This document shows positions 1 to 64,000 of a DNA stretch of 64,000 nucleotides, one piece after another; the stretch's first letter is position 1, and each line of letters opens with the position of its first letter. A model generated the notes under the pieces. It worked only from the letters and a program-made list of their open reading frames with translations. It did not search any database and had not been told where the DNA came from. The position numbers and the translations under genes were made by a program. Source of the DNA: Clostridia bacterium (lineage in GTDB: Bacteria > Bacillota > Clostridia > Oscillospirales > CAG-382); assembly GCA_017560085.1 (NCBI GenBank), contig JAFYPA010000003.1, positions 1 to 64,000 of the forward strand. Direction: 5' to 3'.

Positions 1-46
1 GTATGTAAAGCAGGGCGATTATTATATTGAGGTCAAGGGAATCTGA
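1..46 (+). CDS. 3' end of an unidentified gene (partial)
   Basis: The second frame is open from the window edge and ends at a TGA at 44-46, giving a C-terminal fragment YVKQGDYYIEVKGI. It is too short to identify. It is followed by an intrinsic terminator at 125-161, which supports it as a genuine gene end. Function unknown. Confidence 0.4.
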   Translation, partial: YVKQGDYYIEVKGI

Positions 47-124
47 CATTCGCGATTTGCATAAAATACTAAGCGGTGTATAGGCTATTCCGCACAATGA
101 ATTATACGAAATGAATAAAAATAC

Positions 125-161
125 GGGACTGCGGCAGGGCAATTTGCTGCAGTCCCTTTTT
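125..161. terminator. intrinsic terminator between converging genes
   Basis: GGGACTGC (125-132) pairs with GCAGTCCC (149-156), and the inner bases extend the stem. A T-run follows on the plus strand. It lies between the end of the left partial gene and the end of the AraC gene on the minus strand. Confidence 0.8.
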
Positions 162-164
162 GCG

Positions 165-1007
165 TTATTTTTTTGATTTCAGCAAGGCTTCACGGTAGTC
201 GGAGGGGTAAACTCCGAACTCCTTTTTGAAGTCTGTGGAGAAATAGCTCTGGTCACAGTAGTGCAGGGTATGGGCGATATCCGACACGGTTTTGTCGGTG
301 GATTCAAGAAGCTGTCTTGCGCTTTCAAGCCGTGCCTTGCGGATGTATTTCGTGGGGGTTATTCCGTATCTTTCACGGAAGAGCTTTGTTGCGGTACGCT
401 CTGTTATTCCGAGGTGCTCGGATGCCTTGCGAAGTACTATTTTTTCCTGCAGGAAGGTGTCTATATACTGCTTGAGATTTGCCGCCTTTGTCTGCTCGGA
501 GGCAGGCTCTGCGGTGCTTTTTGCGCTTACGGCAAGCATAATGTCAAGCATTGCGTGGGTGCATATTCCGATATCGTCCTCGCCCTCCTTTTCAAGCTCG
601 GAAAGTACCTTTTCGAATATGGAATACACATTGACATTCCGCACAAGAAATTCGGTTCCCGACGGCATAAAGGCATCAAAAAGCGATTGAACGTAATCTC
701 CGTTTACGGAAAACCACAGCTTGACGTAAGGGTCCTTTTTGTCCGCTCCGTAGTGGGTGGGGACTCCCTTGGGAATCACAATGCAATCACCCTTGGAGAG
801 CTTTACCGTTATGTCGCCGCACTCGAGGAATCCGCTTCCGCTGACTATATATTCGAAAAGCCAGTTGTCGCGTACCTTGACAAATTCGTATCTCGGGTCG
901 GGATAAACAATGCCCGCTCCGTACACCTGCATAAAGCATTTACCCGGATTGTAGGGCGTTGAGCGTATATATTTTTCGTTGAAGGGTGGAAAAATCAGCT
1001 TGGGCAT
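165..1007 (-). CDS. AraC family transcriptional regulator
   Basis: 280 residues, a usual length for AraC regulators with an N-terminal cupin-like sensor. Roughly residues 1-150 form the beta-rich sensing half (for example SGSGFLECGDITVKLSKGD), and about 180-280 are the paired helix-turn-helix region ending in the typical YCDQSYFSTDFKKEFGVYPSDYR signature. It probably binds a sugar-like effector and activates transcription. It is divergent from the giant secreted SGNH/dockerin gene at 1342, so that gene is the obvious candidate target; this is inferred from position only. An AAAGG box lies about 9 bases before the ATG. Confidence 0.9.
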   Translation of the reverse strand: MPKLIFPPFNEKYIRSTPYNPGKCFMQVYGAGIVYPDPRYEFVKVRDNWLFEYIVSGSGFLECGDITVKLSKGDCIVIPKGVPTHYGADKKDPYVKLWFSVNGDYVQSLFDAFMPSGTEFLVRNVNVYSIFEKVLSELEKEGEDDIGICTHAMLDIMLAVSAKSTAEPASEQTKAANLKQYIDTFLQEKIVLRKASEHLGITERTATKLFRERYGITPTKYIRKARLESARQLLESTDKTVSDIAHTLHYCDQSYFSTDFKKEFGVYPSDYREALLKSKK

Positions 1008-1271
1008 AATTCTCTGCCTTTCTTTTTGTCGGATTTTGATTTGATTATATCATAATGGTGTGAAAAATAAAGCGAAAAAAGTAAATTTTGTGTTCAAATC
1101 TTTATAAAGCGTGCAGTAAAACTAATTGCGGAGAAAAACTTTAATTACCGATTTTCAAGGATACTTTGTGCGTTTTCAACAAGTTTCCGACAGAAAAATG
1201 TCATAGTCTACAAAAATAAAAAACGCACTTCAAAAAGGCAAAAAAACTTATGAAGAGAGTAAAAAAACACA

Positions 1272-1300
1272 TTGACAGAATGACTGTTTTTATATATAAT
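1272..1300 (+). promoter_or_regulatory. sigma-A promoter of the giant secreted protein
   Basis: TTGACA (1272-1277) and TATAAT (1295-1300) with a 17-base spacer, a perfect consensus. The ribosome binding site AGGAGG lies at 1331-1336 before the ATG at 1342. The rest of the 334-base gap (1008-1341) is AT-rich with no further gene. Confidence 0.85.
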
Positions 1301-1341
1301 ATATAATTAAGGAATAAAATCCAAATCATAAGGAGGAAACT

Positions 1342-4300
1342 ATGAAAAAATTCCTATCAATCATGCTTGCAGCGCTTCTTTCGCTGACATCCATGAGCGC
1401 AGTTGCTTTTGCAAAGGACGATGCTTCGGTCGAAGAAGAAGCTGATGTTCAGGCAGAAAGCACAACACTTATCTCGCAGGTAACTGCGAAGGGATCAAAA
1501 ATCCCCAACACATACGCAAAAATCAAGAACGGCCAGGACATTAACCTCGGCTACTTCGGCGGCTCCGTAACCAACGGTTACGCAGGTACAAACCAGTACA
1601 GCCCCGTTGCTCCTTCGCAGGGCGTTAACTGCTGGAGAGGTCTTTCACAGGTATGGCTTGCTGAAACCTACGGTGTTCCCAATGGTGTTACCATTATGGA
1701 AACCAACGGTAACAACTTCAATGCCGACGGTACACCCAAGAAGTACCACGCAGGTCTCGGCGGTACAGGTATTGACCTTAACTTCTACAGAGCAGATACA
1801 GCTCTCGGTCTTTCCACAGACAATCCCGTAGACCTTCTCTTCATCGAGTTCTCCATCAACGACAGCTATGAGGGAACTACATACGACAAGGGTGCGTACT
1901 TTATGGAATCCACTCTCCGTATGATTCGTGAAAAGTGCCCCACAACGGATATCGTTGTTATGATTACAACCGACCACGGTAAGCTTGCAGCTTCCAACGG
2001 CGGTACAACTCTCAACATGAACGCTCAGGCTCACGTTGACGTTGCAGAATACTATGGTATTCCGTGGTTCTGGTTCGGTCAGTATATGTATGAATTCCTC
2101 GTTTCCGAAAACGAAAAGCTTGGCAACGGAAGAGTTCTTCCTTCCTCTAACTCCGAGCTTTGGATGACATACATGGCAGACGGATGTCACCCCTCTCCCA
2201 AGGGTTATGCGAAGTACTATGAATTCCTTCGTGATAACTTCCTTATCCAGAACCTTGATGACAATGACAACTTCACAACAGAAATCGTAAACTACACTGT
2301 TCCCGAGGTTCCCTACAACCAGACACAGGAATTCTACGACAACTTCAAGTCATTCCATCCCAATTCAAACACTCAGTATTACAACGTTCCCCTTCGTAAG
2401 GATTCCACAAACGTAGCTCCCGGTCTTATCCGTAACTTCGGAAAGAGCGGCTACGGCTACAATCCCGACGGTGGCGTAATCAAGGCTGATACATACTCCA
2501 ACCCCGGTCTTTCCTTCTCTGTTAAGGTTAAGTCCAAGAGTGCGGGTGTATTCTATACGGGACATCCCACACAGGGTCTTATTCAGTACAGAATTGACGG
2601 TGGCGAATGGAAGTATCATAACATGTACAGGTCTTCACAGAACACCAACGAATTCTTTATGTTCTTTGAAGCACTTGAGGAAAAAGAGCGTGTTATCGAT
2701 ATCATCCTTCGTAAGACATTAAACGGTGACGACTTCAGATTCAGAGGCATTTTCGTTGACGGTGACAGCGAAGGCTTCGGTGCTGAAATCCTTGAGGGCG
2801 CTCCCAATAAGACACCTCTCAACGAAAACGTAGTCGTTCCTACTGTTCTTACTCCCGAGCTTCTTAACACAAAGGTATCAGGTAACGGTTATACAAACCA
2901 GGGCGCAAACTTCAACGTATACCACCTCGGTATCACAGACTCCGATGTTCTCCGTTACATTCCCAATCCTGCAAGCTCTGATGTTGTAACATCCGACTGC
3001 TACAACGGTACATTCGGTTCTATCACACTTCCCCAGTATCAGTATGCGGTTATCAGATACTACTACGAGCTTGAGCCCGGTACAACAGAAGCTAATGCTG
3101 TAGGCAACAGACCCTCCATTAACTTCCTCCAGCTCGCAAACGGTAACCCCAAGAGCCAGAGAATCAACTCTGCCGACAAGCTTATCCTCGGCGGTACAGG
3201 CGCACACAACGCAATCATCGACCTTAATGCAATCGTTGCAAGAACAGGTCACACAGGAAACCTCAAGCAGATGCACTTCAATCCCTTCGGTGAAGGCGTT
3301 AAGGGCTCCAGCCTTGTTTCCACAGAAATGATGAACGTTGAGTCCATCTCCTTCTATGCAGAATATCCTTACGGCGACCTTATGGAAGTTGAGGTGCCCG
3401 TTGCAAAGAATATCACAAGCACAGAAACAGCACTTTCTCTTGACGGCTATCAGCTTCTTCCCTCCGCTCACAAGTACGCTACAATCAAGTACACAGCGAC
3501 AGAGGATGCAAAGATTACCTTCAAGTTTGACAAGCTCTACGATCTTTCCGCAAAGACAGATACAAAGACATTCGCTATAGATGTAGCGGCTCCCGCTTCC
3601 AAGAATGAAGTTGTTATCAACCTCGAGGAAATCGCAAAGAGCGGTCAGATGTACTACTACAACGATGTAGACCTTCTCTCCGACAAGGCTGTTACAATCG
3701 AAAGCATCGAATTCTCCGTAAACTATCCCGACCCCGATGCACAGTTTGAGGTTAAGTTCGATGCTAACGGCGGTACAGGTGTTGTTCCCGAAACAATGCT
3801 CTGCAGCATCGGTCAGAACGTAAATCTTCCCGCAGCAACTCTCGAAAAGGGCACACAGCTCTTCCTCGGTTGGGCTACAACTCCCGATGCACTCGAAACA
3901 ATCAGCACATTCAGCGTTCCCGTTGGCGGAATTACACTTTACGCTATCTATGCTGATGCGGCAACACTTACATACGACGCAAACGGCGGTACAGGTACTG
4001 TTCCCTCCAGTGTTAAGGTTCTCGTTGGCAGAGCTACAACTCTCGTAGGCGCAGATCTTAAGAAGGACGGTGCGGTATTCGTAGGCTGGGGCACAACTCC
4101 CACAGCTACAACAACCGTTTCCGAAATCACAATGACTGAGGAAGGCGTAACGGTATACGCCGTTTATAAGGAGCTTCAGAAGGTTTACGTTACAAATAAC
4201 GAATCCGGCAAGTTCACATACAACGGCACAGAGGTTACAGCTGACTATACATCTCTCACAGATGCTCTCGCGGCTCTCGGCTCAAACGGCGGTCACATCA

Positions 4301-7300
4301 TCTTCACAGGTCACTTCACAGAAACAAGCTTCTTTAATAAAACCGTTTCCTCCGCTCCCATCATTATCCTCGAAGGTGCGGATGCCGAAGCAAAGCTCAG
4401 AGGCGAATCCACAAGTGCAGTTAACATGAAGCCCAACTGTAACGTTACACTTAACAATGTAACATTCATCAAGGGTATCAACGAAAACGGCGGTACTACC
4501 GACGTTTATATGAACGGTAACGGCAAGGAAGTAGTATTCGGACCGGGTACAAAGATTTATGCTGAAAACGGCAGAAACACATATGTTTGCGGCAATGAAT
4601 CCACTCTCCAGGGTTATACCTTCAAGAAGGTTGTAATCTACGATATCAAGGTTTCCGGCAACTTCCACCTTACACAGTACAACAACAACTCCTCCGGCAA
4701 CCTCTACTATGAAATCAACGGTGGTTCCGTAAATCCCGTTCAGGCAGGTACACTCAGCTTCTCTGCACGAACAGCTAACCACACAGGTAACATCACTGTT
4801 GTTGTAAACGCAGATGCACTCGGCGGTACTCCCACAATCAACATTGACAAGAGCGGTACTGTTAAGACAGTGGTTTCAGGTGCTACAACAGTTATCGTTA
4901 ACAACGGTCTTGCTTTCGCAAAGACATATACAATTGACCCCAAGTTCAAGTATATCGTTAAGTCCGGCAACGGCGGTAAGGTAACACTTGCGGCAGAAGG
5001 CAGCGCATCCTACGCTCCTACATTCCTTATCAAGGCTAACAATCCCGCAAGCGCAATTAAGATTAACGGCGAAGAGGTTGAGGCTGTAAACGGCGAATAT
5101 CTCTTTATGCCCAAGAGCGCAGGCGAATTCAAGGTTGAATACGCAGGTGCAACAAAGGTTTACGCAAGCTCCACAGGTAAGATTACAATCGACGGCAAGG
5201 AATACGCGGCTTCCAAGACAATCGCTGAAGCAGTTCAGGGTCTTGATGCAAACGGCGGTACAATCTACTTCGACGGTGTACAGTCCTACTTTGCAGTTGA
5301 GGATGCTTCCAAGCTCGGCTTCAAGAGCCTCACAGTAAGAGGTGTAAGCGACAACGCAATTCTTCTCTGTGATACAAAGAGCCAGACAGAAGGCTTCGGC
5401 TGTAATGTTTCAATCGAGCACTGTCATGTTCAGGAATCCGCAAACAAGGATGTATGGCTCAGAACAGGTGCGGCAGTTGTTACATTCGGTAACCCCGCAG
5501 ATGACTTCGTTATGAAGTATCTCAATATCGACGGCTCCGAAGGCTCTGCACAGGCAGTTGTTACATCCTCCGCAGGTAAGTACGTAATCAACAGCTTGTC
5601 CTTCAGCAATCTCGGTCGTGACTGGTCCGGTACACATAACACAAACGTTGTTGCTGAAATCAACGGCGGTAAGGTTAATGCAAACGGTATCGGTGCTTAC
5701 TACTCAACAAGCGGTACTCACACACTCAACGCAAGCATAGCTATTACCGTTAACGGTGCTAAGCTCAACGGCACAAACATCAACTTCAAGACAGGTGCCA
5801 GCGTAATCAACGGCAACACAATCCTCGTATTCAATGACGGTGCAAAGTCTCTCCAGAGCTACACAATCTCCAATGTTGGATATATCGTAGATGCTCCCGC
5901 GGGAATCAAGGTTGAAATCGCAACAATCGGCAGCTCCACAGTAGCTCCCACATTCAAGCTTATCCCCGGCGAAGGCGTTGAAAAGGTATTTGTAAACAAG
6001 GCAGAAATTGCTCCCGTAAACGGCGTTTACACATACACACCCTCTGCAACAGGTACACTTCTCGTTGAAGCAGACCTTGTTCTTCCCAAGATTACATTCT
6101 CCAAGGGCGATGCTACAACAGGTACAGCTCCCGACGCAATCAGCGCTCAGGCAGGTGCCCAGGTAACACTTCCCACTTGTGACCTTGCAAAGGAAGGCTA
6201 TGTATTCGCAGGCTGGTCCGAAACAGAAGGCTCTCTTATCGCAATCTCCGGCGCATATACAATGCCCGAGGGCGATGTAACACTTTACCCCGTATTTATG
6301 GTTGAGGGTACAGTATTTGCTAACACAGACAAGTCCGGCACACTTACGGTTGACGGTATTACCTATCCCGCATACGACACGGTTGAAGACGCAGTTGCGG
6401 CTCTCGGTGCAAAGGGCGGTAAGGTAATCTTCAAGGGTGCGGCTGACATTGCAAAGTACTATCCCAAGATGACAGGCACAGCATCCTACGAGCTCGTAGG
6501 TATTAACAAGGACGAGGCGTTCATCAAGATTTCAGGCGGTATCACAGCAATGACCGCAAATATGGCGTATGACAACCTCACATTCCTCCTTCCCGCAAAG
6601 TCTGACAATACATACGCTGACCCCTACATCAACGGTAACGGTAAGACACTTACACTCGGTGCAAATATCGAATACTATAAGGAATCCGGTTATAACACAA
6701 ATACACCTACAGAAAGCAAACAGGTATTCAAGGGTATGATGGGCGGCGGTAAGCTCATTATGAACGGTGGTTACATCGGTGATACATTCCATATGGGTGC
6801 ATACAACAATAACTCCAGCGGTAACGTATACCTTGAAATCAACGGTGGTAAGGTTAGCGGCAGTGTTCAGCTCGGCGCACTCAGATTCAATGCAGGTACA
6901 CACACACATACCGGTAACATTACTGTTGTTATCAACGGCGGTGAAGTTGCAAAGAAGATTTGTGTTGACCAGTCTGCTTCTATTATCACAAACGTAACAG
7001 GTGCGGTTTCCGCTATCTTCAACAACGGTATGGCTGAAGGCTTCACAATCGACCCCAAGGTTGAGTACATCCTCAAGTCCGCAAACGGCGGTAAGGTAAC
7101 ACTTGCTGAAGAAGGCAGCGAAACAGCAGCTCCCAAGTTCCACATCGCAACAGCGGCTACAAACAACATCCTCATTAACGGCGAGGCTGTTGAGGCTGTA
7201 AACGGTGAATACGACTTCACACCTGCAGACAAGGGTACATTCGTAATCACATACGAAGAAAAGCCCGCAGACGTTGACTTCGAAATCACATTCGGTGATA

Positions 7301-7767
7301 AGGCTGAAGGTTCCAATGTAGTTGTTGACACGGAAACAGGTTACGACGGAAGAGCAATCCTCGTTATTGAAGGTCTTGAGCCCATCCACCTTGAGGGTGC
7401 AGATGAAGGCGATGCTGACATCACAAAGATAGTTTCTCTCCCCTCCGGCACATATACATTCGAGGTTAAGAAGCCCGGCTACATTACATACACAGGCACA
7501 GTTACTGTTGACAAGGGCGTAGTTACAATGGACGAAATTCCCGCACTTATCGGTGGTGACATCAAGGGCTCCTTCGATGAAACCTACGGTGACGGCAAGA
7601 TTGACCTTGACGACTTCATCAGAGTTCTCCGTGGCTTTGCAGACAGCGAAAACGCTACTGCACTCCGTCAGGTAGTTGACATCAACGAAGACGGCGTAAT
7701 CACGGTTGCTGACCTTGCGGTTATCAAGGCTAACTTCGGCAAGACCGCAGATGCTTACACAAAGTAA
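1342..7767 (+). CDS. giant secreted SGNH hydrolase with InlB-like repeats and C-terminal dockerin
   Basis: 2,141 residues. A signal peptide occupies about residues 1-24 (ending SAVAFA). An SGNH/GDSL-type hydrolase domain follows at about 55-310: GGSVT with Ser75, SIND with Asn173, and a DGCH block with Asp280 and His283, the usual catalytic set. It would act outside the cell, probably as a carbohydrate esterase. A beta-sandwich-like region leads to InlB/Listeria-Bacteroides-type repeats (about 803, 874 and 1582; FDANGGTG...GW). Three long beta-rich modules begin near 948, 1273 and 1657, each with a DALAALGSNGG-like start and IFxG strand, resembling parallel beta-helix. The end (about 2073-2141) is a type I dockerin with two Ca-binding F-hand segments. 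There is no LPXTG or SLH anchor, so attachment is probably through a cohesin partner that is not in the window. Consensus promoter and strong ribosome binding site suggest high expression. Confidence 0.88.
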   Translation: MKKFLSIMLAALLSLTSMSAVAFAKDDASVEEEADVQAESTTLISQVTAKGSKIPNTYAKIKNGQDINLGYFGGSVTNGYAGTNQYSPVAPSQGVNCWRGLSQVWLAETYGVPNGVTIMETNGNNFNADGTPKKYHAGLGGTGIDLNFYRADTALGLSTDNPVDLLFIEFSINDSYEGTTYDKGAYFMESTLRMIREKCPTTDIVVMITTDHGKLAASNGGTTLNMNAQAHVDVAEYYGIPWFWFGQYMYEFLVSENEKLGNGRVLPSSNSELWMTYMADGCHPSPKGYAKYYEFLRDNFLIQNLDDNDNFTTEIVNYTVPEVPYNQTQEFYDNFKSFHPNSNTQYYNVPLRKDSTNVAPGLIRNFGKSGYGYNPDGGVIKADTYSNPGLSFSVKVKSKSAGVFYTGHPTQGLIQYRIDGGEWKYHNMYRSSQNTNEFFMFFEALEEKERVIDIILRKTLNGDDFRFRGIFVDGDSEGFGAEILEGAPNKTPLNENVVVPTVLTPELLNTKVSGNGYTNQGANFNVYHLGITDSDVLRYIPNPASSDVVTSDCYNGTFGSITLPQYQYAVIRYYYELEPGTTEANAVGNRPSINFLQLANGNPKSQRINSADKLILGGTGAHNAIIDLNAIVARTGHTGNLKQMHFNPFGEGVKGSSLVSTEMMNVESISFYAEYPYGDLMEVEVPVAKNITSTETALSLDGYQLLPSAHKYATIKYTATEDAKITFKFDKLYDLSAKTDTKTFAIDVAAPASKNEVVINLEEIAKSGQMYYYNDVDLLSDKAVTIESIEFSVNYPDPDAQFEVKFDANGGTGVVPETMLCSIGQNVNLPAATLEKGTQLFLGWATTPDALETISTFSVPVGGITLYAIYADAATLTYDANGGTGTVPSSVKVLVGRATTLVGADLKKDGAVFVGWGTTPTATTTVSEITMTEEGVTVYAVYKELQKVYVTNNESGKFTYNGTEVTADYTSLTDALAALGSNGGHIIFTGHFTETSFFNKTVSSAPIIILEGADAEAKLRGESTSAVNMKPNCNVTLNNVTFIKGINENGGTTDVYMNGNGKEVVFGPGTKIYAENGRNTYVCGNESTLQGYTFKKVVIYDIKVSGNFHLTQYNNNSSGNLYYEINGGSVNPVQAGTLSFSARTANHTGNITVVVNADALGGTPTINIDKSGTVKTVVSGATTVIVNNGLAFAKTYTIDPKFKYIVKSGNGGKVTLAAEGSASYAPTFLIKANNPASAIKINGEEVEAVNGEYLFMPKSAGEFKVEYAGATKVYASSTGKITIDGKEYAASKTIAEAVQGLDANGGTIYFDGVQSYFAVEDASKLGFKSLTVRGVSDNAILLCDTKSQTEGFGCNVSIEHCHVQESANKDVWLRTGAAVVTFGNPADDFVMKYLNIDGSEGSAQAVVTSSAGKYVINSLSFSNLGRDWSGTHNTNVVAEINGGKVNANGIGAYYSTSGTHTLNASIAITVNGAKLNGTNINFKTGASVINGNTILVFNDGAKSLQSYTISNVGYIVDAPAGIKVEIATIGSSTVAPTFKLIPGEGVEKVFVNKAEIAPVNGVYTYTPSATGTLLVEADLVLPKITFSKGDATTGTAPDAISAQAGAQVTLPTCDLAKEGYVFAGWSETEGSLIAISGAYTMPEGDVTLYPVFMVEGTVFANTDKSGTLTVDGITYPAYDTVEDAVAALGAKGGKVIFKGAADIAKYYPKMTGTASYELVGINKDEAFIKISGGITAMTANMAYDNLTFLLPAKSDNTYADPYINGNGKTLTLGANIEYYKESGYNTNTPTESKQVFKGMMGGGKLIMNGGYIGDTFHMGAYNNNSSGNVYLEINGGKVSGSVQLGALRFNAGTHTHTGNITVVINGGEVAKKICVDQSASIITNVTGAVSAIFNNGMAEGFTIDPKVEYILKSANGGKVTLAEEGSETAAPKFHIATAATNNILINGEAVEAVNGEYDFTPADKGTFVITYEEKPADVDFEITFGDKAEGSNVVVDTETGYDGRAILVIEGLEPIHLEGADEGDADITKIVSLPSGTYTFEVKKPGYITYTGTVTVDKGVVTMDEIPALIGGDIKGSFDETYGDGKIDLDDFIRVLRGFADSENATALRQVVDINEDGVITVADLAVIKANFGKTADAYTK

Positions 7768-7795
7768 TTCCAAGGGTTAATCCGAAAAAATTAAT

Positions 7796-7821
7796 GGGGT
7801 GGCGAAAGCCATCCCATTTTT
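7796..7821 (+). terminator. terminator of the giant gene
   Basis: GGGGTGGC, GAAA loop, GCCATCCC, then a T-rich tract; it lies 28 bases after the stop of the dockerin protein. Confidence 0.8.
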
Positions 7822-7844
7822 ATATGCCTTGTTCAGCAATAAAA

Positions 7845-7878
7845 AATCCCTTGGATAAATTTCCAAGGGATTGATTTT
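7845..7878. terminator. bidirectional terminator
   Basis: AATCCCTTGG (7845-7854) pairs with CCAAGGGATT (7863-7872), flanked by A-run and T-run on both sides. It ends the minus-strand BNR/M14 transcript and backs up the giant gene's terminator. Confidence 0.85.
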
Positions 7879-9057
7879 TTACCACGTCGTTCCGTCGTCG
7901 TAGATTTTATGCTTGCCGTGGGACTCATCGGCACGAAGAATCAGCTTGTGCGGTGTTGAGCCCTCCGTGATGCATTTGCCTGCCCTTATATCCTCTTCGC
8001 GGAAGATTGCGAGGAACATTTCACTGTCGGTGTAGCGGTTTCTGTCGAAGGAAACATATACCGTGCCATCCTTTGTTATCATTCCCGCGGGGTAGGAAAC
8101 ATTAGGCTCCTTGTACAGAAGAAGCTTGTGAGGGAAGGTTTTTCCGCCGTCCTCGGAAAGGAAGGCTGTCATCTGATTTCTTTCGGAAAGATCTGTGCCC
8201 TCGGGATCGTTTGTGACAAGAAGCAGATTTCCCGACGGGAATGTAGCAAGGAAGCTTCTTGATGAGGTGTGATCCATCAGCTTTTTCGGCTCTGTCCACG
8301 TTCTGCCTCTGTCCTTGGAGAAGCAGATGGAGATTGCTTTTTCGTCTCGCAATGTCATAACAAGAGTTTTGTCGGGAAGCTCGGCGAGGGTGTTTTCGTC
8401 AAATGTGGTGTCGGGGTCGTTTGCTTTGCCTACAAGGGTAAAGCTTTCTCCGCCGTCGCTTGATGCATAAACACAGCTGTATTCAAGCTCGGGCAAATGA
8501 TTGAACTTGTGTCTTGTGATGTTCTTCCATATGGAAACGGGAAGAAGCATCTCACCCCAGGAGGTAACAATCGGGGGAGTTGCAAGAACACCGTGACAGA
8601 GTCTTCTCGGCTCTGACCACTTGAGCTTTTCCGCATCGGGATTGTCACAGGTTATGCACCATACACCGCCTCGTGAATCCCAGTAGATATAGGACTGCGC
8701 CCAGAAGAGCCACAGCTTTCCGCTTTCCTCTACAAACATAAGCGGTCCGTGGATTCTTACAGAATCGGAATGGTCTATTATCAGCTCATTCTCGTACCAG
8801 GTCTTGCCGTTGTCGTCGCTGTATATAAGAACGTTGTAGTTGTTGGGGGATTCGTCACCGACGTTTGAGTTGTCACCGCTGAAGGTGCAGTAAAGCCTTC
8901 CGCCCTTTGTCTTGACCGTGCAGGGCGCACTCTGCCACGCTCTTCCCGCACGTCTGTAGTGCTCGGCGTTGGCGTCCTCGCCCGTGTGGATGTTGGCGGG
9001 CTTTAATGAACAGTCCTTGTCGACTGTGAAGCTGTCTTCAAAAAATTCCTTGCTCAT
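7879..9057 (-). CDS. sialidase-fold (BNR repeat) protein 1
   Basis: 392 residues from the ATG at 9057, chosen because a GGAGG box sits just before it; an upstream ATG at 9087 would overlap the preceding gene. Four Asp-box motifs are visible (YSDDNGKTW, SSDGGESF, SKDRGRTW, SEDGGKTF), the hallmark of the six-bladed sialidase/neuraminidase propeller. No signal peptide, so probably cytoplasmic, acting on imported oligosaccharides. The family includes exo-sialidases (GH33) and other exo-hydrolases; the substrate cannot be set from sequence. It follows the M14-like gene by 2 bases and must be co-transcribed with it from the operator-bearing promoter at 10305. Confidence 0.85.
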   Translation of the reverse strand: MSKEFFEDSFTVDKDCSLKPANIHTGEDANAEHYRRAGRAWQSAPCTVKTKGGRLYCTFSGDNSNVGDESPNNYNVLIYSDDNGKTWYENELIIDHSDSVRIHGPLMFVEESGKLWLFWAQSYIYWDSRGGVWCITCDNPDAEKLKWSEPRRLCHGVLATPPIVTSWGEMLLPVSIWKNITRHKFNHLPELEYSCVYASSDGGESFTLVGKANDPDTTFDENTLAELPDKTLVMTLRDEKAISICFSKDRGRTWTEPKKLMDHTSSRSFLATFPSGNLLLVTNDPEGTDLSERNQMTAFLSEDGGKTFPHKLLLYKEPNVSYPAGMITKDGTVYVSFDRNRYTDSEMFLAIFREEDIRAGKCITEGSTPHKLILRADESHGKHKIYDDGTTW

Positions 9058-9059
9058 TT

Positions 9060-10256
9060 TTATTCCTCCGAAATCAGTTTGTCGCATATCGGCAGAAGCT
9101 GACGGGCGAATCTCTCAAGTCCCTTTTTGTCAATGGGGAAGTGTCTGCCCGCTTCCTTGTCGTACATAGCGTAGTGTGAGACCTCCATAGTCTGTGACTG
9201 ACCGTATCTCTTGGCATAGCCGTCAAAGTTTGTGGTCTTTACGGCAAAGTCGTCCCAGTATCTTCTTGTGGGAAGGAAGGAGGCTTCTTCATAAACGAGG
9301 TCTACAAAGCGGTGCTCTCTTTCATAGTCCTTGTCGGTTTTGTCGGGATTTGTGCTTATCGCCTGACAGATATCCCATCTGCCGTAGTTTGCAAGTCCCG
9401 AGTGAATATCAAGAAGGAAGGACGGCACGGGCTTTTGTGCTTCGAGCCAAGTGTGTATTGCCTTTGTGGTGGGAAGCGTCATTTCCTCCCAGTCACGGTT
9501 GGGGTTTATGTCTATTGTAAGATGTGTATCAAGTCCCTCTCTCCACGATGTCACACTCGCTACGGGGACAAAGTAAACCACGTATTTTTTGCGAAGCTCG
9601 GCAGCCTTTTCGTCGTCACCTGCAAGGAAACGCATCATAAGGTCACACATATGGCTTCCGTTGTTTTCGCTCACATGCTGTTGTCCCATAAAGAACATTG
9701 CCTTCTTTTGCGTGTCGGGCACGGAAAAGTCTGTAACGGTAAAGGCGTAAATTTCATCACCGCCCATATCGTTGCCGATGATTTCGGTTTTTATATATTT
9801 GTTTTCATCCGCAAACCCGAGAAGGTCACGGAACATTTCGGTTGTGTAATAATAAAGAACGGTAAACCAGCTTTCCTTTGCCTCAAGCTCCGATTCGAAA
9901 ACAAGGGAATTGCCTGCAATTTCGACATTTTCGATACGGCTCCAGTTTATTCTGTCGGTGCTTGTAAAAACGATATCCCTTGCACAGGTGATAAAGCATT
10001 CCCATTCAAGCTCGAAATTCGGATTCTTCAGAAGCTCGGGGTCGACCTTACTTTTGTCGTATTCCGGCCATTCAAGCCGAATCTTAACCTTTTCACCGAC
10101 CTCGCCCACAACCTTGGCGTGCCACATATGCCAGGTGTTTGTCTTGCCCTGGTTTATGATTCTGTCGGGAACATCGGGAGCACAGACGATATAACCGTCC
10201 CTGAGGATTCCTGTTGTGCTGCAGCCCTGCTCGGTTTTGCCTGTAAGATATGCCAT
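9060..10256 (-). CDS. M14-like zinc carboxypeptidase-fold protein
   Basis: 398 residues. Residues about 80-180 form a beta-rich N-terminal domain like that of M14 subfamilies with a leading sandwich domain. The peptidase half has HVSE (His194, Glu197), LLDIHSG (His285) as third zinc ligand, DINPNRDW (substrate-binding Asn-Arg) and a candidate catalytic Glu358 in QTMEVSHY. The zinc set is therefore intact. No signal peptide. M14 enzymes cleave C-terminal residues from peptides or peptidoglycan stems; in a glycosidase cluster it may process glycopeptide or amide-linked substrates (inference). First gene of a two-gene operon with the BNR protein at 7879. Confidence 0.82.
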   Translation of the reverse strand: MAYLTGKTEQGCSTTGILRDGYIVCAPDVPDRIINQGKTNTWHMWHAKVVGEVGEKVKIRLEWPEYDKSKVDPELLKNPNFELEWECFITCARDIVFTSTDRINWSRIENVEIAGNSLVFESELEAKESWFTVLYYYTTEMFRDLLGFADENKYIKTEIIGNDMGGDEIYAFTVTDFSVPDTQKKAMFFMGQQHVSENNGSHMCDLMMRFLAGDDEKAAELRKKYVVYFVPVASVTSWREGLDTHLTIDINPNRDWEEMTLPTTKAIHTWLEAQKPVPSFLLDIHSGLANYGRWDICQAISTNPDKTDKDYEREHRFVDLVYEEASFLPTRRYWDDFAVKTTNFDGYAKRYGQSQTMEVSHYAMYDKEAGRHFPIDKKGLERFARQLLPICDKLISEE

Positions 10257-10286
10257 ATTTTTATTCCTTTCTTACATAGGAAAATA

Positions 10287-10303
10287 AACTTGTATTACAA
10301 GTT
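10287..10303. promoter_or_regulatory. palindromic operator O1 of the M14/BNR operon
   Basis: AACTTGTATTACAAGTT is a perfect palindrome around a central base (10295). It lies directly downstream of the -10 box of the minus-strand promoter at 10305-10333, where a repressor would block initiation. It matches the FadR-subfamily GntR pattern TNGTNNNACNA. Confidence 0.82.
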
Positions 10304-10304
10304 G

Positions 10305-10333
10305 AGTATAACATACATATCAGCCTTTGTCAA
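10305..10333 (-). promoter_or_regulatory. promoter of the M14/BNR operon
   Basis: On the minus strand: TTGACA (10333-10328), 17-base spacer, TATACT (10310-10305), then operator O1. The ribosome binding site GAAAGGAA precedes the ATG at 10256. Confidence 0.85.
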
Positions 10334-10347
10334 TAGGCGGGGATGAA

Positions 10348-10360
10348 TTTGTATTACAAA
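10348..10360. promoter_or_regulatory. second palindromic operator upstream of the -35
   Basis: TTTGTATTACAAA has the same core as O1 with its centre at 10354, 59 bases from the O1 centre. Paired operators on either side of a promoter are compatible with looping or cooperative binding (inference). Confidence 0.7.
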
Positions 10361-10376
10361 CTGAAATGTTTTATTA

Positions 10377-10410
10377 AAGCTGTAGCCCCAAAAAAAGGAG
10401 ACTACAGCTT
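10377..10410 (-). terminator. hairpin, possible terminator of the small cassette gene
   Basis: AAGCTGTAG (10377-10385) pairs perfectly with CTACAGCTT (10402-10410). On the minus strand a T-rich, not pure T, tract follows. It lies downstream of the 103-residue membrane protein gene. Confidence 0.55.
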
Positions 10411-10454
10411 CTGCTTTTGTATTGCGAGGCATACGGTTTAGATGCAAGCTTTTC

Positions 10455-10519
10455 AAAGGCTCCCTTGTGGCTCCCTTGTGCAAAGGGAGCTGTCAGCGCA
10501 GCTGACCGAGGGATTGTTT
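10455..10519. repeat. left two-hairpin repeat of a small cassette
   Basis: Two successive stem-loops: CTCCCTT/AAGGGAG and GTCAGC/GCTGAC, ending CGAGGGATTG. An 11-base segment GGCTCCCTTGT is duplicated in tandem at 10458-10468 and 10469-10479. It resembles palindromic intergenic repeats common in gut Clostridia and is inverted relative to the unit at 10832-10886. Confidence 0.65.
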
Positions 10520-10829
10520 ATCTTATATACATCATAATAAAATCTAATATTATCATTAAAACCAAAACTATAATTGGTATAAATTTTATAACATAACCGA
10601 GAACCTTGTTTTCTGTTATTCTCCTTGAAACCAAATAACAAGTCAAGCATATAATCGGCATAAATAAGCCTATATAGGCAAATATATTTGTTAGAGTAAT
10701 TACCACTTTATTAGTTTCATCGATCAATCCATCTGTTGCCATACCGCACATAAAACCGAAAAATGATAATGGTATATATAACACATAGAGTATTGTATTT
10801 AAAATCTTATAAGTTTTATATTTTCTCAT
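10518..10829 (-). CDS. small three-helix membrane protein (unknown)
   Basis: 103 residues with three predicted membrane helices (about 10-30, 44-66, 77-99), a Lys/Arg-rich N-terminus and no recognisable family. Its DNA is clearly more AT-rich than all neighbours and uses AT-rich codons (ATA, TTA, AAA), unlike the surrounding genes, which points to acquisition. It sits between two inverted repeats (10455-10519 and 10832-10886). Function cannot be assigned; small membrane proteins in such cassettes may be toxins, immunity proteins or simple passengers. Confidence 0.55.
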   Translation of the reverse strand: MRKYKTYKILNTILYVLYIPLSFFGFMCGMATDGLIDETNKVVITLTNIFAYIGLFMPIICLTCYLVSRRITENKVLGYVIKFIPIIVLVLMIILDFIMMYIR

Positions 10830-10831
10830 TT

Positions 10832-10886
10832 ACAACCCCTCCGAGTTTGCTTTGCAAACCCACCTCCCCTTACACATGGGAGGCTT
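10832..10886. repeat. right two-hairpin repeat of the cassette (inverted)
   Basis: Read on the minus strand it runs AAAGCCTCCC..., with stems CCTCCC/GGGAGG and GTTTGC/GCAAAC, then CGGAGGGGTTG. This is the same architecture as the left repeat (AAAGGCTCCC... CGAGGGATTG) in inverted orientation. Together they bracket the AT-rich 103-residue gene. Confidence 0.65.
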
Positions 10887-10963
10887 TCATTTTTCGACAA
10901 CATTCGACATATCCATATTGATAAATTCAAGCCCGAAGAATTCTGTAAGTACCGCTTGTCGCT

Positions 10964-12292
10964 TTAAGCCTTAAGTATAAAACCATTCTCGCACAAGAAC
11001 GGTAAAAGCTCATCGTAGCTTACCTCACTTACAGACTTGCCGTGTTTTTTTGCAACCGTCGCCATAAGTCCCGCCGCCTCACCGAGCGTCATGCAGGTGT
11101 TCATCATTCTGAACGTACCGATAAGCCTCGGCTCGGAGCCGATACACCGTCCTGCGGCAAGGAGATTGCTGAATTTTGCACTGATGAGCGTTTCCATCGG
11201 AACAGCGCCTATACCGCCCGCACCGCTTGTCCAGCTCGAGCTGAAGCTTTTTGTGCTGTTGCTGTGCATACCGTAAATTCTGCGACAGAGTGCAACGGGA
11301 TGATAAAAGTCGTCGCTCATAAGAGTATCCGCATTAAAATCGCAGGCACTGACAATGCTTCTGCTTGTTCTGACACCTATTTTTGAAGGAGTTGCGGTAA
11401 GATAGCAGTCCTCAAAGCCGGGGACCTCTCGCTTCAGGAAATCCAGTACCTTGAATACATTTTCACGCATACCGAGCTCCATAGATGTCATTTCACGGGA
11501 GTCTGCACCGTTGCCGATGTCAAAGCAGACGGCAATCTGCATCATTCCCCGCTTTAAAAGTGTCGCAAAGCCGAAATGGGGCCATACCTTCTCGGGAAGC
11601 CGTCCTGCATCTCTTGCCTCCTTGTATATCCGCTTTGCCGTATCGTGATCGAAATCCTTCACGCCGTCAACGACAAAGAACATGGAATTATGCATACCGT
11701 CATCGGCAGAGCATACACTCACGGCACTGCTGTCAGCGAGGAAAGCAAGCTGTGCGTTTCCCGTGGCGTCAATAAAGGTGTCAGCTTCGATGAGATAGTT
11801 ACCCTCGAGCGCCGACAGAAGCACGGAGGATATTCTCCCGTTTTCCGTGAACACCTCTGCCATATGGGTGTAATAAAACAATTCTACTCCCGCCTCGGCA
11901 AGCATTCTGTTATATACCAATTTCATAACCTCGCCGTCGAGAAGAACCTTTGTGGTGAGGGGTCTGTCACCGATTTTCGTGTATTCGGGCACCTCGTGGG
12001 AATCGTACAGAAAGAAGGTAGCGGCACCGAGGTCGTCCATTCTTCTTATAAACTCCTCGGAAAGTCCTGCAGTTGTCTGCTTGCCGTCAACACCGAAGCC
12101 GAAGTAAATGGGGCAAAGGCTCTGTGTACCGACACCGCCCGCAAATCCGAATGACTCGACAAGTGCGACACGAAGCCCACGCCTTGAAGCGGATATAGCC
12201 GCTCCTATTCCCGCTGGACCCGCACCTGCAACTATGAGGTCGTAGTGTCCCTTGCTTTTCCACATTTCCCTGAGGGCTGCTGTTATTTTCAT
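10964..12292 (-). CDS. FAD-dependent oxidoreductase (FAD_oxidored type)
   Basis: 442 residues. A Rossmann dinucleotide motif GAGPAGIGAAISASRRG lies near residues 22-38, and a GGVGTQSLCP segment and a C-terminal AAGRCIGSEPRLIGTFRMMNTCMTLGEAAG block match the FAD-dependent oxidoreductase group often found in polysaccharide and sugar-acid loci of gut bacteria. Cytoplasmic. The exact substrate is unknown; oxidation of a sugar or hydroxy acid is plausible from context. It starts 21 bases after the BNR gene at 12314 and is its operon partner. Confidence 0.85.
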   Translation of the reverse strand: MKITAALREMWKSKGHYDLIVAGAGPAGIGAAISASRRGLRVALVESFGFAGGVGTQSLCPIYFGFGVDGKQTTAGLSEEFIRRMDDLGAATFFLYDSHEVPEYTKIGDRPLTTKVLLDGEVMKLVYNRMLAEAGVELFYYTHMAEVFTENGRISSVLLSALEGNYLIEADTFIDATGNAQLAFLADSSAVSVCSADDGMHNSMFFVVDGVKDFDHDTAKRIYKEARDAGRLPEKVWPHFGFATLLKRGMMQIAVCFDIGNGADSREMTSMELGMRENVFKVLDFLKREVPGFEDCYLTATPSKIGVRTSRSIVSACDFNADTLMSDDFYHPVALCRRIYGMHSNSTKSFSSSWTSGAGGIGAVPMETLISAKFSNLLAAGRCIGSEPRLIGTFRMMNTCMTLGEAAGLMATVAKKHGKSVSEVSYDELLPFLCENGFILKA

Positions 12293-12313
12293 TGGACTGA
12301 GCTCCTTTCTGTG

Positions 12314-13456
12314 TTACGAAGGATTACCCCACGTTCTCGGCACGGAGGGCTTGCTTGCAACGACAAGTGTGGGGGCGTTTCCGTTTATTATATCGTCCTC
12401 GGTGAGAGAGGCAACGATAATCTCTCTTGCGCCGTGGCGTTCTCTGTCGTAGGTGAGATATATTTTGCCGTCGCAGAAGTCCGCATCGGGGTAGGAGAGC
12501 TGTTCTCTGTTGTCAAGAAGAAGGCTGTGCTTCCACGTTTTTCCGTCATCCTCCGAAAGACAAACCGTCATATTTGTGCGCTCGGACGGATGATTGTTGT
12601 GAATAAGTAAAACTCTTCCCGTGGGAGTCCTTGAAACGAAAAATCTTGAGGATGTGCTGACGATATCCGATTTTTCACCGTCTGTCCACGTAAGACCGCC
12701 GTCACGGGAAAAGCTTTCGGCAAGGACACCGATTCTGTCCGCTCTTGCGAGAAGCCTTATTGTGCCGTCCTGCATTTCATATGCCGTGGTTTCATCGTGA
12801 TTTGTAAGAAGCTTCTTACCGCCGGTTATACGGGTAAAGCTCTTGCAATCCTCGGTAAGGCTCATCATATAATTGTCGGTTGTCTGGTCGTAGTTAAAGA
12901 ACAGGTACTTGCCGCTTGACAGCTTCAACGGCTTACAGCGGAGAAAACCGTCATCGAGGCACTCGGGCTTTGTGAATTCAAGGCTTTTTATATCCGCATC
13001 GGGATTTTTACATATAGCGCACCACATAGTGTGACGTCTGTCCATAAAGTTGTATCCGCCGTAGTTTACCCTCGGGAAGCCGTGCTCGAAAAACACCTTT
13101 TCCTCCATAGAGTCGATTTTCTCAACGTTGTTCTGTACCCAGAATACATACAGCTCGTTTTTGTCGTTTATCCAGAGCTGAATATCCAGAGCGTGAACAA
13201 GGTTTTCCTTGCTGCTTGGAATTATCGCAATTGGCTTTGAAAAGGTTTTTCCGCCGTCATCGCTTGCCGCAAGAATGTTGTAGTTATCCATCTGAGGCTC
13301 ACCGCCACCGCCCGAATACCATCCGAGAAAAACTCTGCCCTTCCTTGTTACTGCAATGGTGGGACAGCCCTGAAACTGTCTTGTTTCCTCGGCGTATTTT
13401 TCGTCCGTGGGATATATTAAAAAGTCGCAAGGGATATTTTTAGCATTGTCAAGCAT
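12314..13456 (-). CDS. sialidase-fold (BNR repeat) protein 2
   Basis: 380 residues with Asp boxes ASDDGGKTF, SRDGGLTW and SEDDGKTW, and the sialidase-like opening GCPTIAVTRKGRVFLGWYSGG, which resembles the arginine-containing FRIP-like start. No signal peptide. Probable cytoplasmic exo-glycosidase or glycan-binding propeller. It has its own promoter at 13514-13542 with a dyad at the start site that differs from the palindrome used by the other units in this cluster, so it may respond to a different signal. Confidence 0.83.
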   Translation of the reverse strand: MLDNAKNIPCDFLIYPTDEKYAEETRQFQGCPTIAVTRKGRVFLGWYSGGGGEPQMDNYNILAASDDGGKTFSKPIAIIPSSKENLVHALDIQLWINDKNELYVFWVQNNVEKIDSMEEKVFFEHGFPRVNYGGYNFMDRRHTMWCAICKNPDADIKSLEFTKPECLDDGFLRCKPLKLSSGKYLFFNYDQTTDNYMMSLTEDCKSFTRITGGKKLLTNHDETTAYEMQDGTIRLLARADRIGVLAESFSRDGGLTWTDGEKSDIVSTSSRFFVSRTPTGRVLLIHNNHPSERTNMTVCLSEDDGKTWKHSLLLDNREQLSYPDADFCDGKIYLTYDRERHGAREIIVASLTEDDIINGNAPTLVVASKPSVPRTWGNPS

Positions 13457-13480
13457 AAGTTTACTTCCTTAAAAACAGTA

Positions 13481-13512
13481 ATAGTGCCGATATTTTCCGA
13501 TACCGACACTAT
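13481..13512. promoter_or_regulatory. 32-base dyad at the start site of the BNR2/FAD operon
   Basis: ATAGTGCCGATA (13481-13492) is the imperfect inverted complement of TACCGACACTAT (13501-13512). It begins 2 bases from the -10 box of the minus-strand promoter and covers the likely start point. It could be an operator or form a 5' hairpin in the mRNA. Confidence 0.65.
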
Positions 13513-13513
13513 G

Positions 13514-13542
13514 AGTATAACAAATATATTTTGTATTGTCAA
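13514..13542 (-). promoter_or_regulatory. promoter of the BNR2/FAD operon
   Basis: Minus strand TTGACA (13542-13537), 17-base spacer, TATACT (13519-13514). Confidence 0.8.
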
Positions 13543-13549
13543 GACCGAA

Positions 13550-14554
13550 TCAGAGAGTTATTCTGTAGCCTTTGATATAGGCCTTGGGGGCATCGTCCGT
13601 GATGTAGTTTACCATATAGATTTCGTTGTCTGCGGTCTGTACCCACGCGGAATAGCCCTGGTCGTGGTGGGTTTCGTGGTTGTCCGTGTCAATATGGTAG
13701 GTGTCGAATTCCTTGGCGTTAAAGATGTCGTCCTCCGTTATGATGCTCGCCATAAGCCGTCTGTAGGTTTTGTCTGCAAGAAGCTCACGGAATGAAAGAA
13801 TGAGTCTTCCGTCAAACAGCCTTCCCACGAAGGGACGGTGCATACCGGGAGTGGGGATTTCGAAAATCTCGCCGAAGCTGTCGCCCTTGTCCTCGGAGAC
13901 TACCGCAAAGCCGTTGTAGCCCATCATGGAATTCTCACGAAGGAATGCAACTATTCTGCCGTCACAAAGCTCGATGGAGTTGGGCTCAATGAAGGTATAT
14001 TTGTTACTTCTTGCGGCACAGCACCTGTACTGCCAGCTTTTTCCGTTGTCATAGCTCTTGTGTGCGTGGATTTCATAAAGTCCGCTATCAAAATTTATAA
14101 GGCTCACAAGCAGAAGCAGAGAGCCGTCGGAGAGATGGCGTACCTTGTCCGAGCAGAAGCCGACAATCTCCGTGTTGCGCTCGTTGACAAATGTCTCACC
14201 GTTGTCGAAGCTTTCCCACATATATATGCGGCAGGTATGGCAGGACTCTGCGGTAAGCCCCTCACCGTTCATTTTGTCACAGACGAGGATGATTCTGCCG
14301 TCGGGCATTACACTTGCACGGATACTGTTCCAGTGCTTGCCGTGGCTTGTTTCGTAGCTGATATATCTCTTCTCCGACCAGGTTTTGCCGTTGTCGTAGC
14401 TTTTTCTCATTGTGATACGGCTGTGGTCTCTGTCACCGTGGGCGTTGCATTCGTTATATACAACGAAGAGGTCACCGTTTTTGCATCTGACAATATCCGG
14501 CCAGCCTTCGTGGATTGTATCGGTACGGGAGACAATATGTTTTTCGATTTTCAT
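13550..14554 (-). CDS. sialidase-fold (BNR repeat) protein 3
   Basis: 334 residues from the ATG at 14554, which has a GAAAGGAAA box upstream; an earlier in-frame ATG would overlap the aldolase gene. Asp boxes: SYDNGKTW, SFDNGETF, SYDNGKSW, SEDKGDSF. Early residues IVRCKNGDLFVVYNE and the later EPNSIELCDGRIVAFLRENS and HRPFVGRLFDGRLILSFRE stretches place acidic and arginine residues as in sialidase-fold hydrolases. No signal peptide. It follows the aldolase by 14 bases, so hydrolysis and aldol cleavage are probably linked steps (inference). Confidence 0.83.
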   Translation of the reverse strand: MKIEKHIVSRTDTIHEGWPDIVRCKNGDLFVVYNECNAHGDRDHSRITMRKSYDNGKTWSEKRYISYETSHGKHWNSIRASVMPDGRIILVCDKMNGEGLTAESCHTCRIYMWESFDNGETFVNERNTEIVGFCSDKVRHLSDGSLLLLVSLINFDSGLYEIHAHKSYDNGKSWQYRCCAARSNKYTFIEPNSIELCDGRIVAFLRENSMMGYNGFAVVSEDKGDSFGEIFEIPTPGMHRPFVGRLFDGRLILSFRELLADKTYRRLMASIITEDDIFNAKEFDTYHIDTDNHETHHDQGYSAWVQTADNEIYMVNYITDDAPKAYIKGYRITL

Positions 14555-14568
14555 ATTTGTGTTTCCTT

Positions 14569-15345
14569 TCACTTTTCGATATGGCACTTCTTAAGCGTTT
14601 CCGCCATCTGCTTCATCCCTGCGGCGAGCATACCGTAGTCTGCACCCGCACTTATCATATTGATGCCGAGGTCGTGCCACTTTGTGATAGTTTCCGCATC
14701 TCTTGCGCCGGTGGAAAGTCCGATTGACTTGCCGTGACGGCTGACGATTTCCACGGCCTTTTTGATGAGATTCTGTGTTTTTTCACCGAATACATTCTCA
14801 AGCTCACCGACAGAGCCGGAAAGGTCAAACGGGCCTATGATGAAGCCGTCAATAAAGGGATTTTCGCATAGCTCGTCGAGACAGTCAAAAATGTCGATGT
14901 GCTCAATCTGGAGGAAGCGGCACATATCCTTGTGGTTGCGTGCGATGTAGCCGCTGCTTGTCTCAACACCGTACTTTATGGCGTTGCCGGGGCCGTAGCC
15001 TCTGTTTCCGTAGGGCGGATAGAGTGTGTAGCTTATAAGCTTTTCAGCCTGCTCCTTTGTTTTTATCATAGGAAAAAGAATGGCATCGGGGCCCATTTCA
15101 AGTATCTTCTTTGTGTATGTGAAATCGTCCTGAGGTGCACGGACAAGCACGGGCTTGCCTGCGTTCTGGATGGTCATCATATGTCCGAGAAGGTTTTCAA
15201 GGGACAGATGGTTGTGCTCCATATCTATCCAGATGTAGTCGAAATCAAGGTGTGCGACTATGTTGCCGATTACGGGGTCGTTGAGATTTATGTGTGTACC
15301 GCAGAGAAGCTCGCGGTTTTTTACTCTTTCCTTGAATGTTGTCAT
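14569..15345 (-). CDS. HpcH/HpaI family class II aldolase
   Basis: 258 residues from the ATG at 15345 (AAGGAG box close upstream). The family cleaves 2-keto-3-deoxy acids to pyruvate plus an aldehyde, with a divalent metal. Seen here: WIDMEHNHLS (Asp-Glu region near 45), VLVRAPQDD, and PPYGNRGYGPGNAIKYG, typical of HpaI/RhmA/GarL-type members. It supports the idea that the cluster releases an ulosonic or keto-deoxy sugar acid that is then split. First gene of an operon with BNR protein 3 under an operator-bearing promoter. Confidence 0.88.
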   Translation of the reverse strand: MTTFKERVKNRELLCGTHINLNDPVIGNIVAHLDFDYIWIDMEHNHLSLENLLGHMMTIQNAGKPVLVRAPQDDFTYTKKILEMGPDAILFPMIKTKEQAEKLISYTLYPPYGNRGYGPGNAIKYGVETSSGYIARNHKDMCRFLQIEHIDIFDCLDELCENPFIDGFIIGPFDLSGSVGELENVFGEKTQNLIKKAVEIVSRHGKSIGLSTGARDAETITKWHDLGINMISAGADYGMLAAGMKQMAETLKKCHIEK

Positions 15346-15364
15346 TTTGGATCTCCTTGTTCTA

Positions 15365-15379
15365 ACTTGTATTACAAGT
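15365..15379. promoter_or_regulatory. palindromic operator of the aldolase/BNR3 operon
   Basis: ACTTGTATTACAAGT, identical in core to O1 at 10287, lies just downstream of the -10 box of the promoter at 15383-15411. Confidence 0.82.
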
Positions 15380-15382
15380 GTT

Positions 15383-15411
15383 ATTATAGCAACCTTTACT
15401 CTGTTTGTCAA
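15383..15411 (-). promoter_or_regulatory. promoter of the aldolase/BNR3 operon
   Basis: Minus strand TTGACA (15411-15406), 17-base spacer, TATAAT (15388-15383): perfect consensus, then the operator. Confidence 0.87.
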
Positions 15412-15429
15412 GAAGGGGAAAGAGAAAAT

Positions 15430-15456
15430 CCCCGATAATTTTCTATCGGGGACGGA
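15430..15456 (-). terminator. terminator of the glycosidase gene
   Basis: CCCCGATA (15430-15437) pairs with TATCGGGG (15444-15451); on the minus strand a T-rich tract follows. It separates the glycosidase transcript from the aldolase promoter. Confidence 0.75.
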
Positions 15457-15466
15457 ATTGACTGCT

Positions 15467-17092
15467 TTATCTGTTGCCGTATTTGTCTACGGATTCTACC
15501 TTGTAATATTTTTTTGCATTCTCCTGCGAAATCTCGGTGTACAGTGCAACGGTGGAGCAAATCTGATTCTCGTATGAGGGAATGAAATCCTTTTTGTCGG
15601 AGGCGTAAACTCTGTAGTAGCAGTGCTCCGCATCCTCGCAGGAATCCCATTTTACGAAGTCCCCTTCCGTGCGGACATTCTTTATTTCGGAGGGCTTTCT
15701 GTCAACATAATCCGTTGTGAGGAAGGTTACGGACATAGGAGGCGCTTCAATTTCGCATCTGCCGTCCTTGGCTTCAACAAGAGCCGAGAAGGGCTGGAGG
15801 TCGCAGAATTTGTTGAAGGGAACATTATCTGCCTCAAAGTCGTATTTTCTCATAGGCTTTCCGAGATTATGCTGTATTTCGAGGCTTACCCTTGTTGCTT
15901 CGTTTCCGATGTTTATAACCGCACAGGAGAAGCTTCCGTCGGGATTTGTAACGGCACAGGCACGCAGATTCTTGTCGTCGCACTCAACCGCAAATGTGCG
16001 TGAGCCCTTTCTGAAGAGCTTTACCATATAGCCGATGGTGTAAAGCATTGCTCTTGAGCTGTAATCCTGCTCGTCGTCGCACCAGCGGAAAAGACCGTTT
16101 TTGTTGTATCTTATGGGAAGTCCGTGTCCCGAGAAGCGGGCAACATCGTAGATTGCTTTTTCCTCATCGCTGTCGCCGTCCTCACGGATAAAGGGGTCGG
16201 GATAGTCTACAAGGCTCCAGTATGCACCGCTGAAAACTCCCGTGTTTATTATTGCGGCACACATTTCCGAAAGTTTTACGGAAAGCACGCCCGCTTCCTC
16301 CGGGAAATTCTCTGCGGCGCACATATCGTTGCGCATTGCAAGTCCCTTGTTATTGTATCGTGTTCTTGATGTAATACCAAATTCACCGAGACAGAAGCGC
16401 TTTTCCTTTGTCTGTGCAATCTCAACCGCTTCCGAAAAGAGCTTTACAAGGTTGTCATAGAAATTCTCGTCAATATCCTCTCTTATGCTGTAAAGGTGAG
16501 TACAGTAAACCTCGGTCTGCTCGTCCATATTGTCCTTTACCCATTGATTATGGGAAAAACACTGAACTCCCGATGCATCCGTTGCCATAAGACCAATGTC
16601 AAGTCCGTGACGGATGAACGCCTTCTGAAGCTCCGTGTGGATTTCCTTGAAAAGGTCAAGGTGCTGTGCGAGATAGGCGTAGGTGTTACCCACGGAAAGC
16701 TCGTTTGTTGCACAGTAGTAGCGCACCTTTGTACATTTTCTTTCCTTTATGAGATATTCAAGGTTGGTTGCGACCTTTTCGCAGTAGTCAACAAGATTAA
16801 AATCATCCGTAATCATCGGCATTCTGCCGGGGACGAGGTACAGAAGAGTACCGCTCTTGCGGAAGGTTTTGTCGTAGTAGTCGGCAAATCTGTCCATTGC
16901 TTCCCGTGTCCAGTCGAAATAGCCTGCGAATACTCTTGAGAAGGTGGGGGAGGTTTCGCCGAAGCACTTGAGGACTCTTTCGTTGAGGAATTTGTCCGAC
17001 ATCATGGGTGTCATTGTTGCCTCGCTGTTGTGGAAGCCGAGTCCGCCGAACAGCCATCTTCTTAAGTCTTTTCTTATTTTTATATTACTCAT
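15467..17092 (-). CDS. glycoside hydrolase clan A-like protein
   Basis: 541 residues from the ATG at 17092 (GGAGG box). The N-terminal two thirds read as a TIM barrel: YYCATNELSVGN carries an Asn130-Glu131 pair in the position of the clan-A acid/base, and FCLGEFGIT carries Glu237 as candidate nucleophile. A C-terminal beta domain (about 370-470) and a short FN3-like segment (about 475-541) follow. No signal peptide, so intracellular. GH5/39/42-like families are related by fold, but the exact family is not recognised. Single-gene unit with the shared operator at its start site; the facing AraC gene begins 230 bases away. Confidence 0.75.
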   Translation of the reverse strand: MSNIKIRKDLRRWLFGGLGFHNSEATMTPMMSDKFLNERVLKCFGETSPTFSRVFAGYFDWTREAMDRFADYYDKTFRKSGTLLYLVPGRMPMITDDFNLVDYCEKVATNLEYLIKERKCTKVRYYCATNELSVGNTYAYLAQHLDLFKEIHTELQKAFIRHGLDIGLMATDASGVQCFSHNQWVKDNMDEQTEVYCTHLYSIREDIDENFYDNLVKLFSEAVEIAQTKEKRFCLGEFGITSRTRYNNKGLAMRNDMCAAENFPEEAGVLSVKLSEMCAAIINTGVFSGAYWSLVDYPDPFIREDGDSDEEKAIYDVARFSGHGLPIRYNKNGLFRWCDDEQDYSSRAMLYTIGYMVKLFRKGSRTFAVECDDKNLRACAVTNPDGSFSCAVINIGNEATRVSLEIQHNLGKPMRKYDFEADNVPFNKFCDLQPFSALVEAKDGRCEIEAPPMSVTFLTTDYVDRKPSEIKNVRTEGDFVKWDSCEDAEHCYYRVYASDKKDFIPSYENQICSTVALYTEISQENAKKYYKVESVDKYGNR

Positions 17093-17113
17093 ATTATGCC
17101 TCCGTGGAAGTTG

Positions 17114-17124
17114 TTGTAATACAA
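17114..17124. promoter_or_regulatory. palindromic operator of the glycosidase gene
   Basis: TTGTAATACAA, the same core palindrome as at 10287, 10348 and 15365. It abuts the minus-strand -10 box (17129-17124). Confidence 0.8.
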
Positions 17125-17151
17125 TTATATCGCTTTTGCTTCTGCCGTCAA
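17124..17151 (-). promoter_or_regulatory. promoter of the glycosidase gene
   Basis: Minus strand TTGACG (17151-17146), 16-base spacer, TATAAT (17129-17124). Confidence 0.78.
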
Positions 17152-17182
17152 GCAATTATTTAGACGTTTTTATATAACTTTA

Positions 17183-17211
17183 TTGACATAGTGACATATT
17201 TGTGCTATAAT
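17183..17211 (+). promoter_or_regulatory. consensus promoter before the second AraC gene
   Basis: TTGACA (17183-17188), 17-base spacer, TATAAT (17206-17211). It is divergent from the glycosidase promoter. Transcription would begin near 17218, only about 100 bases before the first in-frame ATG at 17321. Confidence 0.82.
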
Positions 17212-17320
17212 ACGCCCCGAAGGGGATGATTTTACGGATATCACTGTTCTTGAGGCAAAGAGCTTCACCTCCGAATCGCAGAAAAGAGTATTTCGTACCG
17301 TCAAGGACTACGAAATAGAT

Positions 17321-18037
17321 ATGGAGCTTAAAAACGACAGAATTTATTCCTACGGCGAATATTTTGAAAGAAAGCTTTATCGCGGAGATATACTTTTCCG
17401 TCCGCCGGGCGGTGTGGTTGAATCGGTGGGGGCTCAGTCAACATATATTGTGACGCTTGATTTTTCCGGTAAGGCGGTGACAGCCGACTATTCGAGAAAT
17501 CTCCCGGGAAAAATCCAGCCGCTCTGCGAGGATGCGCTTATATCACGGTTTCTGCCGATAATCCGCCCGATAAATATAAACGGAATTATGCGTATATACG
17601 AAAATCTGATAAATCTTGCCGACAAGAATTCCCCCGCGGCAAGAGAGCTTGTGCTGGAGCTTTTATACAGTGTGAATGCGGAGATAAGCAAGCGTAATTA
17701 CGAGAGGCTAAAGCCCGTGAACAATGCCTGCGAGACGGCACTTCTGTATATGCGGCAGAATGCGGATAAGCAGATTACTCTTGAGGAGCTGTCGAATCTT
17801 GTGCATCTTGAGAAGAGCTATTTCGTAAGGCTGTTCAGACAGACAACGGGAAAGACCCCGATTGAGGCTCTTATTTCCATTCGTCTTGACAAGGCGAACG
17901 ACCTTATTGCAAATACCGATATGAAAATCTGCGACATTGCCCCTTTGTGCGGGTACAACACGGTGTCCTTCTTTATTTCCTCATACAAGGAGCGGTACGG
18001 AGTTACACCGAGGGAGCACAGAAGAAATTCCGAGTGA
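17321..18037 (+). CDS. AraC family transcriptional regulator, unclear N-terminus
   Basis: 238 residues from the first ATG. The C-terminal half is a clear AraC DNA-binding domain (ITLEELSNLVHLEKSYFVRLFRQTTGKTPIEALISIRLDKANDLI ... CGYNTVSFFISSYKERYGVTPREHRR; shown in parts, about residues 140-238). The N-terminal half is a beta-rich sensor. The frame stays open upstream to 17195, adding plausible sequence (GDDFTDITVLEAKSFTSESQ), yet contains no ATG, GTG or TTG and no good ribosome binding site. The true start is therefore uncertain: a rare start codon, a damaged 5' end or a sequence error. Position suggests it controls the facing glycan cluster. Confidence 0.82.
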   Translation: MELKNDRIYSYGEYFERKLYRGDILFRPPGGVVESVGAQSTYIVTLDFSGKAVTADYSRNLPGKIQPLCEDALISRFLPIIRPININGIMRIYENLINLADKNSPAARELVLELLYSVNAEISKRNYERLKPVNNACETALLYMRQNADKQITLEELSNLVHLEKSYFVRLFRQTTGKTPIEALISIRLDKANDLIANTDMKICDIAPLCGYNTVSFFISSYKERYGVTPREHRRNSE

Positions 18038-18045
18038 TATAACAA

Positions 18046-18080
18046 AGCCACGGAGACTGCCTTATGCTCCGTGGCTTTTC
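18046..18080. terminator. bidirectional terminator
   Basis: AGCCACGGAG (18046-18055) pairs with CTCCGTGGCT (18067-18076), followed by TTTT. It lies between the converging AraC and mreC genes. Confidence 0.85.
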
Positions 18081-18086
18081 GTGCTT

Positions 18087-18959
18087 TTATTCGGGTGTGA
18101 CGTCGTATATTCTTTCGAAATCCGTTACTATCATAACGGCGTCCTCGTTTACAAGGTCACAGGTCGGGGTGATAATGAGGGTGAGTGTCTGGGTGGTGGC
18201 GTCTCTTTGTATTTCGGCAACATTACCCACGGAAAGCTCACCGGGGAAGATTTCGCCCGTGCCTGCGGTGGTTACATGGTCGCCTATCTTTACGTCGGTG
18301 TCTATGGGAAGTCCCGTGATTTTACACTGACCGACAACCGAAAGATTGTAGTCGCCCTGAAGAATTCCTGGGGTGCCGCTTCTTGTGAGGTACACGCCCG
18401 CAGAGGAATTGTGGGAGATGAGAGTTACCGCTCTTGAGGTAAGGGGACCCTCCTCCGTGATGATGCCGAGAATTCCGCTTGAGGTGATTATCGGCATATT
18501 CTTTTTCACGCCGTGCATTGTGCCCTTGTCGACGGTGAAGGAGGTCAGGAAGTTTCCGCTTCCGCGGGAGATTATTTTGGTGTTTACGAGAGAGAGCTTG
18601 TTGTATTCTCTCTTGAGCTCAAGGTAGGAGTAAAGCTGTTCGTTTTCCGCCTTGAGTGCCTCTATGCCTGCGATTTCGCCGATAAGCTCGTTGTTCTGTG
18701 CCTTGAGGAGCATGTTTTCCTCCTTGAGCCTTGCGATATCGCCGAAGTATTTGCCTATGCCCGTGATTCCGTCGGAAACGGCGCTTGTGCAGTAGGTTAT
18801 GGGGTAGGTGATTATATTCACAAGCCCGCTGAGAATTCCCGAAAAGCCCGTGAAATATGATAGTACGGCGGTGAGTGACAGAAGGATTGAGATAAGAATA
18901 CTCAATACGAAAAATCTCGACTGCCGTTTGGTTGTGACGTCTTTTGTATTGTAAGCCAT
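18087..18959 (-). CDS. mreC: rod shape-determining protein MreC
   Basis: 290 residues from the ATG at 18959 (TTGGAG box 7 bases upstream). One N-terminal membrane helix (about 15-40), a coiled coil (about 60-105: RLKEENMLLKAQNNELIGEIAGIEALKAENEQL in parts) and the beta-barrel C-terminal half with GSGNFLTSFTVDKGTMHGVKKNMPI and GVYLTRSG match MreC, the extracytoplasmic scaffold of the elongasome. mreB and mreD are not beside it, so it is an orphan copy or the operon is split in this lineage. Confidence 0.9.
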   Translation of the reverse strand: MAYNTKDVTTKRQSRFFVLSILISILLSLTAVLSYFTGFSGILSGLVNIITYPITYCTSAVSDGITGIGKYFGDIARLKEENMLLKAQNNELIGEIAGIEALKAENEQLYSYLELKREYNKLSLVNTKIISRGSGNFLTSFTVDKGTMHGVKKNMPIITSSGILGIITEEGPLTSRAVTLISHNSSAGVYLTRSGTPGILQGDYNLSVVGQCKITGLPIDTDVKIGDHVTTAGTGEIFPGELSVGNVAEIQRDATTQTLTLIITPTCDLVNEDAVMIVTDFERIYDVTPE

Positions 18960-19014
18960 ATAAACTCCAATGAAATATTTTTGACACCGTTTGTCTTTGT
19001 TCATAAAAATAATC

Positions 19015-19043
19015 TTTACAAAGTAAGACAAATGGGGTATAAT
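19015..19043 (+). promoter_or_regulatory. promoter of the U32 peptidase/dus operon
   Basis: TTTACA (19015-19020), 17-base spacer, TATAAT (19038-19043). Confidence 0.75.
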
Positions 19044-19138
19044 ACTATGATAGTTAATTACATTATAATTCCTTGCGAAGTAAATTTCAAGTACATTTTG
19101 AAAACTTCACATAAAACTTACGATTGGAGGAGCGCATA

Positions 19139-21190
19139 ATGAGAAAACCCTATCTTCTTGCACCCTGCGGAAGCTACGATGCCGTGCTTGCCGCTATAAG
19201 CGCGGGTGCGGACGAATGCTATTTCGGCGGAAGCGGACTTAACGCCAGAATGAATGCCAGAGGCTTTACGGAAGAAGAGTTTTACAATGCTCTGCGTATT
19301 TTAAAGCTCCACGGCGTAAGGTCGAATATAACTCTTAACACTCTTAATTTCGACAGAGAGCTTCCCGAGACTCTTGCCTTTGCAAAAAAGGCGTGGGAAA
19401 GCGGAGCGGATGCCTTTATCGTGCAGGATCTGGGTCTTGCAAGGCTTCTTTATGAGAGCATCCCGGGTGTTGAGCTTCACGCAAGCACGCAATGTGCCTG
19501 CCATAATCTTGAGGGTGCGATTGCACTTTCAAGGCTCGGCTTTTCAAGAATAGTTCTCGCAAGGGAGCTTCCCTTAGAGGATATAAAGGAAATCACCGAA
19601 TACGGAAGAAGCGTCGGCAACTTCGAAACAGAGGTATTTATCCACGGAGCTCTGTGCGTGTCCCATTCGGGAATGTGCCTTATGAGCTCGGTTATAGGCG
19701 GAAGAAGCGGAAACAGAGGACTTTGCGCACAGCCGTGCAGAATGCAGGGCTCGCTTACGAATTCAAAAGGTGAGCAAAGGAAAAATCTCTATCCCTTGAG
19801 TCTTCGTGACCTTACTCTTTCAAGGCATATTACGGAGCTTTCGGAGCTCGGTATAGCATCCCTTAAAATCGAGGGCAGAATGAAAAGCCCCGACTATGTT
19901 TACAAGACGGTGAAGATTCTTCGCGGTCTTATTGACAAGAATGAAAATGCGGACGAGAAGAGGTACGGCGAGCTTTCGGATATCTTCTCGAGAGGCGGCT
20001 TTACGGACGGATATTTCACAAAGAAGTATTTTGCCGACAACAGAAAAATGTACGGCTTCCGCAGTGACGACGATAAGGCAAAAACTTATGGCACCGAGGT
20101 GGAAATTCCGCCCATACCGAAGGTACCCGTGAGGCTTTACGCAAAAATACGAAGTGGCGAAAGACCTTATGCAAGGCTTGAGGCATACGGAAAAATCGGA
20201 GAATTCACCCTTGAGGGAATTGTCGGAAATGCCGTGAATGCTCCTATGACAAGGGAAAGCTTTCTTAAAAATATGTCAAAGCTCGGCTCGACTGAGTTCG
20301 TACTGTCACAGAGCGAGATAGACCTTGACGACGGACTTTTCCTTGCTGCGTCCGAGATAAACGCACTCAGAAGAGGTGCCGTTGAGGCTCTGGAGAGGGC
20401 TATCCTTTCGGATAAATCGGGAGCCGTTTGCAGGGCTCGAGAGGTAAGCACAGACGGATTCGAGACGGAAAAGAGAAGCTGCAGAAGGGCGAAAATCCGC
20501 TTTATAACGGATAACCCGAATTTCACCTACAGCAAAAAGGAATATCCCGAGGAGCTTGAGAGCATTTGTCTGCCTCTGGAGCTTTTCGGAAAGGGTACGG
20601 TTGAAAATATAAAGCTTCCCTTCGGGGTAAGGCTTCCGAGAGTAATATTCGAGGAAGAAAAGGAAAATATAAGAATCGCTCTTGAAAACGCAAGGGACAT
20701 CGGTGCAAGATATGTGTATATCTCAAACATCGGTCATATAGAGTACGCAAGAGATACCTCCTTGCCGATATACGGCGGTATGGGGCTTAATATTGCGAAT
20801 TCGCAGGCACTTCTGGAATATGCCGCAATGGGACTTTCCTGCGTGACGCTTTCCACGGAGCTCAAGAGTGCGCAGATGCGTGATATCCTTCGTGTAAAGG
20901 GTGTGGAAGCGGCTTGCGTTGTAAGGGGCAGACTTCCTCTTATGGTGCTTGAGTCCTGCATTCTCAGGGCAAACGGACTTTGCTCAAATTTCGGCGGTGA
21001 GAGTCGTATATGCGGTGAATACACGGACAGAATCGGAAAGAAATTCCCCATATATCCCGAAAGAAGATTTACAGACGGGAAAAATCCCTGCCGTAACATC
21101 ATTCTCAATGCGGATATCCTCGACCTTTATTCAAAGAAGGACGAGGTATCCAAGTGCGGCACGGAAATACTTGAAATTATAACGGAATAA
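19139..21190 (+). CDS. U32 family peptidase with DUF3656-type C-terminus
   Basis: 683 residues from the ATG at 19139, chosen for the GGAGG at 19126-19130. It opens with LAPCGSYDAVLAAISAGADECYFGG and carries the U32 signature region EVFIHGALCVSHSGMCLMSS plus conserved cysteines GLCAQPCR. The long C-terminal portion (about 380-683) matches the DUF3656-like extension of the RlhA/YhbU group. Some U32 proteins are collagenase-like; those with this architecture act in 23S rRNA hydroxylation (RlhA). Followed 5 bases later by the dus gene, another RNA-modification enzyme, which favours an RNA role (inference). Confidence 0.88.
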   Translation: MRKPYLLAPCGSYDAVLAAISAGADECYFGGSGLNARMNARGFTEEEFYNALRILKLHGVRSNITLNTLNFDRELPETLAFAKKAWESGADAFIVQDLGLARLLYESIPGVELHASTQCACHNLEGAIALSRLGFSRIVLARELPLEDIKEITEYGRSVGNFETEVFIHGALCVSHSGMCLMSSVIGGRSGNRGLCAQPCRMQGSLTNSKGEQRKNLYPLSLRDLTLSRHITELSELGIASLKIEGRMKSPDYVYKTVKILRGLIDKNENADEKRYGELSDIFSRGGFTDGYFTKKYFADNRKMYGFRSDDDKAKTYGTEVEIPPIPKVPVRLYAKIRSGERPYARLEAYGKIGEFTLEGIVGNAVNAPMTRESFLKNMSKLGSTEFVLSQSEIDLDDGLFLAASEINALRRGAVEALERAILSDKSGAVCRAREVSTDGFETEKRSCRRAKIRFITDNPNFTYSKKEYPEELESICLPLELFGKGTVENIKLPFGVRLPRVIFEEEKENIRIALENARDIGARYVYISNIGHIEYARDTSLPIYGGMGLNIANSQALLEYAAMGLSCVTLSTELKSAQMRDILRVKGVEAACVVRGRLPLMVLESCILRANGLCSNFGGESRICGEYTDRIGKKFPIYPERRFTDGKNPCRNIILNADILDLYSKKDEVSKCGTEILEIITE

Positions 21191-21195
21191 AAGAA

Positions 21196-22179
21196 ATGAT
21201 AAAAATAGGAAATACGGAATACAGGCACGGTCTTTTTCTTGCTCCCATGGCGGGAGTGACGGACAAGTCCTTCCGTGCGCTCTGCAAGAAGAGGGGAGCG
21301 GAGGGAATGACCACCGAGATGGTTTCCTCAAAGGCTCTTATATTCAAGGACAAGAAAACAAACGCCCTTTGTGAGATTCCCGATGCGGAAAGACCCTGTG
21401 CCCTTCAGCTTTTCGGAAGGGTCCCGGACGAAATGGGCAGAGCGGCGCTGCTTGTTACAAAATACAATCCTTGTGCGATTGACATAAATATGGGCTGTCC
21501 CGCACCGAAGATTGCGGGCAACGGTGACGGCTCGGCTCTTATGAAGAATCCGGAGCTTTGCGGCGAGATTGTTGCGTGCATACGCCGTTATCTCGATACC
21601 GAGGGCTTTTACGATTTACCCGTGACGGTGAAAATCCGTGCGGGCTTTGACAAGGCGCACATCAACGCGGTAGAGGTTGCAAGGGCGTGTGAGAGAAGCG
21701 GTGCCGCGGCTATCGCAGTACACGGAAGAACAAGAGAGCAGATGTATGCTCCGCCTGTGAATCTCGATATAATAAGAGATGTAAAGAGGGCGGTATCCGT
21801 CCCCGTTATCGGAAACGGCGATGTAACAAGCGAGGAGGAAGCCGTGCATATGCTCGAATACACGGGCTGTGACGGACTTATGATTGGCAGAGGCTCGCTG
21901 GGAAACCCTTATATATTCGAGCGGATTGCATACTATCTCGAAAACGGCACGAAAATGGTTGAGCGCTCCGATGCCGTGAAAAAAGAGGACATCATATTCC
22001 ATATGACCTCGCTTATTGCCGAAAAAGGCGAATACACGGGCACTCGTGAGGCGAGAAAGCATATTGCGTGGTACATCAAGGGAAAGCCCGGCAGTGCGGC
22101 ACTTCGTGATGAGGTTAACAGAGCGGAAACGACGGAAGCGATTCTTGAGGTTGTGGAAAAGGCATTCGGGGAATGCTGA
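21196..22179 (+). CDS. dusB: tRNA-dihydrouridine synthase (DusB-like)
   Basis: 327 residues, FMN-dependent TIM barrel that reduces uridines in tRNA D-loops. Visible: LAPMAGVTDKSFRALC, TEMVSSKAL, QLFGRVPDEM, DINMGCPAPKI with the catalytic cysteine, VKIRAGFD, AVHGRTREQMY and DGLMIGRGSLGNP. It starts 5 bases after the U32 gene, so the two are co-transcribed. Confidence 0.95.
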   Translation: MIKIGNTEYRHGLFLAPMAGVTDKSFRALCKKRGAEGMTTEMVSSKALIFKDKKTNALCEIPDAERPCALQLFGRVPDEMGRAALLVTKYNPCAIDINMGCPAPKIAGNGDGSALMKNPELCGEIVACIRRYLDTEGFYDLPVTVKIRAGFDKAHINAVEVARACERSGAAAIAVHGRTREQMYAPPVNLDIIRDVKRAVSVPVIGNGDVTSEEEAVHMLEYTGCDGLMIGRGSLGNPYIFERIAYYLENGTKMVERSDAVKKEDIIFHMTSLIAEKGEYTGTREARKHIAWYIKGKPGSAALRDEVNRAETTEAILEVVEKAFGEC

Positions 22180-22183
22180 TTTT

Positions 22184-22222
22184 GAAATTCGGAATTCGGA
22201 ATTTTCATTTATTGAAATTGGT
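22184..22222. repeat. short intergenic sequence shared with 54331-54387
   Basis: GAAATTCGGAATT (22184-22196) and TTGAAATTGGT (22212-22222) recur in the same order at 54331-54343 and 54377-54387, each time at the end of a gene. Probably a degenerate dispersed repeat. Confidence 0.4.
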
Positions 22223-22250
22223 GCAGTTGAAAGTTTTTATACAATAAAGA

Positions 22251-22284
22251 ATCCCGACTGGCATGTCAGTCGGGATGTTTCTTT
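22251..22284. terminator. bidirectional terminator between dus and recR
   Basis: ATCCCGACTG (22251-22260) pairs with CAGTCGGGAT (22267-22276), then a T-rich run. The same stem sequence is reused at 38740-38768. Confidence 0.85.
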
Positions 22285-22288
22285 TTGG

Positions 22289-22915
22289 TTACATTTCGCG
22301 TCTGCCTTCGATGGCTTTGAAGAGGGTGAATTCGTCGGCGTATTCGAGGTCGGCTCCTACGGGGATGCCGTAGGCGAGGCGCGTTACCTTTACACCGAGG
22401 GGCTTGGCGAGTCTTGAGATGTACATCGCCGTTGCGTCGCCTTCAACCGTGGGGTTGGTTGCGAGAATGAGCTCTATTTCCTTTTCGGGGGCTTCCGAGA
22501 TGAGGCTCTGGATTCTTGCGAGAAGCTCCTTTACGGTTATGTCGTCGGGGCCTATGCCGTTAAGGGGAGAGATGATTCCGTGAAGAACGTGGAAGGTGCC
22601 GGAGTATTCGTGAATTCTCTCGATTGCCGCAACATCTCTCGGGTCCTCAAGAACGCATATCTGTCGCTTGTTTCTTTCGGCATCCGAGCACACCGAGCAG
22701 ACCTCGCTGTCGCAGATGTTCTGACAGATACTGCATCTTCTTGTCAGATTCTTTGCGGAAATAAGGGCATCCGCAAAGGATTTTACCTCGCTGTCGGAGA
22801 GGGTCAGAATGTGAAACGCGATTCTGTAAGCGGATTTTCTTCCCACGCCCGGGAGATTGCGGAACTTCTCCGCAAGGTTTTCAAGGGCGGGAACGTATTC
22901 CTTGTTCTGTGCCAT
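22289..22915 (-). CDS. recR: recombination protein RecR
   Basis: 208 residues, the normal length. Helix-hairpin-helix FRNLPGVGRKSAYRIAFHIL near residue 17, a four-cysteine zinc finger (CSICQNICDSEVCSVCSD, about 55-72) and a Toprim domain with CVLEDPRDVAAIE. RecR works with RecF/RecO to load RecA at gaps. It begins 4 bases after ybaB, the conserved order. Confidence 0.96.
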   Translation of the reverse strand: MAQNKEYVPALENLAEKFRNLPGVGRKSAYRIAFHILTLSDSEVKSFADALISAKNLTRRCSICQNICDSEVCSVCSDAERNKRQICVLEDPRDVAAIERIHEYSGTFHVLHGIISPLNGIGPDDITVKELLARIQSLISEAPEKEIELILATNPTVEGDATAMYISRLAKPLGVKVTRLAYGIPVGADLEYADEFTLFKAIEGRREM

Positions 22916-22919
22916 GGAA

Positions 22920-23264
22920 TCAGAAAAGTCCGGGCATTGAGATGTTTCCGGTAATCTTGTTCATAGCCTCGGAGGATTCCTCCTCGACCTTCTTGATAGC
23001 CTCGTTTACAGCGGCTACGAGTGTATCCTCGAGGGTTTCGATATCGTCGGGGTCTACTATTTCCTCTGCGAGCTTTATGGAGAGAACCTCCTTCTTGCCG
23101 TTAATCTTTACGTTAACGGCTCCGCCGCCTGCTGCTATATCGTATTCCTTTGCGTTGAGCTCTTCCTGGAGTGCCTCCATATCTGCCTGCATCTTCTGTG
23201 CCTGCTTTATCATGGACTGCATATTCTGAGGGCCGCCCATACCCTTGGGTAATCTTGCTTTCAT
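22920..23264 (-). CDS. YbaB/EbfC nucleoid-associated protein
   Basis: 114 residues: helical start with MQSMIKQAQKMQADMEALQEELN, then the conserved sheet DIAAGGGAVNVKINGKKEVLSIKL. Dimeric DNA-binding protein. The usual upstream partner dnaX is missing here, so this copy of the dnaX-ybaB-recR string is broken; ybaB has its own promoter at 23320-23349. Confidence 0.94.
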   Translation of the reverse strand: MKARLPKGMGGPQNMQSMIKQAQKMQADMEALQEELNAKEYDIAAGGGAVNVKINGKKEVLSIKLAEEIVDPDDIETLEDTLVAAVNEAIKKVEEESSEAMNKITGNISMPGLF

Positions 23265-23319
23265 TTCGTTGTTTCCTTTCGTGGTGGATTTACTGCGATT
23301 GTTCGCTGTTAACTCTGTA

Positions 23320-23349
23320 ATTATACCACAGACGGAGCTCCTTTGTCAA
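23320..23349 (-). promoter_or_regulatory. promoter of the ybaB-recR operon
   Basis: Minus strand TTGACA (23349-23344), 18-base spacer, TATAAT (23325-23320). Confidence 0.78.
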
Positions 23350-23401
23350 GCAATTCGATAAATGTTTAAATTTACCAAAAAGGCGAGGCAGAATGCACAA
23401 A

Positions 23402-23424
23402 GCGGTGCGTCTTATGACACACCG
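23402..23424 (-). terminator. hairpin after the Gfo/Idh gene
   Basis: GCGGTG-GTC pairs with GAC-CACCGC around a short loop, with one mismatch. The minus-strand T-tract is weak (TTTG). Confidence 0.5.
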
Positions 23425-23437
23425 CAGAGCGAAATTT

Positions 23438-24499
23438 TTATTCAACATCAACAAGTCGTCCCGTTTCGGAGGAGAGCTGAATCGCATCCAGAATTTTCTG
23501 GCACTTGATACCGTCCGCGATTGTGGGATGACATTCAACCTTGTTTCCTCTTGCAATTTCAACGAAGGTTCCTTCCTGAGAAAGCTCGTACTTTGCTGGC
23601 ACCTTAACTGTATGCATACCGCCGCATTCCTTGTCTACCTTGCCGATGCAAACGGAAAGCTCGTCGGGGTGATTGAGGTCAAAGGAGATTATGCCGTCGC
23701 TTCCGAAGATATCGAAGGTGATGGTATTCTTGTGTCCGAGAACGCATCTGCTTATGGAGAAGTTTGCGGTTCTGCCGTTTTCAAGAGTTGCTATGAAGTT
23801 GCAGGCGTCGTCGGTTGTTACATTACCGTATTCCTCGGAATCGAGATATTTTCTTTCCTTTACGATTATGTCGCAGGTACCGAATACCTTCTTTATGTCG
23901 CCGAGGAGATAGGTGCACATATCAATAAGATGTACGCCCAGATCACCCAGCACGCCCGTGCCCGCGAATTCCTTGCGGAATCTCCATTCAAGGCGTCTGC
24001 CCGCCCAGAGACCGCTGTCCTTGAGGTACTTTACGTTTACGCCGAGAATGTCGCCGATTGCGTTTTCCTCAAGAAGGATTTTGGCGTATCTTACCGCACT
24101 TCTGAATCTGTAGGAGAAGCAAACCATACCGGGAGTGCCGTATTTTTCCTGAGCCTCGAGCATTGTCTTTGCCTGCTCATAGGAGATTCCGAGAGGCTTT
24201 TCCACATTTACGGGCTTGCCCTTTTCTATGGCATAAACCGCCATTTCGGGGTGGAGATAGTTGGGTGTGCAGACCTCAACCGCATCTACCTCGTCACAGT
24301 CAACGAGCTTTTTGTAATCCGTGAAGCGGAGGGCTTCGGGGATGCCGAGGATGTCGCCTCTTTCCTTAAGTCTTGTGGTGTCCGTGTCACAGATTGCGGA
24401 AATTCTGCAGTTCTTTACGTTCTTGAGTCCGCCGACGTGTGCGCCCATTGCTATACCGCCGACACCGATTATGCCTATTCTTATTTCCTTGTTTTCCAT
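23438..24499 (-). CDS. Gfo/Idh/MocA family oxidoreductase
   Basis: 353 residues. N-terminal Rossmann fold IGIIGVGGIAMGAHVGGL, then CTPNYLHPEMAVYAIEKGKPVNVEKPLG with the family EKP motif, and LGDLGVHLIDMCTYLLGDI carrying the GxHxxD catalytic element. NAD(P)-dependent oxidation or reduction of a sugar or inositol derivative. It follows the ThuA-like gene by 19 bases; the Gfo-ThuA pair is typical of sugar-ketone or trehalose-like pathways. Substrate not determinable. Confidence 0.92.
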   Translation of the reverse strand: MENKEIRIGIIGVGGIAMGAHVGGLKNVKNCRISAICDTDTTRLKERGDILGIPEALRFTDYKKLVDCDEVDAVEVCTPNYLHPEMAVYAIEKGKPVNVEKPLGISYEQAKTMLEAQEKYGTPGMVCFSYRFRSAVRYAKILLEENAIGDILGVNVKYLKDSGLWAGRRLEWRFRKEFAGTGVLGDLGVHLIDMCTYLLGDIKKVFGTCDIIVKERKYLDSEEYGNVTTDDACNFIATLENGRTANFSISRCVLGHKNTITFDIFGSDGIISFDLNHPDELSVCIGKVDKECGGMHTVKVPAKYELSQEGTFVEIARGNKVECHPTIADGIKCQKILDAIQLSSETGRLVDVE

Positions 24500-24518
24500 A
24501 ATATTTACCTCTCTTGAA

Positions 24519-25232
24519 TCAGCCTTCTATTTTGGGATAGTGTCCGAATGTGGGAGCTACCTTATTTTCCGTATAGCACCAGTTTGCGGCGTTGCGGAGA
24601 ATCCTGCCTATTACCTCCATATGGTACACGGGGAATTCCTCGTGACCGGGACGGAAGTAGAAGATTTTGCCCATACCTCTTGTGAAGGTGCATCCGCTTC
24701 TGAATACCTCACCGCCGGAGAAGTTGGATATGAACACAACATCGTCGGGCTTGGGGATATCAAAGCGTTCACCGTAGGTTTCCTCGTGGGGGATGTCGAA
24801 ATATTCGGGGATGCCGTTTGCTATCGGATGGCTGTGCTCAACGACCCATATTCTTTCTCTGTCACCGTCCTCACGCCACTTTGAGCGGCAGCAGGTTGCC
24901 ATAAGTCTTCTGAAGGGGAGGGAATAATGTCCCGAATGAAGCACCACAAGACCCATTCCCGCAAGGACTCTTTGGTATACCGCCTCGACTCTGTCCTCGG
25001 GTACCTTGTCGTGGGCAACATGTCCCCACCAGAAAAGGACATCCGTGTCTGCGAGCACCTCATTGGAAAGGCTTTCGTTTATGTCCTTGAGGGTGGCTGT
25101 GCGGATGTTGAGATTTTTGTCCTCGGAAAGAAGATTTTTAATTGCGCCGTGGATTCCTTCGGGGTATATTTCGCCGACCTTTTCGTTCTGCAGCTCGTGG
25201 ATATATTCGTTGTATATTGTTATATTTATCAT
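24519..25232 (-). CDS. ThuA-like (trehalose utilisation) domain protein
   Basis: 237 residues with a glutamine-amidotransferase-like fold: DVLFWWGHVAHDKV, GMGLVVLHSGHYSLPFRRLM, HPIANGIPEYFDIPHEETYGERFDIP, and KIFYFRPGHEEFPVYH near the end. The ThuA family occurs with Gfo/Idh oxidoreductases in sugar catabolism; its chemistry is poorly defined. First gene of this two-gene operon, divergent from the GHL6-type glycosidase. Confidence 0.9.
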   Translation of the reverse strand: MINITIYNEYIHELQNEKVGEIYPEGIHGAIKNLLSEDKNLNIRTATLKDINESLSNEVLADTDVLFWWGHVAHDKVPEDRVEAVYQRVLAGMGLVVLHSGHYSLPFRRLMATCCRSKWREDGDRERIWVVEHSHPIANGIPEYFDIPHEETYGERFDIPKPDDVVFISNFSGGEVFRSGCTFTRGMGKIFYFRPGHEEFPVYHMEVIGRILRNAANWCYTENKVAPTFGHYPKIEG

Positions 25233-25263
25233 TTATGTGCCTCCTTTTGGTTTTTATAGCTTC

Positions 25264-25292
25264 AGTATACTCTTTATATTGCTTTTTTGCAA
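25264..25292 (-). promoter_or_regulatory. promoter of the thuA-like/Gfo operon
   Basis: Minus strand TTGCAA (25292-25287), 17-base spacer, TATACT (25269-25264). The ribosome binding site is AAGGAGG before the ATG at 25232. Confidence 0.72.
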
Positions 25293-25384
25293 TAGATAAA
25301 TCGATAAAAATATTGGACTTTTGCAAAAAAAGGGAAAAATAATTTAAAAATGACATTTTCTCCATATTTTTCCCGAAAAAGATA

Positions 25385-25413
25385 TTGAAAAATACATCAT
25401 TTTACTGTATTAT
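25385..25413 (+). promoter_or_regulatory. promoter of the GHL6-type gene
   Basis: TTGAAA (25385-25390), 17-base spacer, TATTAT (25408-25413). The -10 lies inside the dyad at 25398-25427. Confidence 0.7.
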
Positions 25414-25427
25414 GGTATTGTAAAATG
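25398..25427. promoter_or_regulatory. 30-base dyad overlapping the -10 box
   Basis: CATTTTAC (25398-25405) and GTAAAATG (25420-25427) are perfect inverted arms with 14 bases between. Probably an operator for an unknown regulator controlling the divergent sugar genes. Confidence 0.65.
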
Positions 25428-25458
25428 AAAATTACTTTTTTGCGAAAGGAATTATATT

Positions 25459-27411
25459 ATGGATAAGCTTCCCTTCAGACAAGTTCATCTTGACTTTCAC
25501 ACCTCGGGACTTATGCCGGATGTCGGCAGTGAGTTCTGTGAGGAAAACTTCAAAAAGGCGCTGACTCTCGGTCATATCAATTCTATTACTCTTTTCTCAA
25601 AGGGACATCACGGCTGGTCTTATCACCCCACCAAGGTGAATAAGATGCATCCTACCCTTGGGACAAATCTTCTTGACAGACAGCTTAAGGTCTGCGAGGA
25701 GCTTGGTGTGCGTACTCAGATTTACGTTTCCGCAGGTCTTGACGAGAGAAAGGCGGTTGAATATCCTCAGTTCAGAAATATCCGTGCGGGATGCGACTAT
25801 GCACCGCTCGGAGCTCACTGGCACGGTCTTTGCCTTAACAATGACGAATATCTCGCTATGCTCTGTGCGGAGGTAGAGGAGGTTATGCAGCTGTTCGGCG
25901 GAAGATTCGACGGTGTGTTTATGGATATCTGCTCGCCTACAAGCTGTGTTTGTGAGTGCTGTATCGAATCAATGACAAAGCTCGGTCTTGACCCCACAAA
26001 GCCCGAGGATGTGGACAAGCACAGATATATTGTTTTTGAAAAATACTACAAGGCAATAAATGCTGTCGTTGCAAAATACGACCCGAATATGCCCGTTATC
26101 CACAACTGCGGAGGTCTTCCCGAAGACTACAGAGTAAGGCTCGACTGCAATCCCGCACATCTTGAAATCGAATCCCTTCCCACGGGCGGATGGGGATACG
26201 ATCATTTCCCGCTTTTCGCAGGTCACGTAAGAACGCTCGGCAGAGAATTTTCCGGTATGACGGGCAAGTTCCACAAGTCCTGGGGCGAATTCGGCGGATA
26301 TAAGCATCCCAATGCTCTTAAGTATGAAACGGGGCTTTCTCTTGCCAGCGGTGCAAAGTGCTGTGTGGGCGACCAGCTTCATCCTCTCGGAAAATTCGAT
26401 GAGGCTACATACAGACTCATCGGTGAGGCTTATGCGGAGGTTGAAAAGAAGGAGGAGTGGTGTCACGACGTAAAGGCGATTACGGATATTGCAATTTATG
26501 CCGACGGTGCAAGTGACAAAAACTGTATTGAGAATATAGGTGCAAACAGAATTCTTCTTGAGGGCAAGTATCTTTACAACCTCATTGACGGTCTTTGCGA
26601 CTTTGAGGACTACAAGCTTATTATATTCCCCGACAGTGTTGTGTTTGATATCGAGCTTACAGCGAAGGTTAACACATATCTTGCAAAGGGCGGTAAGATT
26701 CTTCTTTCGGGCATCAGCGGTACGACGGATGAGGGCTGCTTCTTCCGTGATTTCGGTCTGAGTATGCTCGGTAAGAGCGAAATTGATGCTACATATCTTA
26801 TTCCTACTTACGATATGAAGCCCAACGGAATTGCGCCCTATCTTATGTATCACAGAGGATATATTATCGAAAAGAACGGTGATGTAAGCGTTATGGCGGA
26901 AATGCAGGATTCCTACTTCAACAGAACGCTCCGTCGCTTCTGCTCACACGCAAATACGCCCAACAATCCCGACAGCCACCTTTTCGGTGCCGGTGTAACC
27001 TCCAACATCGGTTATATTGCGTGGGAAATCTTTAAGGAATACGGCAACAACGGTGCATATCACGCAAAGAAAATCGTAACGGATATTATTGACAGGCTTC
27101 TCGGGGATACCAAGACCCTCACGACCTCGCTTCCCTCAAACGGCGTAACGACCCTTATGTGTCAATGCGAAGAAAACAGACTTGTAAATCATCTTCTTTA
27201 CGCTGTCACCAAGAAGAGAGGCGACACGGAGGTTATCGAGGATGCGATTCCGATTATCAACACGGACGTCAGCATAAGACTTCCCGAAAAGCCCCGCAGA
27301 GTTTATATTGCTCCCGAAATGACAGAGCTTGAATTCACATACGAGAATGGTGTTCTTTCCTATACCGTGCCCGAATTTACGCTTCATACGATGGTTGTAA
27401 TAGATAAATAA
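25459..27411 (+). CDS. GHL6-like glycoside hydrolase with beta-galactosidase-type trimerisation domain
   Basis: 650 residues, no signal peptide. The opening RQVHLDFHTSGLMPDVG and the barrel segments RTQIYVSAGLDERKAVEYPQ, GRFDGVFMDICSPTSCVCECC and VIHNCGGLPEDYR look like the hypothetical glycosyl hydrolase 6 group, with acidic residues at barrel strand ends. Residues about 360-570 resemble the GH42-type trimerisation domain, including IIFPDSVVFDIELTAKVNTYLAKGGKILLSG in parts. Likely acts on internalised oligosaccharides; specificity unknown. Divergent from the ThuA/Gfo operon and probably co-regulated through the dyad at 25398. Confidence 0.78.
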   Translation: MDKLPFRQVHLDFHTSGLMPDVGSEFCEENFKKALTLGHINSITLFSKGHHGWSYHPTKVNKMHPTLGTNLLDRQLKVCEELGVRTQIYVSAGLDERKAVEYPQFRNIRAGCDYAPLGAHWHGLCLNNDEYLAMLCAEVEEVMQLFGGRFDGVFMDICSPTSCVCECCIESMTKLGLDPTKPEDVDKHRYIVFEKYYKAINAVVAKYDPNMPVIHNCGGLPEDYRVRLDCNPAHLEIESLPTGGWGYDHFPLFAGHVRTLGREFSGMTGKFHKSWGEFGGYKHPNALKYETGLSLASGAKCCVGDQLHPLGKFDEATYRLIGEAYAEVEKKEEWCHDVKAITDIAIYADGASDKNCIENIGANRILLEGKYLYNLIDGLCDFEDYKLIIFPDSVVFDIELTAKVNTYLAKGGKILLSGISGTTDEGCFFRDFGLSMLGKSEIDATYLIPTYDMKPNGIAPYLMYHRGYIIEKNGDVSVMAEMQDSYFNRTLRRFCSHANTPNNPDSHLFGAGVTSNIGYIAWEIFKEYGNNGAYHAKKIVTDIIDRLLGDTKTLTTSLPSNGVTTLMCQCEENRLVNHLLYAVTKKRGDTEVIEDAIPIINTDVSIRLPEKPRRVYIAPEMTELEFTYENGVLSYTVPEFTLHTMVVIDK

Positions 27412-27428
27412 GCTTTGGAAATAACAAA

Positions 27429-27462
27429 AACTCGGTTGACGCAAATCAGCCGAGTTTCTTTT
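27429..27462. terminator. bidirectional terminator
   Basis: AACTCGG (27429-27435) pairs with CCGAGTT (27450-27456), with inner TGA/TCA pairs, then a T-run. Between the converging GHL6-type and EamA genes. Confidence 0.85.
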
Positions 27463-27466
27463 TTGT

Positions 27467-28387
27467 TTATTCGTTTTCCGATGCGGGAGCGTTCTTGTTC
27501 TTTTTGAGGAAGTCAAGCTTGGTTTCGGATATGATTACCGCCACCATAACAAGGAAGAAGCCAACAAAGATTATCGGATCCTTCTTTTCGTCGGCGAAGA
27601 ATATAAGTGAGAATGCAACGCCGAATACCGATTCAAGGCTCAGAAGGATTGATGCCGCGGAAGGATGTACGTACTTCTGACCGACATTCTGCAAAAGAAG
27701 CGCAATTGTCGTGCCGAAAAGTCCGAGATAAACAAGCATCACAATGTTTTCCGCGGGAAGATTTGTAAGATTAAGCTCTGTGCCCGAAATGAGCGAAGAG
27801 ATAAGACAGAACACCGAGCAGTAGAAGAACTGAAGGATTGTTACAACAATCATATCCTTGTCGCGGGCGAGAGTCCATACGGCAACGATGTGTGCGGCAT
27901 AAAAGAACGCACCGAGAAGTGTAAGAGCATCACCGGGGACAATGGTGAGAGCCTCTCCCTCGTAGCAGAGGGCAACCATACCGATACCCACAAGGCATAT
28001 TACCGCCGCAATAAGATTCCAGCCGTCGGGCTTCTTGCGGTGTACCGCCCACATAATAAAGGGAACCATAACGCAGTACCCCGCCGTGAGCATGGCGTTT
28101 TTACCGGGGGTTGTTCCCGCTATACCCAACGTCTGCGTAAAATACGCAAGGAACAGACAAAGTCCGATTACCGCACCGGATGCGATATATTTTTTATCGA
28201 GTACCCTGAGTCTCTTAAAGAAAATACCCGAAAGAACAACCCAGCCGATGGTGAATCTGAAGAACAGAAGCCAGCTCGGTGCAAGAACGTCCACGGTATC
28301 CTTCATCAGCACGAAGGTACTGCCCCAGATTACCGTTGCGACAACAAGGGAGATTTTTGCGAGAAGCGAGGTGCGTTTACTTATCAT
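27467..28387 (-). CDS. EamA/DMT family transporter
   Basis: 306 residues, about ten hydrophobic helices in two EamA repeats: VVATVIWGSTFVLMKDTV near the start and ASILLSLESVFGVAFSLIFFADEK in the second half. Members export amino acids, nucleosides or sugars across the cytoplasmic membrane; the substrate is unknown. Charged C-terminal tail KKNKNAPASENE. Confidence 0.9.
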   Translation of the reverse strand: MISKRTSLLAKISLVVATVIWGSTFVLMKDTVDVLAPSWLLFFRFTIGWVVLSGIFFKRLRVLDKKYIASGAVIGLCLFLAYFTQTLGIAGTTPGKNAMLTAGYCVMVPFIMWAVHRKKPDGWNLIAAVICLVGIGMVALCYEGEALTIVPGDALTLLGAFFYAAHIVAVWTLARDKDMIVVTILQFFYCSVFCLISSLISGTELNLTNLPAENIVMLVYLGLFGTTIALLLQNVGQKYVHPSAASILLSLESVFGVAFSLIFFADEKKDPIIFVGFFLVMVAVIISETKLDFLKKNKNAPASENE

Positions 28388-28522
28388 TTATGTATTATCC
28401 TCCGGAGTGAAAATGTCGGATTTAAAAATCACAAGGATAATAATACGCCTCAATGATAACATTTTCAAGCGGGGAATTGTAAACACATCGGCACTTTTTA
28501 TGGTTCCTGCTTTCTGCGGGAA

Positions 28523-28816
28523 TTATCTTTCGATATAATCCACGTCCGTGCCCGCATAGCCCTTGCCTCTGTCCTCACCGAAAAGGCCTTCTCTTGCTGT
28601 CTTGTCCGCAAGATCCTCGGCTACCGTGATGATTTTCTCGGAAATCGCTCTCTTGATGCGGGAGGCTTCGTGGCAGAAGCGGACTGTGTTGTTGATTATG
28701 AGGGGGAGCTTTGAACTCTTTTTTTTGATGGGTGCCACTGTTCTTGCCTGAATGTTACCTGTGCCTGTTCTTCTTGCGATAACCGCTCTTTCGTTTACTC
28801 TGATTTCTCTTGTCAT
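28523..28816 (-). CDS. conserved-looking basic protein, unknown
   Basis: 97 residues, strongly basic in the middle (PIKKKSSKLP), with a helical ASRIKRAISEKIITVAEDLADKTAREG segment; no membrane helix or signal peptide and no recognised family. A good AAAGGAGA box precedes the ATG. Its upstream region has a -10-like TATAAT (minus 28901-28896) without a good -35, plus two 11-base direct repeats (28912-28954), which suggests activator- or repressor-controlled expression. Confidence 0.6.
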   Translation of the reverse strand: MTREIRVNERAVIARRTGTGNIQARTVAPIKKKSSKLPLIINNTVRFCHEASRIKRAISEKIITVAEDLADKTAREGLFGEDRGKGYAGTDVDYIER

Positions 28817-28911
28817 GATTAAGTCTCCTTTTCTTTATTCCGCATTTGCGGTTATTCTTGGATCTTGGGTGTTGCCACCCCGTCCTTACATGCTTATTAT
28901 ATCACGGAAAG

Positions 28912-28954
28912 TGTACTATAAAAATAACACTTGAATATTCTTATGTACTATAAA
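28912..28954. promoter_or_regulatory. direct repeats upstream of the 97-residue gene
   Basis: TGTACTATAAA occurs at 28912-28922 and 28944-28954, 32 bases apart start to start, close to three helical turns. They cover the place where the -35 of the minus-strand promoter should be. Confidence 0.5.
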
Positions 28955-28990
28955 CAGTACCGAAATCAAAAGCAAAATCCGCGCAAAAAT

Positions 28991-29016
28991 CCCCGACAGA
29001 ATGCACTCCGTCGGGG
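28991..29016 (-). terminator. terminator of mnmG
   Basis: CCCCGAC (28991-28997) pairs with GTCGGGG (29010-29016); on the minus strand ATTTTTG follows. Confidence 0.82.
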
Positions 29017-29047
29017 TTTCTCATATTCAATTAAGCAACGAGCCGAT

Positions 29048-30955
29048 TTATTCCTGCTCCGAATCCTTGCGCTTGCGTTCTCTTGCACACCCTTCAAGAT
29101 AAACGAGGAGCACCGAAACGTCAGCGGGGCTTACGCCGGATATTCTTGATGCCTGACCGATATTCTTGGGCTTTACCGCATTGAGCTTCTGTCTTGCCTC
29201 AAGGCGAAGTCCGTCGATGGTGGAATAGTCGGTATTCTCGGGAAGGAGTTTGGCTTCCAGCTTTGCCATTCTTGCGGCTTCATCAAGCTGACGCTTTATG
29301 TAGCCCTCGTACTTGATTTCTACCTCCACTGCCTGTGCTTCCTTTTCGGTGAGCTCGGGACGGAAGGGGTCTATGGGGGCGAGGCTCTTATAGGAAATCT
29401 CGGGACGGCGAAGGAGCTCTGCCATATTTATGCCGTTCTTCACGGGGGCGGACTCTGCCTTTTCGAGAATTTCCGCGAGGATATCGCTCGGTGCAAGGCT
29501 CTTTGCCTTTACTCGTTCTATTTCGTTTTGGATGTTTTCTCTCTTTTTAAGGAATGCCGAATATCTTTCTTCGGAGATGAGGCCGAATTTATAGCCTATG
29601 GGAGTAAGTCTTTCGTCGGCGTTATCCTGTCTGATAAGCAGGCGGTATTCCGAGCGGGAGGTCATAATTCTGTACGGCTCACGGGTGCCCTTTGTAACAA
29701 GGTCGTCTATGAGAGTGCCGATATAGGAGGAATCTCTTGTGAGTGTAAGCTTTTCCGTGCCCTTGACAAAGGATGCGGCGTTGATGCCTGCGATAAGTCC
29801 CTGAGCGGCTGCCTCCTCATATCCCGATGTACCGTTGAACTGACCTGCACCGAACAGTCCCGGGAAGTCCTTGAATTCGAGAGTATGCTCAAGGGAGAGA
29901 GGGTCTGCGCAGTCGTACTCTATGGCATAGGCGGTACGCATAACCTGACAGTTTTCAAGTCCCTTGAGGGAATGAATCATCTGCATCTGCACATCCTCGG
30001 GCATAGAGGAGCTGAAGCCCTGAAGGTACATTTCCTTGGTATCGTGCCCCATAGGCTCGAGGAAGAGCTGATGTCTTTCCTTATCTGCGAAGCGCACGAC
30101 CTTATCCTCGATACTGGGGCAATATCTCGGACCCGTGCCCTCAATCTGACCCGAATAAAGCGGGGAGCGGTGGAGGTTTTCGCGGATGATTCTGTGGGTT
30201 TCTGCGTTGGTATATACTACGTAGCAGGGCAGGTGGTTTTCATCGGAGAATTCGGATGTATGGAAGGAAAAATGCTCGGGATTTTCGTCGCCGTACTGCT
30301 TTTCCATTTGTGAATAGTCCACCGAATCTGCGTGGATTCTTGCGGGTGTACCTGTTTTGAATCTCATAAGCGGAACGCCGATTTTACGAAGGCTGTCGGT
30401 AAGGCTTCCCGCGGGGAACATACCGTCGGGGCCGCCCGAATAGGACACGTCACCGACAATGATTTTTCCGCGGAGGTAAGTACCCGAGGCGATAACGACC
30501 GCCTTTGCGTTCCATGTTGCGCCGAACTGAGTGGTAGCGTTCCAGCTTCCGTCCTCAGCTCTTTCGAGGTCGACGATTTCGCCCTGAACGAGTGAGAGGT
30601 TTTCGCAATTTTCCACTGCCTTTTTCATAACGATGTGGTATTTTGCTCTGTCCGCCTGCATACGGAGAGAATGCACGGCAGGACCTTTGCCGAGGTTGAG
30701 CATTCTGGACTGAAGGCAAACCGTATCCGCACTCTTTCCCATTTCTCCGCCGAGTGCGTCTATCTCAAACACAAGGTGGCCCTTGCCCGATCCGCCTATC
30801 GACGGATTGCACGGCATATTTCCGACAGCATCAAGATTCATCGTAAAGAGCATAGTTTTACATCCGCGTCTTGCTGCAGCCATCGCCGCCTCAATTCCCG
30901 CGTGTCCCGCTCCTATTACTATTACTTCTGTCGTTCCTGCGTTGTATTTACTCAT
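29048..30955 (-). CDS. mnmG: tRNA uridine-5-carboxymethylaminomethyl modification enzyme MnmG
   Basis: 635 residues, normal length. FAD-binding VIVIGAGHAGIEAAMAAARRG at the start, GNMPCNPSIGGSGKGHLVFEIDALGG, the YCPSIEDKVVRF signature and the C-terminal ARISGVSPADVSVLLVYLE-type helical domain (seen as RISGVSPADVSVLL). With MnmE it modifies the wobble uridine of several tRNAs. Neither mnmE nor rsmG is adjacent (rsmG is at 49091), so the usual mnmE-mnmG-rsmG string is split. Confidence 0.97.
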   Translation of the reverse strand: MSKYNAGTTEVIVIGAGHAGIEAAMAAARRGCKTMLFTMNLDAVGNMPCNPSIGGSGKGHLVFEIDALGGEMGKSADTVCLQSRMLNLGKGPAVHSLRMQADRAKYHIVMKKAVENCENLSLVQGEIVDLERAEDGSWNATTQFGATWNAKAVVIASGTYLRGKIIVGDVSYSGGPDGMFPAGSLTDSLRKIGVPLMRFKTGTPARIHADSVDYSQMEKQYGDENPEHFSFHTSEFSDENHLPCYVVYTNAETHRIIRENLHRSPLYSGQIEGTGPRYCPSIEDKVVRFADKERHQLFLEPMGHDTKEMYLQGFSSSMPEDVQMQMIHSLKGLENCQVMRTAYAIEYDCADPLSLEHTLEFKDFPGLFGAGQFNGTSGYEEAAAQGLIAGINAASFVKGTEKLTLTRDSSYIGTLIDDLVTKGTREPYRIMTSRSEYRLLIRQDNADERLTPIGYKFGLISEERYSAFLKKRENIQNEIERVKAKSLAPSDILAEILEKAESAPVKNGINMAELLRRPEISYKSLAPIDPFRPELTEKEAQAVEVEIKYEGYIKRQLDEAARMAKLEAKLLPENTDYSTIDGLRLEARQKLNAVKPKNIGQASRISGVSPADVSVLLVYLEGCARERKRKDSEQE

Positions 30956-30964
30956 GGTTTGTCC

Positions 30965-31115
30965 TTTCTTATTATGGGGGCTTTTTTACGGGGGGCCTCC
31001 GGCGGCTCGCTTTTTTAGAAAAAAGCTCGGCAAAAAATTTTATATATTGGCTCCACTCGCTACGCTCCTTGCGCCGGGGGGTAGGAGGTGCTGTGCTTGA
31101 TTTTGTTGCTTGCTT
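30965..31115. repeat. GC/AT-biased intergenic sequence, probable dispersed repeat
   Basis: Contains GGGGGGCCTCCGGCGGCTCG, then TTTTTTAGAAAAAA, an A-rich tract, and CTCCACTCGCTACGCTCC. The abrupt composition and self-complementary parts are unlike flanking DNA and resemble junk-like intergenic repeats seen in some gut Clostridia. No gene or promoter recognised in the remaining gap to 31201. Confidence 0.4.
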
Positions 31116-31201
31116 TTCTGCCGGGCTAAGGGGCGAGTGTATTCCGTGCAAGTTGCCCAACCCACGGGCAACTTGCGGATATAGTTGGGGTGTTTTTGGG
31201 T

Positions 31202-32428
31202 TTATTTTTCTACGATGTCGTCCATCATATCCCAGCCCTTGGAATAGAATTTAACCTTGACTTTACCTTCAACACCGTGGCCGAAGTATTCGTCGTAGCC
31301 GAGTGCTCCGCTGTTTTCGTCCTTGCCGTGGGTGTATACTACGAAGGGTACGGCATCAAGAGAGTGTGTTCTCTTGCAGAGAGGTGTGGGGTGGTCGGGG
31401 AGGAAGATTACCTTGAAGTCCTCGCCTGTTGAAACGAGGTAGTCGTAGATGGGCTTTACTATTCTGGAGTCGAGGTATTCAACGGAAAGAACCTTGTTTT
31501 CGATTTCCGCTCTGTGTCCGCATTCGTCGGGGGCTTCAACGTGAACGTAAACGAAGTCGTCGCCGTTCTTGAATGCGTCGATAGCCGCCTGAGCCTTGCC
31601 TTCGTAGTTTGTATGGATATTACCTGTTGCGCCCTCGATATCCGGCACCTTGAGACCTGCGCAGAGACCGATGCCCTTTATGAGGTCAACCGCGGAAACG
31701 ACAGTACCCTTAAGGCCGAATCTTTCCTCAAAGGATGTAAGGAAGGGCTTCTTTCCGGGGCTCCATATCCAGAGGGAGTTTGCGGGGAGGAGGCCTCTCT
31801 TCTTTCTCTCGATGTTTATGGGGTGATTCTTAAGGATTTCCCAGCTCTTTTTCATAATTTCGTAGTAGGGCTTGCCGTCCTCACCCTGGGGGAGGTAGGA
31901 GCCGATAACAGAGCCGAGAATATCGTGGGGTCTTGTGAAGTCTATTGTTTTGGGTGCGTCCTTCCAGATGAGGCAGTGGCGGTAGCTTACGCCTGTGTAG
32001 TACTTTCTGATTTCGTCGCCCATTTCAGCCTCGAGGGTTTCGATAAGCTGTCTTGATTCCTCTGTGGGGATTTCGTCTGCACTGTGGTCGAGGATTGTGA
32101 GCTCCTCGTACACATCACCCTCGGAAAGGGCAACGGTATTGATTCTGAATGCGGTTTCGTCCTGCTTCATATCAATGCCCATGCTGACAGCCTCAAGGGG
32201 AGAACGACCCTTGGAATAAATCTTGGGGTCATAGCCGAGAACGGCGAGGTTTGCTGTGTCGCTTTCGGGTACCATATCCATGGGAACATTGTGTGTAAAT
32301 CCGACAACGCCCTTCTGTGCCATCATATCCATAAGGGGCTTCTTTGCGATTTCAAGGGGAGTTTTGTTACCGAGCTTTTCGTGGCGGTAGTCGCTCATAC
32401 CGTCGCCAATAATAACTGCGTACTTCAT
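31202..32428 (-). CDS. cofactor-independent phosphoglycerate mutase (archaeal-type ApgM)
   Basis: 408 residues. Alkaline-phosphatase-like fold: start YAVIIGDGMSDYR with the metal-binding Asp, PESDTANLAVLGYDP with the catalytic Ser, HVEAPDECGHRAEIENKV, and FLPDHPTPLCKRTHSLDAVPF near the C-terminus. This is the aPGAM/COG3635 type rather than GpmI. Interconverts 2- and 3-phosphoglycerate; some members act on phosphonates. Stands alone with its own ribosome binding site. Confidence 0.9.
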   Translation of the reverse strand: MKYAVIIGDGMSDYRHEKLGNKTPLEIAKKPLMDMMAQKGVVGFTHNVPMDMVPESDTANLAVLGYDPKIYSKGRSPLEAVSMGIDMKQDETAFRINTVALSEGDVYEELTILDHSADEIPTEESRQLIETLEAEMGDEIRKYYTGVSYRHCLIWKDAPKTIDFTRPHDILGSVIGSYLPQGEDGKPYYEIMKKSWEILKNHPINIERKKRGLLPANSLWIWSPGKKPFLTSFEERFGLKGTVVSAVDLIKGIGLCAGLKVPDIEGATGNIHTNYEGKAQAAIDAFKNGDDFVYVHVEAPDECGHRAEIENKVLSVEYLDSRIVKPIYDYLVSTGEDFKVIFLPDHPTPLCKRTHSLDAVPFVVYTHGKDENSGALGYDEYFGHGVEGKVKVKFYSKGWDMMDDIVEK

Positions 32429-32463
32429 TTTGAGATTCCTTTCGTTTTATGTGTTGCTCTTTT

Positions 32464-33093
32464 TTACATTTTGAAAATTATACCGAAGAGGGCGCCGATT
32501 GCGATGAACACGATGGGGTGCACCTTCTTGAATTTAACTATAAACGGGATGAGTACCACGAAGAAAATTATTCCCGCGATGCTTACCGATTCGGGGATTC
32601 CGCTGATTGTAAGCGATCCAATGCTGATATCTCTGCTTCCCGAGAATACAGAGAGAAGAAGCACGTCCAGCATAGCAACCGCAACGAGTGTGGCACTGCA
32701 GGGACGGATTCCGTAGAATGCGCCGTCAACGAGCTTATTCTTCTTGAATTTATCAAGCATTTTCGCAACGAGGATTATTATGATAACGGACGGGCAGATA
32801 AGTGCAAGCGTAGCAAGTATTCCGCCGAGGACTCCCATAAGAATTCCGAGGAAGCCCTCTGCCTTTTCAATGCCCATGTTGAAGCCTGCGTAGGTTGCCA
32901 TATTTACGCCTATGGGTCCGGGGGTTGATTCGGATACGGCTATCATATCCGTAAGCTCGGAGACCTCAAACCAGGGGTATTTTTCCGCCATCTGACGAAG
33001 GAATGGGATGGTTGCAAGTCCGCCGCCTATTGCGAAGAGGCCTGTTTTGAAGAATTCAAGCATCATGATAAGAAATTCGGTGATAATACTCAT
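32464..33093 (-). CDS. chromate transporter-like protein, half 2
   Basis: 209 residues, one CHR domain: FKTGLFAIGGGLATIPFLRQM and VSESTPGPIGVNMATYAGF, about six helices. Short CHR proteins work as pairs in the membrane to extrude chromate or related anions. The ATG overlaps the TGA of the partner gene (ATGA, 33090-33093), so the two are translationally coupled. Confidence 0.92.
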   Translation of the reverse strand: MSIITEFLIMMLEFFKTGLFAIGGGLATIPFLRQMAEKYPWFEVSELTDMIAVSESTPGPIGVNMATYAGFNMGIEKAEGFLGILMGVLGGILATLALICPSVIIIILVAKMLDKFKKNKLVDGAFYGIRPCSATLVAVAMLDVLLLSVFSGSRDISIGSLTISGIPESVSIAGIIFFVVLIPFIVKFKKVHPIVFIAIGALFGIIFKM

Positions 33094-33665
33094 TTGGATT
33101 CTCCCTTCTTATCAGGTGATTTTCTGCCGTCCTTTTTTACATAACATCGGAAGATTATGCCAACAATTGCAGATGCAACTACCGCTATAACGGGGGACAG
33201 GTCAAAGGCTCTCATAATCACAAACACCACAAGAGCTATAACCGCTGTAACCGCATCCACGACGCCCTTTTTGAAAAGCTTATAAATGGACACCGAAACA
33301 AGGGCACACACAGCGAGTCTGATTCCCGCGAGGGCGTGCTGAACATATACATTGTCCGAGAAGTGGGAAAGGCATGCCGCAATTATTGATATAATAATAA
33401 TCGACGGAGAAACCACTCCAAGTGTTGCGGCGATACCGCCGAGTATTCCCTTTTTTCTGTAGCCGATAAACGTACCGACATTTACCGCGATAACGCCCGG
33501 TGTACACTGACCCACGGCGTAGTAGTCCATAACCTCATCCTCGGTTGCCCAGCCGTGCTTTTCCACGACCTCGCGCTGTATAAGCGGAAGCATTGCATAG
33601 CCGCCTCCGAAGGTAAAAAGTCCGATTCTGAAGAAGGTTGCATAAAGGTTCAGAATCTCTTTCAT
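33090..33665 (-). CDS. chromate transporter-like protein, half 1
   Basis: 191 residues with the CHR motifs RIGLFTFGGGYAMLPLIQREVV and VGQCTPGVIAVNVGTFIGYRKKG and several helices. It is the upstream member of the split pair. The lysine-rich tail DGRKSPDKKGESK is typical. In gut anaerobes the natural substrate may not be chromate. Confidence 0.92.
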   Translation of the reverse strand: MKEILNLYATFFRIGLFTFGGGYAMLPLIQREVVEKHGWATEDEVMDYYAVGQCTPGVIAVNVGTFIGYRKKGILGGIAATLGVVSPSIIIISIIAACLSHFSDNVYVQHALAGIRLAVCALVSVSIYKLFKKGVVDAVTAVIALVVFVIMRAFDLSPVIAVVASAIVGIIFRCYVKKDGRKSPDKKGESK

Positions 33666-33708
33666 TGCGTAATCATCCTTTCGTGATATGTTGTATTATT
33701 TTAAGGTG

Positions 33709-34224
33709 TTATACTTCTTCTGTGATTATTTCTCTTGCGAGGGCACGGTTGGAGTAGCGCTTGTCGTTTGTTACATCCTTAAGGACTGTAATGCAGGACG
33801 GAATTTCGTGTTCCTCGTCCTCTGCGTCCAGCTCTATTTCAAGCACGGCTCTGTCACTCCAGAAGGGGTAGATGTCTATTTCTATGATGTGCTTTCCGTA
33901 TGGGAAGGCGTATCTTGTTTTACGCACGGTGCTTCTTTCGGGGTCGGCACACAGGAGAAGCTCGTTGTAGGCTTCCTCGCTTATTTCTTTTTCGTCCTCG
34001 TAGCTTGACATATCCGAGATGCGTTTTTTGATATTGCGGATATATTTTGTCTCACCGTTGCGGGTTGCTTTGCGGACTCTCATACTGCCGTTGCCCGAGA
34101 GAAGGTAGGTTTGCTCCATTTCGGTAACGGTACAGCCGCCTTGCGATTTCAGAAGGTCTGTGTCGGGGAAGGCGATGAGGAATTTCTTTTCGCATTCTAT
34201 TTTTTCGGCTTTATTGGTATTCAT
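33709..34224 (-). CDS. CYTH domain protein
   Basis: 171 residues. IECEKKFLI gives the ExExK motif, then SMRVRKATRNGETKYIRNIKK and EIDIYPFWSDRAVLEIEL match the triphosphate tunnel fold. CYTH enzymes hydrolyse triphosphates (for example tripolyphosphate or thiamine triphosphate). Position between the chromate pair and RpiR gives no clue to substrate. Confidence 0.85.
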   Translation of the reverse strand: MNTNKAEKIECEKKFLIAFPDTDLLKSQGGCTVTEMEQTYLLSGNGSMRVRKATRNGETKYIRNIKKRISDMSSYEDEKEISEEAYNELLLCADPERSTVRKTRYAFPYGKHIIEIDIYPFWSDRAVLEIELDAEDEEHEIPSCITVLKDVTNDKRYSNRALAREIITEEV

Positions 34225-34496
34225 TGTTGTCTCCTTTGGGGGATAAACACTTAATCACTCTATTATACCACAAGTATATGTAAAAATCAAGTAAAATTTG
34301 CCGTTAAACGGCGGTTATGCGGGGATAAATATTTCTTTTTTTCAGACTTTTACGAGTGATTTACGGAAAGCTCGCTTCGGGCTTGTTGCAAAATGAAATT
34401 TTTTTCAAAAAAACGGGCAAAATGAAAATTCCCCCTTGTAATAACGGGAAAAGTGTGGTATTATTATAGAAGAAAAAATTCGGAAGGAGAACCCCG

Positions 34497-35366
34497 ATGG
34501 CTGAAAACAACAAGAAGGCTCCGATAAACGGAATTAACCTGAGAATAAAGTCTATGTATCCCAATATGGGTGCGGCGGAAAAGAAGGTTGCCGACTGGAT
34601 TGTCAAAAATCCCGGTGCCGTTACAGATAAATCAATAGTTGAGCTTTCTGACCTAACAGGTGCCAGCGAGGCGACAATTGCCCGCTTCTCAAGAAGGCTC
34701 GGCTACGGAGGCTTCCAGGAAATGAAGATTTCCGTTGCCAAGGACACCTCCGACGAGGGCAGAATTATACACGAAAAGGTACAGAAGAGCGACACCTGTC
34801 AGGAGATATTCGGCAAGGTTGTCAGCGGTATTGATGAGACTCTTATGCACACAAGAAAAATTCTCGATTCGGAAAGGCTTCAGCGTGCGGCGGAGGTTAT
34901 TCACGATGCGAGAAAGCTTCTTGTTCTCGGACTTGGTGCTTCGGCGAGCGTTGCTATGGACGCGGCTCACAAGTTTCTTCGCGAGGGCATTGACTGCACC
35001 TATTCCTCGGACAACCATATGCAGGTAATTCTTGCATCCCATCTTTCGGAAAAGGATGCGGTGCTTGCCATTTCCCATTCGGGTGCTTCAAGGGACATAA
35101 TAGAGGCTCTTGAGGTGGCGAAGTCCTGCGGTGCTACCACAATTTCCATTTCAAACTACGGCAAGAATCCGATTGAGAAGTTTTCCGACATCAGCCTTTT
35201 CACGGCATCGGACGAAACTCAGTTCAGAAATCTTGCGCTTTCCTCGAGAATTGCTCAGCTTTCCATTATTGACACGATGTATCTTTATATTGCAATGCGC
35301 CGTGACAAGTCGGCTCTTGCGGCTATAAGCAAGGTAGAGGAAGCTCTTACCACGAAAAAAATCTGA
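34497..35366 (+). CDS. MurR/RpiR family regulator with SIS domain
   Basis: 289 residues. N-terminal helix-turn-helix (about 10-85): MGAAEKKVADWIVKNPG, SDLTGASEATIARFSRRLGYGGFQEMK. C-terminal SIS sugar-phosphate-binding domain (about 120-280): LLVLGLGASASVAMDAAHKFL and AVLAISHSGASRDIIEALEVAK. Senses a phosphorylated sugar. No adjoining sugar gene, so the target is unclear; it lies 32 bases before the CPBP gene, with which it may be co-transcribed. Confidence 0.93.
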   Translation: MAENNKKAPINGINLRIKSMYPNMGAAEKKVADWIVKNPGAVTDKSIVELSDLTGASEATIARFSRRLGYGGFQEMKISVAKDTSDEGRIIHEKVQKSDTCQEIFGKVVSGIDETLMHTRKILDSERLQRAAEVIHDARKLLVLGLGASASVAMDAAHKFLREGIDCTYSSDNHMQVILASHLSEKDAVLAISHSGASRDIIEALEVAKSCGATTISISNYGKNPIEKFSDISLFTASDETQFRNLALSSRIAQLSIIDTMYLYIAMRRDKSALAAISKVEEALTTKKI

Positions 35367-35397
35367 ATGCTTTCACTTTTTTGAAAGGAGAACGGTC

Positions 35398-36456
35398 TTG
35401 GACGGTCTTGGATTTAACCTTGATGACGATATACGATCTAAGGTATACAAGCGCATAAGAAAAAGAGAGCTTCGTAACTCTATGCTGCTTGCCTGCATAC
35501 TTGCGCTTTCCACTTATGTCGGTGCGTATGCTATGCAGTATATTATGGACTTTGCACTGATTCTTTCGGGAGCATCGTCGTCGGCTCTTCTTTCGGAGCT
35601 TACGGATGTTGCGGTTTACACCGTGCAGATGATTACTCCCGTGATAGTTTACTTTGCCGTAAGGGGCAAGGGCTTTGCCGACATATTCACGGTACGGGAC
35701 GAGCTTGATTACGACTGGGAGCCCGAGAAAATCAGCGTCGGCGGTGTGTTTGCATATTTCCTTGTTGCATTTTCATTTTCCTCGGTGCTTGCGATCTTCG
35801 GGTCAATATTTACGGGCATTGTTTCGGATGTGCTTTCCTCCTTTTCGGAGGCGCTTGTACTGGATCCGCAGGCATTTGCACTTCCCGTGTCAACGGGCTC
35901 GGCGGAGTTTACGGTAAGTATAATTTCCGTTGCGGTTCTGCCTGCCATCCTTGAGGAGATTTTCTTCAGAGGCGTGCTTCTGTCCGAATTTATAAGGTAC
36001 GGCAAAACCTTTGCGGTTGTTGCAAGTGCGGTATTCTTTGCCTCGGTGCACGGAAGTGCGGAGCAGATGGTTTTCAGCTTCGGTTACGGCGTTATTTTCG
36101 GAATAATTGCGGTAAAGACGGGCTCGATTACGGTGGGGATACTCATTCATCTTCTCAATAATGCATATGCTCAGATTTCTCAGTATTACTCGGTTGCCTG
36201 TCAGTCGCAGCTTGTTGATGATATTTTGTTCGTGATGGATATCGTACTTATTGTCGGCGGTCTTGCGGTGATAATTTACAAGATATGCACGGACAGTCTT
36301 TTGTATCACGAGCGTGACGATTCCTGCAAGGGTGCGGGTGAGCTTACGGGCAAGGAGACCTTTTCGGCCTTTCTTTCTCCCGTGATGTTCATTTATTATG
36401 CTCTTGTGATTTATGAGACATATGCTGTGTATTTTTATTATAACCTTGTAAAATAA
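35398..36456 (+). CDS. CPBP family intramembrane glutamic endopeptidase
   Basis: 352 residues, about eight membrane helices. Motif 1 is EEIFFRG (about residue 185), motif 2 FFASVHGSAEQMVFSF with its His, motif 3 GILIHLLNNAYAQ with His and Asn: a complete CPBP (Abi) active site. TTG start at 35398 after an AAGGAG box; the start region contains a 10-base tandem ACGGTCTTGG. CPBP proteases process prenylated or bacteriocin-related membrane proteins; the role here is unknown. Confidence 0.9.
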   Translation: MDGLGFNLDDDIRSKVYKRIRKRELRNSMLLACILALSTYVGAYAMQYIMDFALILSGASSSALLSELTDVAVYTVQMITPVIVYFAVRGKGFADIFTVRDELDYDWEPEKISVGGVFAYFLVAFSFSSVLAIFGSIFTGIVSDVLSSFSEALVLDPQAFALPVSTGSAEFTVSIISVAVLPAILEEIFFRGVLLSEFIRYGKTFAVVASAVFFASVHGSAEQMVFSFGYGVIFGIIAVKTGSITVGILIHLLNNAYAQISQYYSVACQSQLVDDILFVMDIVLIVGGLAVIIYKICTDSLLYHERDDSCKGAGELTGKETFSAFLSPVMFIYYALVIYETYAVYFYYNLVK

Positions 36457-36480
36457 GTAAAGGGAAAGTGTCGTAAGAAA

Positions 36481-36987
36481 ATGAAAAAGGACATAATACC
36501 TATAAAGGAAAAAAGCACGGGCTACTATATGCGAGCCGCTCTGCGGTATGCGAAAAAGGCAGCAGATGAGGGCGAGGTGCCCGTCGGAGCCGTGGTTGTT
36601 TATGCGGGGCATATAATAGCGGGCGGCAGAAACAGACGGGAAAACGGCAGAAATGCTCTTTACCACGCGGAGCTTGAGGCGATAGACAAGGCGTGCAAAA
36701 GGCTTGGCGGATGGCGTCTTTTCGACTGTGATATGTATGTTACTCTCGAGCCCTGTCCGATGTGTGCGGGGGCTCTTATAAACTCAAGAATGAGAAGGGT
36801 TTACATCGGAGCGGCGGACAGCAAGGCGGGATGCTTCGGAAGCATTGCGGATATGAACACTCTCGGCTTTAACCACAAGCCCGAAATTGTATTCGGTGTG
36901 CTGGAGGAGGAATGCTCGGGAATTCTGAAGGAGTTCTTCCGTGGTCTTCGGGAGAGGAAGAAGGAAAAGCGCACGGCTGAGGAATAA
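36481..36987 (+). CDS. tadA: tRNA-specific adenosine deaminase TadA
   Basis: 168 residues. Zinc and catalytic motifs are present: ALYHAELEAID (HAE) and TLEPCPMCAGALINSR (PCxxC). Converts A34 to inosine in tRNA-Arg(ACG). About 16 residues longer at the N-terminus than usual; the alternative start is the ATG at 36529, but neither has a strong ribosome binding site. It is 24 bases after the CPBP gene. An SRP RNA, often near tadA in Firmicutes, was sought and not found. Confidence 0.94.
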   Translation: MKKDIIPIKEKSTGYYMRAALRYAKKAADEGEVPVGAVVVYAGHIIAGGRNRRENGRNALYHAELEAIDKACKRLGGWRLFDCDMYVTLEPCPMCAGALINSRMRRVYIGAADSKAGCFGSIADMNTLGFNHKPEIVFGVLEEECSGILKEFFRGLRERKKEKRTAEE

Positions 36988-37114
36988 ATTTCCGCTCTTG
37001 TCAAAAAAAGAAATGAAATGTGATATATAATTTCACAAAGATGTAGTATAATTCATTGGTGAAGGGGCTTTGCTCCCTTATAAAGAACAGTAAAATCCCA
37101 AAGAGGTTATCGAA

Positions 37115-38113
37115 ATGTTGAAAAGCTTGATTATCGGCTGTGGCGCGATTTCTCACGTCCACGTAAATTCAATAAAGGAAAACGGCGGAAAAATTCTTGC
37201 CGTATGCGATATAAAGGAAGAAAGGGCGACGGCTCTTGCAAAGGAAGCGGGCTGTGACAAGACATACACCGACTACAAGGTGATGCTCGCGGAAAACAAG
37301 GATGCCGACGTGGTTCACGTTTGCACGCCCCATTATCTTCACGCACAGATGGCGATTTTTGCTATGGAGTGCGGCTTTGACGTATATCTCGAAAAGCCCT
37401 GCGCGATGGATGCGGATGAGGCTCTTGAGATTGTGCGTGTGTCGGACAGCACGGGAAGAAGGGTATGCGTATCCTTCCAGAACAGACTTGTCAAGACCAC
37501 CTCTGCCGCAAAGAGCGTTATAGAATCGGGCAGGCTCGGAAGACTTCTCGGAATAAAGGGTATTGTTACCTGGGAGAGAAGCGGTGCATATTACAGCGAA
37601 AGCGGCTGGAGAGGCACCTGGGCTACAGAGGGTGGCGGTGTTCTTATGAATCAGTCGATACATACTCTTGACCTGCTTTATTATTTCGGCGGTAAGGTTA
37701 AGAAGGTTGAGGGCAGTGTGGCGCTCAGAAAGAACGGCAACGTTTCCGAGGTTGAGGACACGGCTGAGGCTACAATCTGGTTTGAGAGCGGTGCTACGGC
37801 TATATTCTATGCCACAAACTGTCACGTAATTTCAAATCCCGCGGAAATAGAGCTTGTGCTCGAGAAGGGAAGCCTTCTTATTTCCAACGACATTCTTTAC
37901 GAGAGAGTGGACGGAAGACTCAAGGAATACACCGAGAACAACGAAACTCCCCTCGGTAAGAGTGTATGGGGCTCGGGACACATTGCTATGATTGGTGCGT
38001 TCTATGATGCGATAGAGGGCAAGCAGTCATATTACTGCGACATAAGAGATGCTTATCAGGTTCTCGAGATAATAGGAAGCATTTACTCCACCAGCGCAAA
38101 CAAGCTCAGATAG
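37115..38113 (+). CDS. Gfo/Idh/MocA family oxidoreductase 2
   Basis: 332 residues. SLIIGCGAISHVHVNSI Rossmann start, CTPHYLHAQMAIFAMECGFDVYLEKPCAM with EKP, and GGGVLMNQSIHTLDLLYYFGG carrying the conserved His. Only about as close to the copy at 23438 as family members usually are. NAD(P)-dependent sugar or inositol derivative dehydrogenase; substrate unknown. Stands alone with a TATAAT-type -10 about 70 bases upstream. Confidence 0.92.
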   Translation: MLKSLIIGCGAISHVHVNSIKENGGKILAVCDIKEERATALAKEAGCDKTYTDYKVMLAENKDADVVHVCTPHYLHAQMAIFAMECGFDVYLEKPCAMDADEALEIVRVSDSTGRRVCVSFQNRLVKTTSAAKSVIESGRLGRLLGIKGIVTWERSGAYYSESGWRGTWATEGGGVLMNQSIHTLDLLYYFGGKVKKVEGSVALRKNGNVSEVEDTAEATIWFESGATAIFYATNCHVISNPAEIELVLEKGSLLISNDILYERVDGRLKEYTENNETPLGKSVWGSGHIAMIGAFYDAIEGKQSYYCDIRDAYQVLEIIGSIYSTSANKLR

Positions 38114-38128
38114 TTTTTTGAAAAATAT

Positions 38129-38200
38129 AATCCTCCCGTCATATTTTTGCAAGGCACGGAATATAGTGTGCTACAGAGCAAAAGTAATTTCGGGAGGATT
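38129..38200 (+). promoter_or_regulatory. inverted repeat that can hide the ribosome binding site
   Basis: AATCCTCCCG (38129-38138) is the exact reverse complement of CGGGAGGATT (38191-38200), which contains the ribosome binding site of the DUF4830-like gene (ATG 38205). The loop is 52 bases. It may regulate translation, or, because T-runs follow, terminate the upstream Gfo/Idh transcript. Confidence 0.6.
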
Positions 38201-38204
38201 TTTT

Positions 38205-38729
38205 ATGTTTGTTTATTCGCTTAAGGCTTCCAGAATAAAGCTTCTGGGGCTCAGCCTTCTTTGTGCGGTGGTGCTTGGGTCCGCACTTGCATATCTTTTC
38301 CACGGGGGAAATGCTCCGGAGCTGTCTCTTGCGGCGGCGCAGGGGCGGGAAATCCGTTTTGACGGGATAAAGACGGATGAGGATCTGTACAGATTCGTGC
38401 AGTCGCTCGGTATTGAAATCAAGACGCCTGCGTACAACAAGGCGGAGGTTGATCTTCCGAGGGTTTTCGATGCGGTTTACAACAAGTACAACGCCATTCA
38501 GAAGCAGCAGGGCTTCGACCTTACAAAGTACTGCGGAAAGACGCTTCGGAGGTATACCTTTGAGGTTACCAATTATCCTCTTGCTCAGCACGGAATAAAT
38601 GACGGAGCGAAGGTATATCTTACGGTTTTCGTGCACAAGAGCAAGGTTGTGGGCGGTGATATCTCCTGCCGTGAGGGTGGCGGTCTTGTAACTACCTTCG
38701 TTGACTTTATTCCCACGGAAAAGCTGTAA
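38205..38729 (+). CDS. DUF4830-like membrane-anchored protein
   Basis: 174 residues from the ATG at 38205, preferred over upstream starts because of the adjacent GGGAGG. One N-terminal membrane helix (about 15-33: LLGLSLLCAVVLGSALAYLF) and an extracytoplasmic globular part. DDLYRFVQSLG-like and YEVTNYP-like segments resemble DUF4830 proteins of Clostridia, function unknown. Ends with a terminator shared with the converging P-type-like gene. Confidence 0.72.
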   Translation: MFVYSLKASRIKLLGLSLLCAVVLGSALAYLFHGGNAPELSLAAAQGREIRFDGIKTDEDLYRFVQSLGIEIKTPAYNKAEVDLPRVFDAVYNKYNAIQKQQGFDLTKYCGKTLRRYTFEVTNYPLAQHGINDGAKVYLTVFVHKSKVVGGDISCREGGGLVTTFVDFIPTEKL

Positions 38730-38739
38730 ATACAAAAGC

Positions 38740-38773
38740 ATCCCGACTGACGGAAAATCAGTCGGGATTTTGT
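38740..38773. terminator. bidirectional terminator
   Basis: ATCCCGACTGA (38740-38750) pairs with TCAGTCGGGAT (38758-38768), then TTTTG; A-rich on the other side. Confidence 0.85.
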
Positions 38774-38774
38774 G

Positions 38775-41237
38775 TTACTTATTGAAATAGGATACTGCCG
38801 CTACGGGAATGAGCCAGAACAGCTGGATGATAAGACAGAAGGTGATATCAAGTGAGCCGTTGGTTATCATCATAAGTGCGGAGAGGGCTGCGCACATAAC
38901 TGCGCTTATGATTTTTATTACGTTGTTTATCTTTACGTTTCTTCCCGTTCTCTCGCAGATAAGGAGCATTTCAAGGAAATTGTGTACGCTTCCGAGGGCG
39001 ATAACGCCTGAGCTTACCTTTGTCTTTACTGCGGGAATGTCGCTTGCACTGTTGCCCTTGATTACGCTAAGAGCATAGTTTGCTTTTTCAAGACCACCGA
39101 ATACGAGGTCGTTGTTGATACAAGGGTCGAGGGTCTTTACGCCTACGCAGAGGTTTGCGTCGTGAAGCTCACGGAGTGTCTTTTCGAAGGAGGGATTCAT
39201 GGAATACTTTATGTAGAACTTTGCGAGTATTCTGCCGCCGCATACCATAAAGAGGATGCTTCCGTGGGACTGCTCGAAGGAGGAGTCGGCACTGTCCGTG
39301 ATGATTCTTATGCCGTTTGCACCGAGATAGGAGGCTGTTGCAAGGCATACGTCTCTGCCGTCAACATTTACCTCGATTGCATCGGGATATACCTTTACGA
39401 GCTTCACCTCGGAGCTCTGGCTCTTGGTGTCTACTATCTTTGTGAAGATTTTTGAGAGCGGTCCGCCGATTTTTCCGTAAATCTTGGACATTATGATAAC
39501 CGCTTCGTCAAGTGCCATACCGCCGTAGGTTTTGATGATGGAGATTCTTACATCCTTGGGGAGGAACACCTCTGTGTCCTCAAAGGCTACTACGGAAAGT
39601 CCCTTGTATTCCTCGCTGGCGTTCTGACCGATGAGGGTTGCGTTAATGCTCTTGCCGAGCTTTGTTGCGATGAACTTGGGAAGTGCGGATATGAAGAAGG
39701 TGTTTATCGGAATGGAGGAAACGAGAATGATTGTGAGCCCCGTCATACCTGCGTAAATCTTTTCGGAAATGCTGATATCCGTTGTGAATACCGCAACGAA
39801 GATACCTACGAGCAATGCGATAATTGCGAGGATGAATGTCATTTTACCGAGCTTCTTTTCGTCCTCGGGTCTCTTGTCGTTTCTGCCTACGAAGCCCTCG
39901 TAAACGGAGCCCTTGCATACGGAGATTACCTTTGCCTTTTCAAGGTTTATGTGGGAGGCGAAGGGACTGCATTCAAGGGAGTTCGTTCCGAGCTCGTATG
40001 CGCCGTATTTATTGGAAACGGAGGAGGCTATTCTGTAGGCCTTGTCGTCTGCGCTGGCGCGGAGATAGTTATATACCGCAAGAGCGAGTATTGAGAGGCA
40101 TCCCATACAGCAGAACATATTTACCTTTACGGAGCTTGCAAGAATTACTGTTATGATTGCGTGAAGCGTACAAACGGTAAACACCGTAAGAGTGCAGGAT
40201 GCGGGGGAGAATCTTCTGTCAAGTGCGGACCAGAAGCCCTGAACGAGGCTGTCAAGCACGCATATTGCGGAGAAGCACATAACCTGAAGGTCTATAAGTG
40301 CCACGAAGGCGGGATTGTTACGAGCACTGAGGAATGAAGGAAGCGAGAATGTTCCCGCAATGCCGAGCTCAAGGTAGAGGCCGACAAGAAGGAAGAATGC
40401 CGCTCCGACAAGGGAGATGAGTGCACGGCACTTCTTGAGGTAGTAGTGTCTCTGTCCCTCGTTTACCGCGTCGGGGTCTGCCATATTGATTTCCTCGTAT
40501 GCGCCGAGCTCCTTGGCTATTTTGTTGTGCTCGGACTTCTTCTTTTTGCGTTCCTTTTCCGTCTCTTCGTCATCGTCATCGGTGGAAAGTCCGAAGAGCT
40601 TTCCGAGGGAGCTGTTGACGTCGGGCTGCTTTGATGCGGGCGCGGAGCTGTCGCTCTCTGTTTCCTTTGCTTCGGGTGTGTTGTCGCCCTCGAAGTCGTC
40701 AAAGTTTATTTCGCCGCTGTCTGCGTCATCCTCGGCAGGCTTTGCCTTGGGGGCGGGAGTGTATATCTTGGTGTCGTCGTCTTCCTCTGTGTCCTCTGCC
40801 TCGAAGGTGTCCTCCTCGTGGATGTCGGAGGGAGTGTCTGCCTCTTCCTCCTCGGCTTCCTCGGCGTCCGCGTTTTCTGCGGTTATGATGTCGCTTTGGA
40901 TTTCCCCGGAGTTTTCACCGTCGTCCTCGGAGAAGGGGATTTCCGCATCTGATTCGGATTCCTCCGCTTCTTCGATGGGGAGCTCCTCCTCTGTGGGCTC
41001 CTGCGCCGTTTCTTCCTCGGCAGGCTTATCCTTTTCGGAGGAGTCGTTCAGAATGTTATCAAGCCAAGCAAGGTTTTCCGCGTGGGAATCCTCGAATATT
41101 TTATCAAGATTTTTCATTGCATCGTCAAACTTGTTTGATGCACCTTCTGTGCTTTTGGGAGTGCCGATGTCGTCGAGTATGCTGTCAATGGTAACGGAGC
41201 TCTTGGTGCTTTCCGATGCATTTGAGTTGTTCTGCAT
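38775..41237 (-). CDS. P-type ATPase-like membrane protein lacking the phosphorylation aspartate
   Basis: 820 residues. Residues 1-250 are acidic, Glu/Asp/Ser-rich and probably disordered. Hydrophobic helices lie at about 271-295, 312-330, 350-366, 372-390, 465-485, 495-520 and two at the end (775-815). The order matches the P-type ATPase core: a membrane Pro (SSIP, 507-510) and a LPKFIATKLGKSI stretch, then SVVAFEDTEVFLP at 548-560 where the family has the DKTGT phosphorylation loop. Here the Asp is replaced by Glu and the loop by DTEV. The P-domain TGDN is replaced by KTLDP (701-705) and GDGxND is not found, while the region SSGVIALGS then CERTGRNVKINN mirrors the usual end of the P-domain. 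It looks like a non-catalytic relative (inference). It starts 50 bases after rlmB and is probably co-transcribed. Confidence 0.72.
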   Translation of the reverse strand: MQNNSNASESTKSSVTIDSILDDIGTPKSTEGASNKFDDAMKNLDKIFEDSHAENLAWLDNILNDSSEKDKPAEEETAQEPTEEELPIEEAEESESDAEIPFSEDDGENSGEIQSDIITAENADAEEAEEEEADTPSDIHEEDTFEAEDTEEDDDTKIYTPAPKAKPAEDDADSGEINFDDFEGDNTPEAKETESDSSAPASKQPDVNSSLGKLFGLSTDDDDEETEKERKKKKSEHNKIAKELGAYEEINMADPDAVNEGQRHYYLKKCRALISLVGAAFFLLVGLYLELGIAGTFSLPSFLSARNNPAFVALIDLQVMCFSAICVLDSLVQGFWSALDRRFSPASCTLTVFTVCTLHAIITVILASSVKVNMFCCMGCLSILALAVYNYLRASADDKAYRIASSVSNKYGAYELGTNSLECSPFASHINLEKAKVISVCKGSVYEGFVGRNDKRPEDEKKLGKMTFILAIIALLVGIFVAVFTTDISISEKIYAGMTGLTIILVSSIPINTFFISALPKFIATKLGKSINATLIGQNASEEYKGLSVVAFEDTEVFLPKDVRISIIKTYGGMALDEAVIIMSKIYGKIGGPLSKIFTKIVDTKSQSSEVKLVKVYPDAIEVNVDGRDVCLATASYLGANGIRIITDSADSSFEQSHGSILFMVCGGRILAKFYIKYSMNPSFEKTLRELHDANLCVGVKTLDPCINNDLVFGGLEKANYALSVIKGNSASDIPAVKTKVSSGVIALGSVHNFLEMLLICERTGRNVKINNVIKIISAVMCAALSALMMITNGSLDITFCLIIQLFWLIPVAAVSYFNK

Positions 41238-41287
41238 AACGCTGTCTTCCTTTCCCGTATTTTATCTTTTTCTTCTGTTACTTTCGG

Positions 41288-42238
41288 TTACTTGCAGTCT
41301 CTCTGCTTGATAGCCTCATACAGCAGCACTGCCGCCGCCGTTGAAACATTGAGCGAGTTTACCTTGCCCTTCATGGGGATGGAAACGATAAAGTCGGAGT
41401 TTTTCTTTACGATATCCGAAACGCCGTTTTCTTCGCTTCCGAGAACAATTGCACAGGGGCAGTCGTAGTCGGCATCGGTGTAGCTTGTGCCGTCGGCCTC
41501 CGCAGCGAAAATCCAGAAGCCGAGGTCCTTGAGCTTTCTTATTGTGTCGCTGATGTTGGAGCACTTAACTGCCGCAATATGCTCTGTTGCTCCTGCGGAT
41601 GCCTTTACAACAGCGGGAGTGATGCCTGCCGCACGTCTCTTGGGGAGTATGATTCCGTGAGCGCCCGCGCCCTCGGCACATCTTATAATCGCACCGAGAT
41701 TGTGGGGGTCGGAGATGCCGTCGCAGATTACGATAAGGGGCTTTTCGCCTCTTTCCTCTGCGATTGCGATAACATCCTCAAGGGAAACGTATTCCATTTC
41801 GGAGGCAATTGCAACGATGCCCTGATGCTGCTCGTAGCCGCAAAGAGCGTCAAGCTTTTTCTTGTCCGTTTCGATTACGGGAATGCCTCTTTCTATTGCC
41901 TGGGCAACAAGTACGGTGATTGAGCCCTCTCTGTCGCCCTCTCTTACGAAGATTTTTTCTATGTCACGGCCTGACTTCAGAAGCTCTCTTACCGCGTTTC
42001 TGCCGGGAATTGAGCCGTTGGAAAGCTCCTCCTCGTATCCGCCGTTTTCCTTTGCGGGACGCTCGGAATATGTATTTCTGCCGCCTTTTCCCGTGTCCTT
42101 TCTGAAGTTGTCCTTTTTAAAGCTGTCCTTTTTATATCCGTCTTTTTTGAAGCCGTCCTTCTTAAAGCCATCCTTTTTGAAGCTTCTGTCGGATGAGCCT
42201 TTTCCGTAGGGCTTTTTTTCTTTATACTTATCGTTCAC
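41288..42238 (-). CDS. rlmB: RlmB-type 23S rRNA 2'-O-methyltransferase with repeat N-terminus
   Basis: 316 residues, GTG start. Residues 20-49 are six FKKDG-type pentads (FKKDG, FKKDG, FKKDG, YKKDS, FKKDN, FRKDT). After a linker comes the substrate-binding domain (about 78-150) and the SpoU/TrmH knot domain: DPHNLGAIIRCAEGAGAHGIILPKR, VLGSEENGVSD, IPMKGKVNSLNVSTAAAVLLYE. It methylates G2251 of 23S rRNA by homology. The basic extension is unusual and recurs in the flavin reductase at 44208. Spelled rlmB by domain match; a TrmH paralogue is a less likely alternative. Confidence 0.88.
   Translation of the reverse strand: MNDKYKEKKPYGKGSSDRSFKKDGFKKDGFKKDGYKKDSFKKDNFRKDTGKGGRNTYSERPAKENGGYEEELSNGSIPGRNAVRELLKSGRDIEKIFVREGDREGSITVLVAQAIERGIPVIETDKKKLDALCGYEQHQGIVAIASEMEYVSLEDVIAIAEERGEKPLIVICDGISDPHNLGAIIRCAEGAGAHGIILPKRRAAGITPAVVKASAGATEHIAAVKCSNISDTIRKLKDLGFWIFAAEADGTSYTDADYDCPCAIVLGSEENGVSDIVKKNSDFIVSIPMKGKVNSLNVSTAAAVLLYEAIKQRDCK
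42095..42181 (-). repeat. degenerate 15-base tandem repeat encoding FKKDG
   Basis: Six imperfect 15-base units inside the 5' end of rlmB, each coding for F/Y-K-K/R-D-x. The frame is preserved in every unit. Confidence 0.75.
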
Positions 42239-42478
42239 TGAGGTTTACGTTCCTTTCTGTGAAATGCGGATTATGCCGAGAAAGCATAGTTACCGAATCT
42301 AATTTTATACTTTACTATTATAACATACTTTTTTCGATTTGTACATAACAATTTCTTCAATGTTTACAATAATTTACAATTACTGCAAATTTTCGGCATA
42401 ATCTCGGCAATTTATGGCGGATTTTGTCGAAGCCTCAAGGAAAAATTCCGTCTGTGAAGGCGAAAAAGGCAAAAAAGA

Positions 42479-42513
42479 ACCGCTCTCGGGATGAGAACGG
42501 TCGGGATTTTTTA
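42479..42513 (-). terminator. terminator after the first MBL hydrolase gene
   Basis: ACCG-TCTC (42479-42487) pairs with GAGA-CGGT (42493-42501); on the minus strand TTCTTTTTT follows. The rest of the gap 42239-42522 holds the rlmB promoter (minus TATAAT near 42318) and no gene. Confidence 0.72.
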
Positions 42514-42522
42514 CTTTGCGAA

Positions 42523-43356
42523 TCAGAATTCTACCGTGAGTCCGTCGTATGCTGCGATAAAGCCGAGCTTTTCAGCCTCCGCTTCAAGCTCCTCTCTTGT
42601 GCCTCCGCAGTTGTGACAAAGGTGGGTGATTACCCATTTTGTGTCCTTGTCGCAGAGACCCAAATCGCAGAGCATTTGCTTTGTGTCGCTGCACGCCTTG
42701 AAGTTCATATGGAATCTGTCGCCCGAATTGAAGCCGTTTGTACAGTCGAAGGAAACAAGGTCGAGGTGCTTACCGCAATTTTTCAGATATTCCACAGTTT
42801 CCGCAGGAAGTCTTCCCGTGTCGTTTGCGTAGAAGATTGCCTTGCCGTCCTTTTCGATGATAAAGAGAACGGGGTCTGTATTCGGTGAGTGGTCGGCTCT
42901 TACGGGAGTGATGTCATATCCTTCCGCAGAGAAGGGCTCAAATGCCTTTATGAGATTTGCCGTAACTCTGTCGTCCTCAATTTCGTTGTTTTTGATAAGT
43001 GCGGCGATTTTTTCGTAGCCTACGCTTGTTGCGTAGAAGTCCAGCGGTGTGCCTTCGTTGTCAAGGATGGGGCTTACCGCCTTTTTTCTTGCCCAGATGT
43101 CACTTGTATAGAGGTGGTCACCGTGGGAATGGGTGACTATACAGGCGTGAATGCTCTGAAGATCAAGTCCGCCGTGGACTATGTGCATAAAGGTGTCGGG
43201 CGGAAAATCAACAAGAATTTTGTCGTCTATAAGAGCCTGATTTCTGCTTCTTATGTCTCTGCCGCCGTTTTTGATTGCGCTCTGACAAACGGGACACTTG
43301 CAGAAAAGAGAGGGAATACCCTCGGATGCGCCTGTGCCGAGATATTTGATTTTCAT
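42523..43356 (-). CDS. MBL-fold metallo-hydrolase 1 (PhnP-like)
   Basis: 277 residues. MKIKYLGTGASEGIPSLFCKCPVCQSA opens as in the PhnP/RNase Z-like branch with the zinc-binding CKCPVC element; VTHSHGDHLYTSD is the HxHxDH motif; DYNxTGR-like FYANDTGRLP, and VITHLCHNCGG at the C-terminus. PhnP-type enzymes cleave cyclic phosphate esters; the present substrate is unknown. It follows a paralogue (43384) by 27 bases. Strong ribosome binding site AAGGAG. Confidence 0.88.
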   Translation of the reverse strand: MKIKYLGTGASEGIPSLFCKCPVCQSAIKNGGRDIRSRNQALIDDKILVDFPPDTFMHIVHGGLDLQSIHACIVTHSHGDHLYTSDIWARKKAVSPILDNEGTPLDFYATSVGYEKIAALIKNNEIEDDRVTANLIKAFEPFSAEGYDITPVRADHSPNTDPVLFIIEKDGKAIFYANDTGRLPAETVEYLKNCGKHLDLVSFDCTNGFNSGDRFHMNFKACSDTKQMLCDLGLCDKDTKWVITHLCHNCGGTREELEAEAEKLGFIAAYDGLTVEF

Positions 43357-43383
43357 AATTTTTCTCCTTGTCGGTATGTAAAA

Positions 43384-44211
43384 TCAGAATTCTATGGAAA
43401 GACCGTCGTAGGAAACAACAAAGCCGTATTCCTTTGCCTTTTCGCAGAGCTCCTCGTGGGTTGCACCGCCGTTGTGGCTGAAGTGGTTTACAACGAAAAT
43501 TGTCTTGTCGTCGCAAAGCCCCCACTTTATGAGCATTTCCTTTACCTCGGCGTTTTCCTTAATGCCCATATGGTTTCCTCTGTAGTCGAGAAATACGTTT
43601 GTGCAGTCGAAGGAAACAAGGTCAAAGTGCTTACCGCAGCTTTTGAGATATTCGACGGTTATTTCGGGGTATGTGCCCGTATCGTTTGAATAAAGAACCG
43701 CCTTGCCGTCCTTTTCGATTATGTAGAATACGGGAGTGGTTTGCGGTCCGTGGTCGGCACGCAGAGGAGTGATTGTGTAGCCCTCCGCCGTGAAGGGCTT
43801 GAATTCCTCGACGAGATGACATCTTACACGGCTTTCGGGGACACCGTCGGTCTTGCATCTTTCGGTTGCCATTTCGTAGCCTGATCTGGTAAGGTACATA
43901 TCAAGCGGGATTTCGGGGATGTTGTTTCCGATGCCCGGATTTCTGCACCAGAGCTCGCGCTCGTAGAGGTGGTCCATATGGCTGTGGGTTACAATGCAGG
44001 TGTGTATGTCCTCAAGCGGAAGTCCGTGGTTGAGGGCGTGCATATATGTGTCCGCGGGGAAATCAATCAGGATTTTGTCGTCTATAAGCGCCTGGCTTCT
44101 GGTTTTAATTTCCTTGCCCTTTACCTTTCTTGCGTTTTCGCAGACTCTGCATTTGCAGAAAAGTCCGGGAATACCCTCAGCCGCCGCTGTGCCGTAGTAG
44201 GTGATTTTCAT
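43384..44211 (-). CDS. MBL-fold metallo-hydrolase 2 (tandem paralogue)
   Basis: 275 residues, collinear with the next gene: MKITYYGTAAAEGIPGLFCKCRVCENA, VTHSHMDHLYERE (HxHxDH kept), LYSNDTGTYPE, FVVNHFSHNGG. By eye about half the residues are shared between the copies, so this is an old tandem duplication rather than a recent one. Start ATG overlaps the TGA of the flavin reductase gene by 4 bases (ATGA), coupling translation. Confidence 0.88.
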   Translation of the reverse strand: MKITYYGTAAAEGIPGLFCKCRVCENARKVKGKEIKTRSQALIDDKILIDFPADTYMHALNHGLPLEDIHTCIVTHSHMDHLYERELWCRNPGIGNNIPEIPLDMYLTRSGYEMATERCKTDGVPESRVRCHLVEEFKPFTAEGYTITPLRADHGPQTTPVFYIIEKDGKAVLYSNDTGTYPEITVEYLKSCGKHFDLVSFDCTNVFLDYRGNHMGIKENAEVKEMLIKWGLCDDKTIFVVNHFSHNGGATHEELCEKAKEYGFVVSYDGLSIEF

Positions 44212-45365
44212 TTCTTATACTCCTTTTTATAGGGCTTTTTGGAGTCCTTTTTATAGTCGGATTTGTAGTCCTTCTTGAATCCGTCTTTCTTGAAATCTCT
44301 GCCCGAATCCTTTTTGAAGCCGTCTTTTTTGAAGTCCTTTTTGTAATCCTTCTTGAAGTCGGAATCCTTGCCGTAGGGCTTTCTGTCGCTCTTCTTATCG
44401 GAGTAGCTGTCCTTTTTGCCGTAGGGCTTCTTTTCGTATGCCTTCTTTTCGTAAGGCTGCTTGTCGCTCTTGCGGTAGGGCTTGTCGGAGTAGGACTTGC
44501 GGTCGGATTTGTAATCCTTCTTTTCTCTTGTGTCGTTGGTGCTCTTGCGGGGATAGCCCTTCTTTGCTTCGGTGGGCTTTTCGGGGATTGCTTCCTCGGG
44601 GATATCCGTCTCCATATCCTTTTCAATGTCCTTTATGATATCGTCAAGAATAAGCTCGCCCATGCCCTTGTCTGCGGTGTCCAATTCGATTTCGGCAAGG
44701 GGGATTTCCTTCTTGATTTTTACTGTGTCGGCGGAGGCTTTTCTTGCTTCCTTTTTTGCTTCCTTCTTGGCTTCCGCCTTCTTTTTGCTGTTCTTCTTTT
44801 CTGCAGAGAAGCCGAAGTTGCCTATTCTCTTACCGAGTGCATAATATTCACCGTGGGCGAATGCCATAAGTCCCGCCTTGTCGAGTCTGAGCTTGCCCTC
44901 GCTGTCAATGATGCTTTCCTCAACGCCCGTGCAGAGGATGTCTGCGATGAACATATCGTGTGTGCCCATTTCCACAACGTCCGTAACTCTGCACTCAAGG
45001 GACAGAGGACAGCCGACAATCACGGGGGCGTTTACCTCGCTTGCCGTTTCTGTCAGAAGCTCACATTTTTCGAATTTGTTAACCTTCGCTCCCGTGAACA
45101 TACCGCAGTAGTCCACCGCCTTTACCATAGCCGCTGTGGGGATGTTGATTACGAATTCGCCGCTGTTTTTTATGATGTCGTAGGAATATCTGCCCTTTCT
45201 TACGGAAATGTAGGTCTTGGGCGGTACGGTGTTGAGTATTCCCGTCCACGCAACCGTGAAAACGTTTTCCGCTTCCATTCCGTTTCTGTCTGTTCCTTTG
45301 CAGGTGATGAGTACTGCGGGCATAGGCGCGAGAAGTGTGCCGCCCTTCCAGATTTGCTTTGCCAT
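44208..45365 (-). CDS. flavin reductase-like protein with long basic low-complexity tail
   Basis: 385 residues. Residues 1-190 are a complete flavin reductase/FMN-binding split-barrel domain: PAVLITCKG, NVFTVAWTGILNTVPPKTYISVRKGRYSYDII in parts, GEFVINIPT, MGTHDMFIADI, and HGEYYALGKRIGNFGFS, common in small Clostridial flavoproteins. Residues 190-385 are a Lys-rich linker, a short acidic segment (about 240-262) and a tail full of KKD and FKKDG units. The tail resembles the RlmB N-terminal extension. The enzyme would reduce flavin with NAD(P)H; the tail may bind RNA or acidic partners (inference). Confidence 0.83.
   Translation of the reverse strand: MAKQIWKGGTLLAPMPAVLITCKGTDRNGMEAENVFTVAWTGILNTVPPKTYISVRKGRYSYDIIKNSGEFVINIPTAAMVKAVDYCGMFTGAKVNKFEKCELLTETASEVNAPVIVGCPLSLECRVTDVVEMGTHDMFIADILCTGVEESIIDSEGKLRLDKAGLMAFAHGEYYALGKRIGNFGFSAEKKNSKKKAEAKKEAKKEARKASADTVKIKKEIPLAEIELDTADKGMGELILDDIIKDIEKDMETDIPEEAIPEKPTEAKKGYPRKSTNDTREKKDYKSDRKSYSDKPYRKSDKQPYEKKAYEKKPYGKKDSYSDKKSDRKPYGKDSDFKKDYKKDFKKDGFKKDSGRDFKKDGFKKDYKSDYKKDSKKPYKKEYKK
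44211..44357 (-). repeat. tandem repeat encoding KKD/FKKDG tail
   Basis: The 3' end of the flavin reductase gene codes for residues 337-385, made of repeated (F/Y)KKD(G/S) units, the same unit type as in the rlmB 5' end at 42095-42181. Confidence 0.72.
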
Positions 45366-45390
45366 AATTTTCTCCTGTGTTTTTATTTAA

Positions 45391-48081
45391 TCAATTGAAT
45401 GATGTGTATTCGTATGTGTAATAGGGGATATGCTCGGTAAAGTATAGCTTTGCGCCAAGCTCACCGAGAATTGTTTTGAGAGTTGCATATGCCGTAACAT
45501 CTGTGGGGTATGTGATGCCGTTTACGTAGCCGAAGGTACAAAGGTCGTTACCGACACCGACGATATATGTATTGCCGTACATAGTCGGCTTGTATTCCTC
45601 CTTCGAGAACTGGATACGCAGTAAATCCTGAACGCTTCTGTCCATAACATTGTTTCTTATAACGAAATTTCTGAAGGGGTTTCCGTAAGGATTCGAGCGG
45701 ATATGCCTTTGACCGTAGCCGTTGGGACGGGTAGAGCCGAAGCCGTAACCGCATCTTCGCATTATGTTTTCCTCGAAAAGCACATTGTTGCCGTCACGGA
45801 TAACACCGTTTACCTCTATGAAGAAATATTCGATACTGTAAACGCATTCCGTTATAAGGTTTTCTCTGTATGTAACATTGTACATTGTAAGGTCAAGACC
45901 GTTTGACGAATTGTCGTACTGATGGGTAACGCCCGCATCGTAGCATTGATAGAGGTAGCAGTTTTCAATAAGGTAGCCGTCACATCCGCCGTAAATTTCA
46001 ATGCCGTTTCCGTAGCGGGTGACTCTGTTGGGGCTGTTGTTGTAGTGCTGAACCGAGCCTCCTATCCAGCCGAGCTCACAGTTTTTTACGATAAGATTGC
46101 TTCTTGTCCCCGAGCCTATGCCGTGACAGCCGACATACATTACGCAGATGTTGTCAATTGTGACGCCGTCGCTTTTTACGCTTATGCCGTTTGCTCTGAC
46201 GGAGAATTCTATCGAGTAAAAGACCTCGCCCGGATTTCCCGCATCACAGCGGAGATACAATGGTCCTGTTGCTGTGGAGATATTGATTCTGCCGTTTTTT
46301 GTGTCAAGCTTTGAGTTTGCACTGTGGAAGAAGTTTAAATCGAAATCAAGCTCGCGTGTGTAGTCGTAGACCTCGGATTCGTTTCCTCTTATGACATATC
46401 CGCCGTCCGCCGTGCAGGAGGGGATGTCCTTGTATGCGTACTTTTCTCCGCCGTTGAAGACTATGTTTCCGACATCCGTCATATCTTCGTTAAGGTATTT
46501 CCAGATTTTCTTACCGCTTACCGTGTCCTCGTAGTCGAGAGTCCACATTTCCTTTACCGCTCCGTCCTCGGGAGAGCCGTATATTTTCGGCTTGTCGCCC
46601 TTGCCGTATGCGGAAAGTGTGATTGCCTTGTCTATTGAAACATTACCTCTGAAGGTACATCCTCTCTGAAGGAGCACCGTGTCACCATCGGCACATACGG
46701 AAATTGCCTTTTTTATCGTTGCGAAGGGAGCATCCTCCGAAAGACCGCTGTTCTCGTCACTTCCAAAGGTGGAAACATAATATATTTTTTCGGAATTTTT
46801 CGGATATTCCGATTCCGTGCTTCTGATTTCGGTTATTCTGTTTTGCTCAAGCTCGTCGAGCTGTGCGATGATACGGTTGCCCTCGGCGGTGTCGTAAAAT
46901 TCATCGGGGTTGATTTTTGAATTGAGGTCAAAGCTCGGTGAGCCGATGTTGTAAAGCCATTTTCCGTTTGTGGCAACAAAGTCGGTACAGCTTGCGATTA
47001 TATCCTCGAAGTTCATATGGGAGCGGTCGACATCAAAGAATGGCATAACTATGTCGTAGCCGATGGCGTCCTTACTTATGTGGTTTCCGAAGCTTCGGTT
47101 TATAAGCGAAAGTGCCTGCGCACGGGTGATAAGTGTGCTGTTGTCGGTGCTTATTGTGTCACCGTCACCGATTTTTTCGTCAAGGGATGAGAGATAAAGC
47201 ATTCTCGCAAATTCGTTTCGGGTCATATATCCGTCGGGGGAAAATTCATCGGTGTAGCCCTTGAGAATGCCCTTTTCGTAGCAGTAGCCGATGTAGTCAG
47301 AGTACCATTCCGAGGCCTTGACATCCGTGAAGGGATGGCTTCCGCATATTTCCTCGTTGCCCGCAATGCTTCTTGCGATAAGTGTACAGCCTTGGGCTCT
47401 TGTAATGGGAGAAGCGGGGCGGAAGGTGCCGTCCTCAAAGCCCTCTGCGATTCTTTCTCGGATTGCGATATCGGGCTCCTCGGACATAAAAATTATGTGA
47501 CCTATATAAATGGAATCATCCTTTGAAAGTCCGTCGAGCTTTGCATATCCGAAGGGGAGAAAATGCATCTGACGGAGTGTGTGCACCTCAAGGTCGTCCG
47601 ACAGCATTTCGTCTATAAAGCGCATATCGAAAACTGCGTGGCTCCATTTGTTTGCCACGATTTTTTCACGGCTCGGGGTCTGTGCCGACTGGATATATTC
47701 GGGCTTGAGATTTCCACCGTTGGTTTTGTAGTGTGCTACCATATCGTAGCTTTGCGGATTTTCCGATACGTACTTGTATTCCACTGCAAGCCACTTGTAT
47801 CTGTCGAGGTCAACATTGAGGCTTGCGAGGGTGTAGGCGTCAATCTTCAGCGTGTTTGTGGAGGTATCATCGTAGTCGGGATTGGGGACGATTTTTACCG
47901 CCTTTCGTCCGTCAATCTCGGTGTTTTCGACGGTTGCCGTGTTTTCTCGGACAACGACTCCGCATTGGTAGTCGGTGAAAAGTGCGACTATCGGCTCTGC
48001 CTCTTCACTTGCAAGGGCGCAGGAGAAGGACAAAAGAAAAATCATAACGAATGCCGAAGGGATGCTTTTTATATTCAACAC
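45391..48081 (-). CDS. surface protein with SLH domains and right-handed beta-helix
   Basis: About 896 residues from the GTG at 48081 (AAAGGTGG box just before it); an ATG at 48135 would add 18 residues but has no ribosome binding site and spoils the signal peptide. Signal peptide about residues 1-24 (ending CALA). A beta-sandwich-like region is followed by two clear SLH repeats at about 210-330 (ERIAEGFEDGTFRPASPITRAQ, PFTDVKASEWYSDYIGYCYEKGIL, GYTDEFSPDGYMTRNEFARML in parts), and a degenerate third. From about 430 on: pectate-lyase-like parallel beta-helix (STFGSDENSGLSEDAPFAT). Anchored to the cell wall polysaccharide by SLH, probably binds or cleaves glycans. Confidence 0.83.
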   Translation of the reverse strand: MLNIKSIPSAFVMIFLLSFSCALASEEAEPIVALFTDYQCGVVVRENTATVENTEIDGRKAVKIVPNPDYDDTSTNTLKIDAYTLASLNVDLDRYKWLAVEYKYVSENPQSYDMVAHYKTNGGNLKPEYIQSAQTPSREKIVANKWSHAVFDMRFIDEMLSDDLEVHTLRQMHFLPFGYAKLDGLSKDDSIYIGHIIFMSEEPDIAIRERIAEGFEDGTFRPASPITRAQGCTLIARSIAGNEEICGSHPFTDVKASEWYSDYIGYCYEKGILKGYTDEFSPDGYMTRNEFARMLYLSSLDEKIGDGDTISTDNSTLITRAQALSLINRSFGNHISKDAIGYDIVMPFFDVDRSHMNFEDIIASCTDFVATNGKWLYNIGSPSFDLNSKINPDEFYDTAEGNRIIAQLDELEQNRITEIRSTESEYPKNSEKIYYVSTFGSDENSGLSEDAPFATIKKAISVCADGDTVLLQRGCTFRGNVSIDKAITLSAYGKGDKPKIYGSPEDGAVKEMWTLDYEDTVSGKKIWKYLNEDMTDVGNIVFNGGEKYAYKDIPSCTADGGYVIRGNESEVYDYTRELDFDLNFFHSANSKLDTKNGRINISTATGPLYLRCDAGNPGEVFYSIEFSVRANGISVKSDGVTIDNICVMYVGCHGIGSGTRSNLIVKNCELGWIGGSVQHYNNSPNRVTRYGNGIEIYGGCDGYLIENCYLYQCYDAGVTHQYDNSSNGLDLTMYNVTYRENLITECVYSIEYFFIEVNGVIRDGNNVLFEENIMRRCGYGFGSTRPNGYGQRHIRSNPYGNPFRNFVIRNNVMDRSVQDLLRIQFSKEEYKPTMYGNTYIVGVGNDLCTFGYVNGITYPTDVTAYATLKTILGELGAKLYFTEHIPYYTYEYTSFN

Positions 48082-48127
48082 GGTCACCACCTTTGCGGGA
48101 AAATACTTGTCTATAAAATTTACAGAA

Positions 48128-48143
48128 TTCACCATAGGGTGAA
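48128..48143. promoter_or_regulatory. palindrome between divergent genes
   Basis: TTCACC, ATAG, GGTGAA: a perfect 6-base dyad in the region between the SLH gene and the EamA gene at 48197. Possible operator; no -35/-10 pair tied to it with certainty. Confidence 0.4.
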
Positions 48144-48196
48144 ATATTTAGAGTGTAAAATACTTCTGTTAAAAATCTCGGAGGTATTCAAATACC

Positions 48197-49087
48197 ATGA
48201 CTCTGCCGCTTCAGAAAATAACAGGCCACATATACGCAATAATTGTTGTAGCAATATGGAGCATAACCTATGTTGCAACGGATATGCTTCTCGCCTCGGG
48301 CTTTACGGCGCTTCACATTCTCGTTCTGCGGTTTCTTCTTGCTCTCGGCGTGCTTTATATAATGAAGCCAAAGCTTTATCCGGCAAAAAGCATTAAGGAA
48401 GAGCTCGGCTTTGTGTTCATTTCTCTTTTCGGAATGTTCTTTTACTATATTTTCGAAAACTACGCTATAGGCAAAACAGACGGCACGAATGTTGCAATCA
48501 TAATAAGCTTTGTTCCGATTCTGACCACCGTCGGAAGTGCCCTTTTCGGCAGGAAAACCAAGATTACAGCCGTGACGATTCTCGGCTTTGCGATTGCCAT
48601 TGTCGGTGTTGCGATGGTTGTGTTCAACGGTACGGTAAAGCTTGACTTCGACCTTTTCGGATATGTCCTCGCCTTCGGTGCGGCACTTTGCTGGACGGTT
48701 TATTCCGTTATCCTTGAGGGGTATCTTGAAAAATACGACAGCATCATAATCACAAGAAGAATGCTGATTTACACTCTCATTGTTCTTTTGCCGATGACCT
48801 TTATTCTTGACGGTGCACCGAAAATGATTCTGTTTGCGCAGAAGCCCGTGCTTGTGGGATGCATTGCGCTTCTCGGTGTTTTCGGCGGAAGCCTTTGCTA
48901 TCACTGGTGGAACAAGGCTACGGAAAGAATCGGTATTGTTATAACGACCAACTATCTTTATGTAAGCCCCTTTATTACTATGGTTTTCGCATTTTTCGTA
49001 ACGGACAGTCCGATAACCCTTATGGGAATTGCGGGTGCTGTGCTGATTTTACTCGGTGTAATTCTTTCGGATATGAATAAGAGCTGA
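48197..49087 (+). CDS. EamA/DMT family transporter 2
   Basis: 296 residues, about ten membrane helices: YAIIVVAIWSITYVATDML, then second EamA repeat with GYVLAFGAALCWTVYSVILEGYL and YLYVSPFITMVFAFFV. Paralogous in family only to the EamA gene at 27467. It ends 3 bases before the end of converging rsmG, with no terminator in between. Substrate unknown. Confidence 0.92.
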   Translation: MTLPLQKITGHIYAIIVVAIWSITYVATDMLLASGFTALHILVLRFLLALGVLYIMKPKLYPAKSIKEELGFVFISLFGMFFYYIFENYAIGKTDGTNVAIIISFVPILTTVGSALFGRKTKITAVTILGFAIAIVGVAMVVFNGTVKLDFDLFGYVLAFGAALCWTVYSVILEGYLEKYDSIIITRRMLIYTLIVLLPMTFILDGAPKMILFAQKPVLVGCIALLGVFGGSLCYHWWNKATERIGIVITTNYLYVSPFITMVFAFFVTDSPITLMGIAGAVLILLGVILSDMNKS

Positions 49088-49090
49088 AAA

Positions 49091-49822
49091 TCAGAGAGGC
49101 TTTTTCACCATTTGAGCATATCTTCTGGGGAACTGTGCGGGTGTGTTCTTGACCTTCTTGAACACAAGAAGTGAATGGTGAAGCGTTTCACCGTCAATTC
49201 CCTCGGGGAGGTCAACCTCAAGAGTTTTTACATATTTCGCTCCGAGCATGGGGACTGCGTTTTTGGACATTTCAAGCTCCTCTGCGGCACCTGTTGCCTT
49301 GTATGCGATAAATGTACCGCCCACCTTTACAAAGGGAAGGCTGAGCTCAAGAAGAACGGGAAGGGATGCCACCGCACGGGAAACCGCTATATCAAAGCCC
49401 TCACGGTACTTCTTGTCGGAGGAAACCTCCTCTGCTCTTACGGGCAGGAAATTCGCCTTTATGCCGAGCTCGTTGCACGCCTTTTCCGTGAACTTAAGCT
49501 TCTTTGCGGTGCTGTCAAGGAAGGTTACGGAGATGTCTCTTCTTGCGTGGGCAAGGGGGAGTCCGGGGAAGCCCGCTCCGCAGCCGATGTCTATTACCTT
49601 TGAATTTTCGGGTATGAGGTCAAAGGAGAGTGCGGCAAGCGAATCCGCAAAGTGCTTTATCGCAACGCCCTCCTCGTCCTTTATGGCGGTGAGGTTTGTA
49701 TGTGCGTTGAATTCAAGAAGAAGGGCACAGAGCTTGTCAAAGTCGCATATTGCTTCATCGGAAAGTGCGATGCCGTTTTTCTTGCAGAAGCCGTCAATTA
49801 TTTTTGTTACAACAGAGTCCAT
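49091..49822 (-). CDS. rsmG: 16S rRNA (guanine-527-N7)-methyltransferase RsmG
   Basis: 243 residues from the ATG at 49822 (GGAG box). Methyltransferase motif I SKVIDIGCGAGFPGLPLAHARRD and downstream FDIAVSRAVASLPVLLELSLPFVKVGG match RsmG/GidB. Its SAM-binding GCGAGFPG is intact. It lies beside a ParB/Noc-like gene, as rsmG often does in Firmicutes, although mnmG is far away. Confidence 0.96.
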   Translation of the reverse strand: MDSVVTKIIDGFCKKNGIALSDEAICDFDKLCALLLEFNAHTNLTAIKDEEGVAIKHFADSLAALSFDLIPENSKVIDIGCGAGFPGLPLAHARRDISVTFLDSTAKKLKFTEKACNELGIKANFLPVRAEEVSSDKKYREGFDIAVSRAVASLPVLLELSLPFVKVGGTFIAYKATGAAEELEMSKNAVPMLGAKYVKTLEVDLPEGIDGETLHHSLLVFKKVKNTPAQFPRRYAQMVKKPL

Positions 49823-49883
49823 ATTATCTCCAATTCTACCGCTTTTGCGGTAAATATATTTTTGAAAATGAGGTGAAAGCACC

Positions 49884-50669
49884 GTGGAAAAGATGATTTC
49901 GGAATTCCTTGAGTCTGAAAATATAAAATATTATGCTTCGGTGAGCGTGGAAAAATGTCCGATTCTCTATCCCAAAAAGCTGCCCGAATTTGCGAAAAGC
50001 GCAGTATTTTTTGTGATACCATATCTTGTTCGTGACGAGAAAAAAAGAAATATTTCTCTTTATGCCGTTCCCCGTGATTATCACCTTTATGTAAGAGAGC
50101 TTTCCGAGCGATTTGCCCTTCTTGCCGAAAGGGAGTTTCCCGAGCTTGAATACCGCTTCTTTGCGGATAATTCCCCTTTTTGCGAAAGGTCCTGTGCTGA
50201 GATGTGCGGTCTCGGAAAGAGAGGCAAAAGCGGACTTCTCATAAATCCCGAATACGGAAGCTTTTTCTTTATAGGAAGCATTTGCTTTTCATATAATATC
50301 AGCATAACACAAAACACGGAAAATTTCAAGTGTGACTTGTGTGAAAATTGTGAAAAGTGTAAGACATTCTGCCCGATGGCAAGAAATTCCCTCGGTGAAT
50401 GTCTTTCCGCCATAACGCAGAAGAAGAAAATTACCGAAGCGGAGGCGGAAATCATAGCGTCGTACCCTGTAAAGTGGGGCTGTGATATCTGTCAGGAGGT
50501 CTGCCCTTACAATGAGGGGGCATCCGAAACTCCGATTGAGTTCTTTAAGGCTCGCAGGACGCCTTTCCTTACGGCGGAGCTTATTGAGAATATGTCGGAT
50601 GAGGAATTCTCGGAGAGGGCTTATTCGTGGCGTGGCAGAGAGGTTATAAAAAGAAATCTCGGGCTTTGA
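49884..50669 (+). CDS. QueG-like epoxyqueuosine reductase (short form)
   Basis: 261 residues, GTG start with AGGTGAAAG upstream. The QueG core is visible: DNSPFCERSCAEMCGLGKRGKSG with the catalytic Asp region, two 4Fe-4S motifs CDLCENCEKCKTFCPM (one extra CxxC step) and CDICQEVCPYN. It reduces epoxyqueuosine in tRNA with a cobalamin cofactor in the long family; this protein lacks the C-terminal HEAT-like domain and the N-terminal portion is reduced, so it may be a divergent relative. No other queuosine gene is nearby. Confidence 0.75.
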   Translation: MEKMISEFLESENIKYYASVSVEKCPILYPKKLPEFAKSAVFFVIPYLVRDEKKRNISLYAVPRDYHLYVRELSERFALLAEREFPELEYRFFADNSPFCERSCAEMCGLGKRGKSGLLINPEYGSFFFIGSICFSYNISITQNTENFKCDLCENCEKCKTFCPMARNSLGECLSAITQKKKITEAEAEIIASYPVKWGCDICQEVCPYNEGASETPIEFFKARRTPFLTAELIENMSDEEFSERAYSWRGREVIKRNLGL

Positions 50670-50730
50670 TTCGACAGAAAATTTATATGATGTGTGGTAT
50701 ACTCTCCCCTGTAAGGGGGGAGTATTTTTT

Positions 50731-51633
50731 ATGCTTACTGATAAAGAAACGGGCAAGGGAATAAGGTCGGGAATTTTCGATATTCCGCCCTGCCTTATAA
50801 AGCCGAATCCCGCACTTTCAAGGACCGAGTTTTCCGACACATCGCTTGTCAGCCTTGCGGACAGCATCAGACGGTACGGAATTCTGCAGCCGTTGGCGGT
50901 GAGGCTTTCGGAAAAGGGTAAATATGAGCTTATTGCGGGGGAGAGACGGCTTCGTGCGGCAATGCTGCTCTCGCTTCGGACGGTGCCCTGCGTTATTGTG
51001 GGGACGGAGGAAAAATACGAGTTTCTGTCGGTGGTGGAAAACATTCACCGTGAGGGGCTCGGAATGTTTGACGAGGCAAGAGCGATAAGAAGGCTTTACG
51101 AAAAGCACGGCAGGAATGCTTCAAAAACGGCGGCTCTTCTGTCGTTTTCCGAGTCGGAGCTTTGCGAAAGGCTTCGGCTCTGTGAGTTTTCAAGAGCGGA
51201 GATGCAGGCACTTGATTCGCTTGGCGTGGGAATGCGGGATGCGCTTTTGTATCTCGGTGTTCCGCAGGTCTTACGGTTTTACACGATAAAGCTTTGTGCG
51301 GAAAAGGGTCTTTCGGGGACGGAGGCTTCGGCGCTGTGCTCTGCGATAGCGACGGAGAAGGGACTTACTCCGGACGAGCTTGAGTCCTTTGCGGTGAAAT
51401 TCATTGAGGGCATAAGAGCCATTGAGAAGGAGGAAAGCACAGTGCCGACCGAAGAGCCTCAGAGCGGTCGCAGAACCATATTCCTGCGTGACCTTCGTGC
51501 CTTTGAGATTTCTCTTTCAAAGACCTGCGCAACTCTTGAGCGTGCGGGATTCTCGGCGGACATCAAAACGGAAAAGGACGGCGAGAAAACCGTGTACACC
51601 ATTTGCGTGGAGCAGAGAAAGAAAAAGGGCTGA
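50731..51633 (+). CDS. ParB/Noc-like CTPase, DNA-binding protein
   Basis: 300 residues from the ATG at 50731 (GGGGGGAG box). ParB N-terminal domain with SLADSIRRYGILQPLAVR and the GERRLRAAMLL CTP-binding motif, then VVENIHREGLGMFDEARAIRRL and a HTH at about 130-160 (ASKTAALLSFSESELCERLRL). C-terminal dimerisation region is short and divergent. No ParA beside it, so a Noc-like nucleoid-occlusion role fits its place next to rsmG; a chromosomal ParB is also possible. Confidence 0.87.
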   Translation: MLTDKETGKGIRSGIFDIPPCLIKPNPALSRTEFSDTSLVSLADSIRRYGILQPLAVRLSEKGKYELIAGERRLRAAMLLSLRTVPCVIVGTEEKYEFLSVVENIHREGLGMFDEARAIRRLYEKHGRNASKTAALLSFSESELCERLRLCEFSRAEMQALDSLGVGMRDALLYLGVPQVLRFYTIKLCAEKGLSGTEASALCSAIATEKGLTPDELESFAVKFIEGIRAIEKEESTVPTEEPQSGRRTIFLRDLRAFEISLSKTCATLERAGFSADIKTEKDGEKTVYTICVEQRKKKG

Positions 51634-51654
51634 CATTGCTGTCAGCCGCGGTTG
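51628..51654 (-). terminator. terminator of the TIM-barrel gene
   Basis: GGCTGACA, TTGC, TGTCAGCC (51628-51647), overlapping the parB stop; on the minus strand CCCTTTTTC follows. Confidence 0.75.
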
Positions 51655-51655
51655 C

Positions 51656-52489
51656 TTATTTCATAAGTCCGTTGTAGTTTTCCACGATTTCCTCAAAGGT
51701 GAGAAGCTCGCGCTCACGGGGTCTTGAAACCTCGTACATAAATACGCCGTTATAGTCAAGCTCCTCGAGCTTTGACATTATTGTTTCCCAATCGTTTATG
51801 CCGTCGCCGGGAAGTCTGTGGCGCTCGTCTATAAAGTCGTAGTCGGAAACGTGGAGTGTGCGGATTCTGCCGTGCATCTTGTGCTCGATGAGGTCATCGA
51901 GGAAGTCCTCGTTGGTCTGCATTGTGAGGTGGTTTGTGTCAAAGCAGAGATCCATTTCGGGGATTTCGTTAAGGTATGTGATGATATCGAAGGAGCTGTT
52001 TCCGAGGCAGGTTCTGGGCAAATCCTCAACGCAGAGCTTTGCGCCCGCTTCGGAGCAGATTTTTGCAAAATAGCGCATATTTTCGATGCTCTTGTCGATT
52101 TTCTGCTGTCTTGTATCGTCATCGTTAGGCTCGCTTGAAGGGTGGATTACGATGGTCTTGATGCCTATTTTAAGTGCGGCACGAATGCCCTTTTCCATAA
52201 CTGCCATTCCCTTGGGACCCTCGACAGGGTCTATGTTTGCAACATTGAGAAACCAAGAGAAGGGTACATGGAAGCTCCAGAGCTGAACATCGTTTGCCTT
52301 TGCGATTTCGGCGATTTTTTCGGGATGCTCATAGAAGTCGTATTCCGAGAGCTTATCGTCCTGCAAGGAAATTTCTGCGTATTTTACGCCTGCTTTTTTA
52401 TAGCGCGCGAAGCCCTCGTCCGTGTGTCCCTCGTAGTGGGAAAGGATGCAGGATGACATGGCTATCGGCCAGCTTTTTCTGTTTGACAT
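51656..52489 (-). CDS. sugar phosphate isomerase/epimerase (AP endonuclease 2-like TIM barrel)
   Basis: 277 residues. Visible elements: VKYAEISLQDDKLSEYDFYEHPEKIAEIAKANDVQLWSFHVPFS in parts, TIVIHPSSEPNDD, CVEDLPRTCLGNSSFDI, DLCFDTNHLTMQTNEDFL, RTLHVSDYDFIDERH and GVFMYEVSRP, giving the set of Glu/His/Asp ligands of the xylose-isomerase-like TIM-barrel family. It isomerises or epimerises a sugar derivative; substrate unknown. Could link to the sugar genes at 23438 and 37115. Confidence 0.9.
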   Translation of the reverse strand: MSNRKSWPIAMSSCILSHYEGHTDEGFARYKKAGVKYAEISLQDDKLSEYDFYEHPEKIAEIAKANDVQLWSFHVPFSWFLNVANIDPVEGPKGMAVMEKGIRAALKIGIKTIVIHPSSEPNDDDTRQQKIDKSIENMRYFAKICSEAGAKLCVEDLPRTCLGNSSFDIITYLNEIPEMDLCFDTNHLTMQTNEDFLDDLIEHKMHGRIRTLHVSDYDFIDERHRLPGDGINDWETIMSKLEELDYNGVFMYEVSRPRERELLTFEEIVENYNGLMK

Positions 52490-52641
52490 AGTGTTTCTCC
52501 TTTTTGTATTTGGCTTTTATTCGGATTATATCACAGTATGCGGGATTTGTAAATATGTTTTTTAAAATTTACATAAATAATCTTTATGCGTATATCTGTA
52601 TATGATAAAATACCGTATATCACAAAATGGAGAATACTGAT

Positions 52642-53304
52642 ATGAAGATAAAGCACGCAATTTTTGATATGGACGGCACGCTCACCGATTCCAACGGGGT
52701 CTGGGTTGAAGGTGTTTTTCACTATATAGATACCTGCTGTACCTACAAAAGAGAGGATTTACCGAAGGAATTCTTCACGGATGTCCTTCTCGGAGGAACT
52801 GCGGGAGCGCTGAGGTATCTCAGCGACAGAATGGGCGATACCAACACCTTCGAGGAAATGACACGGGTACAGATGCAGTGTGTCCGCAAGGGCTATGACA
52901 CGCCTCAGAAGGTAAAAAAGGGTGCACTTGAGTTTTTGAAGAGGCTGAAGGAGCAGGGTGCGGACATATGTGTTATTTCCGCAACACCGTCCGACCTCGT
53001 GGAAAAGGCACTGGGTCTTTGCGGACTTTTGCCCTATATTGATTTTATTATTTCCGCAAGTGAGCGCAAAAGCGGTAAGGAATCGCCTTACATCTTTTAT
53101 GAGGCGGCAGCGAGAATGAACTGCGATGCTTCGGAATGTACTCTTTTTGAGGATGCCGTGTACAGTCTGAGGACGGGAAAGAGTCTTGGTATGGGATGTG
53201 TCGGAATCGAGGACTATTACTGCACACCCGAGGCAAGAGCGGAAATGATGAAAATATGTGACCTATACACGGACGATTACTCAAGGATAGAGCTTGAGCT
53301 TTAA
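52642..53304 (+). CDS. HAD superfamily phosphatase (beta-phosphoglucomutase-like)
   Basis: 220 residues from the ATG at 52642, chosen because GGAG lies 9 bases upstream; an ATG at 52627 is also in frame. HAD motif I FDMDGTLTDSNG, motif II CVISATPSDLV, and C-terminal ECTLFEDAVYSLRTGKSLGMGCVGIED. Cap domain between. Acts on a small phosphate ester (phosphoglycolate- or sugar-type). It is 24 bases before the DHH gene and probably in its operon. Confidence 0.9.
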   Translation: MKIKHAIFDMDGTLTDSNGVWVEGVFHYIDTCCTYKREDLPKEFFTDVLLGGTAGALRYLSDRMGDTNTFEEMTRVQMQCVRKGYDTPQKVKKGALEFLKRLKEQGADICVISATPSDLVEKALGLCGLLPYIDFIISASERKSGKESPYIFYEAAARMNCDASECTLFEDAVYSLRTGKSLGMGCVGIEDYYCTPEARAEMMKICDLYTDDYSRIELEL

Positions 53305-53328
53305 GAAAACGATTTAAGGAGCGATACT

Positions 53329-54345
53329 ATGAAAACATATACTGTAGCGGAATGCGCAAGAGATATTTTATCAAAGGAAAGAATCATAATTCTTGTTCAC
53401 TCAAGCCCCGACGGGGACTGTGTGGGCTCGGCGGCGGCACTTGCTTCTGTGCTGGCTTCTCTCGGAAAGAGTGTGAGAATCGTATGTCCGCATATTCTTC
53501 CCGAAAGGCTTGCTTTTATATGCGAGGAGCTTTCCGAGGAGGTTCTTTGCTTCGGAAGACCTGTTGAGGAGGATTTCGGTGCGGATCTTATTATGAGCAC
53601 GGATGTGGCGTCTCCCGAGCTTCTCGGCAAAATCCGTGAGCTTTACGAGGATAAAATAGAGCTCTGCATTGACCACCATATGATAAATACGGTAAGCGCG
53701 GGTGCAATCTGGCGTGATGCCTCTGCCTCTGCCTGCGGTGAGCTTATTCTCGAGCTTTGCGACGAGATGTCCCGCATTGCAAATGCACAGCTTCTTACAA
53801 GGACTGTGGCGGACAAGCTGTATGCGGCGATTTCCTCCGATTCGGGTACGTTCAAGTACGGTAATACCACGGCGAAAACACTTCTTTATGCTTCAAGGCT
53901 GAAGTCCGTGGGAGCGGATTCCGAGCGTATTTCAAGGCTTCTTTTTGATACAAAGACGCTTGCTCAGTTTAGGCTCGCGGGACTTGTTATACCCAAGACG
54001 GAATTTTTGCTTGACGGAAAGCTTTCCTACTGCCTGCTTCTTGACGAGGAGCTTGCTCTTTGCGGTGCGACCAAGGAGGACTGCGACGGTCTTACGCAGA
54101 TTTTCCGTGAGGTTGACACGGTGGAGCTCAGTATTTTCGCAAAGCAGCATATTGATTCGGTGACGGGTGAAAACTGTGTCAAGATGTCTCTGCGCTCCAA
54201 AAACGATGTAAACTGTGCTAAAATTTGCGAGGCCTTTGGCGGCGGCGGACATATTAAGGCGGCGGGATGCACGATTCGTGGTGTGGATTGTGAGAAGGCG
54301 AGAGAGCTGATTGTAGAGAAGGCGACGGAAGAAATTCGGAATTGA
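53329..54345 (+). CDS. nrnA: DHH/DHHA1 phosphoesterase, NrnA-like
   Basis: 338 residues. DHH domain: HSSPDGDCVGSAAALASVLA, LIMSTDVASPELLG, ELCIDHHMIN. DHHA1: CEAFGGGGHIKAAGCTI. This is the layout of NrnA-type bifunctional oligoribonuclease/PAP phosphatase, which clears nano-RNA or cyclic dinucleotide products. The GAAATTCGGAATT repeat overlaps its end. Confidence 0.92.
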   Translation: MKTYTVAECARDILSKERIIILVHSSPDGDCVGSAAALASVLASLGKSVRIVCPHILPERLAFICEELSEEVLCFGRPVEEDFGADLIMSTDVASPELLGKIRELYEDKIELCIDHHMINTVSAGAIWRDASASACGELILELCDEMSRIANAQLLTRTVADKLYAAISSDSGTFKYGNTTAKTLLYASRLKSVGADSERISRLLFDTKTLAQFRLAGLVIPKTEFLLDGKLSYCLLLDEELALCGATKEDCDGLTQIFREVDTVELSIFAKQHIDSVTGENCVKMSLRSKNDVNCAKICEAFGGGGHIKAAGCTIRGVDCEKARELIVEKATEEIRN

Positions 54346-54387
54346 GGAGAAAATTTTTCGGGAGAAAAATTTTTATTTGAAATTGGT
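54331..54387. repeat. intergenic repeat shared with 22184-22222
   Basis: GAAATTCGGAATT at 54331-54343 and TTGAAATTGGT at 54377-54387, in the same order as at 22184/22212 but with an AT-rich hairpin inserted between. Confidence 0.4.
54349..54374 (+). terminator. AT-rich hairpin after nrnA
   Basis: GAAAATTTTTC (54349-54359) faces GAAAAATTTTT (54364-54374) around GGGA; a T-run closes it. A plausible but weak terminator. Confidence 0.5.
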
Positions 54388-54428
54388 ATAGTGCTTATTG
54401 GAGTGCTGATTGAGAATTGAAATTTTGC

Positions 54429-54462
54429 GGAAGAGTTTGCTTATGTGAGCTCTTCCTTTTTT
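54429..54462 (+). terminator. intrinsic terminator insulating the phage-like locus
   Basis: GGAAGAG (54429-54435) pairs with CTCTTCC (54450-54456), then TTTTTT. It ends any read-through from nrnA before the SOS-type control region. Confidence 0.82.
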
Positions 54463-54509
54463 ATTTGGGGTGGGGTGAAAAAGTCAATTCGCATTGGGTA
54501 CAAAAATAT

Positions 54510-54521
54510 AAACAAATGTTC
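54510..54521. promoter_or_regulatory. SOS-box-like site 1 (one mismatch)
   Basis: AAACAAATGTTC, one base off the GAAC-N4-GTTC core, followed by G as in the Bacillus consensus. Centre near 54515. Confidence 0.55.
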
Positions 54522-54551
54522 GCCTACGAATTGGTTAGAATTAACGAAATA

Positions 54552-54563
54552 GAACAAAAGTTC
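54552..54563. promoter_or_regulatory. SOS-box-like site 2
   Basis: GAACAAAAGTTC, exact GAAC-N4-GTTC core, ends 10 bases before the -35 box of the promoter at 54574. Confidence 0.75.
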
Positions 54564-54573
54564 TAAGTTTGTC

Positions 54574-54602
54574 TTGACAAAATCGGGATTTTGTGGTATA
54601 AT
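54574..54602 (+). promoter_or_regulatory. perfect sigma-A promoter of the phage-like operon
   Basis: TTGACA (54574-54579), 17-base spacer, TATAAT (54597-54602). SOS-box-like sites flank it on both sides, as expected for a LexA-repressed promoter. Confidence 0.88.
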
Positions 54603-54615
54603 TCACTCACATCGA

Positions 54616-54627
54616 GAACATAAGTTC
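54616..54627. promoter_or_regulatory. SOS-box-like site 3
   Basis: GAACATAAGTTC, exact core, starts about 7 bases after the likely transcription start. A repressor bound here would block the promoter. Confidence 0.75.
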
Positions 54628-54634
54628 TGAAAGT

Positions 54635-54658
54635 TCGGTCGGAGGCGACCGATTTTTT
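54635..54658 (+). terminator. leader terminator (attenuator)
   Basis: TCGGTCG, GAGG, CGACCGA, then TTTTTT: a compact intrinsic terminator only about 26 bases into the transcript, before any gene. Expression of the downstream genes requires read-through or antitermination. Confidence 0.85.
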
Positions 54659-54671
54659 AAAACGCAAAACA

Positions 54672-54683
54672 GAACAAATGTTC
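54672..54683. promoter_or_regulatory. SOS-box-like site 4
   Basis: GAACAAATGTTC, exact core, beyond the leader terminator. No separate promoter was recognised around it. Confidence 0.65.
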
Positions 54684-54742
54684 AAACGATAACAAGCGGG
54701 CACACGGTGTCCTGCTGAGATATACAGAGAGGATGATGAGTA

Positions 54743-55012
54743 TTGAAGAAAACACGAATGGAGATAACCGAGGAGGAGCTTCTTTCCGATGACGGGATAT
54801 TCGCGGCGAGGTTTAACACGGTTTACGATAATCTTGAAAAGTGTTGCCTTTGCGGATATGAAATAAAACCGGGGGAGAAGGCTATGGAGATTCACTGTAA
54901 CGGCGACCTTATTCATAAGGAGTGCTGGCAGGAGTACGCGGAGGACAATATTGAGTCCTTCGGGAAGGAGTTTACCTTTGATGATGACGGCGGAATTTAC
55001 ACTGTTATGTGA
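54743..55012 (+). CDS. small zinc-finger-like protein at the head of the phage operon
   Basis: 89 residues from the TTG at 54743 (GAGAGG box upstream; an internal ATG at 54758 has none). CCLCGYEIKPG (CxxC) and HCNGDLIHKECW (H and C) could form one zinc site in the middle. Acidic overall (ITEEELLSDDGIF). Possibly a regulator, antiterminator or packaging accessory; no family recognised. Its stop ATGTGA overlaps the alternative GTG start of the next frame, so the operon is tight. Confidence 0.65.
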   Translation: MKKTRMEITEEELLSDDGIFAARFNTVYDNLEKCCLCGYEIKPGEKAMEIHCNGDLIHKECWQEYAEDNIESFGKEFTFDDDGGIYTVM

Positions 55013-55050
55013 TTTCGGACATCCCGAATGTCACGGAGGAGGTGCGTTGC

Positions 55051-55437
55051 TTGGCGGCTAAGAAAAGAAGAATACAGGAATACGCTGAGGCTGCGGAGCA
55101 TTACTTTGCGGTCTGTGACGAGGCAAATTCACAGTGCGAGCCCAAGATGCCGCTCGCGAAGCCTTATACTCTGTCTGGGCTTTTGTGCTGTCTCGGGATT
55201 TCGAGAAAGGCGTTTTTCGCGCTTGAAAGCACAAGGGACGGCAGAGTGTTTGTGAATCACGTTCTTACCAAGATAGAGGCATTCATAGAGGAAAACGCCT
55301 TATCGGGCAGGCTTTCGGCAAGTGCCGCGCAGAGCTCTCTGAAATACAGCTTCGGATGGGGTGACAAGGAAAGGGACGGCGAGGATGAAAAAATCACCGT
55401 CACGCTGACTCCCGAGGCGAGAAGGCTTGCGGAGTGA
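55051..55437 (+). CDS. phage terminase small subunit (gp3-like)
   Basis: About 128 residues from the TTG at 55051, preferred since GGAGGAGG lies just upstream; a GTG at 55009 would give 142. Helix-turn-helix-like PYTLSGLLCCLGISRKAFFALEST and the segment FVNHVLTKIEAFIEENALSGRLSASAAQSSLKYSFGW resemble the gp3-type small terminase that recognises packaging sites. It directly precedes the large terminase. Confidence 0.78.
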   Translation: MAAKKRRIQEYAEAAEHYFAVCDEANSQCEPKMPLAKPYTLSGLLCCLGISRKAFFALESTRDGRVFVNHVLTKIEAFIEENALSGRLSASAAQSSLKYSFGWGDKERDGEDEKITVTLTPEARRLAE

Positions 55438-55475
55438 GAGCCTTTATATTTTGAAGACACGGAAGGGAGGAGGCT

Positions 55476-56807
55476 ATGGCTTACAGAAGGGTTATTCTTG
55501 AAGGCTATCCGCAGGAAAAGCAGAGGCAGTTTTTCGAAAGCCGTGCGAAATACACGGCATACGGCGGTGCGAGAGGCGGAGGAAAGAGCTGGGCTCTAAG
55601 ACGTAAGCTTGTTCTTATGTGTCTTAACTACGAAGGTCTTTCCGTGCTTCTTTTAAGACGCACCTTTCCCGAGCTTCGGGAAAATCACATAAGACCGCTT
55701 CTTTCCGAGCTTTGCGATATTGCGGTGTACACGGACACCCGCAAGTGCTTTGAGTTTCCCAACGGCTCCAGAATAAAGCTCGGCTACTGTGACTGTGAGG
55801 AGGACGTCAATCAGTATCAGGGTCAGGAATACGACGTAATCGGCTTTGACGAGGCTACCCATTTTACAGAGTATCAGTTTCAGACTCTGAAGGCGTGCCT
55901 TAGAGGTGCCAACGATTTTCCAAAGAGGATATATCTTACCTGCAACCCGGGCGGTGTGGGTCACGGCTGGGTTAAGAGGCTCTTTATAGACAGGAGCTAC
56001 CGCAAGGGGGAGAGGAGTGAGGATTATGCCTTCATTTCCGCATCCGTTTATGACAACGGAATTCTTCTTCGGAAGGACCCCGATTATCTCGATCAGCTTG
56101 AGAGCCTTCCGCAGGACTTGAGAAATGCCTGGCTTTACGGCGACTGGAATGTATTTTCGGGACAGTATTTTCCCGAATTTTCAAAGGACATTCACGTTGT
56201 ACCGCCCTTTGAGATCCCCGCTTCGTGGAAGCGTTACTGCAGTATTGACTACGGACTTGATATGCTTGCGGTGATGCTTGTGGCAATGTCTCCGTCGGGG
56301 GATGCCTATGTTTACGATGAGATACACGAATCGGGGCTGATTGTCAGCGAGGCGGCGGAGCGGATTCGCAAAAAGGCGGACGGGGTTTCGGTGTTCATTG
56401 CACCGTCCGATTTATGGTCAAGGCAGAAGGACAGCGGAAAGAGCATTGCGGAGCTGTTTGCGGATAACGGTGTTTATCTGACAAGGATTTCAACGGAAAG
56501 AGTTGAGGGCTGGCTTTGTCTTAAGGAATGGCTTTGTCCGAGGGTGGACGAGTCGGGAGGTACCTCGGTGAGGATGAGGTTTTTCCCTGCGTGTGAGAAT
56601 ATAATCCGTTGTCTGCCGCTTCTTCTTTACGACAGGAATCGCTCGGGGGATGTATCCACGGAGCCTCACGCCATAACTCACGCACCGGATGCGCTTCGGT
56701 ATTTTGCGGTATCAAGACCTGCCGTGTCAAAATCCGAGCGGGAGACATCTGAGGGCGGAAGGCTGATTGAAAGGTTAGGGCGGCACAAGGGACGGCTTCG
56801 CTCCTGA
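55476..56807 (+). CDS. phage terminase large subunit
   Basis: 443 residues. Walker A GGARGGGKSW near residue 31, ATP-binding continuation and Walker B YDVIGFDEATH near 120, nuclease motifs SIDYGLD near 250 and HAPDALRYF near 410. This is the packaging motor that cuts and pumps DNA into heads. A strong GGGAGGAGG box precedes the ATG. The reading frame is full length, so the motor looks functional. Confidence 0.95.
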   Translation: MAYRRVILEGYPQEKQRQFFESRAKYTAYGGARGGGKSWALRRKLVLMCLNYEGLSVLLLRRTFPELRENHIRPLLSELCDIAVYTDTRKCFEFPNGSRIKLGYCDCEEDVNQYQGQEYDVIGFDEATHFTEYQFQTLKACLRGANDFPKRIYLTCNPGGVGHGWVKRLFIDRSYRKGERSEDYAFISASVYDNGILLRKDPDYLDQLESLPQDLRNAWLYGDWNVFSGQYFPEFSKDIHVVPPFEIPASWKRYCSIDYGLDMLAVMLVAMSPSGDAYVYDEIHESGLIVSEAAERIRKKADGVSVFIAPSDLWSRQKDSGKSIAELFADNGVYLTRISTERVEGWLCLKEWLCPRVDESGGTSVRMRFFPACENIIRCLPLLLYDRNRSGDVSTEPHAITHAPDALRYFAVSRPAVSKSERETSEGGRLIERLGRHKGRLRS

Positions 56808-56865
56808 CAGAAGAAGGCTTTTATTAGGTATTATTTATTACTTCGGAAAGGAATTTCGGAAAATT

Positions 56866-58677
56866 ATGAAGAAAGGTTTTAAGAATATGTTTTTTAAAAA
56901 CGGCAAGAGGGGGACTGTCTCCTACGACTATTCCTCATCCTATGCGAGGGAGGACACGGTGCTTGCGCTTCTTACGGGTGCAAGGAATGCAAGAGCGGAA
57001 ATTGAGGAGTACTGGAGAAAAATGCGCTCCTATTATGACGGTACTCACGGGACCTCGCTTTTTACGGACGGCTTTGCGGCGGAGAATTCGCTTCCCTTCC
57101 GCTGTGCGCAGAGTGCGGACGGTTATATTCATGTTGAGAGCCAGATTGACGCTCAGCTTCCCGATTTTGAGTTTTCTCCCGTGGGAGAGGATGATTCGGA
57201 TAAGGCAAAGCAGAGGGAAAGACTTGTCCGCGGCATCTGTGACAGAAACGATATGGAATACAAAAATTCCAGAAACGAAAGAAGACTCGGAATTCTCGGC
57301 TCTGCAGTCTGGAAGGTATGCTGGGACGAAACGGTACGTCTTGACGGAAGCTTTGGCGACATTGTGATTGACAATCCCCGTCCGTGGGAGATTTATCCCG
57401 ATCCTTGTGCGGGAAGCGTGGATGACTGCGAATATATCGGTTACGTTTATTCTATGCACAGAGAAAAGGCGAGAAGAATTTTCGCAAGGGAGCTCCGACG
57501 CAAGGGAATTGATTTTGACGAGCTTATACACAGAAGCGGACACGGCAAGAGCGGGGCTCTTGCGGATTTCGGCGAAAGTGACAACGGTGATACGGTGAGA
57601 ATTACCGAATGGTGGTTCAGACATCCGTCGGACGGTGAGGCGGATATTGAGTACACGGACGTTGACGGAAAGGTCGCGAGGATAAGATGCACTTACAAAT
57701 CCGGTGACATCGGTCTTTGCATTCTTCTCGGTGACACCGAGGTAAGATATGTTCCGAAGTACTGGAGCACGACGGACTGCAGGATGTTCCCCTTTGTCAT
57801 TTACGACAAGCTTCCCAATGAAAACACCATCTGGGGCAAGAGCGAGCTTGAGGCGATTATTCCCTTTATTGATGCGGCGGACAGAGAGATTGCTTATGCA
57901 CAGCTTAATTCCGCCTTTACCTCCAACGACATAATCGTTGCGGAGGAGAACGCCTTTTCCGACGACTGCGAGCCCGATAATTCGCCCGGTGCAATATGGA
58001 AGCTCCGCCCGGGGATGATGGGCAAGGTACAGAGACTCGGAAGCGGTGCTTATTCCGAGGGGTATCTCCATGCGAATTACGATAAGTGGAGAGCTCTTAT
58101 GCAGGAGACCACGGGTAACTTTACGGTAAATCAGGGTAACGAGCCCGAGAGAGTTACCACGGCTACGGGTATTGCGCTTCTTAACGAGCGTGCAAAGAAC
58201 AGAAATGCACTCAAGAAGATTGACAAGAGTGCGGGCTTCAGACGTCTTTACGAGCTTTGCGACAGAACAGCTCTCGAATATTACGACGACGGCAGAGTGA
58301 TTCTCTGCGGTGCGGCGGGCGATGAGTCTGTGGTGTACAGGGCTTCGGATTACAGAAGGGGAAGCGGTAAGGACAGTTATATTCCCTCGGTGGACGTTAA
58401 GATTCATATCGGTGACGGTCTTGCAAATTCCAAGGCGTTCAGCATTTCAACTGTCGGTGCGCTTATGTCGGCGAATATAAACCGTGACAATTACAGAATC
58501 GTCAAGAGCTATCTTGAGCTTATTGACATTCCCGCAAGAAAGGAAATCTGCGATGCTCTTGACGAGAGATTCGGAAGTGAAAACGGTGGCGAGGAAATGC
58601 TCTCGCAGGTGATTTCCGAAATTTACAACGACAAGGACGGCGACGCTTTGACAGACACGGAGGTACACAATGGCTGA
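56866..58677 (+). CDS. phage portal protein
   Basis: 603 residues, ATG at 56866 (AAAGGA 13 bases away) or 56887 (AAAGG 10 bases away). EIEEYWRKMRSYYDGTHG, VNPRPWEIYPDP-like IDNPRPWEIYPDPCAG, MFPFVIYDKLPNENTIWGKSELEAIIPFIDAADREI in parts, and RVTTATGIALLNERAK match large portal proteins. Forms the dodecameric ring through which DNA passes. Overlaps the scaffold gene by 8 bases. Confidence 0.9.
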   Translation: MKKGFKNMFFKNGKRGTVSYDYSSSYAREDTVLALLTGARNARAEIEEYWRKMRSYYDGTHGTSLFTDGFAAENSLPFRCAQSADGYIHVESQIDAQLPDFEFSPVGEDDSDKAKQRERLVRGICDRNDMEYKNSRNERRLGILGSAVWKVCWDETVRLDGSFGDIVIDNPRPWEIYPDPCAGSVDDCEYIGYVYSMHREKARRIFARELRRKGIDFDELIHRSGHGKSGALADFGESDNGDTVRITEWWFRHPSDGEADIEYTDVDGKVARIRCTYKSGDIGLCILLGDTEVRYVPKYWSTTDCRMFPFVIYDKLPNENTIWGKSELEAIIPFIDAADREIAYAQLNSAFTSNDIIVAEENAFSDDCEPDNSPGAIWKLRPGMMGKVQRLGSGAYSEGYLHANYDKWRALMQETTGNFTVNQGNEPERVTTATGIALLNERAKNRNALKKIDKSAGFRRLYELCDRTALEYYDDGRVILCGAAGDESVVYRASDYRRGSGKDSYIPSVDVKIHIGDGLANSKAFSISTVGALMSANINRDNYRIVKSYLELIDIPARKEICDALDERFGSENGGEEMLSQVISEIYNDKDGDALTDTEVHNG

Positions 58678-59371
58678 TAAGACAAGGAAGCTTTTTACAC
58701 AGAAGGAGCTTGAAAAGCACATAAGCGCAAGGCTTATGCGTGAGAGAAAAAAGAACACCGAGCTTGAGGCGTTCAAGGGGATGCTTGACGAATTCATAAG
58801 CGGCGGTGTATTTGACGCGGACTCGTATGCGGAGGCGGGAAAGAGGCTTATGTCCTTTATTGCCGAAAATCACGAGGCAGAGGAGGCTGAGAAGAAATCG
58901 GAGAATTCCGAGGAGATCTCAGCTTCCGAGAATTCGGATACGCACAGAACGGATATTTCCCGTACGGCTGACGAGCCCTGCGTGGAATCCGCAGAGAGTG
59001 CGGAGGTGTCCCTTGCGGATGATGGGATTTCCGCAACGGACAGTGTGACGGAGGCTTTTGAGAAGCCGATTGAAGGAAGGGCTGATGCTTCGGCTGTCGG
59101 CGAGAGAATATCAAGGCTTTGTACGGAGCTTGTATCTCTTCTTGCCTGTGACATAGAGGAGCACGGCTCCGAAAGCGAGCTTTTCGCAAGAAGGCTTGCT
59201 TCCTCCACTGGCTTTTCGCAGCGCAGTGCGAAGGAGACATCGGGTAATGCCGACAGTCTTACTCCCACACAGAGAGAAATCGCAAGACGCGCGGGAATTT
59301 CCTACAGGGAATATGCGGGGCTCTTGCGTGAAATCCCGGAAAATATATCAAAGAGAAGACCGTACAGATAA
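58670..59371 (+). CDS. putative capsid scaffolding protein
   Basis: 233 residues, highly charged, no membrane helix. FTQKELEKHISARLMRERKK near the start is like phage scaffold and DUF4355-type proteins, the middle (about 65-130) is acidic and low complexity, and the end has LTPTQREIARRAGISYREYAGLL, typical of scaffolds that end in a short helical capsid-binding part. Located between portal and capsid genes, the normal scaffold position. Confidence 0.7.
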   Translation: MADKTRKLFTQKELEKHISARLMRERKKNTELEAFKGMLDEFISGGVFDADSYAEAGKRLMSFIAENHEAEEAEKKSENSEEISASENSDTHRTDISRTADEPCVESAESAEVSLADDGISATDSVTEAFEKPIEGRADASAVGERISRLCTELVSLLACDIEEHGSESELFARRLASSTGFSQRSAKETSGNADSLTPTQREIARRAGISYREYAGLLREIPENISKRRPYR

Positions 59372-59418
59372 CGGTCAGCCAGATTCAAAAAGGATAATAA
59401 CGAAAGGAAAGAAAAATT

Positions 59419-60087
59419 ATGTCAGTTTTTAATTATATTGCGGATATCGGCGGAGGCGACACTCCCTTTGTTGCAAGAATCAAGCTTGCACAGAATATTG
59501 ACGTGAATAAGGGCACCGCTCTTTATTACAACGAAAACAACGGAACGGTTTCTCCCACAGCCGGTGCTTCGGGCACACTTATCGGCATCTGTGCCGCGGA
59601 CTACAAGGCAGTGGCGGATGATCTTTGTCCCGATTTCGGATGCGGATATGTTTACGTTACGACATCAAAGAACGCTCTTTACAGCGTGCCTGCCTACATC
59701 TTCAAAAGAGTGGAATGCTCATATATGGGCACAGAGTCGCTTGTTACGGAGCTTCCCGATGACGGAGCGTTTGCGAACGCGGGATATATCGGCGCAAGAC
59801 TTGTTCTTGTGGAAAGAGGCGAGAATTCGACTCACAGCCTCGGCGTCGGTTATAGCGCGAAAATTACGGATATTTCGGTTCAGGGCAGTAATATCGTCCT
59901 TGTTACCGACACCGATTTTGCGGGAATTGACGGCGACAAAATTGCCTTTGTTCCCGAATTCGGCTTCAGTCAGCTTTTGCTCGATGAAAACGGTGACACT
60001 GCCCTCACTGTCATAGATGACGGTGATATGACGGTTTTCGCCGCGGACGAAAAGAGATATGTTGTAAAATTCGGCAGAGGCATCTGA
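59419..60087 (+). CDS. putative head decoration or stabilisation protein
   Basis: 222 residues, beta-rich. The opening half is like DUF2190-type decoration proteins (IKLAQNIDVNKGTALYYN, ASGTLIGICAADY). A second domain follows from about 120. Precedes the capsid gene as in many Siphophage-type modules. The function is inferred from position and partial resemblance. Confidence 0.6.
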   Translation: MSVFNYIADIGGGDTPFVARIKLAQNIDVNKGTALYYNENNGTVSPTAGASGTLIGICAADYKAVADDLCPDFGCGYVYVTTSKNALYSVPAYIFKRVECSYMGTESLVTELPDDGAFANAGYIGARLVLVERGENSTHSLGVGYSAKITDISVQGSNIVLVTDTDFAGIDGDKIAFVPEFGFSQLLLDENGDTALTVIDDGDMTVFAADEKRYVVKFGRGI

Positions 60088-60152
60088 TTCGGATGTGCAA
60101 CGCAAAAAGCAGCTTAAAATTATAATTTCATAACAAGAAAGGAACTAACAAT

Positions 60153-61073
60153 ATGAACGATATTTATACATGGCCCAACGACCTTTACCCCCTTGTCAAA
60201 ACAAGATTTGATATGAGATACGCCAAGCGTCTTGATGTGATTTCCGAGGTGTGCGATGTTATCGAGCAGGACGAAATCGACTACAGACTTGAGGGCGTGG
60301 GCGGATACGGCGAGCTTCCTCTTTACAACGGCTCAAACCTTATGACCGCCGACCAGAAGAGAAGCTTTATTACAACAATCACTCCCAAGGAGCACGCAAT
60401 CGCGGTGAGCCTTTCCTACAAGAAGGCGAAGGTTGACCTTTCCGGTGAAGCGGCAAAGATAGGCACAAGACTTGCGGACTCCGCTTATATGACGGTGCTT
60501 AACGAATTCTACCGTCTTTTCGGCAATGCTTATTCCGCAGTAGGTGCGGACGGCTGTACGTGGGCGAGCGAAAATCACCCCGTAAACACTCTTGAAGGCT
60601 GTGAAACCTATTCCAACCTTATCAAGGAAAACCTCAGCGTTGCCTCCATTGTAAAGGCACAGACCCTTGCATCAAAGTTTGTCACTCCCGACGGACTTCC
60701 CTTTGCGGGTAACTTTGACCTTCTTCTCGTAAGCCCCGAGCTTGAGGCGAAGGCTAAGGAAATCTGCGGTCCCAACGCAAAGCTTATGCCCGAAAAGAAT
60801 CCTGATGCAGATGCTCCCATGAATGCCGCAAATCCCGTTTACGGCATGAAGTACCTTGTTGTGGGTGCCGGTGGCGTAGGCTTCTCCGGCAAGCAGTGGG
60901 CTCTTGCGGACTCTATGCTTCTTCGTGAGGTATTGAAGCTTGTTTACATTTCCAAGCCTACCGTGCTTGTTGCAAATCAGGACAATCCTCTTATTACCGA
61001 TTACATCGGCTATGTGGACTTCGGCTTCGGCTTTGCGGATGCCCGTCCCATTATTTTCTCCAATCCCAACTGA
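60153..61073 (+). CDS. major capsid protein
   Basis: 306 residues with an AAAGGA box before the ATG. KSEHAIAVSLSYKK-like TPKEHAIAVSLSYKKAKVD, ADSAYMTVLNEFYRLFG, FDLLLVSPELEAKAKEI and the ending LITDYIGYVDFGFGFADARPIIF fit an HK97-fold major capsid protein. About 60 bases downstream of the decoration gene. Intact frame, so the particle may be made. Confidence 0.82.
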   Translation: MNDIYTWPNDLYPLVKTRFDMRYAKRLDVISEVCDVIEQDEIDYRLEGVGGYGELPLYNGSNLMTADQKRSFITTITPKEHAIAVSLSYKKAKVDLSGEAAKIGTRLADSAYMTVLNEFYRLFGNAYSAVGADGCTWASENHPVNTLEGCETYSNLIKENLSVASIVKAQTLASKFVTPDGLPFAGNFDLLLVSPELEAKAKEICGPNAKLMPEKNPDADAPMNAANPVYGMKYLVVGAGGVGFSGKQWALADSMLLREVLKLVYISKPTVLVANQDNPLITDYIGYVDFGFGFADARPIIFSNPN

Positions 61074-61088
61074 TAATGAGGTGAGAGA

Positions 61089-61340
61089 ATGGAATATGTA
61101 AAGCTTATTGGAGGCGGCTTTATTGAGGGAGTTGCCTCGGATACGAAGGCGAGAGAGCTTGACACTCACGGTCTTATGGCGAAAATAAGACCTGTGGACG
61201 GTGATATCCGTATTGTGTACGGTGCGCTCTCCGAGGCAGACGGCTATACGCTTAAGGCGGGAGAGACTTTTGATTTTGTCGGCTGTATGAGATTTTACGG
61301 CACGGCGGAGCTTGAGTACCTGCTTTTTGATAAGGCTTAA
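61089..61340 (+). CDS. small phage structural protein, unknown
   Basis: 83 residues; beta-rich with IRPVDGDIRIVYGALSEADGYTLKAGETFDFVG. AGGTGAGAG precedes the ATG. Its place after the capsid gene suggests a head-completion or vertex protein, but nothing in the sequence proves it. Confidence 0.6.
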   Translation: MEYVKLIGGGFIEGVASDTKARELDTHGLMAKIRPVDGDIRIVYGALSEADGYTLKAGETFDFVGCMRFYGTAELEYLLFDKA

Positions 61341-61405
61341 GCCTCAGTCTCTCCCTGCTTTTTTGCGGGGAGGGACGGATGAATATTTACGAAAGGAGAT
61401 AACTG

Positions 61406-62359
61406 ATGTATTCTGTTAAATATACGCTCGGTGAATGCAAGGAAAGAATAATGAAGCATCTCGAGCGCTACAGCTCCAACGGAAAAACGGTTTCCATCGG
61501 GGAGACGGTTGATATTGAGAAAAGACTTATAACAAGCATAAACATTCACCTTGCAAAGCTTGTATACGAGTATCCCCGTACCGTGAAATGCCCGATTCTG
61601 TTCCTTTGTCCCGAGCTTCTTTATGATTACGGAGGCTTTAGGCTTTCGGAAGGAGAGAGCACGGCTTACCGCTTTTCGGTGAAGGACGGTGCTTTTCATA
61701 TTGTTGCCTCGGGTAAGGGGCGTATTGAGGTGCGCTCTGACGGGGGCAAGGTATCGCTCTATGCCGTAGACACGGTGAACGGTGCATATTCCGTTGTTTG
61801 CGGTGCTGTAAGGGGCGCAGTCGGAGAGGAATGTGTTATTTCTCTTTCGGCTGACACTGTGCTTGACGTAAGAGGCTTTGTGATTTACGGCGGTGTTCCG
61901 AGCGGTGCCGAATGGCAGGGACTTGTGTGCGACAAGGACAGAATTTCCGCCTATCTTCCCGAGGAATGCGGTGAGGTTGTTTCGCTCAGGGGCGACCGTA
62001 ACGGCACGGATGTATGCGGTATAGCCGAAATAAATCAGGAGCTTCGCACTGTGTCGCTTCCGAGGTCTCTTTACGGGGAGTATACTCTTGAATATATTCC
62101 CTTTGCGAAAAGCTTTGAGGACACTGCACAGGACAGCGAGGAGATTGTACTTTCGCCACTGCTTTTTGATGCTCTTTGCTATATGTGTGCATCCGATCTT
62201 TGTCCCGCAAGCGATCCCGAGCTTTATTCCAAGCTTACCTACAAGTACAGAGAAATTCTGGAAAATATTTACGCAAGAAGCAGGGGCGCAAGAATCGTAA
62301 ACCGATTTTACGGCTTTATAAAAAGAGGTATTGCCGCTCCCTTCGGAAGCGGAAGATGA
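61406..62359 (+). CDS. putative head-tail connector/adaptor protein
   Basis: 317 residues. A helical N-terminus (ERIMKHLERYSSNG, IEKRLITSINIHLAKLVYEYP), a beta-rich insert (about 80-220) and a helical C-terminus (LSPLLFDALCYMCASDL, KLTYKYREILENIYA) make a gp6/gp4-type adaptor plausible. It follows the capsid region in the right order. Strong AAAGGAG box. Assignment is by position and architecture only. Confidence 0.55.
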   Translation: MYSVKYTLGECKERIMKHLERYSSNGKTVSIGETVDIEKRLITSINIHLAKLVYEYPRTVKCPILFLCPELLYDYGGFRLSEGESTAYRFSVKDGAFHIVASGKGRIEVRSDGGKVSLYAVDTVNGAYSVVCGAVRGAVGEECVISLSADTVLDVRGFVIYGGVPSGAEWQGLVCDKDRISAYLPEECGEVVSLRGDRNGTDVCGIAEINQELRTVSLPRSLYGEYTLEYIPFAKSFEDTAQDSEEIVLSPLLFDALCYMCASDLCPASDPELYSKLTYKYREILENIYARSRGARIVNRFYGFIKRGIAAPFGSGR

Positions 62360-62370
62360 GGTGAGAGGGT

Positions 62371-64000
62371 ATGTCACATATAAACGTAAGATTCCGCGAT
62401 ATGGGAAGTGCGGGAAGCTCGGTTTACGACCTCGGTCGGTTTGACGGAGGCGTTGCCTTCTGTAAGCAGAGCGGTGAGCTTCTTGAGGGGCAGAGCCCTT
62501 ATATGAGAAATCTTGTGTACGACAAGAATATGCTTCGTACAAGGTTCGGCAAGGAGAGTGTAAGACTTTCGGGCGTGCCCGCGGGGGAACTGCATTCCTA
62601 CTGTGAAAATCTGTTCTTCGGAGGGCTTGTGTTTCATATCGGCTCGGCACTCTATACCTTTGACGGCAAGGACGGACATATGATTTACAGCGGTATGCCC
62701 GACTGTGAGAGTATTGTGTTTGAAATGAATTCGACACTGTATTTCTTCTGCCGTGAGGCGAGGATTTTTACCGTTGACAAAAATTTTACCGTGGCGGAAT
62801 ATGAGATTCCCACGGTGAAGGTTATGACGGATGCGAAGTACAATCTTGCGGAATACACCGAGCTTGAAATCCCCGACAATATGCTGGGCTTCCGCATAAG
62901 CGTTGACTACCGCGAAAAGGCGGCGGGGATGGACAGCTACAAGCTCCCCTGTGAGGTTGACGGGGACTATCCCGTTATATTTACCTCGATATCCTCGGGA
63001 GCGGTGCTTGATGTTGACTATACGGTAAACGGCAACGTTCTCGATATAAAGCGCGAGCTCTTCAGCGCGTGCAACATAAGCTTCGTGCCCGCAAAGGGAA
63101 GCAGATACAGAGAATTCGACAAGATTTTCGGCTGCAGAAGAGTATGCACCTACGGCGGCAGAAGCTCGGGCGGTACAAGAGTATTTTTCAGCGGAAACGA
63201 TGAATATCCCGGTTATTATTTTTACAGTGAGCTTTTGTCACCGCTTGAAATAAGAAAGCTTTCCTATGATATTCTCGGAAGCGGAAGCGAAAACGTAACG
63301 GCGCTTATAAGACAGAGAGGCGAGCTTATCGCTCTTTGCGAGAAGGGTGTTTACGCCATTGTCTACTACTTCGATGAGCAAAGCGGTGCGACCTTCAATG
63401 TTCGTGAGATAAGCTCTGATATCGGGTGCGATATTCCGGGAAGCGTAAGGCTTATTGACAACAGAGTCGTGTTTGCAAATTCAAAGGGCGGTATACACAT
63501 TATAGTTTCCTCCGAGTACACGGACGAACTGAGTGTGAGAGCTATATCCGCAAACGTGAACGGTATTTATCCCACACGCGGATTTGTGAGCTTTGATGCA
63601 AAGCAGCAGGGACGCTTTGTGTCTGCGGACTTCGGAAGACGTTACTATCTTGTCTGCCCGTCGGGAAATGTGTATGTATGGGATTACGGCAATTCGCCCT
63701 ACGTTCTGTCGCAGAATCCCGCAAGTGCACAGAAGAAGCTCTGCTGGTATTTGTATGACGGATTTTACGAAAAGGCTCTGTTTGAGATATCCGGTGCACT
63801 TTTCGGGATAAGGGAGATTTCCTCGGGCGTGGATTTTGTCCGATTTTCGGATGAGATTGCGGACGATTTCGGGGAGTCCATAGAGTACGAGTATCATTTC
63901 CGTGATTATGATTTTGGGGATGCATTTTCAAAGAAAGTCCCCCGTGAGATTTATCTTAATGCCACGGGCAGAAACGGCACGCAGATGTATGTCGGCTTTA
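62371..64000 (+). CDS. large beta-rich phage structural protein (partial, runs off the window)
   Basis: The frame from the ATG at 62371 (GAGGTGAG box) is open to the last base, at least 543 residues, with no stop. Sequence is beta-rich with recurring FxGG, YTFDGKDG, YFFCREARIFTVDK blades, reminiscent of the beta-propeller packaged-DNA stabilisation protein gp10 of P22-type phages or a tail hub. The gene starts 11 bases after the connector-like gene. Identity is uncertain because the C-terminus is missing. Confidence 0.75.
   Translation, partial: MSHINVRFRDMGSAGSSVYDLGRFDGGVAFCKQSGELLEGQSPYMRNLVYDKNMLRTRFGKESVRLSGVPAGELHSYCENLFFGGLVFHIGSALYTFDGKDGHMIYSGMPDCESIVFEMNSTLYFFCREARIFTVDKNFTVAEYEIPTVKVMTDAKYNLAEYTELEIPDNMLGFRISVDYREKAAGMDSYKLPCEVDGDYPVIFTSISSGAVLDVDYTVNGNVLDIKRELFSACNISFVPAKGSRYREFDKIFGCRRVCTYGGRSSGGTRVFFSGNDEYPGYYFYSELLSPLEIRKLSYDILGSGSENVTALIRQRGELIALCEKGVYAIVYYFDEQSGATFNVREISSDIGCDIPGSVRLIDNRVVFANSKGGIHIIVSSEYTDELSVRAISANVNGIYPTRGFVSFDAKQQGRFVSADFGRRYYLVCPSGNVYVWDYGNSPYVLSQNPASAQKKLCWYLYDGFYEKALFEISGALFGIREISSGVDFVRFSDEIADDFGESIEYEYHFRDYDFGDAFSKKVPREIYLNATGRNGTQMYVGF

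Follow-up and report, generated by a model that had tools for sequence, protein, structure and literature searches.

A predicted pseudo-pump of P1B-type descent conserved next to rlmB in an order of gut bacteria

P-type ATPases are textbook pumps and are defined by a phosphorylated aspartate. The window analysed here, a stretch of 64,000 nucleotides from a Clostridia bacterium (contig JAFYPA010000003.1), contains a long open reading frame, here called X, which an earlier note made from the letters of the DNA had described as a P-type-ATPase-shaped protein with dead catalytic motifs, unexpectedly placed next to rlmB. What kind of protein is this, where does it come from and what could it do beside an rRNA methyltransferase gene? 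The parts of X to which the following arguments refer are listed below.

38775..41237, minus strand: X, open reading frame with an ATG start, 820 aa, a pseudo-P1B-ATPase as judged from orthologues and profile identity
40473..41237, minus strand: acidic, low-complexity N-terminal region, residues 1-255, with 83 D/E and 21 K/R
41166..41189, minus strand: N-terminal short linear motif IDSILDDI, residues 17-24; its family form is hydrophobic-D-[DES]-I-L-x-E
40056..40439, minus strand: membrane segments 1-4, residues 267-394, from family mean hydropathy; aligned with the first four P1B helices
39867..40055, minus strand: shrunken remnant of the actuator domain, residues 395-457, from hhalign and the family alignment
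39666..39866, minus strand: membrane segments 5-6, residues 458-524, from hhalign, column counts and hydropathy; P510 (the Pro of CPC) and P520 are kept
38943..39650, minus strand: degenerate P/N domain, residues 530-765, from hhalign and the alignment to 3rfu
39561..39584, minus strand: dead form of motif I, residues 552-559 (FEDTEVFL), aligned in register with the P1B DKTGT strand, from hhalign and column counts
39123..39137, minus strand: KTLDP, residues 701-705, in register with TGDN, from hhalign and column counts
38778..38942, minus strand: membrane segments 7-8, residues 766-820, including the conserved W808, from hydropathy and column counts

As a single sequence, X gave no useful match in Pfam, NCBIfam or the PDB, and as it is invisible to single-sequence searches of Pfam and NCBIfam it is probably annotated as a hypothetical protein. 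AlphaFold models built from two sequences reached a pLDDT of 32-34. A family profile was made from an alignment of 27 X orthologues and compared by hhalign with active P-type ATPases, meaning DKTGT-bearing ATPases from the genome of the window and from its relatives. Against the pooled active set the match had a probability of 99.5 (E 3.8e-23, 535 columns), whereas reversed-profile controls, run against this pooled set and not against P1B alone, reached 0.2-0.3%. As, in addition, an hmmsearch of the PDB with the X profile led to copper ATPases (Legionella CopA, 3rfu, E 5.1e-20), the relation to P-type ATPases lies far beyond chance. Against 23 active P1B ATPases the hhalign probability was 99.6 (E 5e-24, 543 columns), and against the six P2 ATPase sequences only 5%, so that no P2-type similarity was found. 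The heavy-metal ATPase model TIGR01525 of NCBIfam matches 18 of the 27 members (best 1.7e-11), and the mean hydropathy of the X family predicts eight membrane segments in the order of P1B pumps, four followed by the A domain, two followed by the P/N domain and a final two. These comparisons show X to be a degenerate P1B-type (CopA-like) ATPase, a predicted pseudo-pump, and the shape proposed in the earlier note, together with the profile-profile check that it had suggested, was borne out. With TIGR01525 proteins and 3rfu, X has in common a homologous membrane core and P/N head with the 4+2+2 segments and, at the family level, the proline of the CPC helix, the Thr and Asp of TGD and the glycines of the N domain. 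It differs from them in being without the CPC cysteines, the TGE loop, DKTGT, the histidine of HP and GDGxND, in its shrunken actuator domain, and in carrying a long acidic N-terminal region instead of a metal-binding domain.

How complete the loss of the catalytic motifs is was read from column counts over 77 non-redundant members of the X family. DKTGT occurs in none of the 77. In the window the loop is replaced by FEDTEVF (residues 552-558, 39564-39584), which hhalign places in register with the DKTGT strand, as had been proposed, so that E553 stands at the position of the phosphorylated aspartate. Of the 77 members, 21 have D at this position, 17 have A, 12 have S and 10 have T. GDGxND is likewise found in none of the 77 members and is missing together with its strand, also in the X of the window, in agreement with the earlier note. 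The replacement of TGDN by KTLD is right in register, but it is not a full loss, as T702 and D704 retain the T and the D of TGD and only the G and the N are gone; position 702 is T or S in 65/77 members and D704 is kept in 75/77. In the actuator, the TGES/TGE stretch of P1B falls on a gap of the X profile alignment (hhalign), and TGE strings occur in 8/77 members in a plain string count that takes no account of alignment position. Position 592, that of the histidine in HP, is G, S or C in 69/77 members, and P593 and L594 are mostly kept. The N-domain glycines at 620 and 633 are kept in 74-75 of the 77 members; both positions are Ala in the X of the window. Because the catalytic motifs are lost, it follows from established P-type chemistry that X would be unable to form an aspartyl phosphate and hence to run the aspartyl-phosphate pumping cycle.

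An acidic cluster nevertheless persists at the old active site. D554, which aligns with the Lys of DKTGT, is found in 62/77 members and position 556 is acidic in 70/77; together with T/S702 and D704 one could read this as a shifted HAD-type site, with D554-x-[DE]556 as DxD and T702 as motif II, which would make X an altered enzyme, a phosphatase or a phosphotransferase. We regard this as very improbable, since the strand and loop of HAD motif IV, which is GDGxND, are missing in 77/77 members and the combination of DxD with motif IV was not found. Moreover, many members lack D554 and many lack D553, and X has F/Y where HAD enzymes have T/V.

The membrane core is the conserved core of P1B pumps, and P510, P520, W808 and P811 are among its conserved residues. 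The CPC proline P510 is kept in 61/77 members and W808 in 70/77. Such a conserved P1B core would be expected of a membrane receptor whose former transport site still binds a non-copper ion or a small ligand and whose head passes the signal on, in the manner of a transceptor without transport. However, the cysteines flanking P510 are rare in the family and both are absent in the X of the window, no conserved charged metal ligand in the membrane segments stands out among the 40 best-conserved positions, and no signalling domain is attached to X, so that we hold this explanation to be unlikely, albeit the least unlikely of the alternatives weighed here.

Is X then simply the wreck of a pump? A profile search across the host order of gut bacteria detected it in 114 of 118 sampled genomes, with an internal stop in two matches of this survey, and by tblastn the gene was present in 34 of 40 relatives. 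The 16 loci inspected among the best class-level matches from outside the order were all ordinary ATPases with DKTGT. The members form one clade apart from P1B (SH-aLRT 100, obtained with a quick tree method and with long branches). That the relatives are dead as well, with DKTGT in 0/77, means that X is not a recent degradation, and the phylogenetic check named in the earlier note finds the dead motif conserved. The dN/dS of the core is about 0.10 when compared with a copy from the same genus, a value which is approximate because dS is near saturation. By these data X is under purifying selection and has long been kept as a single gene, and it is not a recent wreck. A dispensable relic, drifting without function and kept only by the rlmB transcription unit, would account for the quick divergence between families, where identity is 15-29%. 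It is scarcely credible, however, given that many families are represented and the frame is open in almost every genome, that dN/dS is low, and that D704, W808, G620 and G633 are conserved, as is the topology.

The second part of the question concerns the locus, whose further elements are the following.

42317..42345, minus strand: promoter-like site upstream of rlmB, TGTACA-17-TATAAT with TG, from a consensus scan only
41288..42238, minus strand: rlmB, SpoU-family rRNA 2'-O-methyltransferase (Pfam SpoU_methylase 9.7e-44, SpoU_sub_bind 1.6e-20)
38740..38768, readable on both strands (convergent genes): strong terminator-like hairpin 3' of X, 12-pair stem and T tail

In the window rlmB lies 50 nt upstream of X on the same strand. 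Far from being unexpected, as had been thought, this is the fixed address of the X family. All 21 genomes of a first set have rlmB immediately upstream of X in the same orientation, with gaps of -4 to 111 nt. Among 62 further loci, some of them from genomes already in that set, the gap was -50 to 300 nt in 50, and the remaining 12 had either no rlmB match in the stretch covered or a negative gap caused by an over-long start choice. In the four genomes lacking X no rlmB match was better than 1e-17, whereas an ordinary orthologue gives 6e-80; this shared absence may reflect either the loss of both genes or a gap in the assembly. On the downstream side of X, the genes for EF-G and a lipoprotein are found again in part of the genomes only.

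The near-invariant order and the joint absence could suggest that X is a partner of RlmB or of ribosome assembly, tethering RlmB or nascent 50S particles to the membrane, and the basic, KKD-rich N-terminal tail of the RlmB in the window could pair with the acidic arm of X. However, operon neighbours often have expression alone in common, and the linkage to rlmB may be a matter of transcriptional convenience only. The basic tail is confined to a few related genera, and charge pairing between tail and arm found no support across 66 loci, where the charge of the RlmB tail and that of X were uncorrelated (Spearman -0.13, p 0.31). A physical partnership of this kind therefore seems quite improbable to us.

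Some other features of the neighbourhood were recorded. The convergent neighbour of X (38118-38729, plus strand) has a DUF4830 domain and an N-terminal hydrophobic segment. The N-terminal tail of RlmB (42100-42190) contains KKDGFKKD-type lysine/aspartate repeats, and a flavin-reductase-like protein (44208-45365) has repeats of the same type in its C-terminal tail (44206-44520). Two adjacent similar proteins are encoded at 42523-43356 and 43384-44211, the first of which matches Lactamase_B_2, a beta-lactamase-fold family; DNA repeats at a spacing of 861 nt within this pair suggest a tandem duplication.

X also differs from P1B pumps in its N-terminal arm. The earlier note had described the first 250 residues as acidic and had also spoken of an acidic tail; the acidity is evident in the residue counts given above, but the region is N-terminal and no tail. 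It is net acidic in 69/77 family members, with a median length of 291 aa. The short motif near its beginning lies among the first 70 residues of 26 out of 75 members, as compared with 0.5 expected in shuffles, an enrichment that is descriptive because the pattern was picked after viewing the same sequences. The motif was also considered as a docking signal used throughout the genome and rejected as such, since matches to DDILxE[FY] were the X genes themselves and chance sites. As some members (544-565 aa) are without the arm and the motif is recognisable in about a third, the arm can account for only part of what X does.

Taken as a whole, these findings are probably, in our judgement, best explained by X being a conserved pseudoenzyme of P1B descent which is made together with rlmB and serves as a non-transporting membrane platform that binds a cytosolic partner. 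Under this explanation, X would be co-expressed with rlmB and would sit in the membrane without transporting, while the partner in the cytosol would be bound by what is left of the P/N head and by the long acidic arm, which ends in a short amphipathic motif. X would then keep this partner at the membrane or regulate it there, and it might do so according to an ion or lipid state sensed by the former pump core. Its most likely role would be that of a non-transporting membrane anchor or receptor, with the arm and the N-terminal motif holding the putative partner; the earlier note had guessed at a sensor, a partner or a scaffold. As a general concept this resembles the pseudoenzymes and transceptors of other membrane protein families, in which the fold has been kept for binding or signalling after catalysis was lost.

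X is not the only dead pump of its genome. A second P-type homologue, here called Y (910 aa, L083:4017-6746), follows clpC, and orthologues of Y with DKTGT replaced are present in most genomes of the taxonomic family, usually at the end of an operon-like row of truA, a gene for a 408-aa protein, cvpA and clpC. In four genomes X and Y are roughly 18-31 kb apart. Like X, Y is a P-type homologue without DKTGT that is conserved within this taxonomic family and linked to a housekeeping gene; unlike X, it is of P2 origin, has a recognisable A domain (PF00122) and has no acidic N-terminal region. Since Y goes back to P2-type pumps (E 1.6e-85) and its clade is separate from that of X, pump function was lost at least twice. 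It is conceivable, though we consider it doubtful, that the order has twice turned pumps, X from P1B in the rlmB operon and Y from P2 in the truA-clpC operon, into a new class of non-transporting membrane receptors or tethers which couple the state of the membrane to rRNA or ribosome functions and to proteolysis.

In the open-access literature searched, no account of such a P-type ATPase family in bacteria was found; the X family, an order-wide pseudo-pump, is undescribed there. With its main catalytic elements gone and its gene still at a fixed place in nearly every genome sampled from a major order of gut bacteria, it would be a clear example of an entire pump put to a different use, and it raises the question of what the job of a P-type fold may be when transport is no longer part of it.
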